A stretch of 51,477 nucleotides of DNA, taken from a virus. Shown one piece after another: positions 1 through 51,477 of this stretch (position 1 is the first letter of the stretch; each line of letters starts with the position of its first letter). The DNA lies in IMG/VR virus record IMGVR_UViG_3300011113_000512, positions 1-51,477 of that record, one strand, 5' to 3'. The notes below the pieces were generated by a model. It was given only the letters and a program-made list of their open reading frames with translations. It ran no database searches and had not been told where the DNA came from. The position numbers were made by a program, and so were the translations under genes.

Positions 1-212
1 GGCTGGTCAACTCTGGCTCAGGGGTCACGGATACTGCTTCCCAAACAGTGGAAAAGGGCAGCAACTACGTGATCACTGAGGAGTTCACGGGGCAGATTTA
101 CACCCGATGCCGTGGCCGACAGTTGATTTTTAGGGTTGGGTCCAATCAGATCAATACGGCATGGCAGCTTGGGGCGCCTCGTATTGATATTCGTCAAGAC
201 GGGAGACGATAA
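1..212 (+). CDS. C-terminal end of a tail protein (partial, 5' truncated)
   Basis: Open reading frame in the third frame (first full codon at base 3) running to a TAA at 210-212 that abuts the next ATG. About 69 residues are present, rich in T, G, Q and R, ending in the pattern WQLGAPRIDIRQDGRR. I associate this ending with the C-termini of large podovirus tail or nozzle-like proteins; that assignment is recall and inference, not proof. The start lies outside the window. It is the only visible piece of what should be a large tail gene, and no other complete nozzle candidate is present in the window. Confidence 0.6.
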   Translation, partial: LVNSGSGVTDTASQTVEKGSNYVITEEFTGQIYTRCRGRQLIFRVGSNQINTAWQLGAPRIDIRQDGRR

Positions 213-1610
213 ATGACATTCGTCGTCACAACAAATTACGAAATTGAAAAGATTGCCGCCCCCAATCTTCCGCTTGCGCCAGATGAATGGGACAGGCGCT
301 TTCAGGACCAGTACAGCAACGTCCTTCGCCTGTATTTCAACAGGCTGGACAACTTCATGGCGCGACTTATGGCAAATAATTCCACCCTGCCAGTAACAGG
401 CACCGTCTCGTTGCCGTCAACATACTTGGATGCGTTTGGCCGCCAACGGGTGAGCAATCCATTCACCCTGTTTGACTCGTCCCACCGCTACTCCGACAAC
501 AACCTGTGGGCAACAAGCATCACAGGCACGGCAGCGGCTACTTTTAGCGCGGCTGAGGGTTTGGTCAACCTGACTGTCGGCACGGCCAGCGGGGATCAGA
601 TCATCCGAGAGACCATCAAGGTGTTCTCTTATCAGCCGGGCAAAAGCCTGCTGGTCATGAGTACATTTGTTATGGGCACTGCCCAGGCGGGCTTGCGCCA
701 GCGGGTGGGGTACTACGGCGATGCCAATGGCATCTACTTTGAGCGTGACGGCACCACCAACTACATGGTTGAGCGCAGTAGCGTGACCGGCGTCCTGACC
801 AACACCCGCATAGCGCAGTCTGACTGGAATCAAGATAAGCTCGACGGCACTGGCCCATCCGGGCTGACGCTGGATGCCTCCAAGGCGCAGATTCTGTACA
901 TGGATGTCGAGTGGCTTGGACTGGGCACGGTGCGTACTGGCTTCGTCATCAATGGATCGTTTGTCCCGGCGCACAACTTTAACCACGCCAATCTTGTCAC
1001 CACAACGTACATCACCACAGCATCTCTGCCTTTGCGGTATGAGATGACCAATACGGCAGCCACAGCCAGTGCCAGTACGCTCAAGCAGGTTTGCTCGACA
1101 GTAATCTCGGAGGGCGGGTATCAACTTGCCGGGGCGCAGCAGTCAGTTGGTACGGCCATTAATGCTCCACGAACTCTGACTACCGCAGCTACGTTGTACC
1201 CGGTGATTTCTCTGCGACTCAAATCCACCCGACTGGATGCAATTGTTATTTTGACGGCGCTATCAATTTTGGGTATCACCAACAACGCTAACTATCAATG
1301 GCAAGCGGTGGCTGGTGGCACCACAACAGCAGGTACATGGGTGAGTGCGGGGGCAAACTCTAGCGTTGAATACAACCTTACCGGCACTGCCTTTACAACT
1401 GGCACTGGCCGGATTTTGGCATCTGGTTACTTTCAGGGGTCAAACCAAGGATCAACCTCGGTAGATATTCTGAAGCAGGCATTGTTTGCTTTCCAGCTTG
1501 AGCGCCAACCATTCACGGCCACCCCGTATGAATTGACATTGATCTGCACATCAGATGCAAACGGGCATCAAGTACTGGCCTCCCTTGACTGGGAAGAGAT
1601 CAGCCGTTGA
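213..1610 (+). CDS. Virion structural protein, 465 aa (tail/fibre-associated family)
   Basis: The ATG follows the upstream stop directly (TAAATG), so the two genes are coupled. The N-terminus (PNLPLAPDEWDRRFQDQYS, then NVLRLYFN) and the block around residues 70-85 (DAFGRQRVSNPFTLFDSSHR) look like a structural protein found in many environmental phages. Further family-like blocks are YQPGKS (about residue 140), RVGYYGDANGIYFE (about 163-176) and the EWLGLGTVRTGF region (about 233). The rest is beta-rich with many T, S and N residues and no transmembrane segment. The exact role (tail fibre base, adhesion or decoration) cannot be settled from sequence. Its place beside tail and internal virion genes supports a particle component. 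Confidence 0.8.
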   Translation: MTFVVTTNYEIEKIAAPNLPLAPDEWDRRFQDQYSNVLRLYFNRLDNFMARLMANNSTLPVTGTVSLPSTYLDAFGRQRVSNPFTLFDSSHRYSDNNLWATSITGTAAATFSAAEGLVNLTVGTASGDQIIRETIKVFSYQPGKSLLVMSTFVMGTAQAGLRQRVGYYGDANGIYFERDGTTNYMVERSSVTGVLTNTRIAQSDWNQDKLDGTGPSGLTLDASKAQILYMDVEWLGLGTVRTGFVINGSFVPAHNFNHANLVTTTYITTASLPLRYEMTNTAATASASTLKQVCSTVISEGGYQLAGAQQSVGTAINAPRTLTTAATLYPVISLRLKSTRLDAIVILTALSILGITNNANYQWQAVAGGTTTAGTWVSAGANSSVEYNLTGTAFTTGTGRILASGYFQGSNQGSTSVDILKQALFAFQLERQPFTATPYELTLICTSDANGHQVLASLDWEEISR

Positions 1611-1671
1611 TCGAGCACCCCTCAAATGTTAGACTCAAATAACCACTTTCGTCCTGCGAAGGAAACCAAAA

Positions 1672-3810
1672 ATGGCCACTGAAGACCAAGGCATCATGTC
1701 CCTGCCCCAGGCCGGAGCAGAAACCCCCGCACCGCAGATGTCGATGGACGAGGCCTACGATGCCGTCCAAGGGGGCTTGCAGGACGTTTCCCCAGAAGTT
1801 GCTGGTGATGTGCAAGGGGCAATTTCCCAGATCACCCCAATGCTGGATCAATTGAGCGACGAGGAGCTTGATAGTTTCTTGGAGTTGCTTCAGTACTTGA
1901 TTGAGCACCCAGAGGAGTACAGCAAGATAGTCTCTGATCTTGTTGCTCAAGGAGAGATGGAAGAGGGCATGCTCCCGGAGGAGTATGACCCCGAACTTCT
2001 GTCCGCGCTTGCCATGGTGTTTTTTACCGCTCGCCGTCAGCGGCAGGCAGGCAATGAGCGGGAGATGACCGCTCAAATGCCGCAACCTCCGATGGGCATG
2101 GCCCGTGGGGGTATTGCCGAAGCTGCTCGCATGGTTGCATCAAAAGGCCGGGGCGGCGACACCATGCTGGCGCACATCACGCCCGGGGAGGCAGCACTGC
2201 TAAAACGGCGCGGGGGCTCTGGGACAATTAACCCTGCCACAGGTTTGCCAGAGTTTTTCATCAAGAAGATTTTTAAGGCAGTTGCCAACGTCTTTAAGAG
2301 CGTTGTTAAAGTTGTCAAAGATGTTGTCAAGTCTCCCGTCGGAAAAATTTTGGCAACTGTCGCATTGGCCACGTTTCTTGGCCCAGGGGCCTTTGGCATT
2401 CAAGGTCTTGGACTTGGCGCGTCGATAGGTACCGCAGGCGTTTCGGCCCTGTCCTCCGGCATTGTGACGGCGGTTGGCGGCGGCAGCATGAAAGATGTGC
2501 TGCGCAGCGCAGCCACTGCCTATTTGGGCGCCCCTGGTGGCCCTGTTTCGAACTATATTGGCAATGCAGGCGCCGCGCTTGGTGTGACCAACGCCGCTGG
2601 CCAAGCAGCCATCAACGCAGGTTTGACGGGTGTAGGTGTAGGCGTGTTGACCGGTCAGAAACTGGGCGATGCCGTCAAGAGCGGTTTGATTGCAGGCGCA
2701 GTCCAGGGTGGCATGACTGGGTTCAAAGAAGGCTTTGGCGCACAGGTCACGCCTCCAGCCTCACCGCCTGTTCCCATGCCGTTGAGCAACAGCACACCAG
2801 GGGGAGCGCCCGTCCCCGAGGTACCCGCTGCTCCAGGGCAGGTTAATCCAAGCCCCCAAGGGCCCGTACCCATGGGAGAGTTCACAGGCGCTGCTCCCAC
2901 AGGCCCAGCGCCCGCAGGGGAGTTCGTGGGCCCCGGAGCACGGCCCACGGCTCTTGGCCCAGAGTTTGGCAAATATGAGACCACCATGAGCAAGGTGTCG
3001 AATATGGGCTCTGGCATTTTTGACAAGGCTAAGGGCCTCTACAACGAATACCTCTCGCCTTCTAATATTCAAGAAAGAGGGGCGCAGGACGCTTTGGCCA
3101 AGGTTCAAAAGCAGTTTCCAAACGCTACGATGGAACAGATCCAAAGCGCTCCACAGGGCTCGCCTTTGGCCAAGGCATACAACGCGGCGATGCCGGGGGT
3201 AGTTTCTACTTACGGCCCGCTTGCCGCAGCAGGGCTTGGCATCGCCGGGCTTATGGGCGGGTTTTCGCCAAAAGAACCGGCCCCCTCAGAGTTGGCCCAA
3301 CGGCTACGCGGCACTCCCGGAGAGGACTTGATTAAAGCCGACCCAAATAAGTATGTCATTCAGAACCTGCCCGGCGTTAAGTATGACGACAAGGGCAACA
3401 TTGTTGGTTCGCAGCCGTGGCAGCCGAAGACCACTTTGGACGATGTCAGAGTGCCCAGCACTCCTCGCACGCCGCCGACCTATGCCCTACCTCCAATTGG
3501 AGCGGCACCCCCTCTGCAGCTATTCCAACCGTACAACACGGCGGACATGTACAGTAACCTGATGCCGCCTATCTCCAGGGCATATGGCGGAGTTGCTTCT
3601 TTGGCGCAAGGAGGGTATCCTCGCCGCACTGGACAAATCAGTGGCCCTGGGACCGAAACATCGGATTCCATCCCTGCGATGCTCTCTGATGGCGAGTTTG
3701 TCATGACCGCGAAAGCTGTTCGTGCGGCAGGCAAAGGGGACCGCAGAGCAGGAGCGAAGAAAATGTACGCTCTGATGCATCAGCTTGAGCGCAACGCTTC
3801 ACGGGGATAA
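1672..3810 (+). CDS. Large virion protein, 712 aa, with tape-measure-like C-terminal motif
   Basis: A 61-nt gap with an AAGGAAA site precedes the ATG. The N-terminal 110 residues are acidic and helical (SDEELDSFLELLQYLIEHPEE). A GGDTMLAHITPGEAALLKRR block follows near residue 165. Residues about 195-260 form a basic amphipathic then hydrophobic glycine-rich stretch that could be membrane-active. Residues about 360-430 are Pro/Gly/Ala rich. The C-terminus carries GPGTETSDSIPAMLSDGEFV, a motif family seen at the ends of phage tape-measure and internal virion proteins. Role inferred: internal or ejection protein or tape-measure-like protein. It is followed after 3 nt by the next large virion gene. 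Confidence 0.75.
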   Translation: MATEDQGIMSLPQAGAETPAPQMSMDEAYDAVQGGLQDVSPEVAGDVQGAISQITPMLDQLSDEELDSFLELLQYLIEHPEEYSKIVSDLVAQGEMEEGMLPEEYDPELLSALAMVFFTARRQRQAGNEREMTAQMPQPPMGMARGGIAEAARMVASKGRGGDTMLAHITPGEAALLKRRGGSGTINPATGLPEFFIKKIFKAVANVFKSVVKVVKDVVKSPVGKILATVALATFLGPGAFGIQGLGLGASIGTAGVSALSSGIVTAVGGGSMKDVLRSAATAYLGAPGGPVSNYIGNAGAALGVTNAAGQAAINAGLTGVGVGVLTGQKLGDAVKSGLIAGAVQGGMTGFKEGFGAQVTPPASPPVPMPLSNSTPGGAPVPEVPAAPGQVNPSPQGPVPMGEFTGAAPTGPAPAGEFVGPGARPTALGPEFGKYETTMSKVSNMGSGIFDKAKGLYNEYLSPSNIQERGAQDALAKVQKQFPNATMEQIQSAPQGSPLAKAYNAAMPGVVSTYGPLAAAGLGIAGLMGGFSPKEPAPSELAQRLRGTPGEDLIKADPNKYVIQNLPGVKYDDKGNIVGSQPWQPKTTLDDVRVPSTPRTPPTYALPPIGAAPPLQLFQPYNTADMYSNLMPPISRAYGGVASLAQGGYPRRTGQISGPGTETSDSIPAMLSDGEFVMTAKAVRAAGKGDRRAGAKKMYALMHQLERNASRG

Positions 3811-3813
3811 ACA

Positions 3814-6630
3814 ATGGCTGAAGTTACCGAACAGATAGTCCGGGAAGCACCGGATATTGAGGCCTACAAGCTAGGTCTTCTCAAGTCCGCCAAAGCACAA
3901 GCAGAAGCAAAAGTAGACCTGCCTGAGTATCAGGTCCAAGGCCTGACTCAGGATCAACTTGATGCTATGGCTCTGGGTCGCCAGGGCATTGGCGCATACC
4001 AGCCCTATCTTGAGGGAGGGGCCCAGGCGGTCCGGGCTGGAACAAGCGCCCTGGGAGAAGCTGCCAACATTCTTCGTGGGGCCGATACCCGGGGGCAATT
4101 TACGGCTGCCCAGAATGCATATAACTTAGCCGCTCAGCCTGCCGCCGCCCTTGGAAACTTGTCCAATGTCGCAGGCGCAGGCATGGGCTATCTGTCGGGC
4201 GCAGGCCAGGATTTTGACTACGCGCAGCAGATGGCATTGAACGCCTCGCGGGCCAATATTGACCCTGCGCAGATGATGATGCTGAACTCCGTCAATCAGG
4301 CGCAGGCAGCAGCACCGCAGTTTGGGGGAGCCCAATCTTATCTGCAGCAGGCCGAAAGGCAGGCACAGACGGCGGCAAATCAACCGGGGTTTGATCGAGG
4401 CGTTGGGTCCTTGCTCCAAGGAGCGCAGCAGGGTCAGCAGGCTGTGGGCCAAGCGCGGGAAATGTCTCAAGAAGGGATCGGCACTTTATATGACGCCGCC
4501 GCTCAGGCGCAACGTGCTGCACAAGGGCTGGGAAATGCCCCAACAGTTTCTGCCCAACAGATGACTGCCCCCGAAATGGCGGCGGCACGTACGGGCTATG
4601 CCCCCGCCATTCAAGCGGCTCAAATGGGCCCCGCGCAACAGGTCTCTGCTCAACAGGTCTCTGCTCCTGAAATGCGGGCGGCTCAAATGGGCCCCGCTGA
4701 GCGGGTGGCTGGGCAGACACTTACCGGACCCCAAATGCAAGCGGCACGAATGGGGCCCGCTGAGCGGGTGGTCGGGCAGACCATAACTGGGCCCCAGATT
4801 CAAGCGGCCCAAATGGGCCCGGCGCAGCAAATCTCGACTCAAAGTTTTGCGGCCCCCGGTTCTGCAGATGCTTTCATGTCCCCGTACATGCAAAGCGTTG
4901 TGCAGGCTCAGCAGCGGGAAGCCCGCCGGGTATCTGATGTGCAGCAGCAAACGGAACAGGCCCAAGCGGCCCGTTCCGGCGCTTTTGGGGGCAGCCGCCA
5001 GGGAATCCTTCAAGCGGAACGCTCCCGCAATCTCGCCCGTCAGCTTGGTGATATTCAAGCCACCGGCTTGCAGTCTGCATACCAGCAAGCTCAGCAGCAG
5101 TTCAACACCGAGCAACAAGCGCGGCTCGCGGCCCAACAGGCAAATCAACAGGCAGGCCTCACGGTTGGTCAGCAAAACCTGTCTGCCCAGCAACAGGCTG
5201 CCATTCAAAATCAAGCTACTGCCCTACAAGCGCAGGGGTTGACTGCTCAGCAGGCAATGCAGGCTGCCTTGGCAAACCAGCAGGCCGGTCTTACTGTCAG
5301 CCAGCAAAACCTGTCTGCAGAACAGCAGGCAAATGTGCAGAATCAAGCCGCAGCATTGCAAGCTCAGGGATTGACTGCTCAGCAGGCAATGCAGGCAGCT
5401 CTGGCAAACCAGCAAGCGGGCCTTACGGTTGGTCAGCAAAACCTGTCGGCGGAACAACAGGCAAATGTGCAAAACCAAGCCATTGCTTTCCAGGCGCAGG
5501 GGATGAATGCTCAACAGGCGATGCAAGCGGCGTTGGCCAATCAGCAGGCTGGCCTAACTGTTGGGGCTCAGAATCTTGGAGCACAACAGGCCGCTCAACA
5601 ACTGCAAACTCAAACAGGAATGCAAACGGCGTTGGCCAACTTGTCTAGCGAGCAGCAGGCGAATGTGCAGAATCAAGCGGCTGCTTTGCAGACGCAGGGC
5701 ATGAACGCACAACAAGCCATGCAAGCCGCATTGGCGAATCAGCAGACGCAGGCGCAATATGGCATACAAGGCGCTCAACTGGGCATGCAGGCCGCTCAGC
5801 AGTTGCAACAAGCAGGCATTGGCACGCTAGGCGCTGCTCAGCAGTTAGGTGCCCTGGGCATGCAGGGAGCCGGATTGACTCAGGGGGCAGGCCAGGGCCA
5901 GTTGACCGCCGCCGGTCAGCGCGGACAGTTGGGTTTGGCGGCTGCTGGTCAAACGGCTCAAACCGGCTCTCAATTGGGTGCCCTGGAAGGCCAACGTGCT
6001 GCTCAGGCTTTTCAGGCTGCTCAGTATGGTGGAAACATCGCTCAACAGTTGGCCAGCCAGGAGATGCAGCAGGCCCAGCTTGGTCAGGGAGCCGCGAACC
6101 TCTATGGCAGTTTGGCGGGCCAGCAGGCCGGTCTTGCAGGGCAGACGGCGAACATTGCAGGGCAGCAGGCCAATATCCTTGGCCAGCAGTCTCAATTGCA
6201 ACAGCAACTGGGCCAGGGTATTGGCAATCTGGCCGCTCAGCAGTTCGGCGTGGGCCAAAACATGGCAGCGGGCCTCGGAGCGCTTGGGACGCAGGCGGCA
6301 AATGCAGGCATACAACAAGCCCAGCTTGGCCAAGCCGCCCAAGGCATGGGCCAACAAGATGTCTCGGCCCTATCTGCCATCGGTGCTCAGGCGCAGAAGC
6401 AGGGTCAGGCAGAACTCGATGCGCTGCGGGCATCCAAAATGCAGGAAGCCATGCAGCCATATCAGAAGCTTGCTTTTGTGTCGGACATCTACAAGGGGGC
6501 GCCATCTACGCAGATGGCAGTCACTCAGCAGCAGACTCCTGCCCCCAGTGCATTTCAACAAATCGCAGGCTTGGGCACCGGTATTTTGGGTACTGCCGCA
6601 GCAGCAAACGCCGCGAGCAAGCTCTTCTAA
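3814..6630 (+). CDS. Gln/Ala-rich repetitive virion protein, 938 aa
   Basis: Long protein dominated by Q, A, G and L. Residues about 255-345 hold a 22-residue repeat built on MGPAERVxGQTxTGPQ. A conserved block near 385-410 (AARSGAFGGSRQGILQAE and RNLARQLGDIQ) recurs in many phage virion proteins. Residues 444-650 hold nearly perfect 44-residue repeats built on QQAGLTVGQQNLSA, predicted to be helical. The C-terminal quarter keeps related heptad-like Q/A/G sequence and ends with a hydrophobic GLGTGILGTAAAANAASKLF. No enzyme motif is visible. Neighbours and composition suggest an elongated internal virion or ejection component; this is inference. Confidence 0.75.
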   Translation: MAEVTEQIVREAPDIEAYKLGLLKSAKAQAEAKVDLPEYQVQGLTQDQLDAMALGRQGIGAYQPYLEGGAQAVRAGTSALGEAANILRGADTRGQFTAAQNAYNLAAQPAAALGNLSNVAGAGMGYLSGAGQDFDYAQQMALNASRANIDPAQMMMLNSVNQAQAAAPQFGGAQSYLQQAERQAQTAANQPGFDRGVGSLLQGAQQGQQAVGQAREMSQEGIGTLYDAAAQAQRAAQGLGNAPTVSAQQMTAPEMAAARTGYAPAIQAAQMGPAQQVSAQQVSAPEMRAAQMGPAERVAGQTLTGPQMQAARMGPAERVVGQTITGPQIQAAQMGPAQQISTQSFAAPGSADAFMSPYMQSVVQAQQREARRVSDVQQQTEQAQAARSGAFGGSRQGILQAERSRNLARQLGDIQATGLQSAYQQAQQQFNTEQQARLAAQQANQQAGLTVGQQNLSAQQQAAIQNQATALQAQGLTAQQAMQAALANQQAGLTVSQQNLSAEQQANVQNQAAALQAQGLTAQQAMQAALANQQAGLTVGQQNLSAEQQANVQNQAIAFQAQGMNAQQAMQAALANQQAGLTVGAQNLGAQQAAQQLQTQTGMQTALANLSSEQQANVQNQAAALQTQGMNAQQAMQAALANQQTQAQYGIQGAQLGMQAAQQLQQAGIGTLGAAQQLGALGMQGAGLTQGAGQGQLTAAGQRGQLGLAAAGQTAQTGSQLGALEGQRAAQAFQAAQYGGNIAQQLASQEMQQAQLGQGAANLYGSLAGQQAGLAGQTANIAGQQANILGQQSQLQQQLGQGIGNLAAQQFGVGQNMAAGLGALGTQAANAGIQQAQLGQAAQGMGQQDVSALSAIGAQAQKQGQAELDALRASKMQEAMQPYQKLAFVSDIYKGAPSTQMAVTQQQTPAPSAFQQIAGLGTGILGTAAAANAASKLF
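5143..5760 (+). repeat. In-frame 132-bp tandem repeat (44 aa), about 4.7 copies
   Basis: Copies begin at 5143, 5275, 5407 and 5539, each exactly 132 bases apart, followed by a degenerate partial copy from about 5638. Each encodes a 44-residue Q/A-rich unit starting NQQAGLTV. Third-position differences between copies show that the protein repeat is being kept rather than being a very recent DNA duplication. Confidence 0.85.
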
Positions 6631-6639
6631 GGAAACGCC

Positions 6640-9039
6640 ATGAAGGAAGAAATCCTCAAACGCGCCATGTTCGCGATGCCCCTGTCCAAGGATGCCCGCA
6701 ATACGGGCATCCTTTCGGGTTTTGAAGACGAGATGGAAGAGGCTCCTGATCCCTCCGAAGAGATGCCGCAGATGGCCAGAAATCCTCAGAACCCTGAGAT
6801 TTTGATGAACACCCTGCGGGGCGACATGCGTTCTGTTGATGCGCGGTACATGGAACTGGCTCAGATGGTCGGCGAAGAAGCGGCCATGGAAACGCCCCCG
6901 GAAGTGCTGGCGATGCTGCAGTCGCAGTTCTCTCAGCAAGGCGGTATTGGCGGGCTGCCACAGGCACAGCAGATGGCACCGCCGCCCATGGCTCAAGGAC
7001 CCGGTGGGGAGCCTCAAGGACCCGGCATGCCTCAGGGCCCTGGAATGGCCATGCCCCCGGGCATGGCGGGTGCTCCCCCTTTTCCTGAAGGCGGGGCTGA
7101 ACAAGCTCCGCCCACCCCTGATGGGCTGCCCCCGCTCAAGGCGTTCGGCGGGGCGTTTGTCACGCCCTTTACCCGGATGGCGCAGGTCGCCGGAAACAGG
7201 ATTGGCCCGATGGCGACTCAGGCCAACGAGGCGGCTGGCCGCTTGATGTCCCAGGGATTCCCCCAGACGTTCCGGCCTATCTTTGAAAACGTCCGTGGCG
7301 AAGGTGGCCGTTTCACCGCCGAGCAGGTACTCAAGTACCCGACCCTAACCCAGCACTTGTCCAAAATGGCGGGCCCTCGGTTGACAGGCATGGCCCAAAG
7401 AGCGGAGTCTCTTGTGACCCCTGCGGTTGCAACTGGGGCAGGCGTTCTCGCCGCTTCTGGGCTATACCAAACCGCCACGGCTCCTGCTGCTGACCCCGAG
7501 CGTCAGGCACTGTTTAAACAGTACGAGGACATGTACTACAAGGTCACGGATCGCAGCGTCCCAATGCCTTCTTTGGGCAGTGCGACAAATGATCAACTCA
7601 AGCAGGCCATTCAAAACATGGCCGCTCGGGTAGCTCCTGTGGAGGAGCCGGAAGTTGTTGTGGGCGAAGACATTATTTACGGTGCGGGGGCCGCTCCTAC
7701 AGGCGCCGCAGCCGGGCAACAGCCGGGGGCAGCCCTGCCTGGGACTGCACCTGGGGCTGCGCAAGACAACACGGCCTTCATCCAAAACCAACTCGCCACT
7801 AGGCCAAACGTGGCGGCAGGCACCACAAGTACTCCTGTGTCCCGCATTGATCGGATTAAGCAGGCCAGGGAGGAATACGCCCCTCTGTACAGAGAACTTC
7901 TGGGCGATGGCAAAGAGGAGATGTACACCAACGCCATGTTGATGTTGGCCGATGCTGGCTTCAAGTATGCTGCTGCGCCAGCCAAGTCGGGCACCACTCC
8001 AATATCGCGGTTGGCGCAGGCCGCGCAGGGCATCCCGCAAGGCTTTATGGCCCTTCTGGCCCAGGCTAAAGATCGACAAATCAAGATCGATACGGCGGCG
8101 CTTGGACAAGCAGTCACCGATGTCCAAGAGCAAGACAAATACGCCCAGCGGCTTAAGGAAGTCATGCTCAGGGGCGACTACGATCTGCTCAAAGAGCAGA
8201 TTAGGAAGACCGGCGACATCCAAGAGGATGGCGGGGCAGGACTGATTCGTACAAAGACAAAGAGTGGGAGTTTTGTCGGTACATCAATCGATCCAAACAA
8301 CCCAACGGTGCAGTCGGCAGTCCAGAGCCGTTATACCCTGCGTGATACGGATAACCCGTTCGTCGTCAACCGTGGCCAAGCTCCTACTACGATCGAAGAG
8401 GATAAGGATCAACGCATCAAGCTGACTACCACGCTTCGCTCGCTGGACAACAGCTTGTCTATGCTTGACAACCTCAAGGGCCTGTATTCGCAGGCATACG
8501 GTCCGGGCGCATGGTTTCAAGATAAGGTCAACAATCTTTTGGTGCCTATCAGTCCGACCGCAGTGGTCAGGCCAAACCTTGATCTTGCCGATGCCGCTAT
8601 GCGGATCAGCAGCGGCATGGGTCAGTTGAGTAAGGCCATTGCCTCTGCCAATGACGGAGGCCGTGTGGCTGTGCAAGAGCAGGAGTGGGTGCGCGAGACG
8701 GCGAAAGGTATCAGTGATCCCACTAAGTTCTTCTCCGATAAAGAACTCGTTGCCAAGCAGTTGAACTCCCAAGAGGCCATGCTGCGAAATGCTCGTCAGC
8801 AGGTCCTGACGCAGCTTGGCTATGAGAAGAACGATTACGTGATGAACACGCCAAGCACCGGCACACAGTCTGATCCCTTCGTCATCCCCAGAGAGCCCGA
8901 GCAGCAAAGACGGATGTTCAACTTCCTTGGCAGTACGATTGGCAAGATCCAAGACCCACGGGCCACGGTCTATGTGCGTATGCCCAACAACACCATCCAG
9001 GCATTCAATCCGACTCAACTCAGAGGGCTGAATCAGTAA
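6640..9039 (+). CDS. Large virion protein of unknown function, 799 aa
   Basis: AAGGAAA sits 6 nt before the ATG. Residues 1-70 are acidic and helical. Residues about 95-170 are Pro/Met/Gly/Gln rich (PQGPGMAMPPGMAG), a flexible linker. A hydrophobic stretch near 259-280 (VATGAGVLAASGLYQTA) could insert into membrane. Residues about 390-800 are mixed alpha/beta with a helical YAQRLKEVMLRGDYDLLKEQ region. I recognise no enzyme family. It lies in a run of four giant virion genes and ends with a TAATG overlap with the next one, so the two are translationally coupled. Internal virion protein is the best inference. Confidence 0.75.
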   Translation: MKEEILKRAMFAMPLSKDARNTGILSGFEDEMEEAPDPSEEMPQMARNPQNPEILMNTLRGDMRSVDARYMELAQMVGEEAAMETPPEVLAMLQSQFSQQGGIGGLPQAQQMAPPPMAQGPGGEPQGPGMPQGPGMAMPPGMAGAPPFPEGGAEQAPPTPDGLPPLKAFGGAFVTPFTRMAQVAGNRIGPMATQANEAAGRLMSQGFPQTFRPIFENVRGEGGRFTAEQVLKYPTLTQHLSKMAGPRLTGMAQRAESLVTPAVATGAGVLAASGLYQTATAPAADPERQALFKQYEDMYYKVTDRSVPMPSLGSATNDQLKQAIQNMAARVAPVEEPEVVVGEDIIYGAGAAPTGAAAGQQPGAALPGTAPGAAQDNTAFIQNQLATRPNVAAGTTSTPVSRIDRIKQAREEYAPLYRELLGDGKEEMYTNAMLMLADAGFKYAAAPAKSGTTPISRLAQAAQGIPQGFMALLAQAKDRQIKIDTAALGQAVTDVQEQDKYAQRLKEVMLRGDYDLLKEQIRKTGDIQEDGGAGLIRTKTKSGSFVGTSIDPNNPTVQSAVQSRYTLRDTDNPFVVNRGQAPTTIEEDKDQRIKLTTTLRSLDNSLSMLDNLKGLYSQAYGPGAWFQDKVNNLLVPISPTAVVRPNLDLADAAMRISSGMGQLSKAIASANDGGRVAVQEQEWVRETAKGISDPTKFFSDKELVAKQLNSQEAMLRNARQQVLTQLGYEKNDYVMNTPSTGTQSDPFVIPREPEQQRRMFNFLGSTIGKIQDPRATVYVRMPNNTIQAFNPTQLRGLNQ

Positions 9040-12000
9040 TGGCAACGATCCTCAACACTCAGGGGCAGTTGGTTGATCTGACAACGGGTGAGGTCGTTGG
9101 CCGCGCCGAGGGCGCCCCGACTGCCGTTGATCCACTCAAGGCAGGGGCCCCTGAGCAGATCACTGAGGGCGTGGACAAGGTCAGGGGCCTGATCAACAAC
9201 GCCTCTTGGGGCTTCAACTCGGCCCTGTTCTCTTTGCCCGATGCTGCTCAGCGGATCATTGGCAAGGGCCTGGGCCTCAATGAGGATCAGGTCTTTCAGT
9301 TTGCCAAGTTCTTCAATCGCGGCGAGGTGGCGCCTAAAAATTCCGGGGAGCGATACGCTCGTGCAATTGCAGGTGGCGTTGGCGCGGGGCTGCCCTTCAC
9401 AGGCATCCTGGGCGCCTCTGCTGCCTTGCGTCCTGCAATCGCTGCTTCCACTCCTGCCAAAACGGTGATGCGGGGCGTGGTCAAGGATGCGATGGACATG
9501 ATCGCAAAAAGCCCGAAGACCGCCCTGGCCATGGATGTGGCCTTTGGCGCTGGTTGGGAGGGCCTGCGTCAGGCCGTTGAAGAGAACGTGTCCGATGACC
9601 AGCCGTCAAAAGTCTGGCTCAAGGAATTGCTGCCTACAGCCGCGTTTGTGGGTGTTCCACTGGCCCTGTCTGGTGGCTTCTCGGCGGCCAGCAAGCTGGC
9701 CAACATGAGCCCCACGGTCCAAGGCGCAAGGTTTGTGAAGGGCCAACTTGAGGCCCCGGACTTAGGCGCGGTGGAAAAAGATGTCCTGTCCTCGGCCCCC
9801 GGCTTCTGGAAGTTGCCTGTGGTCAAGGTGGTCCCCAACATGCTGATCAAAAACGCCGAGCGCAAGCTGTCGCAGGTGTTTGGTCCGATTGCCGAGAGCA
9901 AGGAAGCACAGGATGCCCTGAAGGCCCTTGAAGTGGCCTTGGCCGACCCTCGTTTCGCACAGGCAGGCTTCGTGTTCGACGCCGCTGAGAAGACGATGTA
10001 CACGCCCCTGGTGCAGGAGAAACTCAAACTGCTGCAGCAGCTTGGGCCCAAGGACCTTGAGGCAGTCAAAGAGCGAATCAACCAGAATCAAACCGCCCTC
10101 AACAGCCTGTTCAGCAACCTTGCCCCGCAGGCCCGTCAGCCTGTAATGGATGCTTTCCAAGCGGCCCAAGCGGATCGTCAGGCGTTTTTTGAGAACCTGC
10201 TGCGCCAGAAAAAGGACCTGACAGACGCGGAGATCGTTGCGGTGTCCGAGCGCCTTGGACCGCAGAACATCGACATGCTCAACAACGAGCTTCGCGGTGT
10301 CATCATGAACCGCATGGAGATGGACAACAAGATGCGGCAGAACGTCCTGTCCCGCATCGGCTTGAAGCAGGCCACTGCTGCGGACGGGACTCCGCTGCCC
10401 ACCCGAGAAGGGGGCAAGTCCTTGTTTGAGTCTCGGGACATGGAGGAAGCGGCAATGTCGCTTATCTCCAAGTACAGCCCAGAGCGCCCCTCGATGCGCG
10501 TGGCCATGCCAGAGCCTGTGCGCCTGATCGACAACTTTGTGCAGAGTCAGATTCGTCAGCGTGAGCGGCTTGAGCGCAACTCGCTTCAGAGCCTGACTGA
10601 CGATGCGATTGACAGCCAAATCGCCACCATGGGCGATGCGTTCAAGGACCCAGAAATCCTCAAAGCACTGCGCTCTTCCGTGCATGCCCTCGTCCGTGGA
10701 GATAAGCCCAGGGGCGGGCGCCGCGCTCCGGGGCTCGCGGAACTTGCGCCTTCTCCTGATGCGCAGGGCAACATCTCTATCCCGGCTTTGATCCCTGGTC
10801 GCAAGATCGTGATCAATCCACAGCAGATTCGTGAGGACGCTGCCCGGATTGCAGAGGCCAACACCAAGATCGACATCAACATACCGGAGGCGCTGGACTA
10901 CCTGACCGCTGCCCAACGGTTCCGCAATGATTCGCTGGCGCAGTACAACGCCGCGATGTCGAGGGGCCGTGTACGGCAGACCGATGCACAGCGCATTCTG
11001 GACACGGGCAACGCCGTGTTCAAGGACGTTGAAAATCTTGTCCTGACCAACACGCCACGGCTTAAGAGTGAGTACCAAGCGCTGAAGGTCATGATCGATG
11101 ACTACAAGCAGGTGTATGACCGGAGTCTGCCGCTGCTCATGTCGCAGACGAAGAAGGGCGGCACGGAGTACCTGCTCCCCAACGAAGACCTGATGCGCAA
11201 CGCCTTCAAGACGGCGGAGAACCTGCGCGATGTTTCGGCCATCTTGGGCAACGATCCACAGTCCCAGAAGCTGCTGCTCAACGGCACAGTTGATTGGCTG
11301 CGAACCAAGGGAGTTGTCAACAAGGACGGCGTGGTCGATCCGAAGATGATTCGCAGCGTCTTGGACAAGAACCGCAACATCGTCGAAGCGCTGCCCGAGC
11401 CTATTCGGCTCAAGCTCAACGATGAGGTCACGCTGGCCGACGACTACGTCAGGCGCCTGGGCGAGATCGACAAGCGGGTGGTTGCTGCCCAGGACAACGA
11501 ACTAGACCGCCTGTTGGGCAAGGCTATCCGCCCCGAGGCTGATGCGCGGATGATCCTGTCGGATGCGCTGCGCGATCCGGCAGTCATGCGCAAGCTGGTG
11601 GACGTTGTCGGCAAGGACTTAGAGATGCTGTCGTCTCTGCGCCGGTCCGTGTATGACGTAGCTACAGAAGGGGCACAGGGCGGTGGAGCCCTGAAGTCGT
11701 TCCTTGACGGCAACGAGAAGGCGCTTAAAGTCCTGTTCGATGGGACCACCCACCTTCAAGACCTTAAGACATTGGCCGACCTGCAGCGCAGGGTCAATGC
11801 CTTTGCGACCGTCACGGGCCAGATTCCTGCTTTCGAGTCGCTTGACCAATCGCTCAAGCGGGTCTTCGGTTTTGGTATCCAGTTCGGCACGACCACGCTG
11901 CGCGAAGCGATGGTGGGCCGCATCTCTCCCGAAACGGGGGCCTTGGCCCTGATGGTCAGGATGACCGGCAGCTTGGAAAACGAGTTGTACAAGCGCCTGT

Positions 12001-12449
12001 TTACCAAGGCTTTGGAGAGCGAAGAGTTTGCCAAGAGCATCACCCACATTGGAACCCCCAAGGAGGGGGAACGGGCGCTCAAGCAGTTGCAGGATATCGG
12101 CGTTTCCAAAGGCATGGCCCTCGGCCCTTCTTCCGTGACAGAGGCCGCACGCCGGGGCATTCAGCAAAAGACCACAGAGACAGCGCAGGAGGGCCAGAGG
12201 TCCCCTGTCGCAGGGATGGAGGGGCTGCCCACTGTTCCCCGTGAAACAGCCTCCTCGATGCTGCGCAATCTGCCGCCTGCTCCTCCAACAAGGGGCGTGA
12301 GTTTCAACCCTCGACTGCCTACCCGTCCCCCCGTACCGCAAGGCGGATCAAGTCAGGTGCCCCTGATGTATCCCGCCATGTTCCCCAACGACCCGATCAG
12401 CGCCCTGCTTCAGCAACGACAGGCCGCGATCCAAGGACCACAGCAATAA
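9039..12449 (+). CDS. Giant helical virion protein, 1136 aa
   Basis: Starts at the ATG overlapping the upstream stop (TAATG). After a short N-terminal domain with TGEVVGRAEGAPTAVDPLKA there is a hydrophobic Gly/Ala segment near residues 100-140. About 850 residues of mostly long charged helices follow (for example LKLLQQLGPKDLEAVKERIN and RFRNDSLAQYNAAMSRGRV). The last 90 residues are Pro-rich and disordered. No catalytic motif is recognised. Size, helix content and position match the internal core or ejection proteins of short-tailed phages, but I cannot assign a named family. Confidence 0.75.
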   Translation: MATILNTQGQLVDLTTGEVVGRAEGAPTAVDPLKAGAPEQITEGVDKVRGLINNASWGFNSALFSLPDAAQRIIGKGLGLNEDQVFQFAKFFNRGEVAPKNSGERYARAIAGGVGAGLPFTGILGASAALRPAIAASTPAKTVMRGVVKDAMDMIAKSPKTALAMDVAFGAGWEGLRQAVEENVSDDQPSKVWLKELLPTAAFVGVPLALSGGFSAASKLANMSPTVQGARFVKGQLEAPDLGAVEKDVLSSAPGFWKLPVVKVVPNMLIKNAERKLSQVFGPIAESKEAQDALKALEVALADPRFAQAGFVFDAAEKTMYTPLVQEKLKLLQQLGPKDLEAVKERINQNQTALNSLFSNLAPQARQPVMDAFQAAQADRQAFFENLLRQKKDLTDAEIVAVSERLGPQNIDMLNNELRGVIMNRMEMDNKMRQNVLSRIGLKQATAADGTPLPTREGGKSLFESRDMEEAAMSLISKYSPERPSMRVAMPEPVRLIDNFVQSQIRQRERLERNSLQSLTDDAIDSQIATMGDAFKDPEILKALRSSVHALVRGDKPRGGRRAPGLAELAPSPDAQGNISIPALIPGRKIVINPQQIREDAARIAEANTKIDINIPEALDYLTAAQRFRNDSLAQYNAAMSRGRVRQTDAQRILDTGNAVFKDVENLVLTNTPRLKSEYQALKVMIDDYKQVYDRSLPLLMSQTKKGGTEYLLPNEDLMRNAFKTAENLRDVSAILGNDPQSQKLLLNGTVDWLRTKGVVNKDGVVDPKMIRSVLDKNRNIVEALPEPIRLKLNDEVTLADDYVRRLGEIDKRVVAAQDNELDRLLGKAIRPEADARMILSDALRDPAVMRKLVDVVGKDLEMLSSLRRSVYDVATEGAQGGGALKSFLDGNEKALKVLFDGTTHLQDLKTLADLQRRVNAFATVTGQIPAFESLDQSLKRVFGFGIQFGTTTLREAMVGRISPETGALALMVRMTGSLENELYKRLFTKALESEEFAKSITHIGTPKEGERALKQLQDIGVSKGMALGPSSVTEAARRGIQQKTTETAQEGQRSPVAGMEGLPTVPRETASSMLRNLPPAPPTRGVSFNPRLPTRPPVPQGGSSQVPLMYPAMFPNDPISALLQQRQAAIQGPQQ

Positions 12450-12460
12450 CGGAGTAAATC

Positions 12461-12835
12461 ATGGAGATGGTCGGACGATTGATCGGCACGATGTTCCTGG
12501 CCCGGGAGTACGCTCACCGGGCCCACTTGCGTGTCACGGGCGCAGGCAGCTTTGCCAAGCACTCTGCCCTTGGAGAGTTTTACACATCCATCATTGATCA
12601 GGCCGATGCGATCACTGAGGCATATCAAGGTCGCCACGACACCATCATCGAGATTCCCTATCTGCCGATGATCGACGAGGAAGATCCGGCCAAGGCTCTT
12701 GAACAGTTGATGGATGACATCGAGAAGCTGCGCTATGACGCGGTGGACAAAAAGGACACCCCGATTCAAAATCTCATTGACGGGGCGGTTGAGACCTTCC
12801 TGAGTACTCTCTACAAACTTCGAAAGCTGAGGTAA
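12461..12835 (+). CDS. DUF5856-like small helical protein, 124 aa
   Basis: A GGAG site lies just before the ATG. The sequence is all-helical with the pattern GAGSFAKHSALGEFYTSI (about residues 28-45) followed by D-x-x-x-E-A-Y-x-G-R (about residues 49-58). This resembles the phage DUF5856 family, which I recall as having a ferritin/Dps-like helical fold. No full di-iron ligand set can be argued from one sequence. It lies between virion genes with short gaps, so it is probably expressed with them. Function is unknown. Confidence 0.75.
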   Translation: MEMVGRLIGTMFLAREYAHRAHLRVTGAGSFAKHSALGEFYTSIIDQADAITEAYQGRHDTIIEIPYLPMIDEEDPAKALEQLMDDIEKLRYDAVDKKDTPIQNLIDGAVETFLSTLYKLRKLR

Positions 12836-12838
12836 CAA

Positions 12839-13840
12839 ATGCCTTTTCTCCGTAGACGTTCTACCGCCGAACCGACAGTCGGGGCTCCAGTGGCGGTTCC
12901 GCAGGCCCCAGTGTCGCCTCCTGTCACGACATCGCCTGTCTTTAAGTCGCCGTCATTTGGGACCGGGCTTCCGGCTGCGCCCGCTCCCGCAACGGGGACC
13001 CCGAACCTGAGCGATGCCATCACTCAACTCAAAGGCGGCAATCGGCAAAGCGCTGAGGCCATGATGCGCCAGATCGTCGGTCTGCCACCACTGCCTGCAT
13101 CGCCCTCAGAGCCCGTGTACGGAGGCCCTGCAGTGTTGGAGCCGCAGCCCAACATCAACAATCCGGTGACGACGATGCCCGTACCGGGCCCCAATGTTGC
13201 CGCGCCCTACCCACAGGCTCCGCTTGGAAACCCCGCTCAGTCCCCAATGGCAATGCGGCAATATCTTGAGCAGCAGAACCTGATGGCTCAGCGAATGAAT
13301 CAGCAGCGCAACCCGCTCGCCGGTCCGAACCCATACATGCAGCAAACCATTGGCCCGGGCCTTACTCCCGAAGGCAATCTTTTTAATCCAATGCAGCAAC
13401 AGCAGCCATATATGCCGCAGGGCATGACGATGGACATGCCGCAGACGAACCAACCGATGATGCAGCTTCCTACGCAACCTCCAATGGGGATACAGCAGCA
13501 GACGTTCGGTCAGACAATGCCTACCAGCAATATGACCACCGATTTTGGACCTCAACTCCTTTCCGCGCTAGGAAAGAACACACAGCAGCCGATGGGAATG
13601 CAGCAGCAGGCATTCGGGCAGACACAGCCTCCGATGCAGCTACCCCAACAACAGCCAATGCAACAGCAGCCGATGGGCCAGTTCCAGCAGAACAACGCCC
13701 AGCAGATGTCGAACTTCCAGAACCAAAGCCAACCGGCGCAGAACACCCAGCAAAACCGGGGTGGGATGTTCGGTAGGCGCTTCGGCGGCGGCAGCTTCGG
13801 TGGCGGTGGCGGCGGTGGCGGCGGTGGCGGTCTTTTTTAA
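12839..13840 (+). CDS. Pro/Gln/Met-rich low-complexity protein with poly-Gly tail, 333 aa
   Basis: Three bases after the previous stop. Residues 1-55 are proline rich. Residues 60-85 form the only ordered-looking part (NLSDAITQLKGGNRQSAEA). The remainder is Q, M, P and N rich with repeats of QQPMGMQQQ type. It ends in a run of more than ten glycines encoded by GGC/GGT repeats at about 13794-13834. No domain is recognisable. It probably belongs to the virion block by position. Confidence 0.7.
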   Translation: MPFLRRRSTAEPTVGAPVAVPQAPVSPPVTTSPVFKSPSFGTGLPAAPAPATGTPNLSDAITQLKGGNRQSAEAMMRQIVGLPPLPASPSEPVYGGPAVLEPQPNINNPVTTMPVPGPNVAAPYPQAPLGNPAQSPMAMRQYLEQQNLMAQRMNQQRNPLAGPNPYMQQTIGPGLTPEGNLFNPMQQQQPYMPQGMTMDMPQTNQPMMQLPTQPPMGIQQQTFGQTMPTSNMTTDFGPQLLSALGKNTQQPMGMQQQAFGQTQPPMQLPQQQPMQQQPMGQFQQNNAQQMSNFQNQSQPAQNTQQNRGGMFGRRFGGGSFGGGGGGGGGGGLF

Positions 13841-13850
13841 GGAGTGACGT

Positions 13851-14012
13851 ATGAAAAAGCCAGTATGGGATAAAGCACGGCCCAAGGACCTTGGGCCTCC
13901 GGAGAAGTTGAGTTCAGGTAAAAAAGCCGCTGCAAAAGCAGCGGCCAAGAAAGCGGGGCGTCCGTACCCTAACCTGATCGACAACATGCGTGCCGCGAAA
14001 GGCAAGAAGTAA
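13851..14012 (+). CDS. Small lysine/alanine-rich basic protein, 53 aa
   Basis: Short gene with GGAG 6 nt before the ATG, following the previous stop by 10 nt. It begins MKKPVWDKARPKDLGPPEKL and continues with an Ala/Lys helix ending AGRPYPNLIDNM. Strongly basic and probably nucleic-acid binding, which is inference from charge. It is the last gene of the plus-strand virion operon before the terminator near 14068. Confidence 0.7.
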   Translation: MKKPVWDKARPKDLGPPEKLSSGKKAAAKAAAKKAGRPYPNLIDNMRAAKGKK

Positions 14013-14035
14013 CGGTTGCAGTTGCCATCACTTCC

Positions 14036-14770
14036 TCATGGGTTCTCTCCACCCTCGATGGCACTTGGGCCAGGAGTCTCAGGCTCCTGGCCTCTTTTTT
14101 GGTACTGCTCCACGCGGCGCCACCATTGATCCTTGTAGCCATCGAACTCCCGGCCAGCAGTGATGAATTCCTGCGGCTCGCCACCCTGGCTCATCATCAT
14201 GATGACCCCCTGGTCGATGTTCGTCCCATGCACGCGATCATGGGCCACGGCATACGCCGCCAGTTGTAGGAAGTAGTCCTCGATCCACTCGCGGCGTTTG
14301 GGCTTGTTGGTCTGCTTGAAGTCCATGATGCTGGGCTTCTTCTTGTAGATGCCCACGCAGTCTGACGTTCCTGCATACGTATTGGGCACGTACAGCGACA
14401 CCTCTGCACCCCAGACCTCATCGACATGAGGAAAGAAGTGCTCGATGAGTTGATGCCCCATGCGGTATCCCTTGACATGCAGCCATGTGCGCGGAGTCTC
14501 CAACGGGCGATTGAGCAGGAACCGCTCGATGACGTTGTGCATGTGCGTGCCCACGGTCGCTGACTCATTGCGGATGCGCTCGGCCTCGTCTTTGCCCACG
14601 CGGTCTTCCCAATCCTTGAGGTGGCTCTTGTCCTTCGTCGCATCAAGGATGGTGGTCACTGACGGCATGGGGATGTCATCCATGTCGGCCCGATAAACAC
14701 GGCCCGAGGACCTGTCCAGGCGTTCCAGGCGCTTGTAAACGTAGCGGGGGCGAAAGGGGATGAGTTGCAT
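14036..14770 (-). CDS. RecB/Cas4-like PD-(D/E)XK exonuclease, 244 aa
   Basis: Predicted nuclease of the PD-(D/E)XK superfamily. In order it has GTHMHNVIERFL (about residues 74-85, motif I helix), GTSD (D137), the I-M-D-F-K core (D150, K152) and a QLAAYA helix (Q169), which together give the expected metal-binding and catalytic set. No cysteine cluster is present, so it is RecB-like rather than an Fe-S Cas4. The start was chosen at 14770, where ATG overlaps the upstream helicase stop (TAATG); an in-frame ATG at 14782 would have its SD too close. Role inferred: DNA end processing with the adjacent helicase. Its 3' end encodes the plus-strand terminator. Confidence 0.88.
   Translation of the reverse strand: MQLIPFRPRYVYKRLERLDRSSGRVYRADMDDIPMPSVTTILDATKDKSHLKDWEDRVGKDEAERIRNESATVGTHMHNVIERFLLNRPLETPRTWLHVKGYRMGHQLIEHFFPHVDEVWGAEVSLYVPNTYAGTSDCVGIYKKKPSIMDFKQTNKPKRREWIEDYFLQLAAYAVAHDRVHGTNIDQGVIMMMSQGGEPQEFITAGREFDGYKDQWWRRVEQYQKRGQEPETPGPSAIEGGENP
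14068..14100 (+). terminator. Rho-independent terminator of the virion operon
   Basis: Perfect 9-bp stem GGCCAGGAG (14068-14076) and CTCCTGGCC (14084-14092) with loop TCTCAGG, followed by TCTTTTTT. It is correctly oriented for the plus-strand genes ending at 14012 and lies inside the 3' coding end of the convergent nuclease gene. Confidence 0.88.
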
Positions 14771-16221
14771 TATTTGATCCATTCCTTGAATTCTTCGCCC
14801 AGCACCTGCGAGGCGATGTTGATTTTGTTTCGGAGCGCCTTGACGATGTGCTCGTCCACCGTGCCCGGGCTGATGAAGTCGATGTAGGTCACCTTGTTGG
14901 TCTGGCCGATGCGGTGTGCGCGGTCCTCGCTCTGCAAGCGGACCTCAAGATCAAAATTGTTGCTGTAGTAGATCACGGTGTGCGCTGCAGTTAACGTCAA
15001 GCCGTAGCCGCCAGTGCGGGGATTCCCAACGAAGAAGCGCAGTTGGCTGTTTGGGTCTTGGAACTGCTCGACGATGCGCTGCCGGTCCTCCGTCTCAGTG
15101 TCACCGTAGTAGGTGGCCACGGTGGTCATGCCGTACTCTTCTGCCAGGGCGTTTTTGATGTTCTCGATGTCGCGTCTGTAGTTGGCCCAGATGATGATCT
15201 TGCCGCTGCACTCCTCAACGGTGGACAGTAGCTCCTTGACGCGGTTGTTGGGCAGGTCCTCTTGCCTGCCATCGTCGAACTTCACATGGCCGCAGACAAT
15301 CTGATGCAGGCGCATGATCTGCGTGAGCGCGTTGTTGGTGGACATCAGGTTGCCGTCGATGAGCGTCAGCGCCATCAGCTTCATCTGGTCGTACGCCTTG
15401 CGCTGCTCGGCGGTCAACTCAATGTCGCGGCGCGTGAATACCTTCTCTGGCAGGTCCAGGCATTCCTCCTTGGTGACCCGGAAGCTGAAGTCGTTGAGCT
15501 TGCTCTGTAGCTCATCGAGGTGGCGATAGCCAACGATCTGCTTGAACGTGTGCGTGGCCATCTTGCGCTCGACCAGCACAGCGTAACGGGCCTGAAAGGC
15601 GTAGAAGCTGTCGTAGCCAAGGAAATTGTTGGACAGGAAGGAGCACTGGCTGAACAGGTCCAGCGGGCTCTTGGTCACGGGAGACCCGGTGGCAATACGC
15701 CGGTAACAAGCCTCCTTGCCAACTTTGACGATGCTTGCTGTGCGCTTGGCCTTAGGCGTCTTGATGGTGGTGCTCTCGTCGATGGCCATGTAGGCCCGGG
15801 TGACCCGCAGGAACGTTCGGGCGTACATCACACCCTTATCCGTGCTGAACGCCTCGATGTTCATCACCAAGATGCGCAGCGTGTCCACCGCGTTGAGCAT
15901 CCTGTCCATCTCCTCGCGCTCGGCCTTGCGCGGTGACGGGGACCAGCATGCGATGGTGTAGGGTATATGCTCAGGCATGTGTTCTGGTATTTGCCCGGTG
16001 TACCAGTTACGATAGACGCCCTTCGGAGCAACGACCAGCATAGAGTTGATCTTGCCTTTGTCGTAGAGCATGGCAGCATTGTTGATGAGCATGAAGCTCT
16101 TGCCGGTGCCCATGTCTGCGAACAGAGCAACAGCGGGGTCCTCCCAGAACCGCTGCAGATACGCAGCTTGATGCAGGTACGGCTTGTTCTTGAAGGGGTA
16201 CTTTTCGAGAAAATAGTTCAT
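14770..16221 (-). CDS. SNF2-family DEAD/DEAH-like helicase, 483 aa
   Basis: ATP-dependent DNA translocase of superfamily 2. Motif I is DMGTGKS (about residues 36-42). Motif II is DEST (148-151), a variant of DExH/D. Motif III is ATGSP (177-181). Motifs V and VI are NPRTGGYGLTLTAAH and QSEDRAHRIGQ (about 430-440), the classic SNF2 signature. At 483 aa it is a minimal helicase core without accessory domains. The ATG has AGAAAGGAAGAAAG upstream. It forms a two-gene minus-strand operon with the RecB-like nuclease and is divergent from the replication operon. Likely role: replication, recombination or DNA remodelling. Confidence 0.92.
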   Translation of the reverse strand: MNYFLEKYPFKNKPYLHQAAYLQRFWEDPAVALFADMGTGKSFMLINNAAMLYDKGKINSMLVVAPKGVYRNWYTGQIPEHMPEHIPYTIACWSPSPRKAEREEMDRMLNAVDTLRILVMNIEAFSTDKGVMYARTFLRVTRAYMAIDESTTIKTPKAKRTASIVKVGKEACYRRIATGSPVTKSPLDLFSQCSFLSNNFLGYDSFYAFQARYAVLVERKMATHTFKQIVGYRHLDELQSKLNDFSFRVTKEECLDLPEKVFTRRDIELTAEQRKAYDQMKLMALTLIDGNLMSTNNALTQIMRLHQIVCGHVKFDDGRQEDLPNNRVKELLSTVEECSGKIIIWANYRRDIENIKNALAEEYGMTTVATYYGDTETEDRQRIVEQFQDPNSQLRFFVGNPRTGGYGLTLTAAHTVIYYSNNFDLEVRLQSEDRAHRIGQTNKVTYIDFISPGTVDEHIVKALRNKINIASQVLGEEFKEWIK

Positions 16222-16248
16222 GTCTTTCTTCCTTTCTGTGCGAGGGGG

Positions 16249-16276
16249 TTGACAGCCTCAGAAAGCAGTGTACACT
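16249..16276 (+). promoter_or_regulatory. Sigma70-like promoter for the replication operon
   Basis: TTGACA at 16249-16254, 16-nt spacer, TACACT at 16271-16276, 33 nt before the ATG at 16309. The -10 lies in a perfect 10-nt palindrome AGTGTACACT (16267-16276), which could be an operator or help fire in both directions. Confidence 0.75.
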
Positions 16277-16308
16277 AGGCGCACGGTTTGAGAAAGGAGA
16301 GCGTAAAC

Positions 16309-16638
16309 ATGTCTACCGTATTCGTTGTGCAGGAGATGCCCAACCACGATATTTCCCAGGCAATGCGCTTTGGGGAGATCAAGGTTTTGCTGGCCTCCAA
16401 CACACAGATTGCTTTTAGCACAGTGCCCACTGTGCGCGTTCTGCGGCGCAAGCTGCGGGACTACAAGGACGGCGACAGCCTGCTCTTGACGGGTGACCCT
16501 GTGGCTATCGGCTTGGCCTGCTCGATAGCTGCCTTCTATAACTCTGGCCGCTACACCGCCTTGAAGTGGGATCGCCGCGAGCGGATGTATATCCCCGTCA
16601 AGATTGACATCACCGAGAATGGAGAAAGAGATGACTGA
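16309..16638 (+). CDS. Hypothetical early protein, 109 aa
   Basis: First gene of the replication operon. AAAGGAGAG lies 8 nt before the ATG at 16309; an upstream TTG at 16288 is in frame but lies before the SD and was rejected. The sequence contains FSTVPTVRVLRRKLRDYKDG and GDPVAIGLACSIAAFYNSGR, giving a compact alpha/beta protein without a recognised motif. Proteins of this type often precede replication genes in environmental phages, but I cannot name a function. It overlaps the next gene by 8 nt. Confidence 0.8.
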   Translation: MSTVFVVQEMPNHDISQAMRFGEIKVLLASNTQIAFSTVPTVRVLRRKLRDYKDGDSLLLTGDPVAIGLACSIAAFYNSGRYTALKWDRRERMYIPVKIDITENGERDD

Positions 16639-17188
16639 CATCAACAACCTGTTTGAAGAAGACGCTGGTGCCCTTACCGTCAAGAACGAGGACCTGTCCT
16701 CTGTTGGTGCCTTGGCCAAACGTGCCAAGGAACTGGAGGCAGAGATCAAGGAGCTTGAGGACACCGTCGATGAGCGCAAGCAGCAACAGCGCAAGCTGCT
16801 GGAAGAGACCATCCCTGCGATGCTGCAGGAGCTTGGCCTGTCCAAGTTCTCGATGACCGATGGCAGCGAGATTACCGTCAAGCCCTTCTACAGCGCTTCC
16901 ATCAAGGATGAGAACCGCGCTGCAGCGTATGAGTGGCTGCGCGAGCACGGCTACGACGACATCATCAAGAACACCGTGTCCGTACGATTTGGTCGCAACG
17001 AGGACAAGTTGTGCGAGGCATTACTAAATCTACTGCGTGAGCAAAACTACCCTGTCGAGCAGGCGCAGAAGATCGAGCCCCAGACCCTCAAGGCTTGGGC
17101 TCGCGAGCAGGTGGAACGCGGAAGCGAGTTCCCCACAGAACTCTTTGGTGTCTACGTTGGCCAAAGAGCAACCATCAAATCAGCGTGA
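16631..17188 (+). CDS. Coiled-coil replication-module protein, 185 aa
   Basis: Starts at ATG 16631 after GGAGAAAGAG. The in-frame upstream ATG at 16604 lies inside the preceding gene without its own SD. Residues about 20-65 form a charged coiled coil (KELEAEIKELEDTVDERKQQ). A compact domain follows with GLSKFSMTDGSEITVKPFYS and EWLREHGYDDIIKNTVSVRF, then EPQTLKAWAREQVERG near the C-terminus. The layout resembles Gp157-type or recombination-associated phage proteins but is not a clear match. It lies immediately upstream of the SSB-like gene, so a replication or recombination accessory role is inferred. Confidence 0.8.
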   Translation: MTDINNLFEEDAGALTVKNEDLSSVGALAKRAKELEAEIKELEDTVDERKQQQRKLLEETIPAMLQELGLSKFSMTDGSEITVKPFYSASIKDENRAAAYEWLREHGYDDIIKNTVSVRFGRNEDKLCEALLNLLREQNYPVEQAQKIEPQTLKAWAREQVERGSEFPTELFGVYVGQRATIKSA

Positions 17189-17205
17189 AACAAGGACCAT
17201 TGATC

Positions 17206-17973
17206 ATGAGCAAGAACGAAGTTGCAAAGAAGGAAGAGTACGCTGTTGCCCTCGGGGGCGACTTTGAGCAAGATGCCAACAGTGGCTTTGATGGAATGGG
17301 GCAAGAAGACTTTGCCCTGCCGTTCCTCAAGCTGCTGACCAGCACCAGCCCGGAGATCGGCGAAGTCGAGGGCGCTATGCCCGGCTGCGTCATGAACAGC
17401 GTGTCTGGCGAAATCTACGATGGCAAGAAGGGCCTGACGGTCATTCCTGTGGCTTACGTACGCCAGTACATTGAGTGGGCACCACGCGGCTCCGGCAGCG
17501 GCGCTCCTCAGGCCATCTACCCTGCTACGTCCGACATCCTGACCCGCACCCACCGCGAGCCGGGAGACAACAAGGACTACCTCGATAACGGCAACTACAT
17601 CGAGAACACGGCCAATCACTACGTGATGGTCATCAACGACAGCGGCATCCCCGAGCCTGCGCTGATCGTCATGAAGTCCACGCAACTGAAGAAGTCGCGC
17701 AAGTGGAACAGCATGATGATGAGCACCAAGCTCATGGGCAAGAATGGTCCGTACACGCCCCCGATGTACTCACACCTGTACCGCCTGACCACACAGGCCG
17801 AGTCCAACGACAAGGGCAAATGGTATGGATGGGAGATCGAGAAGATCGGGCCCATCCAAGACATGAATCAGTATCAGGCGGCCAAGTCGTTTGCCTCGCA
17901 GATCAGCGCTGGCGAAGTCAAGGTCAAGCATGAAGGTGAAGGTGCCGTGGACAACGGACCAGCGCCATTCTGA
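17206..17973 (+). CDS. Putative ssDNA-binding-like protein, 255 aa
   Basis: AAGGACC lies upstream of the ATG at 17206; the longer reading frame from 17095 overlaps the previous gene and lacks an SD. An acidic N-terminus is followed by DFALPFLKLLTSTSPEIGEV, then a beta-rich core with KGLTVIPVAYVRQYIEWAPR, aromatic residues (WYGWEIEKIGP) and a C-terminus ending NGPAPF. The terminal Pro-Phe and the place between recombination-like and primase genes suggest a single-strand DNA-binding role. This is inference, since no OB-fold signature can be proven by eye. Confidence 0.75.
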   Translation: MSKNEVAKKEEYAVALGGDFEQDANSGFDGMGQEDFALPFLKLLTSTSPEIGEVEGAMPGCVMNSVSGEIYDGKKGLTVIPVAYVRQYIEWAPRGSGSGAPQAIYPATSDILTRTHREPGDNKDYLDNGNYIENTANHYVMVINDSGIPEPALIVMKSTQLKKSRKWNSMMMSTKLMGKNGPYTPPMYSHLYRLTTQAESNDKGKWYGWEIEKIGPIQDMNQYQAAKSFASQISAGEVKVKHEGEGAVDNGPAPF

Positions 17974-17979
17974 TGATTC

Positions 17980-18082
17980 GGGGGAGAGGGCTTGTGCGAC
18001 CAAGCACTAGGGCCTCGGGAGCTTCCGGTGGGACTGCTGTGCGACTCAGCGGTTCGGGCCTGTTGGGAAACCCTCTCCTCCA
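17980..18082 (+). ncRNA. Candidate structured RNA/DNA element between SSB-like and primase genes
   Basis: This gene-free stretch folds on paper into a closed multi-hairpin. An outer 11-bp stem pairs 17980-17990 (GGGGGAGAGGG) with 18071-18081 (CCCTCTCCTCC, one G-T). Inside are CTTG-TGCGAC-CAAG (17991-18004), a small CGGG-AGCT-TCCG hairpin, and CTGCTG-TGCGACT-CAGCGG (18034-18052, six pairs including one G-T). The two main hairpins share the loop TGCGAC inside a direct repeat GTGCGACNNAGC. CCA follows at 18080-18082, but no T-arm or D-arm of a tRNA fits. Strand and function are unknown; it would lie in the 5' UTR of the primase. Confidence 0.4.
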
Positions 18083-18100
18083 CCTTTTATAGAGATTGCG

Positions 18101-19633
18101 ATGACAGACATCACAAGGTTCAAGGCGATCTTCAGTGGGTTGGATATCGCCTATGGAACATACAAAATTAAGGCAGAGCGTGGGGACGGAAAACAAGCAG
18201 GACAGGCCACGGTTGTGCGAAAGCCGCCAGTCGATGAGTTATGGGTCAAGCACCTTGAAGGCATTGAACCAAGTCTTGGAATTATCCCAATCAGGGCTGA
18301 TAACACCTGCATCTGGGGCTGTATTGACGTTGACCAGTATCCTCTGGACCTCAAGGGCCTAGTCGAGCGTGTTGCGCAGCTTAAGCTGCCGCTGGTTGTA
18401 TGCAGAAGTAAGTCAGGAGGTGCCCATGTATTCCTATTTACAAAAACGCCTGTTCCGGCCCGAGATTTCCAAACGTATCTCAAGAATGCGGCTGCACTGC
18501 TTGGTGAAGCGGGCAGAGAAATCTTTCCCAAGCAAGCCGAAATCCTTGTTGATAGAGGAGACACCGGCAACTTCCTCAACCTTCCGTACTTCGGCGGCGA
18601 GAATGGTCTCCGCTACGCAGTCAACCCAGACGGGACTGCGGCAACTATGGAAGAGTTCTATGCTCTGTACGATGCAGCGGTCCAAGACGTACCTCTCAAT
18701 TTCCCAGAGCCGCCTAAGCAGGTTGAGAGTCCCATCAAAGATGGCCCGCCATGTCTACAGGCACTATGCGCCCAAGGGTTCCCGGAGGGCACCCGCAATA
18801 ATGGACTATTCAACATTGGCGTCTACCTTAAGAAGGTCCACGCAGTGGGCTGGGAAGACAAGATGGTTGAATACAACTACAAATATGTGGCTCCCCCTCT
18901 GCCCAACAACGAAGTCCAACTTCTGGTCAAGCAGGTTGGCAAAAAAGAGTACCACTACAAGTGCAAGGACGCGCCGCTCAACTCCTTTTGCAACTCCGGC
19001 CTTTGCCGCACTCGCAAATTCGGTATCGGAGCCGCTGCCCCTGATGCGCCTCAGATAGCAAGCCTATCAAAGTACGCCAGTGAGCCGCCGCTGTGGTTCC
19101 TCGATGTCAACGGTCGCCGCATCGAGTTGGATACCGATAGCTTGTACATGCAAGCTGCCTTCCAGAAGGCCTGCCTTGAGCGCTTGAACATCGTGCCGCC
19201 TACCCTGCGCAAACAGGACTGGGAGAATCTTCTCAATGCCCTGCTCAAAGAGATGGTGGAGACTGAGCAGATCACCGAGGCCAGCGAAGACACCAGCGTC
19301 ACCGGTCGCTTTATGGACCTGCTGGAAGAGTTCACTGCCCACATGCAGCAGGCCCTGGTGCGCGATGAGATCATCATGGGCAGGCCATGGACGGATGAAG
19401 ACGAGGCCCGCACCTACTTCCGTATGAAAGACCTTGAGGCACACCTCAAGCGCAACAACTTCGTTGGCCTGTCGGCGCCCAAGATGGCACAGCGTCTGCG
19501 TGACATGGGCGGCGAGCCCATCAGCCTGTTCTTGAAGAATCGCACCGTGCGCTGCTGGCGCATTCCCCGTTTTGAGAGACAAGACGCTCCGTTTGAGACC
19601 CAAACTGTGCGAGAGCAAGGGAGCCCGTTTTAA
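18101..19633 (+). CDS. Archaeo-eukaryotic-type primase (TOTE-type AEP), 510 aa
   Basis: Primase of the AEP superfamily, resembling the AEP domain of TOTE conflict systems. Motif I is CIDVDQYP (D76, D78). Motif II is SKSGGAHVFLF (H109). Motif III is E147-ILVD151 followed by GNFLNLPYFGG. A PriCT-like region follows (PPCLQALCAQGFPEG, then TRNNGLFNIGVYLKK). Cysteines at about 288, 297 and 302 may bind zinc. The C-terminal 150 residues are helical. It probably makes primers for the family A polymerase encoded downstream; no DnaG-type primase or replicative DnaB helicase is visible in the window. Confidence 0.88.
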   Translation: MTDITRFKAIFSGLDIAYGTYKIKAERGDGKQAGQATVVRKPPVDELWVKHLEGIEPSLGIIPIRADNTCIWGCIDVDQYPLDLKGLVERVAQLKLPLVVCRSKSGGAHVFLFTKTPVPARDFQTYLKNAAALLGEAGREIFPKQAEILVDRGDTGNFLNLPYFGGENGLRYAVNPDGTAATMEEFYALYDAAVQDVPLNFPEPPKQVESPIKDGPPCLQALCAQGFPEGTRNNGLFNIGVYLKKVHAVGWEDKMVEYNYKYVAPPLPNNEVQLLVKQVGKKEYHYKCKDAPLNSFCNSGLCRTRKFGIGAAAPDAPQIASLSKYASEPPLWFLDVNGRRIELDTDSLYMQAAFQKACLERLNIVPPTLRKQDWENLLNALLKEMVETEQITEASEDTSVTGRFMDLLEEFTAHMQQALVRDEIIMGRPWTDEDEARTYFRMKDLEAHLKRNNFVGLSAPKMAQRLRDMGGEPISLFLKNRTVRCWRIPRFERQDAPFETQTVREQGSPF

Positions 19634-19635
19634 TG

Positions 19636-19641
19636 TACACT
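19636..19641 (+). promoter_or_regulatory. Weak -10-like TACACT upstream of the HNH gene
   Basis: TACACT preceded by ATG, as in this phage's other TACACT promoters, about 90 nt before the HNH start. No acceptable -35 is seen 16-18 nt upstream, so it is only a weak candidate. Confidence 0.2.
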
Positions 19642-19731
19642 GGTCAAGGCCTAGCTCGACGGAGCGAAAAGCAGTATCCCTTGCTGTCTGGCCAACCTCT
19701 CTTTAAGGGCTGTTTTGTAAAGGGCAAAACA

Positions 19732-20136
19732 ATGACTGCCAAGCTCTGTGAGTGTGGCTGTGGGATGCCAACTCCCATTGCAATTCGCACACGAACTATC
19801 CGAGGCCAGACGAAGGGCGAGCCCCTTCGTTTTATCAGTGGCCACAATTCCCGCCTTCTTTCTTCCGAAGAACAGCGACGACGAAATTCTTTTCGCGACA
19901 GCAGTCTCGAACGCTATACCGGACAGCGATCAAACTACGTCAAGTTGAATGGCCGTCACATGCATCGAGTGATAGCCGAACAGAAACTTAACCGCCCATT
20001 GGAATTTGGGGAAATCGTCCACCATAAAGACGGCGACAAGTGGAATAACGACCCAGACAACCTTGAGGTGATGACACAGGCCGAGCATGCTCGACTGCAT
20101 ACCCTTGAGCGCTGGGCCAAAGAAGGACAACAATGA
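19732..20136 (+). CDS. HNH homing-type endonuclease, 134 aa
   Basis: Start at ATG 19732 after AAAGGG. The N-terminus CECGCGMPTP is a small zinc-knuckle-like cysteine cluster. The HNH core is EFGEIVHHKDGDKWNNDPDN followed by LEVMTQAEHARLH (His-His, Asn, His in order). It stands alone between the primase and UvrD-like genes, and its stop overlaps the helicase ATG (ATGA). Free-standing HNH genes in phages usually behave as mobile homing elements. The adjacent helicase is disrupted in its P-loop, which may be linked. Confidence 0.88.
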   Translation: MTAKLCECGCGMPTPIAIRTRTIRGQTKGEPLRFISGHNSRLLSSEEQRRRNSFRDSSLERYTGQRSNYVKLNGRHMHRVIAEQKLNRPLEFGEIVHHKDGDKWNNDPDNLEVMTQAEHARLHTLERWAKEGQQ

Positions 20137-21674
20137 CAACCGACCAAAAGGAGTGCGGGCCGAAGAGTGGAGAAGTCCACAAAATCTTCGGCCCGCCGTA
20201 GCTGGGGACAGGTAAAACAACTTATCTCCTCAACCGTGTTGAGCAGGAGTTGGGCAATGGCATTTCTCCTATGAGCATCGGGTACTTCTCCTTCACCAAG
20301 AAGGCTGCCAACGAAGCGCGGGACCGCGCTGTGGCCAAGTTTCCGTTCCTCAACCCCAAGACCGACTTCCCCTACTTCCGAACACTGCACTCCTTGGCCT
20401 TTCGGTGTCTGGCCATCAATGCCGACATGATCATGCGCCCGGAGCACTACCAAGAGTTCGCGGCTCAGGTAGGCATCGAAATCAGTGTGGGCTCCGAGGA
20501 CGATGTCAATCTGGCCAAGCCCGACAACCCTATCCTCAACGAGATCAACCTTGCCAGGATTCGGGGCTCCGATCTGCGCCAGCATTACAACCAAAGCGGC
20601 CTGGACATCGAGTGGTACCACTTTGAGTTCGTAGAGCGGTCCTACCGCCACTACAAACGATCCAAGGACCTTCTGGACTTTACTGACCTGTTGGAGATGG
20701 TGGTGTCAGACCCATCATGCCTGCCCTCCTTGGAGGTGCTGATCATCGACGAGGCGCAGGACTTGAGCCGATTGCAGTGGCAAATTGTCGAGGCTTTGGT
20801 TTCGAAGTCGAAAAGGACCTTCCTCGCCGGAGACGACGATCAGGCAGTATTTACCTGGGCTGGTGCCGATGTCAAGAGCTTTCTGTCTTTTGAAGGGCAG
20901 GTCACGGTGCTGGAGCAGTCCTATCGCGTCCCTAGCGGGGTCCATGCGCTGGCCGACAGGATTGTTCACCGCATCAGGGAGCGCCAGCCCAAGAAGTGGA
21001 AGGCCCGGGACTTTGAAGGAGAGGTCAAGACCTACTACCGCTTTGAAGATGTGCCGATGAGCGAAGACCCCTGGCTCATCCTTGCTGCCGCCAACTACAT
21101 GCTCAATCCCATCCATGAATGGCTCAAGTCCAACGGAGTGCTGTTTGAGCGTGGTGGCGTACCTAGCCTGCCCCAAAAGATGATTGAGGCGGTCGTCCAC
21201 TGGGAGGCCCTGCGGCGCGGCGAAGAAGTCATTGGCGCCCATGTGATGGACATCTACAAGTACCTGGGCGGGGACTTCGTTGCCCGGGGCCACCGGACCT
21301 TTAAGGGCGGGGACCCAACGGCTTGGTACAGCCTTGAGAAACTGACCAAGGACCACGGCCTACGGACCGAGGCCATTTGGCATGAGGCCCTGTCCCGGAT
21401 TGCTGGAGATAAGCGGGACTACCTGATTGCGGTGCTGCGCAGGAAGCAGAAGCTTTCGAACGCCAGCCGCATTAAGTTGTCCACGATCCACGGCGCCAAG
21501 GGCGGGGAGGCGGACAATGTCATGCTGTTCATGGACCTCTCGCCCAAGTTTGCCAACGAGTACGCCACCAACGGCGACAGCATTCACCGCCTGTTCTACG
21601 TAGGCATCACCCGAGCCAAGAAGGCTTTGCACTTGATTTTGCCAAAGCAACGAGAAAAGGGATTTATCCTGTGA
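20133..21674 (+). CDS. UvrD/Rep-like superfamily 1 helicase, interrupted by in-frame TAG in Walker A
   Basis: Start at ATG 20133 (AAGGA 7 nt upstream, overlapping the HNH stop). After 22 codons ending F-G-P-P there is TAG (20199-20201) and CTG, then G-T-G-K-T-T-Y-L-L in the same frame. Without TAGCTG the sequence reads FGPPGTGKTTYLL, a perfect Walker A. Downstream motifs are intact: DEAQDLS (codons about 206-212), GDDDQAVFTWAGAD (233-246), EQSYRVP, STIHGAKGGEAD and FYVGITRAKK. The longest stop-free ORF begins at ATG 20250 and would lack the P-loop. TAG is an ordinary stop elsewhere in the window. Possibilities are recoding (bypass or readthrough), an inactivating insertion, or an assembly error. 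Confidence 0.8.
20155..20196 (+). other. 12-bp perfect stem-loop 2 nt before the in-frame TAG
   Basis: GCGGGCCGAAGA (20155-20166) pairs perfectly with TCTTCGGCCCGC (20185-20196). It encloses a second hairpin GTGGA-GAAG-TCCAC (20167-20180) and AAAA. An SD-like AAGGAG lies at 20148-20153, just before the stem. There is no T-tract, so it is not a terminator. Its 3' arm encodes the start of the Walker A motif. Confidence 0.85.
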
Positions 21675-23536
21675 GAACTATCCCGATGTTCCCCACGCCC
21701 ACCGAGTGGGTTCCTCCACAGTCTTTCCCCAACTTATCCACAGCAAGGGAGATTGCAATTGACCTCGAAACATGTGACCCGAACATGGAGTCTTTTGGCC
21801 CAGGTTGGCCTCGCGGCGATGGGTATATTGTTGGTTACGCTATCGCAGTCGATGGTTGGTCTGGGTATTTCCCTGTTGCTCACGGCGGTGGCGGTAACTT
21901 GGATAAGCGGCTTGTGGAGCGTTGGATACGGGATGTCCTCGCCACCCCAGCAGACAAGATCATGCACAACGCAGCCTATGACGCCGGGTGGTTGGGTGCA
22001 AGTGGATTCACCATCAATGGCCGCATCCTTGACACCATGCTTGCCGCCCCGCTTCTTGACGAGAACCGCTTCTCCTACAGCCTCAACGCCCTGGGCTTTG
22101 ACTACCTCCAAGAGATCAAGAGTGAACAGGGCCTCAAGCAGGCCGCAGCCGATTTCGGTGTCCATCCTAAGAAGGAACTCTGGAAGCTTCCGGCGATGTA
22201 TGTCGGGGACTACGCCGAGCAAGATGCGGCGCTGACCCTTAAGCTGTGGCAGCAGTTCAAGATCAAGATGCGGCAGGAGGAGGTCGAGTCGATCTTCCAA
22301 CTTGAGACCAACACCTTCCCTGTGCTGATGGAGATGACCCGGCGCGGCATCCGTTTTGACCGGAAAAAATGCGCAGAGTTGATTGACAACATGCGCAAAA
22401 GGGAGCAGGAACTCCTGGCTGAGTTAAAGCGCATTTGCGGCAAGGGCGTGGACATCTGGGCTGCACAGTCGATTGCCGTGGCTTTTGACAAGATGGGCTT
22501 GTCCTACAGCAAGACCGAAAACGGCCTGCCAAGCTTTACCAAAGGTTTCCTTGACTCTTGCGAGCATCCGCTGGCCAAGATGATCGTCGAGGCCCGGGAG
22601 GTCAACAAGACGCACAGCACGTTCCTGCAGCCGTACATGGACTTCAGCGCCAAGACGGGCCGAATCCACCCGCATGTCAACCAGATGCGCTCCGACGATG
22701 GCGGCACGGTCACCGGGCGGCTGTCCATGGCCAACCCCAACTTGCAGCAGGTGCCCGCTCGGCATGAGGTGATCGGTCCGATGGTCAGGAGCCTGTTCCT
22801 GCCCGAGGAAGGCGAGCAGTGGGCGTCGAACGACTTCTCCTCCCAGGAGCCGCGCCTGTTGGTCCACTACGCCAACCTGCTGTCCCTGCCCGGGGCCGAC
22901 AGTTTGGTATCGGCCTATCAAGCAGACCCTACCACCGACTTCCATCAGATGGTCGCGGACATGGCCCAGATCAAGCGCAAAGCGGCCAAAACGATTGGCC
23001 TGGGGCTCATGTATGGGATGGGCAAAAACAAGCTTGCAGCGAGCCTGGATTTGTCCCTGGACGAGGCCAGCGAGTTGATCGAGCGGTTCCACAAGAATGT
23101 TCCGTTTCTCAAGGGCACGGTCAATGCCGTCATGAAGCGTATTGAGCACCCGGCATCAGGCGGGTCGATTCGAACGCTCCTAGGCCGTAAGTGCCGGTTC
23201 CCGCTGTGGGAGCCGATGGAGTGGGGCGTGAACAAGGCGCTGCCGCGTGAGCAAGCCGTCATTGCTTACGGCCAACGGATCAAACGTGCGGGCACGTACA
23301 AGGGCCTGAACCGATTGATTCAGGGCTCCGCCGCAGACCAGACCAAAGCGGCCATGGTGGCTCTGTCCAAGGCTGGGCTACAGCCGATACTGCAAGTGCA
23401 TGATGAGTTGGCCCTGTCGGTCAAAAGCCGGGACGAGGCCGTCGAGGGGGCCAGGATTATGGCTGAGGCGGTGCGCCTAGAAGTCCCCAGCCGGTGCGAT
23501 GTGGAGATCGGACCAAGCTGGGGAGAAGCAAAGTAG
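21671..23536 (+). CDS. polA: Family A DNA polymerase with 3'-5' exonuclease, 621 aa
   Basis: Replicative polymerase, T7-like in length and layout. Exonuclease motifs are DLE (31-33), NAAYD (100-104) and YAEQD (181-185). Polymerase motif A is NDFSSQEPRLL (about 387-397). Motif B is KRKAAKTIGLGLMYG (about 435-449). Motif C is QVHDE (HDE 577-579). There is no 5' nuclease domain. The start is probably GTG 21671 overlapping the helicase TGA (GTGA); ATG 21686 is the alternative. The motif A residue normally E in FSxIELR is Q-E-P-R here, a divergent form. It lies at the end of the replication operon and meets the convergent minus-strand operon with no spacer. Confidence 0.93.
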   Translation: MRTIPMFPTPTEWVPPQSFPNLSTAREIAIDLETCDPNMESFGPGWPRGDGYIVGYAIAVDGWSGYFPVAHGGGGNLDKRLVERWIRDVLATPADKIMHNAAYDAGWLGASGFTINGRILDTMLAAPLLDENRFSYSLNALGFDYLQEIKSEQGLKQAAADFGVHPKKELWKLPAMYVGDYAEQDAALTLKLWQQFKIKMRQEEVESIFQLETNTFPVLMEMTRRGIRFDRKKCAELIDNMRKREQELLAELKRICGKGVDIWAAQSIAVAFDKMGLSYSKTENGLPSFTKGFLDSCEHPLAKMIVEAREVNKTHSTFLQPYMDFSAKTGRIHPHVNQMRSDDGGTVTGRLSMANPNLQQVPARHEVIGPMVRSLFLPEEGEQWASNDFSSQEPRLLVHYANLLSLPGADSLVSAYQADPTTDFHQMVADMAQIKRKAAKTIGLGLMYGMGKNKLAASLDLSLDEASELIERFHKNVPFLKGTVNAVMKRIEHPASGGSIRTLLGRKCRFPLWEPMEWGVNKALPREQAVIAYGQRIKRAGTYKGLNRLIQGSAADQTKAAMVALSKAGLQPILQVHDELALSVKSRDEAVEGARIMAEAVRLEVPSRCDVEIGPSWGEAK

Positions 23537-23890
23537 TCATACCTTGCGCCGCAGGACGAGCATCAAGAGCTTAGTTTTGACTTCGGCCATGGAAGTGAGG
23601 ATGCCTTCAAGCGTTAAGCGTGGAGGCGGCTCTTTGTAGTCGTCAAACAAGTCCAGTTGCTCCAGGGTAAAGAGGTATTCCCCCTTTCCCCTTCCGGGCA
23701 CCAAATCAGCCCGCAGTCTTCCCCGACTGGCCAGAAACAAACCCGCCCTGCGGATGCAGGACGAGTGAATGTTCAGTGCCTTGGAGATTTCGCTGGTGCG
23801 CTGCGGGATGTAGTTGACAGTGCGCAGGTATGCCATGAGCATACGCTGCGCATCTGCTGCCGCAACCTTCATGGGCACCAGTTCGGTCAT
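23537..23890 (-). CDS. Small HTH-like protein, 117 aa
   Basis: The middle of the protein, VNYIPQRTSEISKALNIHSS followed by CIRRAGLFLASRGRL, reads like a winged helix-turn-helix. LVPGRGKGEYLFTLEQLDLF follows. It is the last gene of the minus-strand early operon, and its ATG overlaps the upstream gene's stop. Possible DNA-binding regulator; no family assigned. The stop abuts the end of the polymerase gene on the other strand. Confidence 0.75.
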   Translation of the reverse strand: MTELVPMKVAAADAQRMLMAYLRTVNYIPQRTSEISKALNIHSSCIRRAGLFLASRGRLRADLVPGRGKGEYLFTLEQLDLFDDYKEPPPRLTLEGILTSMAEVKTKLLMLVLRRKV

Positions 23891-24363
23891 ACAGCGCGGC
23901 CTTCCAACCGCATTGCGATCAGTTTGGCATAGCCTGCGATGTCAACCCAATGATCAACCTTGTCTGGGTTGCCGTTGACGATTCGGCCCACCTTGTGGAT
24001 GATCATCTCAAGCGCTTCCCACTGGTCGTCAGCGAAGGTCTTGCCATGGCGCTGCGCATGGTCCGCCATGAGCCGCTTCATGCCCTGCATGAGTTCGGCG
24101 CCGTGCTTGAACTGGCCATAGTCCACGGCCCGCTGATCGAGGACCTCGCCAACAGAGATGGTGTTCTCGGTCTTTGCTGGCAGCGTGATTGTTGGGGGAA
24201 ATTCTTCAGCTTCCGCGACTGACTCATCACGGGCCCTGGCCCGTAGCTTGTAGACGTAGGCAGGCGCCATTTTGTACTTTATGGCCACATCCTTGACGTT
24301 GGAGGCAGGCCACTTTTTGAACAAGGTGACGACTTTTTTAGATGTTGGTGACAGGGGTCTCAT
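23887..24363 (-). CDS. HTH plus DUF6378-like protein, 158 aa
   Basis: Residues 10-50 look like a helix-turn-helix (NVKDVAIKYKMAPAYVYKLR). Residues about 70-155 match the pattern I associate with DUF6378: DYGQFKHGAELMQGMKRLM, then WEALEMIIHKVGRIVNGNPD and KVDHWVDIAGYAKLI. Function of that domain is unknown to me, but it is common in phages. ATGA overlap with the upstream 47-aa gene and GAGGAAG as SD. Confidence 0.8.
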   Translation of the reverse strand: MRPLSPTSKKVVTLFKKWPASNVKDVAIKYKMAPAYVYKLRARARDESVAEAEEFPPTITLPAKTENTISVGEVLDQRAVDYGQFKHGAELMQGMKRLMADHAQRHGKTFADDQWEALEMIIHKVGRIVNGNPDKVDHWVDIAGYAKLIAMRLEGRAV

Positions 24364-24503
24364 AGCAGTGCTTCCTCATAAGGTTCGATTGGTTGTGGGT
24401 CTTGCTTCTTCTGTTTCGGGAATAGCTTGGGGTCAAGGCGGTCAAACGGCCACCACTTCTCAAGCTCCTCCTGAGTCAGTCTTTTCTTCGGTTGCTCTTT
24501 CAT
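24360..24503 (-). CDS. Small acidic-tailed protein, 47 aa
   Basis: A strong AAAGGAGAG lies 3-4 nt before the ATG at 24503. The sequence begins MKEQPKKRLTQEELEKWWPF and ends PYEEALL. The gene overlaps the 3' end of the upstream gene by 44 nt in another frame and the downstream ATG by 4 nt, so it is tightly coupled. No function recognised. Confidence 0.7.
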   Translation of the reverse strand: MKEQPKKRLTQEELEKWWPFDRLDPKLFPKQKKQDPQPIEPYEEALL

Positions 24504-24972
24504 TTCTCTCCTTTCTAACGATGGGTCTTGCCTTCTTCTGGCGTATCACAGCCTGCACCAAGTCCATAGCCTTCTCAAGCTCTGATACAGTACAGGCTTC
24601 CAACTGGGCATCATGAATCTCCATGCCCAGGTTCAGAGCGCTGAGTTCGGGTCCTCGCAAAATAAACTTGCCAGTCTCCGCCCCTCTGCTTCCCAAAGCA
24701 AAGAGGGCGTCTTGCGAGGCCCGAATCTCAACCTCCCAGTCCTGGCCGATCTTCATCATGGCCAGGGCTTCCGTGATGTTCAAGGCGGCAATCAGGATGT
24801 CAATGTCATCCCTGGTTGCATTGCCGCTTCGAACAATTTCCAATGCAAGGTGGTTCTTGATCTTCAAGTCCGTGCCTGCACTGATTGATCCAACGCGCTT
24901 CATGCCGCTGATGACATATGCCAAGGGGTCAGGAAGGACTCCCTTAGGGCGGTATTTGCTGCGCTTTCTCAT
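24460..24972 (-). CDS. Hypothetical early protein, 170 aa
   Basis: The start was set at ATG 24972. The upstream in-frame ATG at 24999 directly follows the -10 of the promoter at 25000-25027 and would not be transcribed. The sequence is basic at first (MRKRSKYRPKGVLPDPLAYV), then helical (ATRDDIDILIAALNITEALA), ending in a charged tail. A run of similar small proteins in phages share the phrase about an unmodified sets-of-helices fold, but I assign no function. Confidence 0.75.
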   Translation of the reverse strand: MRKRSKYRPKGVLPDPLAYVISGMKRVGSISAGTDLKIKNHLALEIVRSGNATRDDIDILIAALNITEALAMMKIGQDWEVEIRASQDALFALGSRGAETGKFILRGPELSALNLGMEIHDAQLEACTVSELEKAMDLVQAVIRQKKARPIVRKERNERATEEKTDSGGA

Positions 24973-24999
24973 TTCAGTTCTTCTTTCTCGCGTACGCAT

Positions 25000-25027
25000 A
25001 GTGTACGCTTAACTAACCGTGTGTCAA
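25000..25027 (-). promoter_or_regulatory. Sigma70-like promoter inside the minus-strand early operon
   Basis: On the minus strand TTGACA (25022-25027), a 16-nt spacer and TACACT (25000-25005). It has the same hexamers and spacer length as the replication promoter at 16249. It lies just upstream of the 170-aa gene and overlaps the stop codon of the 64-aa gene. Confidence 0.75.
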
Positions 25028-25218
25028 GGCCCGGGGCTTTGAGTTGCACTTCTATTTTCTTTGCCTGCATTCTGGGCTGCTTTGAGTGAGGTGTACTTCG
25101 CCTTATTGCTCTTTAGAACAAAGAGGTCGTTGTCGTCTCGCACAATCTCATCCACCACTTCGCCTTTGGGCGTTTCCAGCACCCAATGGTTCACGTTCCA
25201 GGTCTTCCATTTGTTCAT
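25024..25218 (-). CDS. Hypothetical small protein, 64 aa
   Basis: ATG at 25218 with GGAGGG upstream, overlapping the stop of the previous gene. It begins MNKWKTWNVNHWVLETPKGE and reads as a small beta-rich domain with two Trp-x-x-x-x-Trp repeats and a charged tail. No family recognised. Confidence 0.7.
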   Translation of the reverse strand: MNKWKTWNVNHWVLETPKGEVVDEIVRDDNDLFVLKSNKAKYTSLKAAQNAGKENRSATQSPGP

Positions 25219-25457
25219 GGAGCCCTCCTGGGGCAAGCACGGCCTTGGTTGCAGTCCTGATTGCACGGCGGGCAGGGTGATTTGACCTTGTCCACTGCAT
25301 AGCCCATTGCTTGGTCAAACGTCCAACGGTTGCCCGGCTCAGCTTCATTGACCGCGCTGTATAGCTTCTGAACCATTTCCCATAGCTGGTCTCGCTGTCT
25401 AGATACACAAGCGGGGCGCTGGCAATAGAAACTGCATGAGTGGATGTCTTGCGTCAT
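25215..25457 (-). CDS. Cysteine-rich small protein, 80 aa
   Basis: Eight cysteines. The N-terminal SCSFYCQRPACVSRQ and the C-terminal CPPCNQDCNQGRAC could each bind zinc. The centre (WTFDQAMGYAVDKV) is helical. GGGGAGG precedes the ATG. No function recognised; it may be a zinc-binding early protein. Confidence 0.65.
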   Translation of the reverse strand: MTQDIHSCSFYCQRPACVSRQRDQLWEMVQKLYSAVNEAEPGNRWTFDQAMGYAVDKVKSPCPPCNQDCNQGRACPRRAP

Positions 25458-25633
25458 TTCCAGCCTCCCCAGTCGTCGAAGAGCATTCCATCTGGCGCAA
25501 TCTGATCAAGCACCTTGTCTACCGCATGCAGCGCTCGCAAAGTCTTGGCTTCATCGATGGGAAATGGCAAGGTCGCCATGTGCAGCGCATCCTGCGCAAG
25601 TTTTAGTGCCTCTATGATTTGATCCTTTGTCAT
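25454..25633 (-). CDS. Hypothetical small protein, 59 aa
   Basis: Start set at ATG 25633 (MTKDQIIEALKLAQDALHMA) after AAGGAAA, overlapping the upstream stop. Helical and acidic with a C-terminal LFDDWGGWK. The pattern MTxxQIxEALxLAxxAL recurs in phage small proteins of unknown role. Confidence 0.7.
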   Translation of the reverse strand: MTKDQIIEALKLAQDALHMATLPFPIDEAKTLRALHAVDKVLDQIAPDGMLFDDWGGWK

Positions 25634-26004
25634 GTGGCTTTTTCCTTCATTTTCTTCAGGGCCTCTTCCTCTGCTGCACGCCGCGTGAGCCAACTGACGT
25701 AGGCCACCCGTAGCTTCCTGCGTCTGCTTGCGTCAAACCGGCTGTTCTTAGGCTCTACTTTGCTTGCAGGCTCCAACAGGGCGGTACGAATCTGTCCTGC
25801 GTCTGCGCCAATCAGGCGGGCGTAATCTTCAAACGTAGAGGTCTTGCTAAACAGCCAATCAACTGCTGACAGGGTTTCTGCCGAAGTCACTTGCCCGACA
25901 CCTGCTGCATCTTCAATGGCCTGGGCAATTACTGCAGCCAATAAGTGTGCGCACGCCACTGTCTGTGGGTCCGCCGATGGGTCCGATGAAATAAAGTCGA
26001 TCAT
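25630..26004 (-). CDS. Hypothetical early protein, 124 aa
   Basis: AAGGAG precedes the ATG. The sequence is helical (QTVACAHLLAAVIAQAIEDA) with a basic C-terminus (RRRKLRVAYVSWLTRRAAEE). Possibly DNA-associated from charge only. ATGA-type overlaps with both neighbours show translational coupling. Confidence 0.7.
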   Translation of the reverse strand: MIDFISSDPSADPQTVACAHLLAAVIAQAIEDAAGVGQVTSAETLSAVDWLFSKTSTFEDYARLIGADAGQIRTALLEPASKVEPKNSRFDASRRRKLRVAYVSWLTRRAAEEEALKKMKEKAT

Positions 26005-26240
26005 GTAGTGCTCCTTGCATTTCTCAATCTTCGCAGTTCTGTGGCCGCATGTAGATAGTAGTTGTGGGATCCTGTACCAGCTACATGCATGCCTTCAAGT
26101 AGGTCGCAGCATGCCTCACGCTCGGCAGCGGCGACAAGGGCGGCGAAGCGCTTTAACTGATCTGCATCGCACCAAATCCCGTCGCAATCATTCCTAATTC
26201 CAGCCTCCCGCGCCATTGCGATGATGTCTTCTCTGGTCAT
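26001..26240 (-). CDS. Small conserved phage protein, 79 aa
   Basis: Begins MTREDIIAMAREAGI and includes LKRFAALVAAAEREACCDLL, a widespread small protein pattern in proteobacterial phages with no known role. AAGGAGAAG lies before the ATG. Overlaps both neighbours by 4 nt. Confidence 0.75.
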   Translation of the reverse strand: MTREDIIAMAREAGIRNDCDGIWCDADQLKRFAALVAAAEREACCDLLEGMHVAGTGSHNYYLHAATELRRLRNARSTT

Positions 26241-26623
26241 GTGTTCTTCTCCTTGAGTTTGGCTTCGATGGCTCGGGCTACATCAATGCCGTCCAATTGG
26301 TAGTCGACCCAAACCGCATCAATCTCCTCATCCGTCAGCCGTTGCCATTGGCGTTGTTTACGCAAAGCCCTCAAGATATGCGGCATCGCTGGGCTAAAAC
26401 TGAAGTCGCCTTCTTCTATCATGCGGTCAGCATCCTCATGCCAAATAAATTGACCGTCTTTTGTGACGCGCAAAACTTCATTGGCACCAAGACGAACTTC
26501 CATAGCAAAAACTTCTTCCTCGCCCATCAGACCGCACTTGTAAATCTCGGCCTCTGGTATTGCCTGCTCGACCAGCTTGTGCTTGTTTAAATCCCACCAG
26601 ATTTTTGTCAGGTGTGTGGTCAT
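26237..26623 (-). CDS. Hypothetical early protein, 128 aa
   Basis: Beta-rich N-terminal half (EEVFAMEVRLGANEVLRVTK) and a C-terminal LTDEEIDAVWVDYQLDGIDV segment ending in ARAIEAKLKE. The second part resembles the LTDEEIERA...VARAIEAAH ends of its operon neighbour at 26817, suggesting a shared C-terminal module. GAGAGGAAACC as SD. Confidence 0.72.
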   Translation of the reverse strand: MTTHLTKIWWDLNKHKLVEQAIPEAEIYKCGLMGEEEVFAMEVRLGANEVLRVTKDGQFIWHEDADRMIEEGDFSFSPAMPHILRALRKQRQWQRLTDEEIDAVWVDYQLDGIDVARAIEAKLKEKNT

Positions 26624-26820
26624 GATGGTTTCCTCTCTCCGCGTTCAAATTTCTCACGCTGGTCTGCGCTGTTGTGGATGGCGGTGAAATCCGCATCGTC
26701 AATCGTTGGTTTACACCAGCAGGTTGGCATCAACTCATGCTCGTATAGGTCATTTACCGGCACGATATGCTGCACCAGATTACCGGCTTCTGAGACAAAG
26801 CCTTCCAGTTTCCAAGTCAT
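26620..26820 (-). CDS. Hypothetical small protein, 66 aa
   Basis: Starts MTWKLEGFVSEAGNLVQHIV and contains HELMPTCWCKPTIDDADFTA. AAGGGGGAA lies upstream. Overlaps neighbours by 4 nt on both sides. No family recognised. Confidence 0.68.
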   Translation of the reverse strand: MTWKLEGFVSEAGNLVQHIVPVNDLYEHELMPTCWCKPTIDDADFTAIHNSADQREKFERGERKPS

Positions 26821-27170
26821 GCTTCCCCCTTAATGCCGTGTGCAGCTTCGATGGCTCGGGCCACTTCTGTGAAGGACAGCATCGCCGTACCAAGCGGCAC
26901 ACAAGCCCGTTCAATCTCCTCATCCGTCAGCGGCTTGCGCTGTGGTGGGTTTGGCGCGTGAACCATTTCTTCAACTCCATCAGGGCTGACATCCCACACA
27001 GCGCCACATACGCAATTCAATGTGTGCGCCACCGGCTCCTGCTCTGGCTGCGCCAGCCTCTCGCGCAGGGTGGTGATGGCTGCGTCCACAACCGGGTCAG
27101 TGTCCGGTGTCCAGCCATACAAAAACTCCAGCGCATCCAGCGCCTGCTGCATCAGTTCTCTGTCAGTCAT
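26817..27170 (-). CDS. MTDREL-type small phage protein, 117 aa
   Basis: Start at ATG 27170 after GGGAGGGA. Begins MTDRELMQQALDALEFLYGW and continues with VVDAAITTLRERLAQPEQEP, a family widespread in small phage genes. The middle has a Cys pair (NCVCGAVWDV) and the end LTDEEIERACVPLG. Its N-terminus is paralogous to the gene just upstream (27163-27348). Unknown role. Confidence 0.75.
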   Translation of the reverse strand: MTDRELMQQALDALEFLYGWTPDTDPVVDAAITTLRERLAQPEQEPVAHTLNCVCGAVWDVSPDGVEEMVHAPNPPQRKPLTDEEIERACVPLGTAMLSFTEVARAIEAAHGIKGEA

Positions 27171-27348
27171 CGACAAGTCCCTCCCGTGGAAAATCATCAC
27201 GAATCATCGGCACGTCTGGCTGCGCCAGCCTTTTTTTCAGCAGATCAGACACGATCCATGCTCGCTGAATCTCATCCTTGGTTGCTGGTGTGCTTTTGAC
27301 GGCTTGTAGCGCCTCCATCGCCTGCTGCATCAATTCGCGGTCAGTCAT
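27163..27348 (-). CDS. MTDREL-type small protein, 61 aa (paralogue of next gene)
   Basis: Start at ATG 27348, 6-7 nt after GGGGAGG; the ATG two codons earlier touches the SD. Begins MTDRELMQQAMEALQAVKST and ends with LLKKRLAQPDVPMIRDDFPR. The shared MTDRELMQQA and RLAQP elements show that it is a shortened paralogue of the downstream 117-aa gene, probably from tandem duplication. Confidence 0.72.
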   Translation of the reverse strand: MTDRELMQQAMEALQAVKSTPATKDEIQRAWIVSDLLKKRLAQPDVPMIRDDFPREGLVDD

Positions 27349-27559
27349 CTTCATCCTCCCCTTGCCTGCCCTCACGAATACCCCTTGCATTGGCCTGCAA
27401 CAAACTGCGATAGATTGGGTTTTCACACGCCATGGCGTTTTGCTCAAGGAACAAGGCACACGCATCACGGGCCTGATTCCAAACAAACTTGGCATTGTTG
27501 ACACCAATTAAAGACCGCTCCTTGTAGGACAGCGTCTCCCACCATTGTTCAAAAGTCAT
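27341..27559 (-). CDS. Hypothetical small protein, 72 aa
   Basis: Start at ATG 27559 (MTFEQWWETLSYKERSLIGV) after GGAGGG. Contains KFVWNQARDACALFLEQNAM. Helical, Trp-rich N-terminus similar to small proteins such as TFEEWWE...AWxAGR types common in phages. Unknown role. Confidence 0.7.
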   Translation of the reverse strand: MTFEQWWETLSYKERSLIGVNNAKFVWNQARDACALFLEQNAMACENPIYRSLLQANARGIREGRQGEDEDD

Positions 27560-27762
27560 GAGACCCTCCAGCAGGCATAGCCCTTCCAATCAGGCAGGCG
27601 CTTGACCGAAAACTTCATCCCCCTCTTCTTGCCATACCTCCACGCAGCTACCGTCACCGTACTGCGGTTCATGCCATCAGGAATCACGAAACTGTCGCCT
27701 ACCTTCATCTGGTCGAATGGGTACTTGCCCGGCAGTGGCCGGTCGCTCTCTACCTTGATCAT
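27556..27762 (-). CDS. Small protein, 68 aa, paralogous to gene at 29252
   Basis: Start at ATG 27762, about 9 nt after AGAAGG. Contains KYPFDQMKVGDSFVIPDG, then VTVAAWRYGKKRGMKFSVKR and a final YACWRVS. The KYPFxxMxxGDS block and the aromatic end recur in the plus-strand 71-aa gene at 29252. I recognise this as a common small phage domain of unknown function. Confidence 0.72.
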   Translation of the reverse strand: MIKVESDRPLPGKYPFDQMKVGDSFVIPDGMNRSTVTVAAWRYGKKRGMKFSVKRLPDWKGYACWRVS

Positions 27763-27859
27763 CTTGTGCATCCTTCTCAATCAATAAACACCGAAGCTCG
27801 TAGTTCTCAACAACAAGCCTGCGCCACGCGTCAAAGACCAACCTGAGGTCCTCATCCAT
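27677..27859 (-). CDS. Possible small protein, 60 aa
   Basis: ATG at 27859 overlaps the previous stop region. Helical start MDEDLRLVFDAWRRLVVENY. It overlaps the next gene by 86 nt in another frame, and its C-terminal third (RERPATAGQVPIRPDEGRRQ) is low complexity, so its true extent is uncertain. Confidence 0.5.
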   Translation of the reverse strand: MDEDLRLVFDAWRRLVVENYELRCLLIEKDAQDDQGRERPATAGQVPIRPDEGRRQFRDS

Positions 27860-28070
27860 CACGGCCCTCGGCCCTATCCATCTGCTGCATCATGTGGTAC
27901 AGCCGGGCATACATGTGAGCCCCTGTGTTCTCCATGTATTCCTTCATTTCCAACGCAGAAGGCAACGCGGCCTCCGGAACACAGACCTCCACCAAACAGC
28001 CACGCTGCTCCATGGTGATCTTGAGCACAGGAACGTCTTCGGCTATCGGATCGGCGGTATATGGTTTCAT
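27852..28070 (-). CDS. Hypothetical small protein, 72 aa
   Basis: AAGGAG lies before ATG 28070. Begins MKPYTADPIAEDVPVLKITM, followed by GCLVEVCVPEAALPSALEMK and a Met-rich end (YARLYHMMQQMD). No function recognised. Confidence 0.68.
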   Translation of the reverse strand: MKPYTADPIAEDVPVLKITMEQRGCLVEVCVPEAALPSALEMKEYMENTGAHMYARLYHMMQQMDRAEGRDG

Positions 28071-28071
28071 T

Positions 28072-28341
28072 TCAATCTCCTTCAAAAATATTACGGGCAT
28101 GTTCTTCGATTGCCTCAATCATGTCAAGCCGCATCACAGGCGACAGATCAAGGCCCTCGGGCGTGTACGCATGGGCCAAGGTGTACGTAGCAGGGTAGTC
28201 AGGCTCCAACTGGAGGCCAGTGCCATATTCCCGCGCCCCACGGCTGGATGGCTCGTAGTCAAAGTAGCAAGTCAGGGGCACCCCTAGCTCGTCTACCTCG
28301 TACTCCATGCTGATGTACTCCGGATGATACGGAACAGTCAT
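28072..28341 (-). CDS. Hypothetical small acidic protein, 89 aa
   Basis: GGAGGAAG before ATG 28341. Tyr-rich and acidic (YHPEYISMEYEVDELGVPLT). The middle, FDYEPSSRGAREYGTGLQLE, is followed by PDYPATYTLAHAYTPEGLDL. A family-like phage protein of unknown role. The stop is 1 nt from the next ATG. Confidence 0.7.
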   Translation of the reverse strand: MTVPYHPEYISMEYEVDELGVPLTCYFDYEPSSRGAREYGTGLQLEPDYPATYTLAHAYTPEGLDLSPVMRLDMIEAIEEHARNIFEGD

Positions 28342-28538
28342 GACAACTTCCTCCAAAACCACTGACCAAGGGTCAGACGCGGCTGCTTGTTGAGCAACGC
28401 CGTCTGAATGTCATACGCATCACGGCTCGGCTCCCACCGCTGCCGAGGCACGTAGGCAACACCAATCTCCACTTTTCCCGTGTTGTACGGGGCAGGACGG
28501 GGGGTAGAGACCCGCCGCTTGAACTCAGTGATGTCCAT
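28338..28538 (-). CDS. Hypothetical small protein, 66 aa
   Basis: GGAGG lies 8 nt before ATG 28538; the longer frame upstream is an out-of-frame shadow of its neighbour. Begins MDITEFKRRVSTPRPAPYNT and includes GVAYVPRQRWEPSRDAYDIQ, ending with GQWFWRKLS. No function recognised. Confidence 0.68.
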   Translation of the reverse strand: MDITEFKRRVSTPRPAPYNTGKVEIGVAYVPRQRWEPSRDAYDIQTALLNKQPRLTLGQWFWRKLS

Positions 28539-28782
28539 GCTTGACCTCCGCACCAATGTCCAAGGCCAACGGGTCAAGGTCCTCGTACGCCGCCTTAACG
28601 CCGTCCAACAAAACCTGAACCGGCATGCGTGCGCCTTTGGCCAAGACCGCAACTGCGATGATGGTCGCGAACAGGGCCTCAGGAGGAGTAGCAAAGTGTT
28701 CAGATAGGAATTCCATGACAAACTTGGCATCTTGCAAGATTGGGTCAGGAACGGGGTGGGATTTACTCTCAGTGTCGTCCAT
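28525..28782 (-). CDS. First gene of the minus-strand early operon, 85 aa
   Basis: The leader carries ACAGAAAGGATAGA before the ATG, the same SD block used by the plus-strand cassettes at 30.6-34.1 kb. The protein is helical (KFVMEFLSEHFATPPEALFA and AVLAKGARMPVQVLLDGVKA). Nothing indicates a function. As the promoter-proximal gene it is probably expressed early. Confidence 0.7.
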   Translation of the reverse strand: MDDTESKSHPVPDPILQDAKFVMEFLSEHFATPPEALFATIIAVAVLAKGARMPVQVLLDGVKAAYEDLDPLALDIGAEVKHGHH

Positions 28783-29009
28783 GGTTTCTATCCTTTCTGT
28801 GGATATCTGTTGATTAGGTCGCGTAGTCTAGCCTACATCATCGTACATAGGTTAGGAAACGTGAATAAAAGTATTGGGAGTTTCCCTAGGTTTGAGGTGG
28901 GCTTATAACGGATCACGGACCAAGGACCGGGGTCTTATGCTTTTTTTGAGGGGCCTATAGAGTTTTTTAGGACGAGTGTGTTTTTGAAATTTTTTTTGTG
29001 AGATTGGGC

Positions 29010-29074
29010 GTAATAGACGTAATGCCGTAAGAACTCAATGTTTATGCGGCTTCTAGGGCATTACGGGACATTAC
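29010..29074. repeat. Inverted repeat with GTAAT/CGTAATGCC arms
   Basis: The left arm 29010-29026 reads GTAATAGACGTAATGCC. The reverse complement of the right arm 29057-29074 reads GTAATGTCCCGTAATGCC. The arms are separated by 30 nt. Each arm holds two GTAAT half-sites, giving four in total. Confidence 0.8.
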
Positions 29075-29196
29075 TGCTCAAAAAATAAGCGAAATTTTCA
29101 GGGGGGCTCCGTGTGATCCTTCCATAAAAAAGAAAATCGACTATGCCCTGAAAAAGTCTATATAGAACCTTGGTTTCGCCCGGCTATCTGATGCCC

Positions 29197-29225
29197 TTGA
29201 CAGATAGGCAGACTCTATTTACACT
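29197..29225 (+). promoter_or_regulatory. Sigma70-like promoter for the 29.25 kb operon
   Basis: TTGACA at 29197-29202, 17-nt spacer, TACACT at 29220-29225, 26 nt before the GTG start at 29252. It has the same hexamers as the promoters at 16249 and 25000. Confidence 0.75.
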
Positions 29226-29251
29226 TTGCACCAGTTTTTGAGGAGATAGCC

Positions 29252-29467
29252 GTGTTACAGATTGAGCAGGGAATTGTTATGCCCTCGACGCGAACGAAGT
29301 ACCCGTTCTTGGACATGGAGCCTGGGGACAGCATCTTGCTTACGTCCAAGGCACAGGCAGACTCTGCCCGGGTGGCCTCGATTCGTTTCGTGAAGGTGCA
29401 TCGCCCCGATTGGTCGTTCGTGCTGCGCAAGGTCGAGAACGGCTGGCGCCTGTGGAGGAAGGACTGA
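29252..29467 (+). CDS. Small protein, 71 aa, GTG start
   Basis: GAGGAG lies 6 nt before GTG. Contains TKYPFLDMEPGDSILLTSKA, then FVLRKVENGWRLWRKD. It is paralogous to the minus-strand 68-aa gene at 27556 (KYPFxxMxxGDS). Stop and next start overlap as TGATG, so it is coupled to the small terminase gene. Unknown role; possibly a small nucleic-acid-binding domain. Confidence 0.75.
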   Translation: MLQIEQGIVMPSTRTKYPFLDMEPGDSILLTSKAQADSARVASIRFVKVHRPDWSFVLRKVENGWRLWRKD

Positions 29468-30141
29468 TGACCAAAAAAGATGTCTGGAATGTGCCCCCGG
29501 TGACCCCGGACAAGGCCCGGACACGCATGTCGAGAGAAGTAGCCCCGCTGCGCAAGCAAAAGACCCTCAAGGCCAAGGAATGGAAGTTCGTGACTGAGCT
29601 TGTTGCTGGCGATGGCCGCGTGACCCTGAAGGAAGCCGCTATCCGTGCCGGGTACAAGGAAACGTCCGCCTCTGTGATGGCCTGGAAGCTTACGAACCCT
29701 GAGATCAACCCTCATGTGGTCGCCGCGATTCAGGAGTACCGCGCTCAACTCAATTCGAAGTACAACACCAGTTACGAGCGGCACATGCGGGACCTGCAGC
29801 TAATCCGAGACAAGGCCTTGGAGGCTGGGGCATATGCTGCCGCCGTGCAGGCAGAGTATCGCAGGGGGCAGGCCTTGGGCACAATCTACGTTGATCGTAA
29901 GGAAATCAGGCACGGGACAATTGACTCCATGTCGAAGGAAGAGGTCCAGCGAAAGCTTGACGAACTGCGTAAGCTTTACGGGGGCCCACCGCCTACCGCC
30001 TTAATCGACGCCAGTACAGGGGCAGTGATTGAAAGTGTCGAACGCGATAGGGACCCGGCTTTTGTCTCTCCGGTGGCAGAACCTCCCCCGGATATCTTCG
30101 AACGCGACAATGATTTGGGACCCGACGATGGCAACACCTGA
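29467..30141 (+). CDS. terS: Terminase small subunit, 224 aa
   Basis: Start at ATG 29467 after GGAGGAAGG. The N-terminal half carries the Terminase_2-type helix-turn-helix: EWKFVTELVAGDGRVTLKEA, then AIRAGYKETSASVMAWKLTN. A helical oligomerisation region (YERHMRDLQLIRDKALEAGA) follows, with a Pro-rich acidic tail. It recognises phage DNA for packaging and partners the large subunit 5 kb downstream, an unusually distant arrangement with a cassette array in between. Confidence 0.88.
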   Translation: MTKKDVWNVPPVTPDKARTRMSREVAPLRKQKTLKAKEWKFVTELVAGDGRVTLKEAAIRAGYKETSASVMAWKLTNPEINPHVVAAIQEYRAQLNSKYNTSYERHMRDLQLIRDKALEAGAYAAAVQAEYRRGQALGTIYVDRKEIRHGTIDSMSKEEVQRKLDELRKLYGGPPPTALIDASTGAVIESVERDRDPAFVSPVAEPPPDIFERDNDLGPDDGNT

Positions 30142-30547
30142 AGCCGCCTTTGCCTCCCGCGTTCGTGAGGGCTTGCAGCCCCTGGGCGCCGACATCGAGC
30201 GAATCGAAAACCGGGTAAACCTCGGCATTGCTGATTGCTTGGTCGGAGTCGGCCCCCGCTTTGTTGCCCTTGAATTGAAGGTGGTCGAGCGGGGCCTAAA
30301 GGTTTCGCTTCGCCCTCATCAGGTCGCCTTTTTGACCCGGCACGCCTTGAAGGGACGCCCTTGCTTTGTGCTCGTGCATTACAAGGGCACGCTGCTGCGC
30401 CCAGCCCGGGTTTATTTGTACCATGGGCGCGATGCTGTTGCTTTGGCCACTGAAGGGCTTAGGCTGCCGCCCTTGCGCGATTGGCCAAGCCGGGGCATGC
30501 CTTGGGCGGAACTGATGTCAGAGCTATCGGAAGGTCAAGGGCAATAG
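30128..30547 (+). CDS. VRR-NUC/Hjc-like PD-(D/E)XK endonuclease, 139 aa
   Basis: Start at ATG 30128 overlapping the terS end. The motif order is ENRVNLGIADCLVGVG (metal-binding D), FVALELKVV (E-x-K) and LRPHQVAFL, the usual fold of VRR-NUC or Holliday-junction-resolvase-like nucleases. Likely role is resolving branched DNA before packaging. The link to terS by overlap supports this, but it is inference. Confidence 0.82.
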   Translation: MATPEAAFASRVREGLQPLGADIERIENRVNLGIADCLVGVGPRFVALELKVVERGLKVSLRPHQVAFLTRHALKGRPCFVLVHYKGTLLRPARVYLYHGRDAVALATEGLRLPPLRDWPSRGMPWAELMSELSEGQGQ

Positions 30548-30557
30548 GAAAATACAA

Positions 30558-30630
30558 TTGGACCGGATGCGACATCGGGCCATAATAGTTGCTCCGATTC
30601 AACGGAAACCACCAAGAAAGGATAGAGAAA
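30558..30630 (+). promoter_or_regulatory. Leader module 1 (promoter, hairpin, SD)
   Basis: TTGGAC (30558-30563), 17-nt spacer, CATAAT (30581-30586), a small hairpin TCCG-ATTCAA-CGGA (30593-30606), AACC, then AGAAAGGATAGAG (30615-30627) before the ATG. First and weakest member of the leader series. Confidence 0.65.
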
Positions 30631-31326
30631 ATGCTCAAGACTGTTGCTGTATCTTCGAACCGGAAAACCGGCCCAATTGCTGTTACGTATCGCAGTGGGG
30701 AACATGAGACCTATGGCACATGCCCGAAAACGTGCAAGCTGCACCCCAAAAGTGAAACCGGCGCCGATACTGTAGACCCGGATTATTTGCAGGCCATGCT
30801 TGAATCGGTGCCGCCCCGGGGCATCGCTTGGACTTATTCCCATTTCCACCACCGGGTTATCCCATTGGCCAAGCCGGGCCAGACCGTGATTAATGCGTCA
30901 TGCGATACGGTGGCGGATGCTGTCGCTTCGGCTAAGTCGGGGCGCCCGACCGTGTTGGCTGCTGCAAAAGATACCGCCGAACAATGGCCGATGGTGTCCG
31001 ATGGTGTCAAGTTCTACCGGTGCCCCGCTGAGTTGTCCGATTCGTTTACATGTGCCCAGTGTGGCAATGGGTCTCCCCTTTGCGCCCGACCGAACCGGCA
31101 GGAAGTGATCGTTTTTGTTGCCCATGGTTCAGGGGCTAAAAAAGTCGGCACGGCGGACGGTGGCGGCTGCTATGCGGCATCGGGCCCGACCGCTATACAG
31201 TGGCACAAAACCCGCACCGATGGCGCCGCCAATGATGGGCAAGCTTTGCGCCGCTTTGCTCGGTCTCTTCCGCCCGGTTCTATGCTGCGCCATCATGTGG
31301 CAGGCGATATCGGGAGGGCCAGCTGA
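30631..31326 (+). CDS. Cysteine-rich conserved protein, 231 aa
   Basis: Start at ATG 30631 directly after the SD block. N-terminal NRKTGPIAVTYRSGEHETYG is followed by CPKTCKLHP, then a core with GIAWTYSHFHHRVIPLAKPG and NASCDT. A C-x-x-C pair (TCAQCGNGSPLCARPNRQEV) leads to VIVFVAHGSGAKK. Similar proteins occur in phages and plasmids, and I recall them only as a DUF. The Cys and His clusters suggest metal binding. Function unknown. Confidence 0.78.
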   Translation: MLKTVAVSSNRKTGPIAVTYRSGEHETYGTCPKTCKLHPKSETGADTVDPDYLQAMLESVPPRGIAWTYSHFHHRVIPLAKPGQTVINASCDTVADAVASAKSGRPTVLAAAKDTAEQWPMVSDGVKFYRCPAELSDSFTCAQCGNGSPLCARPNRQEVIVFVAHGSGAKKVGTADGGGCYAASGPTAIQWHKTRTDGAANDGQALRRFARSLPPGSMLRHHVAGDIGRAS

Positions 31327-31394
31327 TGTTCATGGTTCTGCTGCTGTTTATAGTGGCATGGTATCTAATCGATAAGCTTGGCAATTGGAAGTAA
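31326..31394 (+). CDS. Predicted single-span membrane micropeptide, 22 aa
   Basis: ATG overlaps the previous stop (TGATG). The peptide is a hydrophobic helix (FMVLLLFIVAWYLI) ending in DKLGNWK. It could be a holin-like or membrane micropeptide, but its small size allows chance. Confidence 0.45.
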   Translation: MFMVLLLFIVAWYLIDKLGNWK

Positions 31395-31415
31395 AAACGC
31401 GATAGAAAAAAACAA

Positions 31416-31496
31416 TTAGACCGGCCTGAATTTAGGCCTACAATTCACCCAGTCCCGCAGCAATCCCGCATCGGGCAAACCAGAGAGGATAGAGAA
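31416..31496 (+). promoter_or_regulatory. Leader module 2
   Basis: TTAGAC (31416-31421), 17-nt spacer containing the palindrome GGCCT-GAATTT-AGGCC, TACAAT (31439-31444), short hairpin CCCG-CAT-CGGG (31465-31475), AAACC, AGAGAGGATAGAG (31482-31494), then ATG 31497. Confidence 0.7.
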
Positions 31497-32453
31497 ATGG
31501 CACATATGATCGACACCACCACCGGCACCGCAGCGATAGCTTACGTAGGGCAAAAACCCTGGCATGGCCTTGGGCAGGAACTGACCCCGGGCGCTTCAAT
31601 TGACGAATGGACCCGGCAGGCAGGCTTGGCCTATACCGTGCTCGAAAGCCCGGTTTTGTATAGGACCGAAGCCGCCAGCGAGCCGGAGGTTTTCAAAGGC
31701 CGCAAAGTATTGCACCGCAGCGACACCGGCGGCGCCTTGTCCGTTGTCTCTGACGGTTACCGTACGGTTCAACCCGCCGAGGTTATGGGCTTTTTTGGCA
31801 AGCTTTCGGAGATCGGCGGTTTTGAGATCGAGACCGCCGGAGCGCTTAGCCATGGGCGCCGCATTTGGGCGCTGGCCCGGGTCAATCAAGGCGCCGATGT
31901 AATCGACGGGGACCGCGTGCGGCCCTTTCTCTTGCTGGCCACTTCCTATGATGGGACCATGGCCACTACTGCGAAATTCACCGCCGTTCGGGCAGTGTGC
32001 AATAACACTGTGATCCGGGCCCTTGGTGATGGGAATGGCGATGTCCGGGTTCTGCACAGTGAGCGCTTCGATGCTGACAAAGTCCGGATGGAACTGGGCA
32101 TTGTCGCGGATAGCTGGGAGCGCTTTTTACTTGAAAGCCGGGCACTGGCCGGGCAGGCCATGAGCGCCGAAGCCGCCGACGAATTTGTGCAGGCACTGCT
32201 CGAGCCTTACCATACAGGCCGCATCGAGATTAGCGAGAGCAAAGCATACCGCCGCATCATGGACCTATTTAAGGGCGCCGCTATCGGTTCGGAGATATCC
32301 GGGGTTATGGGCACGCGCTGGGGCATGCTTAACGCAGTCACGGAATTGATAGACCACGAGCGAGGCCGCAGCAACAGCACCCGCATTGAGTCCGCATGGT
32401 TTGGAACTGGTTCGGCTATCAAAAACCGGGCAATGGAACTGCTTAGCGCTTAA
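31497..32453 (+). CDS. DUF932 / TIGR03299 phage-plasmid-like protein, 318 aa
   Basis: Clear DUF932 family pattern: PWHGLG near the start, LSVVSDGYRTVQPAEVMGFF, then FLLLATSYDGTMATTAKFTA and AVCNNTV. The length matches the family. Found in many phages and plasmids, with function unresolved. Its promoter and leader are independent of the upstream gene. Confidence 0.9.
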   Translation: MAHMIDTTTGTAAIAYVGQKPWHGLGQELTPGASIDEWTRQAGLAYTVLESPVLYRTEAASEPEVFKGRKVLHRSDTGGALSVVSDGYRTVQPAEVMGFFGKLSEIGGFEIETAGALSHGRRIWALARVNQGADVIDGDRVRPFLLLATSYDGTMATTAKFTAVRAVCNNTVIRALGDGNGDVRVLHSERFDADKVRMELGIVADSWERFLLESRALAGQAMSAEAADEFVQALLEPYHTGRIEISESKAYRRIMDLFKGAAIGSEISGVMGTRWGMLNAVTELIDHERGRSNSTRIESAWFGTGSAIKNRAMELLSA

Positions 32454-32613
32454 CTATTCCAAAAACCCGGGCTTATCCCCGGGTCTCACTGGGCAGTTTT
32501 CCATTTTCCGCAAAAATGCCCGGTTAGCTTTGCAGGGGGAAACCGGGCCCCCGGTCCCTGCCGCTCGGCGCCTAAAACGTGGCCCGGGGTGCTCGGCCCG
32601 GGGCCGGTGCCCC

Positions 32614-32642
32614 GGGAAACCCGGCCGAAGGCCGGGTTTCCC
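32614..32642 (+). terminator. 13-bp hairpin with GAA loop, possible terminator or barrier
   Basis: GGGAAACCCGGCC (32614-32626), loop GAA, GGCCGGGTTTCCC (32630-32642). No T-tract follows, so classical termination is doubtful. Confidence 0.5.
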
Positions 32643-32667
32643 CTAATAGCAGGGCCCGAATTTGAAC

Positions 32668-32750
32668 TATAATTGACGGACCGGGGCACAAGGGCCCCGG
32701 GTAACCCAAGCCGGGGCACAAGGGCCCCGGCTAACCTAGAGAGGATAGAG
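32668..32750 (+). promoter_or_regulatory. Leader module 3 with duplicated hairpin
   Basis: TATAAT (32668-32673) with no good -35. Two tandem hairpins follow, CCGGGGC-ACAAGG-GCCCCGG (32681-32700) and GCCGGGGC-ACAAGG-GCCCCGGC (32710-32731), each followed by TAACC. AGAGAGGATAGAG (32738-32750) directly precedes the ATG. Confidence 0.75.
32681..32736 (+). repeat. Two tandem 30-bp hairpin-TAACC units
   Basis: 32681-32706 and 32711-32736 match almost fully (ccggggcacaagggccccgg, then taacc). This is the only leader in the series with the hairpin duplicated. Confidence 0.85.
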
Positions 32751-32990
32751 ATGCAACACGTAGCACGCGATGGCTGGACCCTAGTCCGGTCCGACACGAA
32801 GGCCCCGGTTTGCCGGGGTGATGCTGTTACCAGTGGCCGAGGGGAACCGGCCACTGTAGAGGGCGGAGCCCCGCCCCATAAACCGGCCAGTACTGGCCGC
32901 GTGTATGTGGTGGAAGCCCCGGACGGCTCCCGGTTTGCCCGGGAATATTTCCCCAGCGTGTTTGGGCTTGAGTGGATCAGGGGGGCTTGA
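32751..32990 (+). CDS. Hypothetical cassette protein, 79 aa
   Basis: ATG 32751 follows the SD block directly. Begins MQHVARDGWTLVRSDTKAPV and ends with FPSVFGLEWIRGA. Small, with a glycine-rich middle. No family I can name with confidence. Confidence 0.72.
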   Translation: MQHVARDGWTLVRSDTKAPVCRGDAVTSGRGEPATVEGGAPPHKPASTGRVYVVEAPDGSRFAREYFPSVFGLEWIRGA

Positions 32991-32992
32991 TC

Positions 32993-33253
32993 ATGCATAT
33001 TTCGCAATTGGCTCTGGCGGTCATTCATGACCGCAGCACCGAAGAGGACCGGGCCCGGGCTTTTCGCCTGTCCCTGATGACCAGTCGGCCCGCCGCCGTG
33101 CTGACCCTGATGCCCGCCGTTTACGCGGAACTGGACAAGCCCATTTATGATGGGGTCACGTTTACCAACGATAAAGGGGAGGATGCCTCCTGCTGGGAGG
33201 CCGGGGAAATAATCCTGCAGGCCGAAATTGATCGGGCTATGGTTTTTGATTGA
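32993..33253 (+). CDS. Hypothetical cassette protein, 86 aa
   Basis: Starts at ATG 32993 after GGGGGG. It has no leader module of its own and is co-transcribed with the previous gene. Sequence: HISQLALAVIHDRSTEEDRA, followed by a helical core and ILQAEIDRAMVFD. No function recognised. Confidence 0.7.
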   Translation: MHISQLALAVIHDRSTEEDRARAFRLSLMTSRPAAVLTLMPAVYAELDKPIYDGVTFTNDKGEDASCWEAGEIILQAEIDRAMVFD

Positions 33254-33262
33254 AAAAAACAA

Positions 33263-33342
33263 TTGGATAACCGGGGCCCGGCCCCGGTTATAATGTTCTC
33301 ACTGCGGCACGGGGCCGCAGTCAACCTAGAAAGGATAGAGTT
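33263..33342 (+). promoter_or_regulatory. Leader module 4
   Basis: TTGGAT (33263-33268), a 20-nt spacer forming the palindrome AACCGGGGC-CCG-GCCCCGGTT, TATAAT (33289-33294), hairpin ACTGCGGC-ACGGG-GCCGCAGT (33301-33321), CAACC, AGAAAGGATAGAG (33328-33340), then ATG 33343. Confidence 0.75.
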
Positions 33343-33579
33343 ATGAAGGACCGTTTTTATCTCCGCATCGGTGACGACACCCTTGAAGAGGCCGCTGGGT
33401 TTCTTACCCGTGCCGCTGCGGTGCGTGAGTTCCAGATTGTTGCCACTGAATTGTGGGGCTTTGGCCAGCGCCTCGAGGCCACTCTGCACCGGGCCCCGGA
33501 CCGTGAGCACGTAGCAGAGTACCCCGACTGGGTGCTGAGTATTGGCCCTAGGGGCGGCGTGGTTGTTGACCGCGCCTAG
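33343..33579 (+). CDS. Hypothetical cassette protein, 78 aa
   Basis: Begins MKDRFYLRIGDDTLEEAAGF and ends with YPDWVLSIGPRGGVVVDRA. Small alpha/beta protein. The -35 of the next module lies within its 3' end. No function recognised. Confidence 0.72.
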   Translation: MKDRFYLRIGDDTLEEAAGFLTRAAAVREFQIVATELWGFGQRLEATLHRAPDREHVAEYPDWVLSIGPRGGVVVDRA

Positions 33580-33643
33580 AATTCTGAACTATAATTGCAG
33601 CACCGCAGCGCCCGCTGCGGTCAACCACAGAAAGGATAGAGTC
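33566..33643 (+). promoter_or_regulatory. Leader module 5
   Basis: TTGACC (33566-33571), 18-nt spacer, TATAAT (33590-33595), hairpin ACCGCAGC-GCCC-GCTGCGGT (33602-33621), CAACC, AGAAAGGATAGAG (33629-33641), then ATG 33644. Confidence 0.78.
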
Positions 33644-33994
33644 ATGACAATCGAAACTGCAGTCCCCTCGAGCGCCGAAACCCTGGCCGCATTGTTTGAT
33701 CAACTAGTTGAGGCCGTAGCCCAGCGGGTCAAAATCCACCTGACTGGCCCAGTATTTGAGTCGCACGTTAAAGCCGCCCTGGTCAACCTCGACATGGATA
33801 GCCAGATCGGCAACGCCGCCCGGGCCGAGATTGAAGCATGGGCGGATGACCACCTGAATGACCGCCTGGACTACTGGGCCACGTACAGGCTCGATCTTTC
33901 CCACGCAATTAAGGAGGCGCTGAACGACATAGACCTAAGTGACACGGTTAAGGACGTAGTCCAGGACCTGACATTCGAAGTAACAGTCAGTTAA
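33644..33994 (+). CDS. Hypothetical acidic cassette protein, 116 aa
   Basis: Start ATG 33644 after the SD block; the longer frame from 33542 overlaps the previous gene. Helical acidic protein (TLAALFDQLVEAVAQRVKIH, then HLNDRLDYWATYRLDLSHAI). Negative charge could mimic DNA, but this is only a thought. Confidence 0.75.
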   Translation: MTIETAVPSSAETLAALFDQLVEAVAQRVKIHLTGPVFESHVKAALVNLDMDSQIGNAARAEIEAWADDHLNDRLDYWATYRLDLSHAIKEALNDIDLSDTVKDVVQDLTFEVTVS

Positions 33995-34000
33995 AAATAG

Positions 34001-34082
34001 TTGACGCACCGGTGCAAACCGGTGCTATAATGTTCACACTGCAGCACGGTGCTGCAGTCAACCCTAGAAAGGATAGAGAGAG
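34001..34082 (+). promoter_or_regulatory. Leader module 6
   Basis: TTGACG (34001-34006), a 19-nt spacer holding the palindrome GCACCGGTGC and a second ACCGGTGC, TATAAT (34026-34031), hairpin ACTGCAGC-ACGGT-GCTGCAGT (34038-34058), CAACC, AGAAAGGATAGAG (34066-34078), then ATG 34083. Confidence 0.78.
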
Positions 34083-34361
34083 ATGAACAAGATGATCACC
34101 ATCGACGGCAACCGGTACGTTCTGCCTGAGGCCATGACCCAGAAGGACATCCAGACTCTGGCAGGTCTGCTGGTTACCCTGGTCCGCATCGACTACGAGT
34201 ACTGCTACGGTGAAGATGATAGCCAGCACTATGCAGTCAACGGCGCAGCCGTTAGCATCGGTCAAGTGGAACTGGTGACCAGGGCTGAGGCCAAGGCAGC
34301 AGCAGAGAAGAGCCGCCAAAAGTACGAGGCCAAGAAAGCCGCAGAGAAGGCAGCCGCCTGA
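34083..34361 (+). CDS. Hypothetical cassette protein, 92 aa
   Basis: Starts MNKMITIDGNRYVLPEAMTQ. Beta-rich first half, then an Ala/Lys-rich helical tail (AEAKAAAEKSRQKYEAKKAA). Last gene of the cassette series. No function recognised. Confidence 0.74.
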   Translation: MNKMITIDGNRYVLPEAMTQKDIQTLAGLLVTLVRIDYEYCYGEDDSQHYAVNGAAVSIGQVELVTRAEAKAAAEKSRQKYEAKKAAEKAAA

Positions 34362-34671
34362 TCACGCACCTGGGCCGCGAGGCCCAGTAACCCAGCAGGG
34401 CAGCGGCGCTGCCCTGCTATCCCGCGCCCCGCCCCCGCGCATAAGTCAACAGGGTTTACCCTGCTTGACAGCCGCGTCCGCCGAAGGCGGACGCGGGGGC
34501 AGAGACATAGGGGTCAGCCTTAGAGGGGGAGGGCCATAAACAGCCCGTTAAGCGGAGCGAGCGCCCCTATCCCGATTTTTGTCCAAGGAAAACCTCCTTG
34601 AAACTTGACCCCCGGGCCATGAAACACCCCCCTTGTTCCAAAAAACGCAAACCGGGGGTATATTTGCGCAC
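34362..34671 (+). other. Gene-free hairpin array before terL
   Basis: Holds, in order: CTGGGCC-GCGA-GGCCCAG (34370-34387) followed by TAACCC; an 11-bp stem AGCAGGGCAGC-GGC-GCTGCCCTGCT (34394-34418); GTCAACAGGG-TTTA-CCCTG-c-TTGAC (34445-34469); an 11-bp stem CCGCGTCCGCC-GAA-GGCGGACGCGG (34472-34496); and AAGGA-AAACC-TCCTT (about 34566-34580). No gene seen. It could hold a terminator, packaging site or regulatory element. Confidence 0.8.
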
Positions 34672-36135
34672 ATGTCAAAACCTAGTGAAATCGAAGAAGA
34701 ACAGCTTCGCCTGGAGTTACGCCTGAAATGGCTGGAGGCCCAGGAGCGTGCAACTGGAAACTTCCTCGACTTTTGTCGATACGTCTGGCCGGAGATGTTG
34801 GTTGGTGAGCACCATCGGCGTATTGCCAAAGCCCTGGACCGTGTTGTGTCAGGCGAGTGCAAGCGCCTGATGATCGCGATGCCTCCTCGGCACGGCAAGA
34901 GCCAGATGGGCAGTTACTTGTTCCCTGCGTATGTGATGGGCAAGCGCCCCACCTCAAAACTGATCGTGGGCTCGCACACTGCTGAACTTGCGCAGCGTTT
35001 TGGCCGGATGATTAGGAACCTTGTTGACGAGGAGAAGTACAAAGAGCTTTTCCCGAAGATGCAACTGTCTGCGGACAGCAAGGCTGCCGGTCGGTGGAAC
35101 ACGGCCCAAGGCGGGGAAGCCTTCTTCATTGGTAAGGGCGGCGCGATGACTGGTCGCGGCGGCGATATTGTTGTGCTGGACGACATCTTGGACGAGCAGG
35201 ATGCTTTGTCTGAGACAGCGATGGAAAATACGTGGGAGTGGTACACCTCTGGCCCTCGGCAGCGGTTACAGCCCGGTGGCGCAATTATTGTTATCAACAC
35301 ACGATGGAAGACGGACGACTTATCGGGCAGGCTTTTGAAGCAGCAGGGCTACCTCAAGAGCGACCAGTGGGAAGTGCTGGAATTTCCTGCGATCTTGCCT
35401 TCCGGAAATCCATTATGGCCGGGGTACTGGAGCTTAGACGAACTGGAGAAGGTCAAGGTTTCTATTGGGTTGAAAAAGTGGAACGCCCAGTGGCAGCAAC
35501 AGCCGACGAACGACGAGGGGGCGATTCTGAAGAGGAACTGGTGGAGGAAATGGCAGTACGACGAACCACCTCAGTGCGAATATATTTTGCAGTGCTTGGA
35601 CACCGCCTACAGTAAAAAAGAAACGGCGGACTTTTCTGTTATCAGCACCTGGGGCGTATTTACTCCTGATGCGGACTCGGGCCCGAACCTGATGCTGCTC
35701 AATGTGCGCAAGGGCCGCTGGGATTTCCCGGAACTCAAGCGCGTGGCCAAGGACGAGTATCAATACTGGCGCCCGGACAATGTGCTGATTGAGGCCAAGG
35801 CCACTGGCACTCCATTGCAGCAAGAGTTGCGCAGGCTCGGGATCCCCGTTACGATGTTCTCTCCTGGCGGTCGCAAAACCGGGCAAGATAAGATCAGTCG
35901 CGCCAACGCTGTTGCTCCCCTGCTGGAATCGGGGATGGTGTGGTATCCTGAAGGCAAGGAGTGGGCCGAGGATCTTGTTGAGGAATGCGCGGCCTTTCCA
36001 AACGGGAACAATGACGATCAGGTCGATACTGCTGTTATGGCGTGGCACCGTTTCCGGCAGGGCAACTTTATTGCCCTGGACACGGACGACAATGAGGAGC
36101 CCGAGCCCAACACGCAGCCGGTTGAGTATTACTAG
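34672..36135 (+). CDS. terL: Terminase large subunit, 487 aa
   Basis: Packaging motor ATPase-nuclease. Start at ATG 34672 (MSKPSEIEEEQ); the upstream TTG at 34633 has no SD. Walker A is MPPRHGKSQMG (about 70-80) and Walker B is DIVVLDDILDEQ (165-176). The nuclease domain has LDTAYSKKETADFS (D310), IEAKATGTP and the C-terminal NDDQVDTAVMAWH. Length and motif spacing match phage large terminases. It forms the head of the packaging and head block. Confidence 0.93.
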   Translation: MSKPSEIEEEQLRLELRLKWLEAQERATGNFLDFCRYVWPEMLVGEHHRRIAKALDRVVSGECKRLMIAMPPRHGKSQMGSYLFPAYVMGKRPTSKLIVGSHTAELAQRFGRMIRNLVDEEKYKELFPKMQLSADSKAAGRWNTAQGGEAFFIGKGGAMTGRGGDIVVLDDILDEQDALSETAMENTWEWYTSGPRQRLQPGGAIIVINTRWKTDDLSGRLLKQQGYLKSDQWEVLEFPAILPSGNPLWPGYWSLDELEKVKVSIGLKKWNAQWQQQPTNDEGAILKRNWWRKWQYDEPPQCEYILQCLDTAYSKKETADFSVISTWGVFTPDADSGPNLMLLNVRKGRWDFPELKRVAKDEYQYWRPDNVLIEAKATGTPLQQELRRLGIPVTMFSPGGRKTGQDKISRANAVAPLLESGMVWYPEGKEWAEDLVEECAAFPNGNNDDQVDTAVMAWHRFRQGNFIALDTDDNEEPEPNTQPVEYY

Positions 36136-36150
36136 GGCCAGTCATACAAT
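36122..36150 (+). promoter_or_regulatory. Candidate promoter before the 1280-aa gene
   Basis: TTGAGT (36122-36127), 17-nt spacer, TACAAT (36145-36150), 32 nt before ATG 36183. The -35 lies within the end of terL. Confidence 0.5.
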
Positions 36151-36182
36151 GGCCGTATCTATTTGCCCGAGGACCACGGACC

Positions 36183-39100
36183 ATGGCCCAAGATGATTTC
36201 CTGACGTTTATTGAGCGGATCAAGCAAGTTGAATCCCGTGGTCAGCGGTACGGCAAAGATGGAAAACTCCTGACTTCCCCCAAGGGGGCGCAGGGCGAAA
36301 TGCAGGTAATGCCTGCCACACAACGAGCTCCGGGCTTTGGTGTAGCGCCTGTCAAGGACAACAGCCCTGATGAGATTGCTCGGGTAGGTCGAGATATTCT
36401 TCGGGCGTTTGATGCCAAGTATGGTGGCAACCGGATGTACATTGCTGCGGCGTACAACTGGGGGCCGGGCAATGCTGACAAGTGGATTGCTGCTGGGGCG
36501 GATTTTAATAAGCTGCCTGAGGAGACGCAAAAATATTTGCGCAAGGTAGTTCCAGAAGCTTTGACCGCGAGCCGTGATCAAAAAGCCGCACCCCGTGCTA
36601 CGGCAGTCACGGAGCCTGCGGTAATGGAGCCGCCGCTGGGAATTTCGGCTTCTGCTGGGGGCAGGACAATTGCTATTGGGGACAGCTTGGCGGTTGGGTT
36701 TGCTCAGGCCAACAAACTCGATGGATTGCACAAAGGTGGCGCGGGCCCGAAGGCTGTGCTCAAAATGGTGCAGGATTACGCCGCCAACAACAGTCTTGAA
36801 GGGGTGACGGTTTATCTTGGCACGGGGTTGCCGAATAATCCTGCCCAGCGTGATTTTGTGACAAAGCAGGTGGATTTGATTAAGTCTAAGGGTGGGATAC
36901 CTGTTTTGTTTGGCGCGGGGCCCGGGAGCGAAAAAACGCCGACCACGGGCCAAAACGAGTTCTTGCAAAGCGTTGCCCAGAGCACGGGGGCGCAGTTTAC
37001 GGGTCCTTTGGCGGATCGCTTTCCAAACATTTCAAAACAAGATCGCACGGGGCTGCACCTGACACATCCGCAGTACAGGCAGTTGTTTTCTCAGATGGGT
37101 GGGGCGGCGCCTGCGGCATCGCGTCCTGCAGCGGCATCCCCTGCTCCAGGGGCAACCTCTACGGCAACAGCCCCTGCGGCGCCTGCAGCGGTAGCCGCCG
37201 CTCCCGTTGCACGGGCCGAGGACCTCGGCTCAGGATACAAGGCTGCTTTGGCGCTGTCTTTTTTGGGCTCCGAGGACCGTGATCGCCCGGCCCCGGACAG
37301 CGAGCTGGAGGACCGGCTCAATGAGACGGCCCTGGCCGAGTTCAACAAGGAGTTGGAAGACTACACCCCCAAGAATGCGCTTGCTGACATGGAGCTTACC
37401 GCTCTGAACCCGGCCAAGTTCATGCAGCCGGTGAAGATGGCATCGGGCGGGATGCCGTTTGTTCCTTCTGCTCGGGTGTCGTTAAGCGCCCGCAAGCAGT
37501 TGGAAGACATCAAAAACCAGTACGACAGATACAACGACGAGGTAAAAGCATACAGCGCCGCTGCGGATGTTTACAACGCAGGGCCCAGGACAGAAGACTT
37601 TACGATGAAGGAGCCAGTTGCTCCCACCGTGACTCAGGAGCAGTACGACAAAATAGCTTCGGATGCGAAGCGCAGCGCAATCAATAGGCAAACGGCGTTG
37701 GCCGTGGTCAGCGATCCGGAACGCTATGGCCTGTCGATCAACAAGTTTTTCGCCGATGGCGGGGAAGCCAAAAAAGAGGAGTCAAAGAACTCCTCAGCAA
37801 GGACGGCCCGGGAAGCCTTGGATAAGGTTTTTGGGCTTGGCATGGGGCCGATGGGGATGGGCGCCAATTTAGGCTACAACGTATACAAGCATTTTTCAGG
37901 AAAAACGCCACTTGAGGACCTTCTGAGAGATGCAAGGCGGGCAAATTCGCCGATAGACCCAACGAAGGACATGGAGCCTATTGGGCAGTATGGCGGCATG
38001 CCGCCAATCAATCGCTCAAACGGCTCTCCAGAGACCGGAGAGAGGGCCCTGACCCCTGAAGAGATCGCCGCAGCATCCCGTCCGGCCACTTTTAACCCCA
38101 ATATTGCCCGCCAAGGCACTGCTGCCCGCAATTTGGCAGCCCAGAGGGACGTAAATACGCTTCCGGACCCCCGGACTTACGCTGCTGTAAGCGGATTTTT
38201 TGGCCAAGCGCCCGATGAATTGGGTTTTTCGGTCATGCATCCGGACATCAAGGGCATCACAACGGCGGGAGAGGCCGGATATGCCGCTGGTTTGGTGCCT
38301 GCCGTGGCTCCTGTAGTCGCTCCGATAGCCAGGGCAGTGAAAAAAGGCGCCACGGCCCTCGGAATGAGGGCAGAAAAAGCCCTGGACGCCCCTGTTACAC
38401 GCACTTTGGAGGGCGGCGGGCGCAGTGCAGAGATGCTCAGGGCCCTCGGAGCCCAACCTTCCTTTGCTGTACGGCCAAAAGGCGGCCATTTTCAGCTTCG
38501 CCCCGATGCCAGCGGACCGGGAATGGCCGTTTGGGATGATGTTAAGCAAACAGTGAGCGATTTGCTTGCAAATACCAAGGATCAGCCGCTTAACAACTGG
38601 TTCAACACCAAATATGCGGCGTATTTGCGCCGCGATTTGGGCACAGAAGGCGATCCGTTCGTAAAAGCAGCCGATGCAGGCAAAAAATTGCACATCCCCA
38701 ATCAGCCTTTGGACGAAAACTGGCAAAAAACACTCAACTTTGTTCGTAAAAACGAGGGACTGCCACCGCAGGGGTTTGCGACGACCGAATACGGTAAAAG
38801 AGTGGAAGACTCGCTCGATGCCAGCTTAAACATCAGAGAACTGGGCGATCTTGCAGGCAGTCCATACTCTCTCGGAAAAGTTCCTTCCGGCATCATGCAG
38901 TTTGCCAACACTAATCCGCAGATGCGGATTTACTCACTGGATGAGATTTTGGAAACCGGCCCGAGGGCCGGGGACCTGAGAGACCGCATGCTTTTCCTGC
39001 GCCAAAACGACAAAGTTCGTTTCTACGGTGAACCCCCTGTGAAGATCCCTGATACATACAAGATCACCGACCAAGCCCTGCTCGGCATGAGCCCGGTTCA

Positions 39101-40025
39101 AGCGTCAGAAAAAGTGGCCCAGTTCGAAAATTGGCAACAGAACATTCGCCAACGCGCAGCCAGTTCGGCCATTCGTAAAGATCCAAATGTTGAAAAGATA
39201 GATGCAGGGGATGGCAGCCTTTGGATTAATACTCCAGACCTGGGGGCGGATGAAAAAATGCGAGAACTTGTCAAAGACATAGGTCGCGATGCCAGATGGT
39301 GTACAAAGGATGATAAATTTTGCTATGCATATGGCTCGGGTAACAGCAGGCTAACCATTCTGGTAGATGGGAAGTCCCGGCCCGTGGCACAGATGACGAT
39401 TGATTCCATCCCTCCCACAGCAGAGAAGTTTCTGAAGTCTTTATCCCCCGAAGAGCTTAATGCTTTCATGTCGAGCAACCCCTTGTACAAGTTTGCGCAA
39501 GATAAAAAAGAACTTGCCTCGATGATGGAGACTTCCCCGCAGTTTGCGGAGTATTTGAAGCGTACTCCGCCTAGGATGTCCATTACGGAAATTAAGGGAT
39601 GGGGGAATAGAGAGAATTTAGTAGACTTAGATGCTCCCATGACTGCGGAAAACCTTAAGAAGATACAGGATAGGGTCAAGACGCTTGATGCGCAGTACGA
39701 TCTAAGGTTTGTTGAAAACCTCAGCGGGATTGGCTTGACTGAAGTGCCCAGGAATCGTCCAGACGCCATACTGGACTTCTTTAGCTTATCCCAAGATGCC
39801 CGGCTTGGTTTGAAAAACAAGTTTGGAAGCGATGTGGAAGGGTTTAAGGCGATTTTGAATAGAGCAATCAACATGAATGGCGGAAGCAAGTACTTCTCTG
39901 GCAATGAGGATGACATTTCCGACATTTTTCAAAAAGCCACTCGATCCGTTTTACAGCCTCCGGTCAACCGTGCCAAAGGCGGCATGGTCGAACGCACCTA
40001 CAACGACAACCGCGCATATCTGTAA
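36183..40025 (+). CDS. Virion transglycosylase-SGNH hydrolase polyprotein, 1280 aa
   Basis: Multi-domain protein. Residues 1-105 are a lysozyme-like SLT domain (catalytic E17 in KQVESRGQ, GAQGEMQVMPAT, AAYNWGPG). Residues about 160-302 are an SGNH/GDSL-type hydrolase (GDSLAVG, a G-N type TGLPNN, and D287-RTGLH292). Ala/Pro linkers follow. A large middle part holds LALSFLGSEDRDR and AGYAAGLVPAVAPVVAPIAR, a hydrophobic stretch. Near residue 1039 is an RWCTKDDKFCYAYGSGNSRL block, seen in phage polyvalent proteins. Likely function is cell-wall degradation during genome ejection. The enzyme calls are family-based; the fusion is seen directly. Confidence 0.88.
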   Translation: MAQDDFLTFIERIKQVESRGQRYGKDGKLLTSPKGAQGEMQVMPATQRAPGFGVAPVKDNSPDEIARVGRDILRAFDAKYGGNRMYIAAAYNWGPGNADKWIAAGADFNKLPEETQKYLRKVVPEALTASRDQKAAPRATAVTEPAVMEPPLGISASAGGRTIAIGDSLAVGFAQANKLDGLHKGGAGPKAVLKMVQDYAANNSLEGVTVYLGTGLPNNPAQRDFVTKQVDLIKSKGGIPVLFGAGPGSEKTPTTGQNEFLQSVAQSTGAQFTGPLADRFPNISKQDRTGLHLTHPQYRQLFSQMGGAAPAASRPAAASPAPGATSTATAPAAPAAVAAAPVARAEDLGSGYKAALALSFLGSEDRDRPAPDSELEDRLNETALAEFNKELEDYTPKNALADMELTALNPAKFMQPVKMASGGMPFVPSARVSLSARKQLEDIKNQYDRYNDEVKAYSAAADVYNAGPRTEDFTMKEPVAPTVTQEQYDKIASDAKRSAINRQTALAVVSDPERYGLSINKFFADGGEAKKEESKNSSARTAREALDKVFGLGMGPMGMGANLGYNVYKHFSGKTPLEDLLRDARRANSPIDPTKDMEPIGQYGGMPPINRSNGSPETGERALTPEEIAAASRPATFNPNIARQGTAARNLAAQRDVNTLPDPRTYAAVSGFFGQAPDELGFSVMHPDIKGITTAGEAGYAAGLVPAVAPVVAPIARAVKKGATALGMRAEKALDAPVTRTLEGGGRSAEMLRALGAQPSFAVRPKGGHFQLRPDASGPGMAVWDDVKQTVSDLLANTKDQPLNNWFNTKYAAYLRRDLGTEGDPFVKAADAGKKLHIPNQPLDENWQKTLNFVRKNEGLPPQGFATTEYGKRVEDSLDASLNIRELGDLAGSPYSLGKVPSGIMQFANTNPQMRIYSLDEILETGPRAGDLRDRMLFLRQNDKVRFYGEPPVKIPDTYKITDQALLGMSPVQASEKVAQFENWQQNIRQRAASSAIRKDPNVEKIDAGDGSLWINTPDLGADEKMRELVKDIGRDARWCTKDDKFCYAYGSGNSRLTILVDGKSRPVAQMTIDSIPPTAEKFLKSLSPEELNAFMSSNPLYKFAQDKKELASMMETSPQFAEYLKRTPPRMSITEIKGWGNRENLVDLDAPMTAENLKKIQDRVKTLDAQYDLRFVENLSGIGLTEVPRNRPDAILDFFSLSQDARLGLKNKFGSDVEGFKAILNRAINMNGGSKYFSGNEDDISDIFQKATRSVLQPPVNRAKGGMVERTYNDNRAYL

Positions 40026-40034
40026 GGAACCAAA

Positions 40035-42512
40035 ATGCCGATTGAAAAGAACATCACTGTTGACGAACTGCCGCAGGGCGAACAACTTGTTGAGGTCGAG
40101 GACCTAGAAGACCTGCCTGACGTTGAAATCGAGTTTGACAACGAGACAGGCGAGGTTGTCGTTAACATCGGCGAAGAGGAGGACGAAGAGGTCCCCTTTG
40201 ACAGCAACCTTGCCGAGGTCATGGACCCGTCAGAAATGCAGACCCTTGCGTCTGACCTGATGACGCTGTACGAGGCCGACAAGTCCTCCCGCAAGGAGTG
40301 GGAAGAGCAGTACGGCAAGGGCCTGAAGATGCTGGGCTTCACCTTTGAAGAGCGCACCAAACCGTTCAAAGGCGCGTGTGGCGTGCAGCACCCCATGCTG
40401 ACCGAGGCCATCGTGCAATTCCAGGCGCAAGCCCTTAAGGAACTCATGCCTGCCGAGGGCCCTGTCCGTACTCAGGTGCTGGGCAAAGAGACCCGTGAGA
40501 AGCTCATGCAGGCCGACCGCGTGCGCGACTTCATGAACTACCAGATCACCACGGTCATGGAGGAGTACACCCCTGACTTCGATCAGTTGCTGTTCTGGAT
40601 CGGCTACGGCGGCTCGGCCTTCAAGAAGGTCTACTACGACTACGACAAGTGCCGGATGGTCAGCAAGCTGATCACCGCAGATGACCTGTACATCCCCTAC
40701 AAGGGCTCGTCGGTCATGAGCGAATGCCAGCGCATCATCCACCGCGTCCCAATGTCGGTCAACGACTACCAGAAGGCCGTGGTCCGTAGGCAATACTTAG
40801 ATACCGCCCAAGCGGCTACCTCCTCTGGCGCTCCGCAGAGCACGATCCAGAAGGAAGTGGACCGCGTCACTGGCATCCAGCCTACCGGCGACGAGGAAGA
40901 GAACATCCTGCTGGAGTTCCAAGTTGATTTGGACCTCCCTGGCTTTGAGCACAAAGACGAAGACGGCGAGCCCACCGGCATCCGCTTGCCCTACATCGTC
41001 ACCATCGACGAAGTGACCCAGTCGTGCGTGGGGGTGCGCCGCAACTGGAAGAAGGGCGACGAGAAGCATGAGCGCTGCCAGTACTACGTCCACTATCTGC
41101 TGGTCCAGGGCCCGGGAGCCTATGGCCTGGGCTTCCTGCACCTGATTGGAGGCCTGACCAAGACCGCTACCTCCGCCCTGCAGCAGTTGGTCGATGCCGG
41201 TACCCTGGTCAACCTGCCCGCTGGCTTCAAAGCCAAGGGTGCGCGGATCATGAACGACGACATGCCGCTGCAGCCCGGGGAGTTCCGGGACATTGACGCA
41301 GGCGGCGCGGACCTGCAGAGCACTTTGATGCCTCTGCCGTACAAAGAGCCTAGCCAGACCTTGTTCTCGCTCCTAGGCTTCTGTGTGCAGGCCGGGCAAC
41401 GCCTTGCCAGCATCACCGACATGCAGGTGGGCGACAGCAATCAGAACGCCGCCGTGGGCACCACAATTGCACTGCTGGAAAAAGGCAGCGCAGTCATGTC
41501 CAGCATTCACAAGCGCTTGCACTACAGCCAAAAGATCGAGTTCAAACTGCTGGCCAAGGGCTTTTCGGAGTACCTGCCGGACCGCTACCCCTACGATGTG
41601 CCCGGCGAGAGCCGCGTGATCAAGAAAAAAGATTTTGACGACCGCATCGATGTGCTGCCGGTCTCTGACCCCAACATCTTCTCTGTGGCCCAGCGCATCA
41701 CCATGGCGCAGACCGAGCTACAACTGGCTCAGAGCGCCCCGCAGATGCACAACATGTATGAGGCCTACCGCCGCATGTATGAGGCCATTGGCGTGCGCGA
41801 TATCGACCAGATTTTGAACACGCAGAACATCGACAAGCCCAAGGACCCCGCAAGCGAGAACTCTCAAGCGCTTGACGGTGCCACGCTTAAAGCGTTTGCT
41901 GGCCAGCAGCATGACGCCCACATCATGACACACCTGATGTTTGGCCTGTCGCCCATAGTTGGAGCAATGCCCAATGTCGCGGTCAATCTGCAAAAACACT
42001 GTTTTGAGCATCTTCGTTTGAAGGCCGAAGAGGCCACCGAAGCGGAGCTTTTCCAGCAGTATGGAACCGATCCGGAGGGGCTGGTGTCTGCGTTGCAGCG
42101 CGAGGCAATGATTGCGCTCAAGGTGGCCGAATACTTCAAGGAAATGAAGGCCATGCAAGAGCAATTGGCCGGTAACCAAGAAGACCCTCTGGTGGCGCTA
42201 AAGAAACAAGAACTGCAGCAAAATGCCCAGCGCGATCAGGCCCGCACTCAAATTGACCAGGGGCGCCTTTCTTTGGATCAGCAGCGCACCCAGGCAGATA
42301 TTGCCGACGATCAGGCAAACCTGCAGCTTAAGGCTGCTGCTTTGGAAGCCAAAACCGGTATTGACCAAGCGTCCCTGCAAGCCAAGAGCGGCATGGATCA
42401 AGCAAACCTGCAACTACAAGGAGCACAGCATGCATCGCAAATCGCACAACAAAACTTCCAAAATGCCCAAGCCCTCGCAACTCCCCCAGCCCAAGCCGGG
42501 AAAAAAGACTGA
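40035..42512 (+). CDS. Portal protein, 825 aa
   Basis: An acidic first 75 residues are followed by a portal-like core: FKGACGVQHPMLTEAIVQFQ, then ELMPAEGPVRTQVLG, NYQITTVMEEYTPDFDQLLF and GYGGSAFKKVYYDYDKC. A Gln/Asp-rich helical C-terminus (QTQADIADDQANLQ-type repeats) ends the protein. Size and position between terL and scaffold match large portals of short-tailed phages. SD AAGGAAC. Confidence 0.88.
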   Translation: MPIEKNITVDELPQGEQLVEVEDLEDLPDVEIEFDNETGEVVVNIGEEEDEEVPFDSNLAEVMDPSEMQTLASDLMTLYEADKSSRKEWEEQYGKGLKMLGFTFEERTKPFKGACGVQHPMLTEAIVQFQAQALKELMPAEGPVRTQVLGKETREKLMQADRVRDFMNYQITTVMEEYTPDFDQLLFWIGYGGSAFKKVYYDYDKCRMVSKLITADDLYIPYKGSSVMSECQRIIHRVPMSVNDYQKAVVRRQYLDTAQAATSSGAPQSTIQKEVDRVTGIQPTGDEEENILLEFQVDLDLPGFEHKDEDGEPTGIRLPYIVTIDEVTQSCVGVRRNWKKGDEKHERCQYYVHYLLVQGPGAYGLGFLHLIGGLTKTATSALQQLVDAGTLVNLPAGFKAKGARIMNDDMPLQPGEFRDIDAGGADLQSTLMPLPYKEPSQTLFSLLGFCVQAGQRLASITDMQVGDSNQNAAVGTTIALLEKGSAVMSSIHKRLHYSQKIEFKLLAKGFSEYLPDRYPYDVPGESRVIKKKDFDDRIDVLPVSDPNIFSVAQRITMAQTELQLAQSAPQMHNMYEAYRRMYEAIGVRDIDQILNTQNIDKPKDPASENSQALDGATLKAFAGQQHDAHIMTHLMFGLSPIVGAMPNVAVNLQKHCFEHLRLKAEEATEAELFQQYGTDPEGLVSALQREAMIALKVAEYFKEMKAMQEQLAGNQEDPLVALKKQELQQNAQRDQARTQIDQGRLSLDQQRTQADIADDQANLQLKAAALEAKTGIDQASLQAKSGMDQANLQLQGAQHASQIAQQNFQNAQALATPPAQAGKKD

Positions 42513-42576
42513 CACAAAACCAGACATAAAATATGTTTATCGAAAAGATGCCTTTAACAAGGTGAAGATTGCCTAG
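42430..42576 (+). CDS. Overlapping small basic protein, 48 aa
   Basis: AAGGAG lies 7 nt before ATG 42430, inside the portal gene in another frame. The gene then runs 64 nt past the portal stop. Highly basic (HRKSHNKTSKMPKPSQ, and IKYVYRKDAFNKVKIA at the end). An SD, spacing and extension beyond the portal support a real gene. Confidence 0.55.
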   Translation: MHRKSHNKTSKMPKPSQLPQPKPGKKTDTKPDIKYVYRKDAFNKVKIA

Positions 42577-42640
42577 ATTTGTTGCATAATCAAATCACCC
42601 CTCAGACACGGGTTATGTGTCTGCTTCATAGGAGTAATCC
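42577..42640 (+). other. Short leader with hairpin before the 60-aa gene
   Basis: CAGACAC-GGGTTAT-GTGTCTG (42603-42623), a 7-bp hairpin, followed by the SD ATAGGAG. CATAAT upstream at 42586-42591 may be a weak -10, but no -35 is clear. Confidence 0.4.
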
Positions 42641-42823
42641 ATGCTTGAGTTTGCCGAGAAAGTGCTGTTTTCAGTTAAGCGCCTCCGTGAAAATACGGAG
42701 CGGTTGATCGTAAATGGCTCTGTCAAGGATATGGAGCAGTATCGTTTCCTGATGGGACGCCTTGAGGGGTACCGCTTTGTTGAGGACGCTGTCAAAGAGC
42801 TACTCGACAAAAACCCTGACTAA
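42641..42823 (+). CDS. Small helical protein, 60 aa
   Basis: ATAGGAG lies 6-7 nt before ATG. Sequence MLEFAEKVLFSVKRLRENTE, then LMGRLEGYRFVEDAVKELLD, is fully helical and resembles small virion or assembly proteins found beside phage portals. No function recognised. Confidence 0.78.
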   Translation: MLEFAEKVLFSVKRLRENTERLIVNGSVKDMEQYRFLMGRLEGYRFVEDAVKELLDKNPD

Positions 42824-42832
42824 AGGAAGACC

Positions 42833-43291
42833 ATGGAAGCAACTGCACTTGAAATGAAATGGGCGGAAGAGGCGGCATCAAAAGCTGCCGAAGAAGCCGC
42901 AGCCGCAGCAGCGGCTGAAGCCGCGAAAACTGAGCATATCGATCAAGCTGAATTGATGAAAGTTCGGCTCCCCCGGCCTACGGGCTGGCGGATTGTGGTT
43001 TTGCCCTACCGGGGCGCTCGCAAAACCAAAGGCGGAATCGAATTGGCGGACCAGACCATCGAACGCCAGCAACTCACAACTACGTGCGCGTATGTTTTGG
43101 CCGTGGGGCCATTGGCATACAAAGACACGGGCAAATTCCCTGACGGCCCTTGGTGCAAGGAGGGGGATTGGATTATCTTTGGTCGCTATGCCGGGGCTCG
43201 GATGATGATTGATGGGGGCGAAATTCGCATCCTCAACGACGACGAGATTTTGGCAACGATCAAAGACCCCGAAGATATTTTGCACATGTGA
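42833..43291 (+). CDS. GroES-like cochaperonin, 152 aa
   Basis: AAGGAAG lies before the ATG. The first 32 residues are an Ala/Glu helix absent from cellular GroES. From about residue 42 the fold matches cpn10: PTGWRIVVLPYRG, a mobile-loop-like segment ARKTKGGIELADQT, VLAVGPLAY, WCKEGDWIIFGRYAGARMMI and a terminal DDEILATI. It probably replaces or modifies host GroES to fold the capsid protein, as T4 gp31 does. That function is by analogy. It lies between portal and scaffold. Confidence 0.86.
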   Translation: MEATALEMKWAEEAASKAAEEAAAAAAAEAAKTEHIDQAELMKVRLPRPTGWRIVVLPYRGARKTKGGIELADQTIERQQLTTTCAYVLAVGPLAYKDTGKFPDGPWCKEGDWIIFGRYAGARMMIDGGEIRILNDDEILATIKDPEDILHM

Positions 43292-43299
43292 GGCAACAA

Positions 43300-44235
43300 A
43301 TGGCAACTGTAATGAGCGATAACCAATTGGAGTTTGATCTAGGGGCAGATGAAAAGGCCACAAATGTGACCTTTGAGCCTGTAGAACCAGAGACAAATTC
43401 AACCCCTGTTGTGGAGGAAGCGCCTGCTTCCTCCCAAGCTTCTCACAAGGAGGAACTGGACGCGGTAGCGGACAACGTCCAGAAGCGAATTGCAAAGCTG
43501 ACCGCTCGCATGCGCGAAGCCGAACGCCGCGAACAAGCAGCAATTGAGTATGCCAAGGGCATTCAAAATCAAGCCCAACACCTGCAGCAAAAGCTGGTGC
43601 AGACGGACTACAGCCGCCTCAATGAGGCCAAGGTTCGGTTGGATACCCAGCAGGCTGCGCTGAGGCAGATCATCAAAAAAGCCCGGGAAGAGGGCGACAT
43701 TGATACTGAAACCGAGGCCCAGGAGCGATTGGCTACTCTGGTCCAAGAGCAGCGACAAGTCGCTTCTTGGCTACAGGAGCAGGCAGGCTCATATCAACAG
43801 CAGGTACAGCAGCAATATGCGCCGCAGCCTCAGCCCCAACCCCAGCAGGTACAGCCCCGCAAACCGGACCCTCGGGCTGAGGAATGGGCTGCAGAAAATG
43901 AGTGGTTTGGCCAGGACCGCTCAATGACATATGCCGCGTGGGGGATCCACCAGCAATTAATTGAAGAGGAGGGTATTGACCCCACTTCAGATGAGTACTA
44001 CACTGAACTGGATCGAAGAATTAGGGACCAGTTCCCGAAACGCTTCGCTGACGATAATAAGTCGTCAAACCAGTCCACCAGACAACAGCGTTCCGCACCG
44101 GCTGTTGCCCCTGCTTCCCGTGGTTCGGGAGTGAATAGTGTGCGCCGTACTGTCCGGCTTTCGCCGAGTCAGGTTGCTATTGCGAAGAAACTGGGCGTTC
44201 CTCTTGAGGAATATGCCAAGTACGTGAAGGAGTAA
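43300..44235 (+). CDS. Capsid scaffold protein, 311 aa
   Basis: Start at ATG 43300 (GAGG upstream); the earlier GTG at 43288 overlaps the cochaperonin end. An acidic N-terminus is followed by a long coiled coil (KRIAKLTARMREAERREQAA through LQQKLVQTD). A Gln/Pro-rich linker comes next, then a basic C-terminus (RRTVRLSPSQVAIAKKLGVP). This layout and the place before the capsid gene are typical of scaffold proteins. Confidence 0.82.
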   Translation: MATVMSDNQLEFDLGADEKATNVTFEPVEPETNSTPVVEEAPASSQASHKEELDAVADNVQKRIAKLTARMREAERREQAAIEYAKGIQNQAQHLQQKLVQTDYSRLNEAKVRLDTQQAALRQIIKKAREEGDIDTETEAQERLATLVQEQRQVASWLQEQAGSYQQQVQQQYAPQPQPQPQQVQPRKPDPRAEEWAAENEWFGQDRSMTYAAWGIHQQLIEEEGIDPTSDEYYTELDRRIRDQFPKRFADDNKSSNQSTRQQRSAPAVAPASRGSGVNSVRRTVRLSPSQVAIAKKLGVPLEEYAKYVKE

Positions 44236-44239
44236 GACC

Positions 44240-44710
44240 ATGAGCGAAATGAAAATTGACCGTGCCAGCCGTAACGCGGACACCCGTGCCAAAGCTGAAC
44301 GCCGCAAACCCTGGTCCCCGCCCTCGCGTCTTGACACGCCGCCTGCCCCTGAAGGCTTTGAGTACCGTTGGATTCGCTCCGAGGTCAACGGTTTCCAAGA
44401 CAAACAGAACGTTTATTCCAAGCTGCGCGAAGGTTATGAGCTTGTGCGCCTGGAAGATGTACCGGAGGAATATCACCATATTCTCCCGACGATGGATGAT
44501 GGCAAACACGCCGGAACCATTTCTGTTGGTGGACTCTTGCTTGCCAAGATTCCGAAGGAAACCATCGCTGAGCGCAATGAGTATTTCCGCCGTAAGGCCC
44601 AGGACCAGTTGACGGCAGTGGACAACGAGATGATGCGTGAAAACGCTCACTCTTCAATGAGAATCCAATCCCCAGAGCGGAGTTCTCGCACAACCTTCCG
44701 CCAGCCCTAA
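44240..44710 (+). CDS. Head-associated protein, 156 aa
   Basis: Begins MSEMKIDRASRNADTRAKAE, then PAPEGFEYRWIRSEVNGFQD, EEYHHILPT and ISVGGLLLAKIPKETIAERN. Basic and helical at the C-terminus. Resembles a protein found between scaffold and capsid genes in marine and freshwater phages. Probably a minor head or assembly component. Confidence 0.76.
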   Translation: MSEMKIDRASRNADTRAKAERRKPWSPPSRLDTPPAPEGFEYRWIRSEVNGFQDKQNVYSKLREGYELVRLEDVPEEYHHILPTMDDGKHAGTISVGGLLLAKIPKETIAERNEYFRRKAQDQLTAVDNEMMRENAHSSMRIQSPERSSRTTFRQP

Positions 44711-44748
44711 ACAGGTTGGTAATTCACACATTTAGCAGGAGCTAACAA

Positions 44749-45336
44749 ATGGCAAACGTAAATAAGCCTTTTGGTCTGCGACCCGTGGGTAACTTGTCTG
44801 CTACCGGTGCTCAAAAGCAGTACGGCTATCAGATTGAGGATAACTACGGAACCGCAATCTACCAGGGCGATCTGGTTGTCGTCTATGACGGCTACATCAT
44901 CAAGTACAACGCCGCCACTCACACTGCCCCTACGGGCGTGTTTAACGGTGTCCAGTACAACGACCCGACCCGTGCCGACAAGCCCACTTGGAAGAACTAC
45001 TATCCCGGCAGCATCAACATCACCACCGGCATCATTGCCTGTGAGGTGTTGGACGACCCGAGCCAGTTGTTCATCGTCCAAGCTGATGGCGCGGTCACGC
45101 AAGCCAATATTGGCAAGAACGCTGATCCGACCGCTTCCACCACTGGCAGCACCACCTCTGGTGTTTCCGCTGGCTCGCTGTCGTCGGCATCGATTGCCAA
45201 GACTGCTGCACTGACCTTCAAAATCGTTGGCCTCTACGAAAGCCCGGACAATGAGTTGGGGACTAACGCAGTGGTTGTTGTCAAACTTAATCAACACCAG
45301 TACGGCAGTGTCGGTGTTGCTGCTGATGGAGCTTAA
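44749..45336 (+). CDS. Capsid decoration-like protein, 195 aa
   Basis: AGGAG lies before the ATG. Begins MANVNKPFGLRPVGNLSATG. Beta-rich with repeated Gly/Thr/Ser (TASTTGSTTSGVSAGSLSSA) and KIVGLYESPDNELGTNAVVV. The PFGLRPV start is common in head proteins that precede the major capsid gene. Decoration or head-stabilising role inferred. Confidence 0.78.
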   Translation: MANVNKPFGLRPVGNLSATGAQKQYGYQIEDNYGTAIYQGDLVVVYDGYIIKYNAATHTAPTGVFNGVQYNDPTRADKPTWKNYYPGSINITTGIIACEVLDDPSQLFIVQADGAVTQANIGKNADPTASTTGSTTSGVSAGSLSSASIAKTAALTFKIVGLYESPDNELGTNAVVVVKLNQHQYGSVGVAADGA

Positions 45337-45338
45337 TC

Positions 45339-46250
45339 ATGGCAATTACCCGTTCACAACTCGTCAAAGAGCTTGAGCCCGGCCTGAACGCCCTGTTCGG
45401 CATTGAGTACAAGCGGTACGAAAACGAGCACGAAGAGATTTTCTCGATTGAGACCTCTGACCGTGCATTCGAAGAAGAGGTCATGCTGACTGGCTTCGGC
45501 TCCGCCCCGGTGAAGACCGAGGGTGCCGGTGTCGCGTATGACAACGCCATCGAGTCGTTTACCGCTCGCTACACGCACGAAACCATTGCAATGGCATTCG
45601 CGCTGACTGAAGAGGCCGTGGAGGACAACCTCTACGACCGTCTGTCGGCTCGCTATACCAAAGCGCTGGCTCGTTCGATGGCCAACACCAAGCAGGTTAA
45701 AGGAGCCTCTGTGCTGAACAATGCTTTCACTGGCGGCGCGTATGCCGGTGGTGACGGCGTTGCTCTGTGCTCGACTGCTCACCCGACCGCTCTGGGCCCT
45801 GACTTTTCCAACCGCCCGGCAGTTGCTGCTGACCTGAACGAGACTTCTCTTGAACAGGGCATCATCGACATCGCAGCGTTCACGGATGAGCGTGGCCTGA
45901 AGGTCGCCCTGACCGCCCGCAAGATGATTGTTCCTAAGGAACTGCAGTTCACCGCTGAGCGACTGATGAAGTCTACCCTGCGCACTGCAACCGCAGACAA
46001 CGACATCAATGCGATCAAGTCTATGGGCCTGATCCCGGAAGGCTATGCGATCAACCACTTCCTGACCGACACCAACGCATGGTTCCTGATTACCGATGCG
46101 CCCAACGGTCTGAAGATGTTCAATCGTTCGCCCATCCGCACTGCCTTCGAAGGCGACTTCGATACCGGCAACGTGCGCTACAAGGCCCGCGAGCGTTATT
46201 CGTTCGGCTGGTCTGACCCGCGTGGTATTTACGGCTCTCCTGGGGCCTAA
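45339..46250 (+). CDS. Major capsid protein, HK97-like fold, 303 aa
   Basis: Contains SQLVKELEPGLNALFGIEYK, EEVMLTGFGSAPVKTEGAGV, YTHETIAMAFALTEEAVEDN, LCSTAHPTALGPDFSN and FNRSPIRTAFEGDF. These patterns match HK97-fold capsid proteins of the Mu gpT-like type. Length is usual. It follows the decoration gene after 2 nt and is followed by a strong terminator, consistent with high expression. Confidence 0.9.
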   Translation: MAITRSQLVKELEPGLNALFGIEYKRYENEHEEIFSIETSDRAFEEEVMLTGFGSAPVKTEGAGVAYDNAIESFTARYTHETIAMAFALTEEAVEDNLYDRLSARYTKALARSMANTKQVKGASVLNNAFTGGAYAGGDGVALCSTAHPTALGPDFSNRPAVAADLNETSLEQGIIDIAAFTDERGLKVALTARKMIVPKELQFTAERLMKSTLRTATADNDINAIKSMGLIPEGYAINHFLTDTNAWFLITDAPNGLKMFNRSPIRTAFEGDFDTGNVRYKARERYSFGWSDPRGIYGSPGA

Positions 46251-46259
46251 AAACCGGAG

Positions 46260-46290
46260 AAAAGGGCCCCTTGTGGGCCCTTTTCTTTTC
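46260..46290 (+). terminator. Rho-independent terminator after the capsid gene
   Basis: AAAAGGGCCC (46260-46269), loop CTTGT, GGGCCCTTTT (46275-46284), then CTTTTC. A 10-bp stem counting the A-T pairs. Confidence 0.92.
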
Positions 46291-46390
46291 CTGTATATTG
46301 CACACATCCCGGGGTTTCCGGCGTATCTGACAGGTCCCGGCCTGACGACATGCAGACAGAGCGCCCCTATTACTCGCATGTGAGGATCAA

Positions 46391-46792
46391 ATGGCAAACA
46401 CCACTTTTAACGGCCCGGTTCGTTCTCAGAACGGTTTTCAAAGCGTTACTAAAAGCTCTACTACTGGTGCGGTCACCGTTAATGCATCTTTTGGTAAAGA
46501 TGTTGTTTTGGGAACGCAGTCCCTGTCTGGAGCGGGCGCGGTTGATATCACAAACGCATACACCAACCTGACCACCACAGGGGCCGCTCAAGCATTGACT
46601 TTGGCAGACGGTACTCTGGGCGAGATGAAAGTGATCGCACACGCTGTAGATGGCGGTTCTGCAGTCCTGACCCCGACTACCAAAATTGGTTTTAGCACCA
46701 TCACTTTTACCGCTGTCGGTGACAGCGTCATGTTGGTGTATACCTCGGCGGGCTGGGCTATTGTTGGTTCTCGCGGCGTCACCATTGCGTAA
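46391..46792 (+). CDS. Virion structural protein, 133 aa
   Basis: Begins MANTTFNGPVRSQNGFQSVT, Thr/Gly/Ala rich and beta-structured, with VGDSVMLVYTSAGWAIVGSR near the end. This N-terminus is common in small structural proteins of environmental phages. Head decoration is likely but not proven. GAGG before the ATG. Confidence 0.78.
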   Translation: MANTTFNGPVRSQNGFQSVTKSSTTGAVTVNASFGKDVVLGTQSLSGAGAVDITNAYTNLTTTGAAQALTLADGTLGEMKVIAHAVDGGSAVLTPTTKIGFSTITFTAVGDSVMLVYTSAGWAIVGSRGVTIA

Positions 46793-46804
46793 GGGGGAAT
46801 CCCC

Positions 46805-47095
46805 ATGTTTCAATATGACGTAAAAGCGAAGACGGTCACCGCTACCGGCGCGTCCGGTATTGGTACCCCCCGTGCTCGCATCAAAGGGGTGTATGCGCTG
46901 CTGGGAGTTTCTGCTGGCTCCATCTCGTTTAAGGACGGCGGAGCCGGGGGCACAGAGCTCTTGAAGTTTGACACCCCTGTCAGTTCTGCTACGGGCAACA
47001 TGTACGTCCTCATTCCAAATGATGGCGTGCGGTTTGAAGCAGATCCTTACATCACCCTCACGAACGTGACCTCGGTGACGTTCTTCTACGGCTAA
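46805..47095 (+). CDS. Virion structural protein, 96 aa
   Basis: Beta-rich, Gly/Ser/Thr (VYALLGVSAGSISFKDGGAG, then MYVLIPNDGVRFEADPYITL). Fits a small jelly-roll-like head or tail decoration protein. 12 nt after the previous gene. Confidence 0.75.
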   Translation: MFQYDVKAKTVTATGASGIGTPRARIKGVYALLGVSAGSISFKDGGAGGTELLKFDTPVSSATGNMYVLIPNDGVRFEADPYITLTNVTSVTFFYG

Positions 47096-47105
47096 GGAGT
47101 CCAAC

Positions 47106-47291
47106 ATGGGACGCGCAGCAAAGATGGCAATTGATCAGTACCAAGGCGAAGTGCAGCCCGGTGCAAACAAGCAGGACATGGCCAAGGGGGGCCCCAAACA
47201 GACTCCTCGCAAGGACTATCAGAAGCCTTCGTCTTCTGTGGCCCCGCGTGGCGTTGGTCAAGCTCGCAACAAACAGTGCAAGATGTACTGA
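47106..47291 (+). CDS. Small basic protein, 61 aa
   Basis: Begins MGRAAKMAIDQYQGEVQPGA and ends VGQARNKQCKMY. Lys/Arg/Pro rich with no fold. First of a run of five small basic proteins. Confidence 0.75.
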   Translation: MGRAAKMAIDQYQGEVQPGANKQDMAKGGPKQTPRKDYQKPSSSVAPRGVGQARNKQCKMY

Positions 47292-47292
47292 C

Positions 47293-47538
47293 ATGGCCAA
47301 GACTCCAGCATGGCAGCGCAAAGAGGGCAAGAATCCCAATGGCGGCTTGAACGCCAAGGGACGGGCCTCTGCCAAAAAGCAGGGCATGAACCTAAAGCCG
47401 CCTCAGCCAGAGGGCGGCAGCAGGCGCGACTCTTTTTGCGCCCGTATGGAGGGCATGAAGAAGAAATTGACCGGCGAGAAGGCCAAGAAGGACCCGGACA
47501 GCCGCATCAATAAGAGCCTTCGGGCCTGGAACTGCTAA
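47293..47538 (+). CDS. DUF6321-like small basic protein, 81 aa
   Basis: Start at ATG 47293, just after the previous stop; the longer frame from 47131 overlaps the previous gene. WQRKEGKNPNGGLNAKGRAS, then NLKPPQPEGGSRRDSFCARM and RINKSLRAWNC match the pattern I recall as DUF6321. Function unknown; positively charged and Cys-ended. Confidence 0.84.
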   Translation: MAKTPAWQRKEGKNPNGGLNAKGRASAKKQGMNLKPPQPEGGSRRDSFCARMEGMKKKLTGEKAKKDPDSRINKSLRAWNC

Positions 47539-47550
47539 GAGGACTTCACC

Positions 47551-48096
47551 ATGGCTAAGAAAAAAGTTGGCCGCGCTATTGCAGGTCTAGCTGCGCTTGG
47601 AACAATTGGTACGATGGCTGCAAATGCGTCGAGGCGTTCCAAAGAGGCCGCTCTAGACGAAGTATTGCGCCCTAGTCCATCAAAACCTGGGGGCAGGGAA
47701 AAGACCTATGACGAATTGCGAGAGGATGGTCGTCGAAAAACGGAACTCCTTCGCTATGCTCAAGGTAAGCCCGCCGTAACCCCCGAGGAGCAGGAAGATC
47801 TTACGTATGACATCAAGGGCGTGCGGGACAGTTCCGGCATCCCTATTAAGGCGGGAGATGGAGTTCTCGAAGAGTCATATCCTTCTATGCGTCCAGCAAG
47901 AGCATCGGTCCCTTCAAGGGTTGCGTTTAACACCCCCCTTGAGTTAAAACATTTTATTGGCCAAGACACCGGTACTCTTAATCCACGGGATTATAAAAAG
48001 GGTGGTGAGGTCAAGCGCCGTAGCAGCGTAAGCAGTGCCTCCAGGCGCGGCGATGGGATTGCCATCAGAGGCAAAACAAAGGGCAGGATGCTGTAA
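47551..48096 (+). CDS. Hypothetical basic protein, 181 aa
   Basis: The N-terminus (VGRAIAGLAALGTIGTMAAN) resembles a short hydrophobic or signal-like helix. The middle is charged, and the C-terminus, SVSSASRRGDGIAIRGKTKG, is a motif shared with other phage small proteins (RRxDGIAxRGKTxGR). Probably virion-associated or DNA-binding; not resolved. Confidence 0.76.
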   Translation: MAKKKVGRAIAGLAALGTIGTMAANASRRSKEAALDEVLRPSPSKPGGREKTYDELREDGRRKTELLRYAQGKPAVTPEEQEDLTYDIKGVRDSSGIPIKAGDGVLEESYPSMRPARASVPSRVAFNTPLELKHFIGQDTGTLNPRDYKKGGEVKRRSSVSSASRRGDGIAIRGKTKGRML

Positions 48097-48347
48097 TGGA
48101 TTTGCCGCTGTGGAACGTAGCTCTTTCCTTCATTTCGGCTTTGATTCTTTTTTGGATCAAAATGTCGGCGGACGAGACAAAGAGGATTCAAATTCTGGTC
48201 AATCGGACCAGAGAGGAAATGGCACGCGAGTACGTTACCAAAGCCGAAGTTCACAATGACATTAATCGTGTTTTGACTCGACTGGAGCAGTTGGATGCCA
48301 AGCTTGATCGGCTGATTATGGAGAAACGAGATGCCAGCGGTAAGTAA
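48096..48347 (+). CDS. Single-span membrane coiled-coil protein, 83 aa
   Basis: ATG overlaps the previous stop (TAATG). One N-terminal transmembrane helix (VALSFISALILFWI) is followed by a charged coiled coil (REYVTKAEVHNDINRVLTRL, then EQLDAKLDRLIMEK). This layout fits small holin or spanin-like proteins, but no lipobox or partner is visible, so lysis is only one option. Confidence 0.76.
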   Translation: MDLPLWNVALSFISALILFWIKMSADETKRIQILVNRTREEMAREYVTKAEVHNDINRVLTRLEQLDAKLDRLIMEKRDASGK

Positions 48348-48711
48348 AAAGCAGAAAAGGCTGATGGATGCTGCGGCACACAGCCCGTCATTTGCGAAAA
48401 AGGTCGGCATCCCGACCAGTGTTGCAAAAGATTTTAGTGAGTCCAGCAAGGGGCTTAAATTTAGAAAAGGTGGTGGCGAAATGAAAAACTGTGGAACCAA
48501 GGGATACGCCAAAGGCGGTTTGGCCAAGCGGGGCGAAGGCATCGCAAAAAAGGGCTTTGCCAAGGGTGGTGCAATTACCGCCAGCGGCCCTGACACGGCA
48601 GGCCCTCAGGGAAAAGCCATGAGCCAGCCGGTCAAGAAGACCGTGACGGGCGACAACGTCAAGGTTCGCGGCGTGGGCGCCGCTCGCGCCCGTACTGCCA
48701 CGATCTACTAA
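48331..48711 (+). CDS. Small basic Gly/Lys-rich protein, 126 aa
   Basis: Overlaps the previous gene by 17 nt. Begins AVSKKQKRLMDAAAHSPSFA, then a Gly/Lys repetitive section (GYAKGGLAKRGEGIAKKGFA) and a Thr/Arg-rich end. A recurring phage family of unknown role; charge suggests nucleic-acid contact. Confidence 0.78.
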   Translation: MPAVSKKQKRLMDAAAHSPSFAKKVGIPTSVAKDFSESSKGLKFRKGGGEMKNCGTKGYAKGGLAKRGEGIAKKGFAKGGAITASGPDTAGPQGKAMSQPVKKTVTGDNVKVRGVGAARARTATIY

Positions 48712-48714
48712 ATC

Positions 48715-49392
48715 ATGGCCACCTCAGGCACCGCTACCTTCAATCTGGACTTTGACGATATCATCGTTGAAGCCTACGAGCGCTGTGGTCTTGAGGTCCG
48801 GGACGGCTATGACATGAAGACCGCTCTGCGGTCTATCAACTTGATGTTTTCCGAATGGGCCAATAGAGGGTTGAACCTGTGGACCATCGATCAACGTCAG
48901 GTGGCCTTGGTCACCGGGCAGTATGAGTACACGCTTCCAGATGACACGGTGGACGCCCTATCTGCCGTGATTCGGACAAATGCGGGCCTGTCCACTCAGC
49001 AGGACATTACGATTGATCGGATTGGATATGCAGAGTATCTACATATCCCCAATAAATCGACGCAGTCCCGCCCGGCTCAATACTTTGTGCAGCGGACGGC
49101 GCCTGCAAAGTTGTTCTTGTACCCGGCTCCTGATGCGACTCAGAGCTACATTTTTAGGTACTACGCCATCAGGCGTATTCAGGATGCCGGAGGCTTTACA
49201 AACACCGCCGACATTTCCTTCCGTTTCTTGCCTTGTTTGGTGGCGGGAACAGCTTACTACCTGTCTGTGAAGAAGGCTCCGGACAGGGTTCAGTTGCTCA
49301 AGGCAATGTACGACGAGGAGTTTTCGCACGCGGCAGCCGAAGACCGTGAGCGATCTGGGTACTTTGCGGTGCCCATGTATCAAGCGAGGTAG
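48715..49392 (+). CDS. Head-tail adaptor protein (P22 gp4-like), 225 aa
   Basis: Helical N-terminus DDIIVEAYERCGLEVRDGYD, then ALRSINLMFSEWANRGLNLW, and a beta part with PAPDATQSYIFRYYAIRRIQ. This is the usual pattern of packaged-DNA-stabilisation or connector adaptors in short-tailed phages. GCTCGC spacing and no strong SD; the ATG is preceded by TAAATC. Confidence 0.84.
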   Translation: MATSGTATFNLDFDDIIVEAYERCGLEVRDGYDMKTALRSINLMFSEWANRGLNLWTIDQRQVALVTGQYEYTLPDDTVDALSAVIRTNAGLSTQQDITIDRIGYAEYLHIPNKSTQSRPAQYFVQRTAPAKLFLYPAPDATQSYIFRYYAIRRIQDAGGFTNTADISFRFLPCLVAGTAYYLSVKKAPDRVQLLKAMYDEEFSHAAAEDRERSGYFAVPMYQAR

Positions 49393-49394
49393 CC

Positions 49395-49730
49395 ATGCCC
49401 GCCGGATACGTCTCAGGCAAATATGCGATAGCCCTGTGCGATCAGTGCGGGCAGCGGTTTAAGCTAAACGCTCTGATCAAGGACTGGAAGGGCTTCAAGG
49501 TTTGCCGGGAGTGCTACGAGCCAAAACACCCGCAATTGGAGCCAAAACGCACAATCAACGAGCCGATTGCCCTGTATCAGCCTCGCCCAGAGGCCAGAAT
49601 GGCAGTTACTGTGTACGTGGGCTTGACAGTTGACACAACAATTGCGAGCATAGGCATGCAGCCAATGCAGCCTGCCAGACAACTTGTTGCTGGCGGGGTG
49701 CTGTCACCCGTGACGGTGGTCATCACATGA
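49395..49730 (+). CDS. Zinc-ribbon protein, 111 aa
   Basis: Two C-x-x-C pairs, CDQCGQRFKLNALI and VCRECYEPKHPQLEP, form a zinc ribbon in the first 60 residues. The C-terminal part (VGLTVDTTIASIG) is beta-like. Similar proteins lie among structural genes in environmental phages. Confidence 0.82.
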   Translation: MPAGYVSGKYAIALCDQCGQRFKLNALIKDWKGFKVCRECYEPKHPQLEPKRTINEPIALYQPRPEARMAVTVYVGLTVDTTIASIGMQPMQPARQLVAGGVLSPVTVVIT

Positions 49731-50419
49731 ACTATACAGAACTAAAGAACACCATCAAATCGTATACCGAGAACCAGCAGTTCACGGATACGGACTTGGC
49801 CACGTTTGTTCAGCAGGCTGAGCAGCGCATCTACAGCACGGTTCAGTTGGCCTACCTGCGAAAGAACGTCACTGGGTCGTTGACAACTGGACCAAACGCC
49901 AAGTACTTGTCTGCGCCTGGAGACTACCTCTCTACGTACTCGTTGGCAGTGATTGACGGCACTGGCAACTACCACTACCTTAAAAACGTGGATGTCAACT
50001 ACATCCGGCAGGTATACCCGTCCCCAACATCGACGGGGTTGCCTAAGTACTATGCTATTTTTGGGCCGACCACTGCAGCAGGGGGCAGTCCTGCCATCAC
50101 GAATGAGTTGTCGTTCATTCTTGGCCCGACCCCGGATCAACCGTATTTGGTCGAGTTGCATTATTTCTACTATCCGGTTTCAATGACGGATACTGCCAAC
50201 AACCCTACTGGTACAACGTGGCTTGGGGACAACTTCGATTCCGTTTTGCTCTATGGCTCGTTGGTTGAAGCCTACACCTTCATGAAGGGAGAGCAGGACA
50301 TGATGGGCCTCTACGACACCAAATACAAAGAGGCGTTGATGTTGTTGAAGAACCTGGGCGATGGCAAGCAGCGCGGGGACGCCTACGTGGATGGCCAAGT
50401 AAAGGTCAAGGTGCAATGA
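49727..50419 (+). CDS. Tail adaptor (T7 gp11-like / phage adaptor), 230 aa
   Basis: Overlaps the previous stop by 4 nt. NYTELKNTIKSYTENQQFTD, then FVQQAEQRIYSTVQLAYLRK, followed by beta strands (YLVELHYFYYPVSM) and an acidic helical end (GLYDTKYKEALMLLKNLGDG). Matches the pattern of phage adaptor or gp11-like head-tail proteins. Confidence 0.84.
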   Translation: MNYTELKNTIKSYTENQQFTDTDLATFVQQAEQRIYSTVQLAYLRKNVTGSLTTGPNAKYLSAPGDYLSTYSLAVIDGTGNYHYLKNVDVNYIRQVYPSPTSTGLPKYYAIFGPTTAAGGSPAITNELSFILGPTPDQPYLVELHYFYYPVSMTDTANNPTGTTWLGDNFDSVLLYGSLVEAYTFMKGEQDMMGLYDTKYKEALMLLKNLGDGKQRGDAYVDGQVKVKVQ

Positions 50420-50835
50420 TGATCACAGCGGGGCTTGTCACCAGTTTCAAGGCCGAGGTTTTGCTGGGCGTTCACGACCTGCTCAATGATTCCATCAAGA
50501 TTGCCTTATACACTTCTTCAGCCAACCTGGGCCCAGACACCTTAATCTATACGCCAACAAATGAGGTAAGCAGCCCAGGGTATACCCCGGCGGGGCAGGT
50601 TTTAACCAACCCGGCTGTGTTGCCGGGGAACGGCACTGGATATGCAAGCTTTAGTAACCCGACTTGGTACGCCACAAGCTTCTCCGTCCGAGGGGCACTT
50701 ATCTACAATGCCAGCAAAGGCAACAAAGCAATTGGGGTGTTGAATTTTGGCCTTGATCAAGTGACACTGACGCAAGACTTTACAATTCAGTTTCCGCCCT
50801 TCCATCCTGAAACCGCGCTCATCCGCATCACCTAG
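50416..50835 (+). CDS. Tail-associated structural protein, 139 aa
   Basis: Start ATGATG at 50416 overlapping the previous stop. Beta-rich: SFKAEVLLGVHDLLNDSIKI, then ALYTSSANLGPDT and FTIQFPPFHPETALIRIT. The LGVHxxxxDxIKIALYT pattern is common in tail-region proteins of environmental phages. Confidence 0.8.
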   Translation: MMITAGLVTSFKAEVLLGVHDLLNDSIKIALYTSSANLGPDTLIYTPTNEVSSPGYTPAGQVLTNPAVLPGNGTGYASFSNPTWYATSFSVRGALIYNASKGNKAIGVLNFGLDQVTLTQDFTIQFPPFHPETALIRIT

Positions 50836-50843
50836 GAGTAATC

Positions 50844-51422
50844 ATGTCCAAAGAATTGGCAAAATCCACCAACACCGTAACCGCTGGCATGATTGCTGGC
50901 ACTCGCCCTGTTGCTAAAGCTCGGGCTGGTGGTGTTTATCGTGTTGAGTGTGTCGGGGCCGACGGTAAGGTTAAATGGGTAGAAGAAGCCCATAACCTCG
51001 TGGTTAATCAAGGTCTGCAAAACATGGTAGCAGCCTATTTGGATGCAGCCACGCAGACCACTGTTTGGTATCTGGGTCTGATTACTGGGCCGGGATCGGG
51101 CACCACGATTGCCGCTGGCGACACGTTGGCATCGCATGCTGGCTGGACAGAGTTCACCAACTACACCGGCAATCGCAAGACCGCCACATTTGGCACAGCT
51201 ACGACCGCAGACCCCTCTGTGCTTGACAACAGCGCATCCCCTGCATCTTTCAGCATTTCTGGTGCTGGCGGTGTTGTGGCTGGTGCATTTTTGGCAAGTG
51301 TAGCAACGGGCACCGCAGGAATCTTGTTCTCGGCTTCTGATTTTCAGTCGCCCGGAGACAGGACTGTGGTATCTGGCGATACGTTGAATGTAACCTACAC
51401 GTTCAGTCTCGACGCTGTTTAA
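50844..51422 (+). CDS. Tail-associated structural protein, 192 aa
   Basis: AGGAG before the ATG. VYRVECVGADGKVKWVEEAH, then NLVVNQGLQNMVAAYLDAAT, and a beta-rich remainder ending DTLNVTYTFSLDAV. Typical of a family of environmental phage structural proteins; exact place in the particle unknown. Confidence 0.78.
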   Translation: MSKELAKSTNTVTAGMIAGTRPVAKARAGGVYRVECVGADGKVKWVEEAHNLVVNQGLQNMVAAYLDAATQTTVWYLGLITGPGSGTTIAAGDTLASHAGWTEFTNYTGNRKTATFGTATTADPSVLDNSASPASFSISGAGGVVAGAFLASVATGTAGILFSASDFQSPGDRTVVSGDTLNVTYTFSLDAV

Positions 51423-51434
51423 TAGGGGCCTCTG

Positions 51435-51477
51435 ATGCCGCTGGTTCTTAAAGACAGGGTAAAAGAAACCAGCGTAA
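51435..51477 (+). CDS. Start of a tail-region protein (partial, 3' truncated)
   Basis: ATG 51435 after AGGGGCC opens MPLVLKDRVKETSV and runs off the window. This start is a frequent opening of environmental phage tail-region proteins. Confidence 0.65.
   Translation, partial: MPLVLKDRVKETSV

Follow-up and report, generated by a model that had tools for sequence, protein, structure and literature searches.

Why should six genes at one locus of a phage genome each begin with what looks like the same leader, and what might the hairpin in that leader do? The window (the whole stretch of DNA that was analyzed, 51,477 nucleotides) represents a 51-kb phage with a phrog_38 terminase and its own DNA polymerase and primase, and its closest annotated phage record is DSL-LC04, of the proposed Dishuiviridae. 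A first-pass annotation had described six small-gene cassettes here, and the series of six leaders was confirmed: exact boxes of the form AACC-N0..6-AGARAGGATAGAG lie at 30607, 31478, 32733, 33323, 33623, and 34060, with 0 expected from shuffled sequence. Allowing two mismatches gave 10 matches where 1.25 were expected, which ruled out chance matches of this kind as the source of the six exact boxes. The 13-bp box stands 0 to 4 nt 5' of the ATG in the six genes of the window as well as in many relatives. A simple scan for sigma70 promoters was uninformative (4 found, 3.8 expected); the -10 hexamers are given with the leaders and genes below (bits are covariance-model scores).

30558..30586 (+): leader 1 promoter, TTGGAC at 30558-30563, imperfect palindromic spacer, CATAAT at 30581-30586
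30593..30606 (+): leader 1 weak hairpin, TCCG-ATTCAA-CGGA (fold; model R1, 27.7 bits)
30615..30627 (+): leader 1 start box AGAAAGGATAGAG, containing the Shine-Dalgarno sequence (SD)
30631..31326 (+): DUF7227 gene F1, 231 aa, near-fixed in the array (Pfam PF23872, 1e-31; 69 loci)
31423..31438 (+): leader 2 spacer palindrome, GGCCT..AGGCC
31439..31494 (+): leader 2, TACAAT at 31439, weak hairpin, box AGAGAGGATAGAG at 31482-31494 (26.7 bits)
31497..32453 (+): DUF932 gene F0, 318 aa, near-fixed in the array (Pfam PF06067, 5e-53; 238 viral relatives)
32465..32484 (+): stop-proximal 3' hairpin of the DUF932 gene, ACCCGGG..CCCGGGT, without a U-tract
32668..32750 (+): leader 3, TATAAT at 32668-32673, tandem-doubled hairpin at 32681-32700 and 32710-32731, box at 32738-32750 (47.3 bits; fold)
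32751..32990 (+): small cassette gene F17, 79 aa, swapped among genomes
32993..33253 (+): second small gene of the F17 cassette, without its own leader
33267..33291 (+): leader 4 spacer palindrome, 11 bp, between -35 and -10, beginning 13 nt past the preceding stop; read as the preceding gene's 3' hairpin
33289..33340 (+): leader 4, TATAAT at 33289, hairpin ACTGCGGC/GCCGCAGT at 33301-33321, AACC, box at 33328-33340 (62.1 bits; fold)
33343..33579 (+): small cassette gene F6, 78 aa
33566..33641 (+): leader 5, TTGACC at 33566 within the preceding gene, TATAAT at 33590, hairpin ACCGCAGC/GCTGCGGT at 33602-33621, box at 33629-33641 (61.9 bits)
33644..33994 (+): small gene F2, 116 aa, near-fixed (53 loci)
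34006..34025 (+): leader 6 spacer palindrome, GCACCGGT..ACCGGTGC, 11 nt past the preceding stop; read as the preceding gene's 3' hairpin
34026..34078 (+): leader 6, TATAAT at 34026, hairpin ACTGCAGCA/TGCTGCAGT at 34038-34058, box at 34066-34078 (59.3 bits)
34083..34361 (+): terminal small gene F3, 92 aa (45 loci)
34370..34387 (+): stop-proximal 3' hairpin after F3, the last array gene, CTGGGCC-GCGA-GGCCCAG, with no promoter or U-tract behind it

The three stem pairs given in the first-pass annotation were correct, and several of its other statements held in part. The hairpin that it placed in all six leaders is strong before four of the genes (at 33301-33321, 33602-33621, and 34038-34058 and doubled at 32681-32731) but weak, at about 4 bp, before those at 30631 and 31497, and thus a strong hairpin is not needed everywhere. 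Likewise, (C/T)AACC is exact in four leaders but reads AAACC in leaders 1 and 2; the DUF7227 and DUF932 genes are not small, and the third cassette consists of two genes. The TCCG/CGGA stem of leader 1 recurs in L126 and L129.

We found the leader in more than 100 IMG/VR phage contigs. Among 70 nonredundant leaders selected by TATAAT and the box only, blind to structure, stems reached at least 7 bp in 96% (shuffles, 6%) and at least 8 bp in 90%. The covariation score was 0.429, compared with 0.164 for shuffled leaders (0/500), and two-sided changes numbered 116 versus 49. In a sister phage group that was absent from model training, and whose alignment was fitted to the model, 91.7% of cells were paired and 8/8 pairs showed two-sided changes (0/500); stems of at least 7 bp accompanied that group's other box type, AGAAAGMGAGAA, in 51% of cases versus 5%. 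The proposal of a common structured 5' untranslated region with its pairing under selection is thus supported in both clades by the stem excess and the covariation, and the covariance search, of which an empty result had been set beforehand to count against it, returned further leaders with compensatory changes. Stem sequence, in turn, is free: once orthologous genes share less than 80% protein identity, the identity of their stems equals background, the leaders of F3 orthologs keep their pairing while the identity of their stem arms falls to that level, and stems differ even in neighboring leaders. These observations lend no support to the suggestion of a DNA site for one phage regulator, and we rejected a one-regulator operator since the stems have no common sequence. 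RGCC and CGG are frequent among the loops, many of which have a closing C-G, but loops vary within and between clades (AGCC, CGG, ATTT, and ATAG). In Rfam, the leader scored above no family's gathering threshold.

The position of the hairpin was also constrained. The stem begins 4 to 7 nt after the -10, with a peak at 6 to 7 nt, which puts the hairpin at the predicted transcript start; judged from the -10, +1 would fall at the start of the stem. Counted by successive intervals, distinct hairpins numbered 57 in the first and 13, 1, and 4 further downstream. The hairpin ends a median of 23 nt before the AUG, leaving the SD outside a stem whose pair probability is 0.92 and whose median ΔG is -15 kcal/mol. 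The distance from hairpin to -10 varies less than that from hairpin to box, as would be expected if the hairpin were anchored at the 5' end. In some leaders the stem reaches 1 to 3 nt upstream of the predicted start, for which RNA pairing alone is an insufficient explanation. An intrinsic terminator or attenuator was rejected because the 5' hairpins are followed by AACC and not by a U-tract, and an RNA thermometer or SD-sequestering switch was rejected on account of the distance to the AUG and the SD lying outside the stem.

Palindromes had also been reported in the -35/-10 spacers. Those at 33267-33291 and 34006-34025 are strong, those at 31423-31438 and 30564-30580 are weaker, and leaders 3 and 5 have none. 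As far as sequence can tell, they fit better as the stop-proximal 3' hairpin of the preceding gene than as a promoter operator, because F3, with no promoter behind it, has such a hairpin as well (22/22 nonredundant flanks, versus 10% shuffled). Such a hairpin is rare after the other genes of the window (3/38). A palindrome was present at 19/19 junctions with 25 to 34 nt between stop and -10, and spacers lack it where the promoter overlaps coding sequence. After 23 of 28 terminal 3' hairpins, the next 8 nt hold three or fewer T's.

We consider it probable that the leader is a 5'-terminal mRNA hairpin, a stabilizer of the ompA type, joined to a promoter and a standard ribosome binding site. Stem-loops at the 5' end stabilize mRNA, and Bacillus subtilis RppH requires unpaired 5' nucleotides (PMC3997798). 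Each array gene would bring along a portable module for its expression, some 75 bp long and made up of a sigma70-type promoter, a hairpin of 7 to 11 bp that is rich in GC, a short AACC linker, a fixed extended SD box, a few nucleotides, and ATG. Beginning at the transcript's first nucleotides and acting as RNA through shape rather than sequence, the hairpin would leave RppH and 5'-sensing RNase E without an unpaired end, so that the short mRNA would live longer while its ribosome site stayed clear of the stem. A second hairpin just past the stop, mostly without a U-tract, would shield the 3' end, and with tight gene packing it would fall within the -35/-10 spacer of the next promoter. A captured gene would thereby gain its own hairpin-bracketed mRNA, whatever its neighbors.

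Other roles for the hairpin have to be weighed against this one. A phage or host RNA-binding protein might use it to repress or activate translation of all array genes together, a reading that would suit the same architecture before every array gene, the recurrent loops, and the restriction of the array to one locus. We regard it as unlikely: stem sequence is free, loops differ within and between clades, and the hairpin, about 23 nt before the AUG with the SD uncovered, lies outside the usual zone of translational repression; no candidate protein was identified (no systematic search was made). Still less likely is that the palindromes work as DNA, with operators or cruciforms in the spacer and from +1 to +20 controlling initiation. 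Such a role has been proposed for the extended start-associated sequences (ESAS) of cluster K phages, where an inverted repeat accompanies a SigA-type promoter (PMC11373665). Here, too, both palindromes flank the -10, and perfect palindromes are symmetrical, but they offer a DNA-binding protein no common sequence, and both the hairpins after the last gene, where no promoter follows, and the palindrome-free spacers over coding sequence run counter to a role as DNA. Stem departures were also more often G-U than A-C (20 versus 9, P = 0.03, one-sided; P = 0.12 against random stems, not significant), an excess that is only suggestive as a strand sign of RNA. These points do not speak against cruciforms acting, as DNA, by shape alone.

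Less likely again is an aid to translation, in which the hairpin would keep upstream RNA off the SD or serve as a ribosome standby element. Its constant coupling to a fixed SD box, the A-rich linker, and an SD region that is 0.66 unpaired would agree with this, but shuffling the downstream sequence barely lowers this openness (to 0.62), and the hairpin keeps closer register with the -10 than with the box; its predicted place at the 5' end, outside the SD, favors stability over translation. Finally, the repeats could be kept mainly for recombination and gene shuffling with no strong role in expression, as in the PeSL proposal. Behind the leaders we counted 47 gene families, and genes between the near-fixed DUF932 gene and the terminal genes are swapped freely, each with its own leader, which bears out the claim that genes are acquired as independent cassettes. 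We nevertheless hold this account to be very improbable: changing stems cut homology yet keep pairing, contrary to what recombination needs, and the remaining conserved stretch is short (the box, about 13 to 18 bp).

The array loci were collected via DUF932; F2 and F3 queries matched almost nothing by sequence. A prophage or host element was rejected, as close DUF932 relatives were not found in the 84,980 species genomes searched and the one match to the leader pattern in species genomes was a coding coincidence without a hairpin.

If the leader hairpin does protect mRNA, as we infer, this natural set of more than 100 distinct leaders that keep RNA shape only would make the rules of bacterial 5'-end protection readable from sequence, and phage start-associated elements, unexplained since 2011, would have, for one phage group or more, an RNA mechanism open to test. 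At the array locus, uncultured aquatic phages take on small genes without known function, NinX- and DUF6117-type genes among them. It is also conceivable, if doubtful, that hairpins at both ends are a self-mark by which array transcripts outlast broad message decay during infection, caused by the phage or by a host response. On that view any captured gene could use the module as a portable code for selective stability, and the core promoter of each following gene would enclose the 3' hairpin of the one before.

Among known systems, morons are accessory phage genes expressed individually from their own promoter and terminator. The cassettes resemble them as individually expressed accessory genes, but share one leader design, which morons lack. 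The T7 gene 10 leader combines an extreme 5' hairpin, a short linker, and an SD. So do the Escherichia coli ompA and papA stem-loops as PMC3997798 describes them, and in our leaders the stem likewise lies near the predicted 5' end; those three, however, are single leaders of single genes, whereas here the module is repeated and portable and its stems drift freely. By analogy, the leader would work like the PeSL elements of T4-type phages and the SAS/ESAS of mycobacteriophages while belonging to neither. PeSLs, in the account of PMC4503421 (citing Arbiol 2010 and Comeau 2014), likewise set a compact promoter and stem-loop between small exchangeable genes. By title they are promoter-terminator motifs of T4-like myoviruses, with a terminator stem-loop by an early promoter, whereas here the main hairpin lies behind the promoter, within the 5' untranslated region, both hairpins normally lack a U-tract, and the genome is not of T4 type. 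In the SAS/ESAS, known from mycobacteriophages of cluster K and Microbacterium phages of cluster EF, a conserved, asymmetric 13-bp box with an SD core stands a few nucleotides before many nonstructural genes of many families, with a promoter and an inverted repeat directly upstream (PMC3203893, PMC11373665, PMC7302621). The box there is GGGATAGGAGCCC, the SAS consensus (PMC3203893), or GGGAAAGGACCCC, in place of the boxes found here. ESAS repeats are 17 bp long with a sequence consensus, and their departures do not favor RNA pairing according to their authors; the leaders described here have stems of 7 to 11 bp, free in sequence and with strongly supported pairing, in a hairpin at the predicted +1.

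The window, a complete IMG/VR virus record (51,477 bp), belongs to a tailed phage encoding terminase, portal and head proteins, a primase, a helicase and a DNA polymerase. Its + strand carries a gene array between the two terminase subunits:

29467-30141, small terminase subunit
34633-36135, large terminase subunit

Six array genes bear a leader, that is, a promoter, a hairpin, AACC and a Shine-Dalgarno (SD)-type start box before ATG. All six leaders listed in the first-pass annotation were recovered; the window contains six copies of the box AACC-n-AGARAGGATAGAG, and shuffles contain none. The hairpins described there held up less evenly: they are strong before genes 33343, 33644 and 34083 and doubled before gene 32751 but weak before 30631 (DUF7227) and 31497 (DUF932). 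The doubled leader (window 32681-32731) holds two tandem copies of the hairpin-TAACC unit, so that CCGGGGCACAAGGGCCCCGG appears two times.

To avoid selection by structure, we picked 70 non-redundant leaders solely by two features, the box and a perfectly matching TATAAT at the correct spacing. Of these, 67 form stems of 7 bp or more (6% of shuffles), and their MAFFT alignment contained 116 cells changed on both sides yet paired, against 49 in shuffles (covariation score, 0.429 versus 0.164; 0/500). A covariance model of the leader (R1) yielded 172 matches in 56 loci; their alignment, fitted to the model and including training sequences, showed 171 two-sided changes versus 62. The fairest test was a sister group of 80 other loci around phage DSL-LC04, unused in building R1: in an alignment likewise fitted to the model, its 20 matches had 91.7% of cells paired and two-sided changes in 8/8 pairs (0/500), so that leaders with compensatory changes do exist in other phages. 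Further sister leaders have TAAAAT and the box AGAAAGMGAGAA; where the -10 is present, stems of at least 7 bp occur in 51% (5% of shuffles) and begin 4 to 7 nt past it.

The earlier proposal was either a common 5' UTR RNA or a binding site for a phage regulator. Fifteen different hairpins precede the terminal array gene (F3, 34083-34361 in the window); among F3 proteins below 80% identity, the 5' arms resemble each other no more than those of unrelated leaders, and pairing is kept. Leaders on the same contig are hardly more similar than others (2.8 versus 2.4 of 7 positions). Such fast turnover speaks against one operator of specific sequence common to the leaders and in favor of structure as the selected feature. 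The stem starts 4 to 8 nt past the last -10 base in 128 of 156 non-redundant leaders (our own count; peaks at 6 and 7), the usual place for a sigma70 transcript to begin; among sister-group hairpins with an ORF behind, 57 fall in this interval, with 13, 1 and 4 in the successive windows beyond it. The stem's 3' end lies 18 to 29 nt (median, 23) upstream of the AUG. In the folded leader the stem forms with a mean probability of 0.92, and the SD region stays largely single-stranded, little more so than with shuffled downstream sequence. The hairpin thus most likely forms the very beginning of the RNA. Departures from Watson-Crick pairing favor G-U over A-C (20 versus 9; one-sided P = 0.03), the bias that a sense-strand RNA would show; since this excess is not significant against random stems (P = 0.12), the case for an RNA hairpin rests mainly on position.

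The palindromes reported between -35 and -10 are real: stems of at least 7 bp occur within 30 nt before the -10 in 22% of leaders (1.7% of shuffles), and the -10 is their commonest end point. They are present in 19/19 junctions with 25 to 34 nt from stop codon to -10 (our own count), beginning about 3 to 15 nt after the stop, and absent from promoters overlapping the upstream gene. Behind the last array gene, where no promoter follows, a hairpin lies 2 to 20 nt after the stop in 22/22 non-redundant flanks (10% of shuffles); 28 terminal flanks show 24 different arms, mostly with no U-tract. Only 3/38 other window genes have a stop-proximal hairpin. Because the palindrome tracks the upstream gene and a hairpin of the same kind follows the last gene, which has no promoter behind it, we read it as a 3' hairpin of the preceding gene, tucked inside the following promoter at tight junctions, a reading new relative to the first-pass annotation. 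Window 32454-32660 (after the DUF932 gene) and 34362-34510 (after the array) are non-coding, with dense GC-rich hairpins lacking U-tracts.

Forty-seven families are represented among the genes that follow a leader. DUF7227, DUF932, F2 (33644-33994 in the window) and F3 (sometimes replaced by F9) are near-fixed; between DUF932 and F2, content varies by contig and each gene has its own leader, as independent cassettes would, and some exchanged genes, such as NinX-type and DUF6117 proteins, occur in unrelated phages. Directly after DUF7227, a hydrophobic ORF of about 22 codons (window 31327-31395), with apparent counterparts in relatives, may encode a membrane peptide missing from the annotation. 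In IMG/VR, a pattern scan matched at least 120 stretches, many with two to five leaders and some being coding-sequence coincidences with no hairpin; contigs there are redundant, and lineage effects persist after identity filters. By a separate route, starting from the 238 viral relatives of the DUF932 protein, we examined 80 fetched loci, each with two to nine sense-strand box-plus-start sites (at most 3 mismatches). Species genomes yielded no leader, and R1 matches in long records are confined to the array and its immediate neighborhood. DSL-LC04-like phages (L005 4060-4110, L201-L280) have other boxes, ACATACAGGAGAAA and AGAAAGCGAGAA, and, unlike the window clade, U-tract terminators after array genes in places.

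Elsewhere in the window, the minus-strand gene 28525-28782 has a related box, AGAAAGGATAGAA (28786-28798, -), with no evident 5' hairpin; across 32 loci, its homologues at the same position (F4) carry a box resembling it, and in sister phages a hairpin and conserved GTTCTTTAAC precede a minus-strand gene. The Rfam int-alpA RNA (RF02996, 47 bits; 19644-19709, +) overlaps the first codons of the ORF called as an HNH endonuclease (19633-20136), whose true start probably lies further downstream.

The leader is best read, from sequence, as a portable expression module of promoter, hairpin cap, linker and fixed SD. The box begins with AGAAAGGA, presumably able to base-pair with a 16S tail that has UCCUUUCU at its end, as occurs in many betaproteobacteria, a hint of a betaproteobacterial host. 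The cap would protect the RNA: 5'-terminal stem-loops stabilize Escherichia coli messages, and Bacillus subtilis RppH requires unpaired 5' nucleotides (PMC3997798). The stop-proximal hairpin lacking a U-tract would fit 3'-end protection following Rho-type termination.

Rfam holds no matching family for the leader, and the publication on DSL-LC04 says nothing of promoters or hairpins. PeSLs, as far as they are outlined via PMC4503421, share the idea of a mobile promoter-hairpin unit but, unlike the leaders, are promoter-terminator motifs of T4-like phages. Closest in layout are the SAS/ESAS elements of Cluster K, with a conserved SD box, promoter and inverted repeat (PMC3203893, PMC11373665), a type present in Cluster EF too (PMC7302621). 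Their authors argue against RNA pairing of the repeats, whereas in our leaders pairing is the conserved feature, and we therefore do not file the leaders as SAS/ESAS.
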